NCBI GenBank assembly: GCA_026391235.1
Contig: JAPLDV010000068.1
Span: 1 to 7,304 of the forward strand
DNA length: 7,304 bases
Origin: Bacteroidia bacterium
GTDB taxonomy: Bacteria > Bacteroidota > Bacteroidia > Bacteroidales > UBA12481
Reading direction: 5' to 3'
Below the pieces are notes generated by a model that saw only the letters and a program-made list of their open reading frames with translations, searched no databases and was not told the origin of the DNA. Both the position numbers and the translations under genes were made by a program. Shown piece by piece: positions 1 through 7,304 of the stretch; position 1 is the first letter of the stretch; each line of letters starts with the position of its first letter.

Positions 1-24
1 CTTTAACCAGCTGATACCTTATTT

Positions 25-72
25 TTAATAATTTTCGTCATTGGTTTTATCAACTGCCTTTAGCTTATCAGG
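25..72 (-). pseudogene. In-frame C-terminal remnant of arsF beyond its stop codon
   Basis: Reading on in the arsF frame past the TAA at 73-75 gives PDKLKAVDKTNDENY and then a second TAA at 25-27. From memory, ArsF-like proteins usually continue after the GFMYA segment with an Asn-Pro-Glu/Asp-Lys-Leu-Lys helix ending in a K..ID-like motif, so these 15 codons look like the normal end of the protein. One substitution at the TAA (for example from TAT or TAC) would restore the longer reading frame. It may be a real recent nonsense mutation or a sequencing or assembly error. I see no convincing terminator in positions 1-72. Confidence 0.5.
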
Positions 73-450
73 TTAATTCTTAGCATACATAAATCCCTTG
101 TCGACAATATTGATCTGTTCCTTTCCATTTACAATTAACAAGGATTGTCCCTCAACCTTCAGCCTTTTCACTAAATCCTCATTTCCCTTTTCTTCAATGT
201 TCACCGATTTAAAAAAGACATCTCCGCGTTTCACGGCCTCAGGAAAAAATTCATTCACTGCCTGTTCGGCGACCTTTTCAACGGTCTGGCAAGTAACGCA
301 TCGGCGGGTAAAGTGGAAATAGTACACTTCAGTTGGAGTTGTTTTTTTAACCTGTTGGGGAGGTTCGGTTACCTGTGCAGCAGCTGATTCGGTAAACAAG
401 GCTCCTGTCAGAAGAATGCACGTCAGCATAAGAAAACCAAGCTTTTTCAT
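73..450 (-). CDS. arsF: Exported thioredoxin-fold protein, ArsF family, probably C-terminally truncated
   Basis: The 125-residue protein starts with a basic-hydrophobic signal peptide (residues 1 to about 25, likely cut after the Ala run before Gln26), so it should act outside the cytoplasm. The mature part opens with the strand-turn YYFHFTRRCVTC, giving a CxxC pair at C51/C54. A thioredoxin-like pattern follows, ending in a SLLIV strand and a GFMYA segment. This matches what I recall of the ArsF family ("nitrophenyl compound nitroreductase subunit"), linked to reduction of nitroaryl arsenicals together with ArsE and ArsG. It follows the small thioredoxin gene after 11 bases and is the last gene of the minus-strand run. 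Oddity: the TAA after AKN is followed in the same frame by PDKLKAV..., which looks like the missing C-terminal helix. The family assignment is fairly secure; the nitroreductase role is inferred from the family. Confidence 0.8.
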   Translation of the reverse strand: MKKLGFLMLTCILLTGALFTESAAAQVTEPPQQVKKTTPTEVYYFHFTRRCVTCQTVEKVAEQAVNEFFPEAVKRGDVFFKSVNIEEKGNEDLVKRLKVEGQSLLIVNGKEQINIVDKGFMYAKN

Positions 451-461
451 CTGAATTGGAA

Positions 462-695
462 TTATTTGGTTAGTAATTGTTTGATTTCATTCGAGTTAGG
501 CACACGACCTTTTAAAACCACGGTACCATCAACCACCAGGGCCGGAGTGGTCATTATGCCAAAGGACATGATTTCCATAATATCCTCCACTTTGGTTATG
601 ATAGCGTCGAGTTTTAATTCATCAACAACCTCACGGGTTACCTTTTCGAGGGCCTTGCACTTTGCACAGCCTGGTCCTAATACTTTGATTTCCAT
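462..695 (-). CDS. Small thioredoxin-fold redox protein (Thioredoxin_3 / TM0996 type), possibly ArsE-like
   Basis: The product is a 77-residue cytoplasmic protein if read from the ATG at 693-695 (MEIKVLGPGCAKC). An upstream in-frame ATG at 728 would add 11 residues and overlap the preceding arsR stop. I prefer the inner start because this family typically begins directly with the first beta strand, and it leaves a 7-base gap. The CxxC is C10-A-K-C13, and the thioredoxin cis-proline motif is TTPALVVDG, with Pro at about residue 51. It lacks the N-terminal part of classical thioredoxins, as is normal for this family of small disulfide proteins. Such genes often sit beside ArsP/DUF318-type permeases. 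Here it lies between arsR and arsF, so a role as electron donor or arsenical-thiol carrier for ArsF or the permease is likely but inferred. It could correspond to ArsE of the arsEFG system. Confidence 0.85.
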   Translation of the reverse strand: MEIKVLGPGCAKCKALEKVTREVVDELKLDAIITKVEDIMEIMSFGIMTTPALVVDGTVVLKGRVPNSNEIKQLLTK

Positions 696-702
696 AATCT
701 TA

Positions 703-1032
703 TTATTGATTTGAATAACTATCTGCATGAACCGGATTCAGTTGAAAAAGGTCACCGAAGAGTGAACGGGCCTTTTCCAGATTTCCCTTATTGATGCAAT
801 ACCGGATTTTGGGATACTCAATGGTGCCCTGTATCAACCCGGCTGATTTTAACTCCTTCAGGTGCTGGGACAGAGTTGAGCGTGCAATGGGCAGATCTTC
901 GGCCAGATCTCCGCTGAAGCAACAGGATTGCGAGGAGAGCAATTCAATGATGTAAACTCTTACCGGGTGTCCCAGGGCTTTAGCGTATCGGGCCAGCAGC
1001 TCATGATTCTCATTGATCAGATTGTTAACCAT
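703..1032 (-). CDS. arsR: ArsR/SmtB-family metalloid-responsive repressor (second copy, internal)
   Basis: The 109-residue winged-helix repressor has its recognition helix region at about residues 49-67 (IARSTLSQHLKELKSAGLI), followed by a short wing (IEYPKIRYCIN). Candidate As(III)/Sb(III) ligands are C37 and C38 (SSQSCCFSG, at the start of the helix before the HTH) and C79 in the wing strand. There is no ELCVCDLC motif of the classical E. coli type, so sensing probably uses a different cysteine geometry. A perfect inverted repeat at 1048-1065 lies 15 bases upstream of the ATG and is the likely operator, so the gene should repress itself and the two redox genes downstream. It is paralogous to the repressor at 6486-6839: C38 and C79 correspond to C39 and C80 there. 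The family is certain; the inducer is inferred. Confidence 0.93.
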   Translation of the reverse strand: MVNNLINENHELLARYAKALGHPVRVYIIELLSSQSCCFSGDLAEDLPIARSTLSQHLKELKSAGLIQGTIEYPKIRYCINKGNLEKARSLFGDLFQLNPVHADSYSNQ

Positions 1033-1047
1033 GGACGTGTGTTTTAG

Positions 1048-1065
1048 TTTCGTAAAAATACGAAA
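1048..1065 (-). promoter_or_regulatory. Predicted ArsR operator (perfect 7-4-7 inverted repeat)
   Basis: TTTCGTA-AAAA-TACGAAA is a perfect inverted repeat centred 24-25 bases upstream of the arsR start codon at 1032. The same architecture, with the same TCGTA-N4-TACGA core, occurs in front of the other arsR at 6850-6867. Two independent occurrences at the same kind of position make an operator function likely. On the minus strand the repeat covers the proposed -7 promoter element, so binding would block RNA polymerase. It could fold as a hairpin, but no T-run follows it, so a terminator role is unlikely. Confidence 0.75.
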
Positions 1066-1084
1066 GGAATAAGTCTATTGCAAT
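1053..1084 (-). promoter_or_regulatory. Possible Bacteroidota-type promoter for the internal arsR unit
   Basis: On the minus strand, ATTG (1084-1081) and TATTTTTA (1060-1053) are separated by 20 bases. They resemble the Bacteroidota -33 TTTG and -7 TAnnTTTG elements, with one mismatch each. The same spacing is seen in the promoter-like sequence before the first arsR. Transcription would start near 1046, giving a leader of about 14 bases. The match is imperfect in an A/T-rich gap, so this is tentative. Confidence 0.4.
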
Positions 1085-1102
1085 TTTTTCTTTGGTTAAG
1101 AA

Positions 1103-2122
1103 TTAAAAAATGGCGTTAAAGAGAAAACCGACAATCATAATACCTGCAGATACAATTCCGACAAAGGTCAGTATCAGTGGAATTTTGAGAACCTTACGAA
1201 GGATGATCATTTCAGGGAGTGAGAGACCAATTACGGCCATCATAAAAGCCAGGGCAGTACCCAAGGATGCACCCTTTTCAATAAGAACAGAGACAATCGG
1301 AATAATTCCGGCGGCATTTGAATACAGCGGTACCCCGATAATAATGGACAGGGGTACGCTATACCAGGCTGATTTTCCCATGAGCGCTGCCATGAAATCT
1401 TCCGGAACATAGCCATGGGCTCCGGCGCCAACAGCGATGCCCAGCGCTACATAGAGCCAAACCTTACCAACGATTTCTTTAACAGCCACAAACCCCAAGC
1501 TGATCCTATCGGATAATTTGAGGTGTTCGTCAGACTCGGATGAATCTCCCATTTTGGTTTTATAAACCCAATCTTCAACCCATCTTTCCAACTTTAAACG
1601 GCCAATAATCCATCCGGCGGTAATGGCTATCGTTAAACCGGTGACTACATAAATCACAGCGACCTTCCATCCAAACATCCCGAAAAGAAGAATCACCGCT
1701 ACCTCGTTTATCATTGGTGAGGCGATCAGGAATGAAAAGGTGATCCCCAAAGGTATTCCGGCCTCAACGAATCCCAGGAAAAGAGGAATCGCTGAACAGG
1801 AGCAAAAGGGGGTGACAATTCCCAGAAGGGCTGCCATAACATTGCCTGTAAAAGTCCTTTTTCCGGCTAACGCCTTTCGGGTTCGTTCCGGTGAAAAGAA
1901 GGTCCGCAGGATCCCTACAAAAAACACAATCAGTGCCAGCAGTAAGATAACTTTAGGGAATTCGTAGATAAAAAAACGGATGGCTTCTGTCAGATGCTTA
2001 CCCTTCTCCAGTCCAAAAACATTGTCCGTCAGATAACTGGTAACGGGTTTCAGATAGTGGTAGACAAGAAACCAAACAACCAGAAGACCGGCAACGATCC
2101 AATATTTTTGATTTCGTTTCAA
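1103..2122 (-). CDS. arsP: ArsP-type (DUF318) membrane permease for trivalent organoarsenicals; ArsG-like role possible
   Basis: The product is an integral membrane protein of 339 residues with a hydrophobic segment at 8-22, others at about 57-72, 94-120, 123-170, 212-236 and 255-280, and two C-terminal helices (288-335). A soluble, charged loop at about 176-208 separates the two halves. The diagnostic motif TPFCSCS (residues 104-110, C107 and C109) and the second-half GVPLYSNAAG and LSLPE motifs mark the ArsP_1 permease family. Known members export methylarsenite and trivalent aromatic arsenicals. The start is a TTG at 2120-2122: the frame is open upstream but holds no nearby ATG or GTG, and the protein begins naturally at (M)KRNQKYW. 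It starts 38 bases after acr3 and is followed by the arsR-trx-arsF group, an arrangement like arsEFG in which the permease is ArsG. The exact substrate is inferred. Confidence 0.9.
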   Translation of the reverse strand: MKRNQKYWIVAGLLVVWFLVYHYLKPVTSYLTDNVFGLEKGKHLTEAIRFFIYEFPKVILLLALIVFFVGILRTFFSPERTRKALAGKRTFTGNVMAALLGIVTPFCSCSAIPLFLGFVEAGIPLGITFSFLIASPMINEVAVILLFGMFGWKVAVIYVVTGLTIAITAGWIIGRLKLERWVEDWVYKTKMGDSSESDEHLKLSDRISLGFVAVKEIVGKVWLYVALGIAVGAGAHGYVPEDFMAALMGKSAWYSVPLSIIIGVPLYSNAAGIIPIVSVLIEKGASLGTALAFMMAVIGLSLPEMIILRKVLKIPLILTFVGIVSAGIMIVGFLFNAIF

Positions 2123-2160
2123 ATGATCATCAGATTTGATACCATCGATAGTTTCATTTC

Positions 2161-3201
2161 TTATTTCGCAAATAACTTGCGTTTAAAAAACAGGGCAACA
2201 TTAACCAGGAGTATGAGTACCGGTACCTCAACCAAAGGACCTATTACCGTCGCAAAAGCTGCCTGTGAGTTTATTCCGAATACTGCAATGGCTACGGCAA
2301 TGGCGAGTTCAAAGTCATTGCTGCCAGCGGTGAAAGCCAGGGTAGTTGACTTTTCGTATCCTGCACCCATCCATTTAGCGACGAAAAAGGTAGAGAAAAA
2401 CATCACTGAAAAGTAAATCGTATAAGGGATTGCTACGCGGACCACATCCAGGGGCAATTCAATGATCTTTTCCCCTTTAAGCGAGAACATGACAAAAATG
2501 GTAAAAAGCAGGGCGATGGGTGTCAACCAGGAGGCCTTGGGGATAAACCTGGAAAAGTACCAATCGCTGCCTTTCCATTTACGCAGCAGGAAATTGGTTA
2601 CCAGGCCTGCTGCAAACGGTATTCCAAGATAGATTAAAACGGTTACGGCAATTTCGGATACAGATACCTCTACCGCTGCACCTTTGAGGCCGAAAAGGGG
2701 TGGAAGAAACGTAATGAAAATGTAGGCGTATACCGAGTACAGGAATACCTGGAACAATGCATTAAAGGCTACCAGTCCGGCAGCAAGCTCAGTATCTCCC
2801 CTGGCCAGATCATTCCAGACGAGCACCATGGCAATGCAACGGGCCAAGCCGACAAGAATGACCCCTACCATTAATCCAGGTTGATTATGCAGGAAAATGA
2901 CGGCCAAAAAGAACATGATGAATGGGCCAATGATCCAGTTCTGGGTAAGTGACAGGGTGAGTAACTTCAGGTTTTTGAATACCAATGGCAATTTCTCATA
3001 TTTGACTTTTGCCAATGGAGGATACATCATTAAGACCAGTCCGATAGCAATTGGGATGTTGGTGGTGCCGGAGCTGAGTGAGTTCCAGAATCCCGAAATG
3101 CCCGGCATGAAATATCCAAGGATAACACCGGCAATCATCACCAGGAAGATCCAGAGGGTAAGGTAACGATCAAAGAACGTTAGTTGTTTAGCAGTTCCCA
3201 T
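2161..3201 (-). CDS. acr3: Arsenite efflux permease Acr3
   Basis: The 346-residue inner-membrane protein has about ten hydrophobic segments and belongs to the Acr3 branch of the bile-acid/arsenite transporter superfamily, not the E. coli ArsB family. The signature GLARCIAMV carries the conserved cysteine C122, required for As(III) transport in studied Acr3 proteins. [12 protein letters not shown] contains the conserved glutamate E298. The early [13 protein letters not shown] block is also typical. Length is normal and the ATG at 3199-3201 gives the usual N-terminus. It follows arsC by 21 bases, so arsenite made by ArsC has its exporter directly downstream. No ArsA ATPase gene is present, so export should be driven by the proton motive force, as is usual for Acr3. 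Confidence 0.97.
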
Positions 3202-3222
3202 ATTAAATAGTCTGTAAATGAA

Positions 3223-3639
3223 TTACTTGATGTTTTGTTTGTAGAATCCGTAGAATCCTTCCCTGATCTGATCACGTACTCTTCGGTATTCCCCTAAGAT
3301 ATGTTCCCCGGATCCTTTAGCATGAAACGGATCTTCAAAACCAATGTGAAGGCGATGCTTTACTTTTCCAAAGAATGCAGGGCAGGTTTCGTTGGCATTG
3401 TCGCAAACCGTAATAACATAATCCCATTCATCGTTCAGGTATTGATCAACCATTTTAGGCGTATGATGGCTGATGTCGATTCCCAATTCTTTCATGACTA
3501 TAACTGCGTTGGGATTAACCTGTTTTGCAGGTTCCGTACCAGCGGAACAGACAGTAAGACTCTTATCGAAGGATTGTAAAAAACCGTGTGCCATCTGGCT
3601 CCGGCAACTATTCCCGGTGCATAGGATTAAAACTTTCAT
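3223..3639 (-). CDS. arsC: Arsenate reductase ArsC, thioredoxin-coupled (low-molecular-weight phosphatase fold)
   Basis: This 138-residue cytoplasmic enzyme reduces arsenate to arsenite. The N-terminal P-loop CTGNSCRS carries the nucleophile C7 and R13. The redox pair is C79 and C86 (VCDNANETC), and the general-acid loop is FEDP with D103. The C7/C79/C86 triad is the arrangement of the pI258 and Bacillus subtilis ArsC proteins, which pass a disulfide along the three cysteines and are re-reduced by thioredoxin. It is therefore not the glutaredoxin-dependent R773 type. It starts 7 bases after the ABC ATPase gene stops and lies 21 bases before acr3, so it is part of one operon. The general thioredoxin of the cell is the probable reductant; the small thioredoxin at 462-695 is another candidate, without direct evidence. 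Confidence 0.97.
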   Translation of the reverse strand: MKVLILCTGNSCRSQMAHGFLQSFDKSLTVCSAGTEPAKQVNPNAVIVMKELGIDISHHTPKMVDQYLNDEWDYVITVCDNANETCPAFFGKVKHRLHIGFEDPFHAKGSGEHILGEYRRVRDQIREGFYGFYKQNIK

Positions 3640-3646
3640 TTAAAAA

Positions 3647-4348
3647 TTATTGTTTAGCAGTTTGTTGTTGTTCGTCTAACGTTTTTACCAGCTTACCATT
3701 CGATAATCGGATTTTTACAGTTCCGTATTCGGCAGCCATAGGACTATGCGTAACCATGACAACAGTGGTTTTATGGTTCTGATTGATTTCCCTCAGAATG
3801 GTTAAAATCTCTTCTGAGAGATGTGGATCCAAATTTCCGGTAGGTTCATCCGCTAAAAGCAAATCAGGATTATTGGCCAGGGATCTGGCTATTGCTACTC
3901 TTTGTTGCTGGCCGGCTGAAAGCTCCCTGGGATAATGGGTCATTCGATCACCAAGACCAACCCATTCAAGCAATTCAATAGCCCTTGATTTGTTCAAACC
4001 ATTATGGTTGCTTTTAACATTCAATGCTATCATGATGTTTTCCAAAGCAGTCAGATAGGGAACCAGCGCAAAGCTCTGCATAACAAAACCAACGTGCTTG
4101 CTTCTGAATCCGGCCAATTCATTATCGCTGTGAAGATTGATCGTGTCTCCATTATAGGTCATGGTTCCTGAAGTTGGACTTAACAACCCACCCATGATCA
4201 GAAGCAGGGTTGTTTTGCCGGATCCCGAAGCCCCGGTTATGGTAACAAATGCACCTTTGGGAATCCCCAGCGTAAGGTCATCTACCGCGTTTATCGCACC
4301 ATCGTGATGCAGATAGGTCTTTGTCAGATTGTTGATTTGAATTAGCAT
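3647..4348 (-). CDS. ABC transporter ATP-binding protein, MacB/LolD type
   Basis: The 233-residue nucleotide-binding subunit is complete: Walker A GASGSGKT (39-46), Q-loop Q91, signature LSAGQQQR (143-150, a common variant of LSGGQ), Walker B LLLADEPT (163-170, catalytic E168), D-loop GNLD and switch His201. The sequence style is that of the LolD/MacB/FtsE group, which drives mechanotransmission transporters rather than classical channel-type importers. It lies 2 bases after the FtsX-like permease gene and 7 bases before arsC, so it is clearly co-transcribed with both. The C-terminal tail is polar and Gln-rich. The substrate cannot be read from an ATPase; the operon context suggests arsenic or antimony, or thiol stress in the envelope. 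Confidence 0.95.
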   Translation of the reverse strand: MLIQINNLTKTYLHHDGAINAVDDLTLGIPKGAFVTITGASGSGKTTLLLIMGGLLSPTSGTMTYNGDTINLHSDNELAGFRSKHVGFVMQSFALVPYLTALENIMIALNVKSNHNGLNKSRAIELLEWVGLGDRMTHYPRELSAGQQQRVAIARSLANNPDLLLADEPTGNLDPHLSEEILTILREINQNHKTTVVMVTHSPMAAEYGTVKIRLSNGKLVKTLDEQQQTAKQ

Positions 4349-4350
4349 GG

Positions 4351-5568
4351 TCAGCTCTCCTGCATATTTGAGAATGGTTCAATCTTACCGGCCATATATG
4401 CGGGAATTATTGAACCAAGAATTGATATGGATACGGACAGAACGACAGAAACCGCGAGTAATGAATAGATGGCCACCACCTTGATATTGGCAAACTGTGG
4501 TCCTAGCCAGATGGCCAGAACAGTACCAAGCAGGTATCCTATGACTCCTCCTGCCACTCCCATAATCATGGCCTTAAGGATAAAGATCGAGTAAATGTGT
4601 CTTTTATGATAACCGATCATCCTTAAGATGCCTATTTCCCGGTGGCGTTCATTCACATTTGCCCAGATATAGTTGCCAATGGAAATGCTTCCCACAAATA
4701 GTATGATAACCAGGAAGATGATGGATATTTTCTTCATCAAGCGATTGGTCTCTATCTGGGTGGATACAATCTGGTTGATGGTTGTTATCCGCGTATCCGG
4801 CAGGATGTTCCTCAATTTGCCCAACAAACCATCAGAGATGGCATTACAGCAACCCATGATTTCGATCGCACTGATTTGCTCACCGGTACCCAGAAGTTCC
4901 TGAACGGTATGCAGGTTTGCGAATACCCGGTCGTCATCGACGGTTCCCGTTTCCGGCAGCACCTTAACCACGGTAAATGATTTTTCCATGATTGATAAAC
5001 TACTGTTTTCCTTTGCGTTAAGCCTGAGTGCGACAGCGGAACCAATAAAGCAGTCATAACCTGCCAGTGTATCGATTCCCTTTCTCTGCAACTTTTCATC
5101 CAGGTATTGTGCGGGCTTTGCTTCGGTTGCCGGGGCACAACTTGCCAGTAACGCTGTGCCGATCAGGCCGCTTTGCTGCCAGATCGGCTTGGAGGCAATT
5201 TCGCTCTTTGGAAGGATACCGGTAAGCACTATGTTTTCATTGCCAATTTTAATCCTGCGGGTCAGTTTTGGCGACATATTGTCCACACCAGGCAGGGTGG
5301 AATTCACGATTTTCTCAACAAAGTCTTCTGGAAAAGTGGGCGCATCTATATCTGAAGAATAGTAATTATCAACGCTCGCTGCCTGAGGCAATACGAGAAT
5401 GTTGGCTCCCAGGTTATCGAGATTGACAGCCACAGCCTTCTCGGAAACCACTGATATGGACCGGATTCCAACAATGACTGCAATACCGAGGGTTATGGCC
5501 AGCAGGCCGGATACGAGCTGTGACTTGCGATGCCAAAGCTCCTTGATTACTAAGTCCTGTAATTTCAT
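4351..5568 (-). CDS. ABC transporter permease, MacB/FtsX type, with cysteines in the periplasmic domain
   Basis: The 405-residue protein has MacB-family topology: one N-terminal transmembrane helix (about 18-37), a large extracytoplasmic domain (about 38-280), and three C-terminal helices (about 281-303, 326-357, 367-391) forming the FtsX domain. The cytoplasmic NERHREIGILRMIGYHKRHI loop after the second helix is the usual ATPase-coupling segment. With one permease and one ATPase gene, a homodimeric transporter is expected. The extracytoplasmic domain carries C144, C173 and an adjacent pair C240/C241 (EIMGCCNAI), unusual for a MacB-like domain and potentially thiol- or metalloid-reactive. It starts 23 bases after the cysteine-tailed thioredoxin-like gene and ends 2 bases before its ATPase gene. 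No MFP adaptor or TolC-like gene is next to it, unlike true MacAB-TolC systems. Function in arsenic handling is an inference from position. Confidence 0.9.
   Translation of the reverse strand: MKLQDLVIKELWHRKSQLVSGLLAITLGIAVIVGIRSISVVSEKAVAVNLDNLGANILVLPQAASVDNYYSSDIDAPTFPEDFVEKIVNSTLPGVDNMSPKLTRRIKIGNENIVLTGILPKSEIASKPIWQQSGLIGTALLASCAPATEAKPAQYLDEKLQRKGIDTLAGYDCFIGSAVALRLNAKENSSLSIMEKSFTVVKVLPETGTVDDDRVFANLHTVQELLGTGEQISAIEIMGCCNAISDGLLGKLRNILPDTRITTINQIVSTQIETNRLMKKISIIFLVIILFVGSISIGNYIWANVNERHREIGILRMIGYHKRHIYSIFILKAMIMGVAGGVIGYLLGTVLAIWLGPQFANIKVVAIYSLLAVSVVLSVSISILGSIIPAYMAGKIEPFSNMQES
4355..4361 (-). promoter_or_regulatory. Strong ribosome binding site for the ABC ATPase
   Basis: AGGAGAG lies six bases before the ATG at 4348, inside the last codons of the permease gene. 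It is the clearest Shine-Dalgarno sequence in the window; most other genes here have only A/T-rich leaders. It supports the chosen ATPase start and suggests tightly coupled, roughly balanced synthesis of ATPase and permease. Confidence 0.75.
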
Positions 5569-5591
5569 ATTGATTTACTACCAGTTACTTA

Positions 5592-6446
5592 CTATTTACT
5601 GCATCCGGCCGGTCCGCAACCCGGACCGCAACCTGCCTTGACGGGAGCTGTAGCTGCGGAGGCCAGTTTGGCTGCATCCGGAATACTGGTTATTGAGGTT
5701 CCCGCAACCTGCCCCTGCGTATTAACCACGATGGTTGTGCTTGATATTGCTGACTTGTTAATGCGAAGATTGTTCATTAAGGATTCTTCTTTGTTGTCAT
5801 CCATGTCAACTTCCACCACAGCGCCACTATCCTTCAGCATTTTCACTGCATCCTTACAAATATTGACGACTTCTGTCCTATCCGAAAATGATTTTTTTGA
5901 AAAGACGACGAATACAGGCTTCTTTGCAATAATATAGCCATTTATCTCTTCAAGTTTTGGTGATGGAATTAAGGCTGCCAAAGCCTCAGGAGTGGCTTGC
6001 TGAGCTAGCAGCCCACCGACAACGTAACCTTTGGGGGATATAACCAAAACTAAAGGCAGAGGTGCTCCGGCCAACTGGTAACGGGTGTTTAAGGCTTCGT
6101 TTTCGGCATTTGACCGGTCTAATTTGATCACTACGCTGTTTGGAACCTTTAGTTTGGCGGTGGCAACTGTTTTTTCCAGCTCCGCTAAAGCCGGAACATT
6201 CGGTTCATATACAATAATAAACGCCAACTTTCCGGAACTTTTGGCAGCAGCGATTTCTTCTGCGGTTGAAGGACCTGGAGTTGCTTTAGCCTTGGTTTCA
6301 ATGTTCTTTTTGGCAGGATTGCTTATGGACGACAGATCCTGTGCCACCGCCATTGATCCGGAATTATTCTGCCCGCTGAGTCCCAGGATCAGGCCCATGT
6401 TCAAGAGAAGAATAACTGCTGATTGCGATTTGAAAATTGGTTTCAT
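5592..6446 (-). CDS. Exported tandem thioredoxin-like protein with Cys-rich C-terminal tail (unrecognised family)
   Basis: I do not recognise a named family. The 284-residue protein has a signal peptide (hydrophobic 10-24, likely cut at AVA|Q36), a low-complexity Ala/Lys/Pro linker to about 65, and two similar alpha/beta units at about 70-160 and 170-265. Both read as strand (AFIIVYEP / PVFVVFSK), helix, strand ending in Asp (VVIKLD / VVEVDMD), an N-x-x-L-type helix, then strand-Gly hairpin (SPKGYVVGG / NTQGQVAGT), which fits thioredoxin-like folds. Neither unit has a CxxC at the active-site position, so both look redox-inactive. The cysteines are C197 and a C-terminal tail CGPGCGPAGC (C273, C277, C282), which could bind arsenite or a thiophilic metal. 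It is the first gene after the head repressor and directly precedes the ABC permease, so a periplasmic binding or chaperone role for that transporter is a reasonable guess. Confidence 0.8.
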   Translation of the reverse strand: MKPIFKSQSAVILLLNMGLILGLSGQNNSGSMAVAQDLSSISNPAKKNIETKAKATPGPSTAEEIAAAKSSGKLAFIIVYEPNVPALAELEKTVATAKLKVPNSVVIKLDRSNAENEALNTRYQLAGAPLPLVLVISPKGYVVGGLLAQQATPEALAALIPSPKLEEINGYIIAKKPVFVVFSKKSFSDRTEVVNICKDAVKMLKDSGAVVEVDMDDNKEESLMNNLRINKSAISSTTIVVNTQGQVAGTSITSIPDAAKLASAATAPVKAGCGPGCGPAGCSK

Positions 6447-6485
6447 GTTGAATGGTTTTTGATTCGATATTGTGTGGTTAGAAAC

Positions 6486-6839
6486 TTAGCATTTGGTACC
6501 GGAAGAGTCACACGGGCCGTACTCCACACCCTCAGCACGTATTTTGGCAAAAAAGTCATCATACATAGTCAAAAAGCGGGTGAGTTCCGTGGAACATAAA
6601 CAATAGTTAATCTTGACTCCGTCAATATCGCCGTGAATAAGGCCCAGATCACGGAGGTCCTTTAAATGTTGTGAAACCGTAGTCCGGCTCAGTGGTAAAT
6701 ATTGTGAAATATCTCCTGAAATGCAGGTTTTGGTTTCAGCCAGGAACTCGAGAATTGCCAACCGGGCAGGATGAGAGATCACTTTTGCAAACCGGGCAAG
6801 TTCCTGCAGCCTCTCGTCGAATTTTTCAGCTTTGTTCAT
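6486..6839 (-). CDS. arsR: ArsR/SmtB-family metalloid-responsive repressor (head of the cluster)
   Basis: The 117-residue winged-helix repressor has its recognition region at about 50-68 (LSRTTVSQHLKDLRDLGLI), with a wing around residues 69-83. Its cysteines are C39 (ETKTCISGD), C80 and C82 (INYCLC) and a C-terminal tail with C110 and C117. C39 and C80 match C38 and C79 of the second ArsR, but it lacks the CC doublet and has three extra cysteines, so inducer specificity may differ. The ATG at 6837-6839 has a weak AGG upstream. A perfect inverted repeat at 6850-6867 lies between the start and a Bacteroidota-type promoter, so the gene should repress itself and the downstream minus-strand genes. 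It may also affect the divergent SDR gene, but that is less certain. Confidence 0.93.
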   Translation of the reverse strand: MNKAEKFDERLQELARFAKVISHPARLAILEFLAETKTCISGDISQYLPLSRTTVSQHLKDLRDLGLIHGDIDGVKINYCLCSTELTRFLTMYDDFFAKIRAEGVEYGPCDSSGTKC

Positions 6840-6849
6840 ATTGACCTAA

Positions 6850-6867
6850 TGTCGTAAACATACGACA
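6850..6867 (-). promoter_or_regulatory. Predicted ArsR operator (perfect 7-4-7 inverted repeat)
   Basis: TGTCGTA-AACA-TACGACA is a perfect inverted repeat 10 bases upstream of the arsR start codon. It overlaps the end of the proposed -7 element and the predicted transcription start. The other arsR has the same 18-bp architecture (1048-1065), differing symmetrically at arm position 2 and in the spacer. The recurrence in front of both repressor genes is the main support. Confidence 0.8.
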
Positions 6868-6897
6868 AAGATTGAAAATGTTTTCATATTATCCAAA
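6866..6897 (-). promoter_or_regulatory. Probable Bacteroidota-type promoter of the ars cluster
   Basis: On the minus strand, TTTG (6897-6894) is followed after 20 bases by AATCTTTG (6873-6866). This resembles the Bacteroidota -33 TTTG and -7 TAnnTTTG elements, with a single mismatch. Transcription would begin near 6859, inside the operator, giving a leader of about 20 bases. The position relative to operator and gene supports it; a chance match in A/T-rich DNA remains possible. Confidence 0.5.
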
Positions 6898-6918
6898 TCC
6901 GGGAACAACGATTTGATG

Positions 6919-6932
6919 GGATACGAATATCC
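6919..6932. repeat. Short perfect inverted repeat in the divergent intergenic region
   Basis: GGATA-CGAA-TATCC has 5-bp arms around a 4-base spacer, midway between the divergent arsR and SDR genes. It contains one TACGA, the half-site sequence of the ArsR operators. It may be a weak regulatory site for the plus-strand gene or coincidence. The rest of the gap 6898-6980 shows only A/T-rich sequence with a GCATAT direct repeat near 6951-6965; I found no convincing promoter for the SDR gene. Confidence 0.25.
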
Positions 6933-6980
6933 GCTGAAGTTAAATCTTCTGCATATTTGCATATATTGCGACACAAAATT

Positions 6981-7304
6981 ATGTCAAAGGAACTATCAAT
7001 AGCCATAACGGGTTCTACAGGCCATCTTGCCACAGCGGTAATTCCTTCGCTGATAAGCAAAGGGTACCGCTTACGGGCCCTGGTTTATAAACAGGAATCC
7101 ACTTTTGATACATTGACTCTGGAAACTGTAAAGGGCAGCCTTTCCGATTCAGGTTCCTTGGACCAGCTCGTTAAGGATTGCCAGGTGGTGATACACTGCG
7201 CAGCCAAAATTTCACTGAACAGCAACGGGGATCCTTCGGTTTATGAAACGAACGTGAACGGCACCATAAATATTTTTAATGCTGCAAAACAGGCAGGCGT
7301 AAAA
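6981..7304 (+). CDS. NAD(P)-dependent extended SDR / epimerase-type protein (partial, N-terminal 108 residues)
   Basis: The reading frame opens at ATG 6981 and runs off the window end, giving the N-terminal Rossmann half. The first strand and glycine-rich turn are LSIAITGSTGHLA, a TGxxGxxG motif whose third glycine is replaced by Ala17. The basic-residue segment after strand 2 (LRALVY) and the acidic turn after GSLSD follow the usual pattern. VIHCAAKIS is the fourth-strand motif, and NVNGTINIFNAAKQAGVK is the conserved helix of extended SDRs. The pattern is closest to dihydroflavonol-4-reductase/NAD-dependent epimerase-like proteins. The catalytic YxxxK lies beyond the window. It is divergent from the ars cluster and has no evident link to arsenic; the substrate is unknown. 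Confidence 0.85.
   Translation, partial: MSKELSIAITGSTGHLATAVIPSLISKGYRLRALVYKQESTFDTLTLETVKGSLSDSGSLDQLVKDCQVVIHCAAKISLNSNGDPSVYETNVNGTINIFNAAKQAGVK

Follow-up and report, generated by a model that had tools for sequence, protein, structure and literature searches.

What are an ABC transporter and an exported thioredoxin-like protein doing inside an ars operon? In the window, the whole 7,304-nucleotide stretch of DNA that we analyzed, the arsR gene at 6486-6839 and the arsC gene at 3223-3639 flank a three-gene unit encoding an exported, Cys-tailed thioredoxin-like protein (TrxTail), a MacB-type permease, and a LolD-like ATPase. These three identities were proposed in a first-pass annotation of the interval, and our analysis confirmed each of them. 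The features of the island are as follows:

6852..6865, no strand assigned: candidate ArsR operator, with the sequence TCGTA-AACA-TACGA, upstream of arsR_B (12 bases from its start codon)
6486..6839, minus strand: ArsR_B, the head repressor (PF01022, 1e-12; NF033788, 58 bits against a cut-off of 55)
5592..6446, minus strand: TrxTail, exported, two thioredoxin-like domains and a Cys tail (from predicted fold and cysteine positions)
4351..5568, minus strand: MacB/LolE-type permease (PF02687 and PF12704 above cut-off; predicted fold)
3647..4348, minus strand: ABC ATPase resembling LolD (Walker A, GASGSGKT; signature motif, LSAGQ)
3223..3639, minus strand: ArsC, arsenate reductase of the low-molecular-weight phosphatase type (PF01451, 4.7e-20; TIGR02691, 125.7 bits, below the cut-off of 174.3)
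2161..3201, minus strand: Acr3 arsenite efflux permease (TIGR00832, 420.8 bits against a cut-off of 282.8)
1103..2122, minus strand: ArsP-like permease (PF03773; equivalog cut-offs for SaoE and SO_0444 not reached)
1050..1063, no strand assigned: second candidate operator for ArsR, with the sequence TCGTA-AAAA-TACGA, upstream of arsR_A (17 bases from its start codon)
703..1032, minus strand: ArsR_A, the second repressor (family match; Cys37, Cys38, Cys79)
462..728, minus strand: ArsE-family thioredoxin-like protein (TIGR00412, 118.3 bits against a cut-off of 62)
73..450, minus strand: ArsF-family exported protein (NF040494, 91.6 bits against a cut-off of 60)

The ArsE-family and ArsF-family genes at the far end had gone unnamed, and the island is therefore more composite than first described. 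No gene for MacA, TolC, or an outer-membrane exit was found among the window's ten genes.

Linkage was counted across 80 related loci in which the genes were located by tblastn. The unit was complete in 77 of these loci, and its commonest partners were Acr3 (52/80 loci, on the same strand as the unit in 52/52) and ArsC (45/80). An ars gene or arsR was present at 73 of the 80 loci, a linkage that is thus conserved beyond one genome; only seven loci lacked one, including a locus flanked on either side by under 1 kb, and the three genes do not, therefore, lie mostly away from ars genes, the outcome that the first-pass annotation had set against its own tie to arsenic. Where at least 5 kb was available on both sides, Acr3, ArsC, ArsA, ArsM, or ArsD was found in 36 of 40 loci. 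Thirty host genomes contained zero to three Acr3 matches each, yet Acr3 was found at 24/30 of their loci; ArsB, searched for in seven genomes in which Acr3 was scarce or missing at the locus, scored above its cut-off in two. Other neighbors were ArsE (33/80), ArsP (26/80), the DsbD-related ArsG-like protein (23/80), ArsF (22/80), and a thioredoxin-like protein (20 loci). A divergent branch recovered by profile search (44-46% identity) placed the unit beside acr3 in 3/3 loci, with the three-cysteine tail and the permease Cys-Cys pair each present in 3/3; 24/36 and 3/14 of the profile-found loci repeated earlier ones. The unit also occurs in records whose labels span several phyla, and plasmids yielded a single remote match at 28.8% identity. 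Conservation across the loci and in the divergent branch rules out chance or artefact as the origin of the gene unit, which we read as a module of ars operons that acts in the periplasm and is conserved mainly among Bacteroidota.

TrxTail is predicted to adopt a thioredoxin fold, the best 50 rows of its fold search being thioredoxins, although no family match above cut-off was obtained in Pfam, NCBIfam, or PHROG and no sequence relative was found in the PDB at E 0.01. The only cysteines of the window protein are Cys197, Cys273, Cys277, and Cys282, the last three of which lie in a C-terminal tail, CGPGCGPAGC, that is of low confidence (flexible) in the predicted model. A redox-active thioredoxin was ruled out for this protein because it contains no CXXC active site. 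The number of tail cysteines is exactly three in 71 of 74 loci, and it is also three in 119 of the 120 proteins among the matches listed; on the permease tree, the cysteine number changes twice and the spacing pattern at least 27 times. By number only, the tail offers the three cysteines per ion of an S3 site in those 71 loci, and three thiols at shifting spacings look, from the sequences, more like a metalloid site than a disulfide pair. Three such thiols are also suitable ligands for soft ions such as Hg(II) and Cu(I). Periplasmic thiols may also be oxidised, which is a point against a metalloid-binding reading.

The permease combines an FtsX domain and a MacB-type periplasmic core with four TM helices and its own NBD, which places it in the type VII superfamily; the alignments to its predicted fold spanned 325 to 355 residues in the top rows of full length. 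None of the 10 NCBIfam models that it matched, including MacB, LolCE, and FtsX, reached its cut-off, and PHROGs gave one weak match. It shares with MacB, LolE, and HrtB the four TM helices and the periplasmic domain between TM1 and TM2, here with a separate LolD-like ATPase, and differs from them in its periplasmic cysteines, its ars operon setting, and the lack of MacA or TolC in the window. On the window's ten genes, it is not placed in a MacAB-TolC system: its NBD and permease are separate genes, no adaptor or TolC gene accompanies them, and the MacB equivalog scored 42.1 against 966. The periplasmic domain carries Cys144, Cys173, Cys240, and Cys241. At least three periplasmic cysteines were present in 80/80 permeases; Cys144 was kept in 78/80 loci and Cys173 was absent in 12/80. 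Cys240 and Cys241 were kept in 80/80 loci, an invariance that is partly built in because the pair sits within the pattern used for the locus scan, and were found in 120/120 among the matches listed of a separate search. Two loci, L074 and L075, lack an ars neighbor and have two cysteines in the tail; their permeases still have three periplasmic cysteines, the L074 permease having lost Cys144 and having one cysteine at the place of residue 234. A coupled loss of thiols in these loci was dropped as support, since all 80 permeases retain at least three.

The head repressor, ArsR_B, carries Cys39, Cys80, and Cys82, a layout of the Arsenicibacter type (about 41, 80, 82) when compared by numbering only, unaligned; in the ArsR of Arsenicibacter rosenii, the published As(III) site comprises positions 41, 80, and 82. 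ArsR_A (Cys37, Cys38, Cys79) has no cysteine at the third position used by ArsR_B, and of the 57 arsR genes that neighbor the unit, 17 match none of the three cysteine layouts scored. The TCGTA/TACGA operator pattern gave two matches in the window and none in 200 shuffles. TCGTA-N2-6-TACGA was found near arsR in only 4 of 64 loci having an ArsR ORF; a shared operator as a family rule was rejected on this count, and the operator claim is restricted to the window.

We propose that an exported As(III)/Sb(III) chaperone serves a type VII ABC machine that clears and recycles a periplasmic scavenger, a model that in our judgement could as easily hold as fail and in which we infer the metalloid binding, the docking, the direction, and the ATP-driven step. 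In the presence of As(III), ArsR would free the operon; TrxTail would be exported, and its flexible tail could supply three thiolates to one As(III) (or Sb(III)) ion in an S3 site. The docking site of TrxTail would be the periplasmic domain of the dimeric permease, in which the ion could be accepted by Cys144, Cys240, and Cys241. The LolD-like subunit, by hydrolyzing ATP, would drive a MacB-type, mechanotransmissive motion of the periplasmic domain, and this motion would pull apart the very tight thiolate complex, with the metalloid leaving the inner-membrane surface. Labor would thus be divided between Acr3 in the cytoplasm and an ABC machine that clears and recycles the periplasmic scavenger. 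MacB-type proteins are reported to act in the periplasm (PMC5985334), and AfArsR binds As(III) through three cysteines within one short, flexible segment (PMC11212059). The TrxTail tail, of low model confidence, likewise gathers three cysteines in one short stretch; AfArsR is a repressor, whereas TrxTail is exported and its tail spacing is variable. The substrate leans to an inorganic trivalent metalloid, because Acr3 and ArsC are the commonest partners and the tail has three thiols, two being enough for a methylated arsenical. The first-pass reading was supported in part: the unit and its arsenic tie stood, its candidate substrates (thioarsenical, thiol conjugate, antimonite) are indistinguishable by sequence, and its alternative of repairing or extracting damaged envelope proteins is still a rival.

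The logic of this model resembles that of ArsD-ArsA, in which a chaperone passes As(III) to an ATP-driven partner needing three cysteines: ArsD has a three-cysteine site (PMC11212059) and hands As(III) to ArsA, which needs Cys113, 172, and 422 (PMC2963123). TrxTail, however, is exported and its partner is an ABC transporter, whereas ArsA is cytoplasmic. TrxTail had no match to any ArsD model, and its membership of that family was rejected by two comparisons (probabilities of 5% and 1%), the second of which gave no meaningful alignment of the profiles; no ArsD structure was among the best 50 rows of the fold search, which points neither way. Tentatively, the unit may be a periplasmic counterpart of ArsD-ArsA, in which an exported double-thioredoxin metallochaperone with an S3 tail would deliver to the S3 site of a type VII ABC machine, ATP would be used to strip and expel As(III)/Sb(III) outside the inner membrane, and periplasmic reducing power from the adjacent ArsE, ArsF, and ArsG genes would keep the thiols free. 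The Sec-assisted organometallic (SAO) system, for which the original paper is reportedly that of Haft and Gwadz in 2023, is a further comparison, to which the SaoE match of the ArsP-like permease had pointed. The SAO operon, likewise a metal or metalloid operon, encodes an ABC transporter, the thioredoxin-like SaoT, and the Cys-Cys-COOH protein SaoC (PMC13188914); unlike the present unit, it has substrate-binding subunits and selenocysteine. SAO membership was rejected, the ATPase scoring 130.1 against 360 for SaoA and the ArsP-like permease 133.7 against 325 for SaoE, and no Sao model matched TrxTail or the permease.

Other uses of the same machinery have to be weighed against the proposed chaperone model. 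The permease might extract a metalloid-loaded lipoprotein TrxTail, or arsenic-damaged lipoproteins, from the inner membrane to the outer membrane as LolCDE would, which we consider unlikely: a lipobox-like motif occurs in only 17 of 71 TrxTail locus homologues, the window TrxTail has no cysteine near its N-terminus, one permease gene stands in place of a LolC-LolE pair, and the curated cut-offs exceed the scores for both LolCE (51 vs 362.45) and LolD (214.5 vs 307.75). An efflux pump for another arsenical (an organoarsenical or a thiol conjugate), with TrxTail as capture protein and a substrate that crosses the membrane, would be in line with the organoarsenical genes (ArsE, ArsP, ArsG-like, and ArsF) that are common neighbors of the unit, and with the reported pairing in SAO of a different kind of ABC transporter with thiol/selenol proteins for organometals. 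Such a pump has a small chance of being right, given that Acr3 and ArsC are commoner neighbors, that MacB itself reportedly carries no substrates across the inner membrane (PMC5985334), and that MacA and TolC genes are missing from the window.

The target of a type VII system can be a partner protein in the periplasm rather than a small substrate, as when FtsEX drives EnvC; ATP-driven motion might similarly switch TrxTail, in this view a redox or chaperone factor for the repair of envelope proteins bridged by arsenic. The frequent thioredoxin-like and DsbD-related ArsG-like neighbors agree with this, but the missing CXXC and the three thiols at shifting spacings, which suggest a metalloid site rather than a disulfide pair, make it quite improbable. 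Finally, ars islands move between species, and the seven loci without an ars gene or arsR could be taken to mean that an unrelated ABC unit merely sits in such islands. We regard this as highly improbable, because the unit shares its strand with Acr3 wherever both occur and is kept in records from several phyla and in the divergent branch, beside ArsRs of several cysteine layouts.

A 2015 survey listed five ABC transporters among more than 700 ars-operon transporters (PMC4435449); the words "MacB" and "thioredoxin" do not occur in that paper, and any of the five may or may not belong to the present family. We found no description of the three-gene unit in the open-access literature, as covered by titles, abstract starts, and some passages. 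New here are the three-cysteine tail rule and the periplasmic cysteines, three or more, of every permease, and together they offer a testable rule of three tail thiols opposite at least three permease thiols. Arsenic resistance as usually taught is cytoplasmic: sense, reduce, and pump. The unit and its linkage suggest a means, so far undescribed, by which arsenic is handled outside the inner membrane. If this is true, arsenic metagenomics would gain a new gene trio to look for, type VII ABC machines would have a new job, and some environmental bacteria would also run an ATP-powered periplasmic system for trivalent metalloid.

The genes of the window are listed here in reading order, followed by the one gene on the opposite strand.

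6486 to 6839, minus strand: arsR_B, the head repressor gene
5592 to 6446, minus strand: TrxTail, an exported protein with two thioredoxin-like domains lacking CXXC and a C-terminal cysteine tail
4351 to 5568, minus strand: MacB/LolE-type permease
3647 to 4348, minus strand: LolD-like ABC ATPase
minus strand: arsC
minus strand: acr3
minus strand: ArsP-like permease
703 to 1032, minus strand: arsR_A, the second repressor gene
minus strand: ArsE-family thioredoxin
minus strand: ArsF-family exported protein
from 6957, plus strand: the open beginning of a further gene

From arsR_B through the ArsP-like gene, the intergenic gaps measure 39, 23, 2, 7, 21 and 38 bases. The sequence TCGTA-N4-TACGA occurs twice in the window, compared with no copies in 200 shuffles; each arsR start codon has one copy upstream of it, at 12 bases for arsR_B and 17 for arsR_A. 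These operator-like motifs before the two arsR genes suggest two transcription units, one running from arsR_B to arsP and the other from arsR_A to arsF and beyond. Among the related loci, a TCGTA/TACGA motif whose halves are 2 to 6 bases apart was found near arsR in only 4 of the 64 that have an ArsR ORF.

Linkage of the TrxTail-permease-ATPase unit to ars genes was evaluated in the best 80 of 106 stretches encoding a permease relative, obtained by scanning one genome per species, with neighboring genes detected by tblastn. The ATPase adjoins the permease in all 80 loci and TrxTail does so in 77, the three others having merely 932, 258 and 78 bases available upstream of the permease. Acr3 was detected in 52 loci, each time on the same strand as the permease, followed by ArsC (45), ArsE (33), ArsP (26), ArsG-like (23), ArsF (22), ArsM (19), ArsA (12) and ArsD (11), where representatives of ArsG, ArsM and ArsD exceed an NCBIfam cut-off and the ArsA representative exceeds the TRC40/ArsA subfamily cut-off while falling below the ArsA equivalog cut-offs. 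When at least 5 kb was available on both sides (40 loci), Acr3 was present in 35, and Acr3, ArsC, ArsA, ArsM or ArsD in 36. Neither an ars gene nor arsR was found in 7 of the 80 loci (L015, L028, L039, L045, L050, L074, L075), a count that treats ArsP, ArsE, ArsF, ArsG-like and any ArsR match as ars too, and for which L014, L029, L068, L072, L078 and L079 were scored by eye as ars-side on account of an ArsR-type gene adjoining the unit. A background search of 30 host genomes returned an Acr3 match in 28 (27 above the cut-off), exactly one in 19 of these, and 24 of the 30 loci from these genomes carry Acr3.

Other neighbors recur. The ArsE- and ArsF-family genes of the window stand with the second arsR (73-1032), and an ArsG-like protein related to DsbD is often present in relatives (23/80 loci); an ArsG-like gene may lie just past the window end, and the ArsE/ArsF/ArsG-like trio resembles a relay of thiols to the periplasm. 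A DUF1573 protein often directly follows the ATPase (offset +2 in 8 loci; 10 loci by tblastn; for example, L031:11890-12312). Three ArsD-like proteins (L017:5909-6301, L040:631-1023, L046:5122-5514) carry a C-terminal extension containing four cysteines (CC...CC), similar to TrxTail tails, and an exported protein immediately upstream of TrxTail (L029:613-1113), for which no Pfam match was obtained, contains a CGPEAACCGPVG stretch reminiscent of ArsD.

Independently of the peptide patterns, whole genomes were searched with a permease profile based on the first set. Among 393 genomes of the order to which a Paludibacter record belongs, 25 gave a match of at least 471 bits, as did 14 of 132 genomes in the phylum of a Zixiibacteriota record. 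In the phylum of a Desulfamplus record, 2 of 297 genomes reached this score, and seven others gave matches of 157 to 170 bits only. Searched with a TrxTail profile, 395 genomes from the phylum of the Paludibacter record yielded just two strong matches, both in genomes found before, and two weak ones; thus, the unit is sparse. For 36 strong-family loci with short flanks, 24 of which duplicate loci of the 80-locus scan and 12 of which are new, tblastn detected TrxTail in 31 (8 of the new ones); in L106 to L108 it became visible by profile once longer stretches were used, and L102 and L126, in which it was not found, leave just 145 and 258 bases of sequence ahead of the permease. Fourteen longer stretches of the family, three of them duplicates of earlier loci, carry Acr3 in nine and an ars gene or arsR in 12 within seven genes (seven and nine, respectively, of the 11 new ones), and the two new stretches with neither are contigs of 7,454 and 5,983 bases.

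A divergent branch of three loci (L129, L130, L131), with permeases 44 to 46% identical, retains Acr3, ArsC, TrxTail, permease and ATPase throughout, with an extra gene between TrxTail and the permease that in L130 encodes a PF02441 flavoprotein. In this branch, TrxTail comes directly or closely after a gene for a small, cysteine-rich exported protein. The 157-to-170-bit permeases (L087 to L094) are 28 to 36% identical, and six longer stretches with such remote permeases (L139 to L144) showed no ars gene within seven genes. In these permeases, the nearest others, the corresponding periplasmic loop contains two cysteines. By eye, the neighbors in three listed remote loci resemble sulfur-transfer, tRNA-thiolation and redox genes, not ars genes.

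At least three cysteines lie between TM1 and TM2 in all 80 permeases. By the numbering of the window's permease, Cys144 is present in 78, Cys173 in 68, and Cys240 and Cys241 in all 80, the Cys240-Cys241 motif having belonged to a search pattern of the scan; the corresponding counts among 120 listed permease proteins are 118, 119, 120 and 120. The TrxTail tail, taken as the last 38 residues and usable in 74 loci after six of the 80 gave none, holds three cysteines in 71, two in L074 and L075, and four in L065. Three were likewise counted in 119 of 120 listed TrxTail proteins (four in the other) and in all 13 tails from the longer stretches, three of these tails being repeats of earlier loci. 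The three-cysteine tails fall into 11 spacing classes, such as CC-x7-C, C-x3-C-x4-C and C-x4-C-x6-C; on a quick permease tree, in which support is poor for 29 of 77 inner branches, the spacing pattern requires at least 27 changes, two- and four-cysteine patterns included, and the cysteine number 2. Among other mechanical ORFs of the loci, many of which are surely not genes, 113 of 1,211 have no fewer than three cysteines within their final 35 residues.

Arsenicibacter is a genus of the Bacteroidota. In the ArsR of Arsenicibacter rosenii, As(III) requires Cys41, Cys80 and Cys82 and methylarsenite only Cys41 and Cys82 (PMC11868830). ArsR_B has Cys39, Cys80 and Cys82; ArsR_A lacks the third cysteine position, and analogy would make it a fit for a two-coordinate arsenical. 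Among 57 arsR genes near the unit, 11 encode the full triplet, 8 an LCVC-type motif, 21 an N-terminal-loop cysteine plus one in the second region (L068 and L077 by a loose rule), and 17 match none of the scored layouts; the unit is therefore accompanied by several ArsR types.

The window's TrxTail reached no Pfam, NCBIfam or PHROGs family at their cut-offs, and four relatives reached no NCBIfam family; PF13848 is precomputed for some relatives. The permease reaches the cut-off of none of its 10 matched NCBIfam models, and the ATPase that of none of the 25 listed out of 195 NCBIfam matches. A survey of ~2,500 strains reports, in its accessible portion, five ABC transporters among more than 700 ars-operon transporters, and that portion does not describe the TrxTail-permease-ATPase unit (PMC4435449). 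The nearest published idea is the SAO system, in which an ABC transporter for organometals works with partners carrying a thiol or selenol (PMC13188914); the unit matches no SAO model. Superfamily and operon type are known; the combination is new, and its job probably so.

An exported barrel-like protein, judged by eye to resemble outer-membrane barrels, lies near the unit in 15 of the 80 loci (for example, L022:3632-4600) and was not found in the window. Its occurrence allows for an outer-membrane route, and it is possibly the outer-membrane partner of the ars island. Where the mature chain probably starts, 12 of 16 copies carry QCC(S/A/T/G)(A/S)GNP. Two other proteins often occur with it: a small lipoprotein of Ig-like type, seen in 13 loci, and a thioredoxin-like one, seen in 20.

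In MacB, ATP powers periplasmic work and not substrate carriage across the inner membrane (PMC5985334). Taken together with the exported three-thiol flexible tail, the three or more periplasmic permease thiols and the frequent company of arsenite genes, such MacB-type work points, as the most economical reading of the unit, to an exported chaperone for metalloid whose load is removed by an ATP-driven machine. TrxTail would be the chaperone, binding As(III), Sb(III) or another soft ion through the three thiols on its flexible tail, and would dock on the permease, where the metalloid would be unloaded with ATP.
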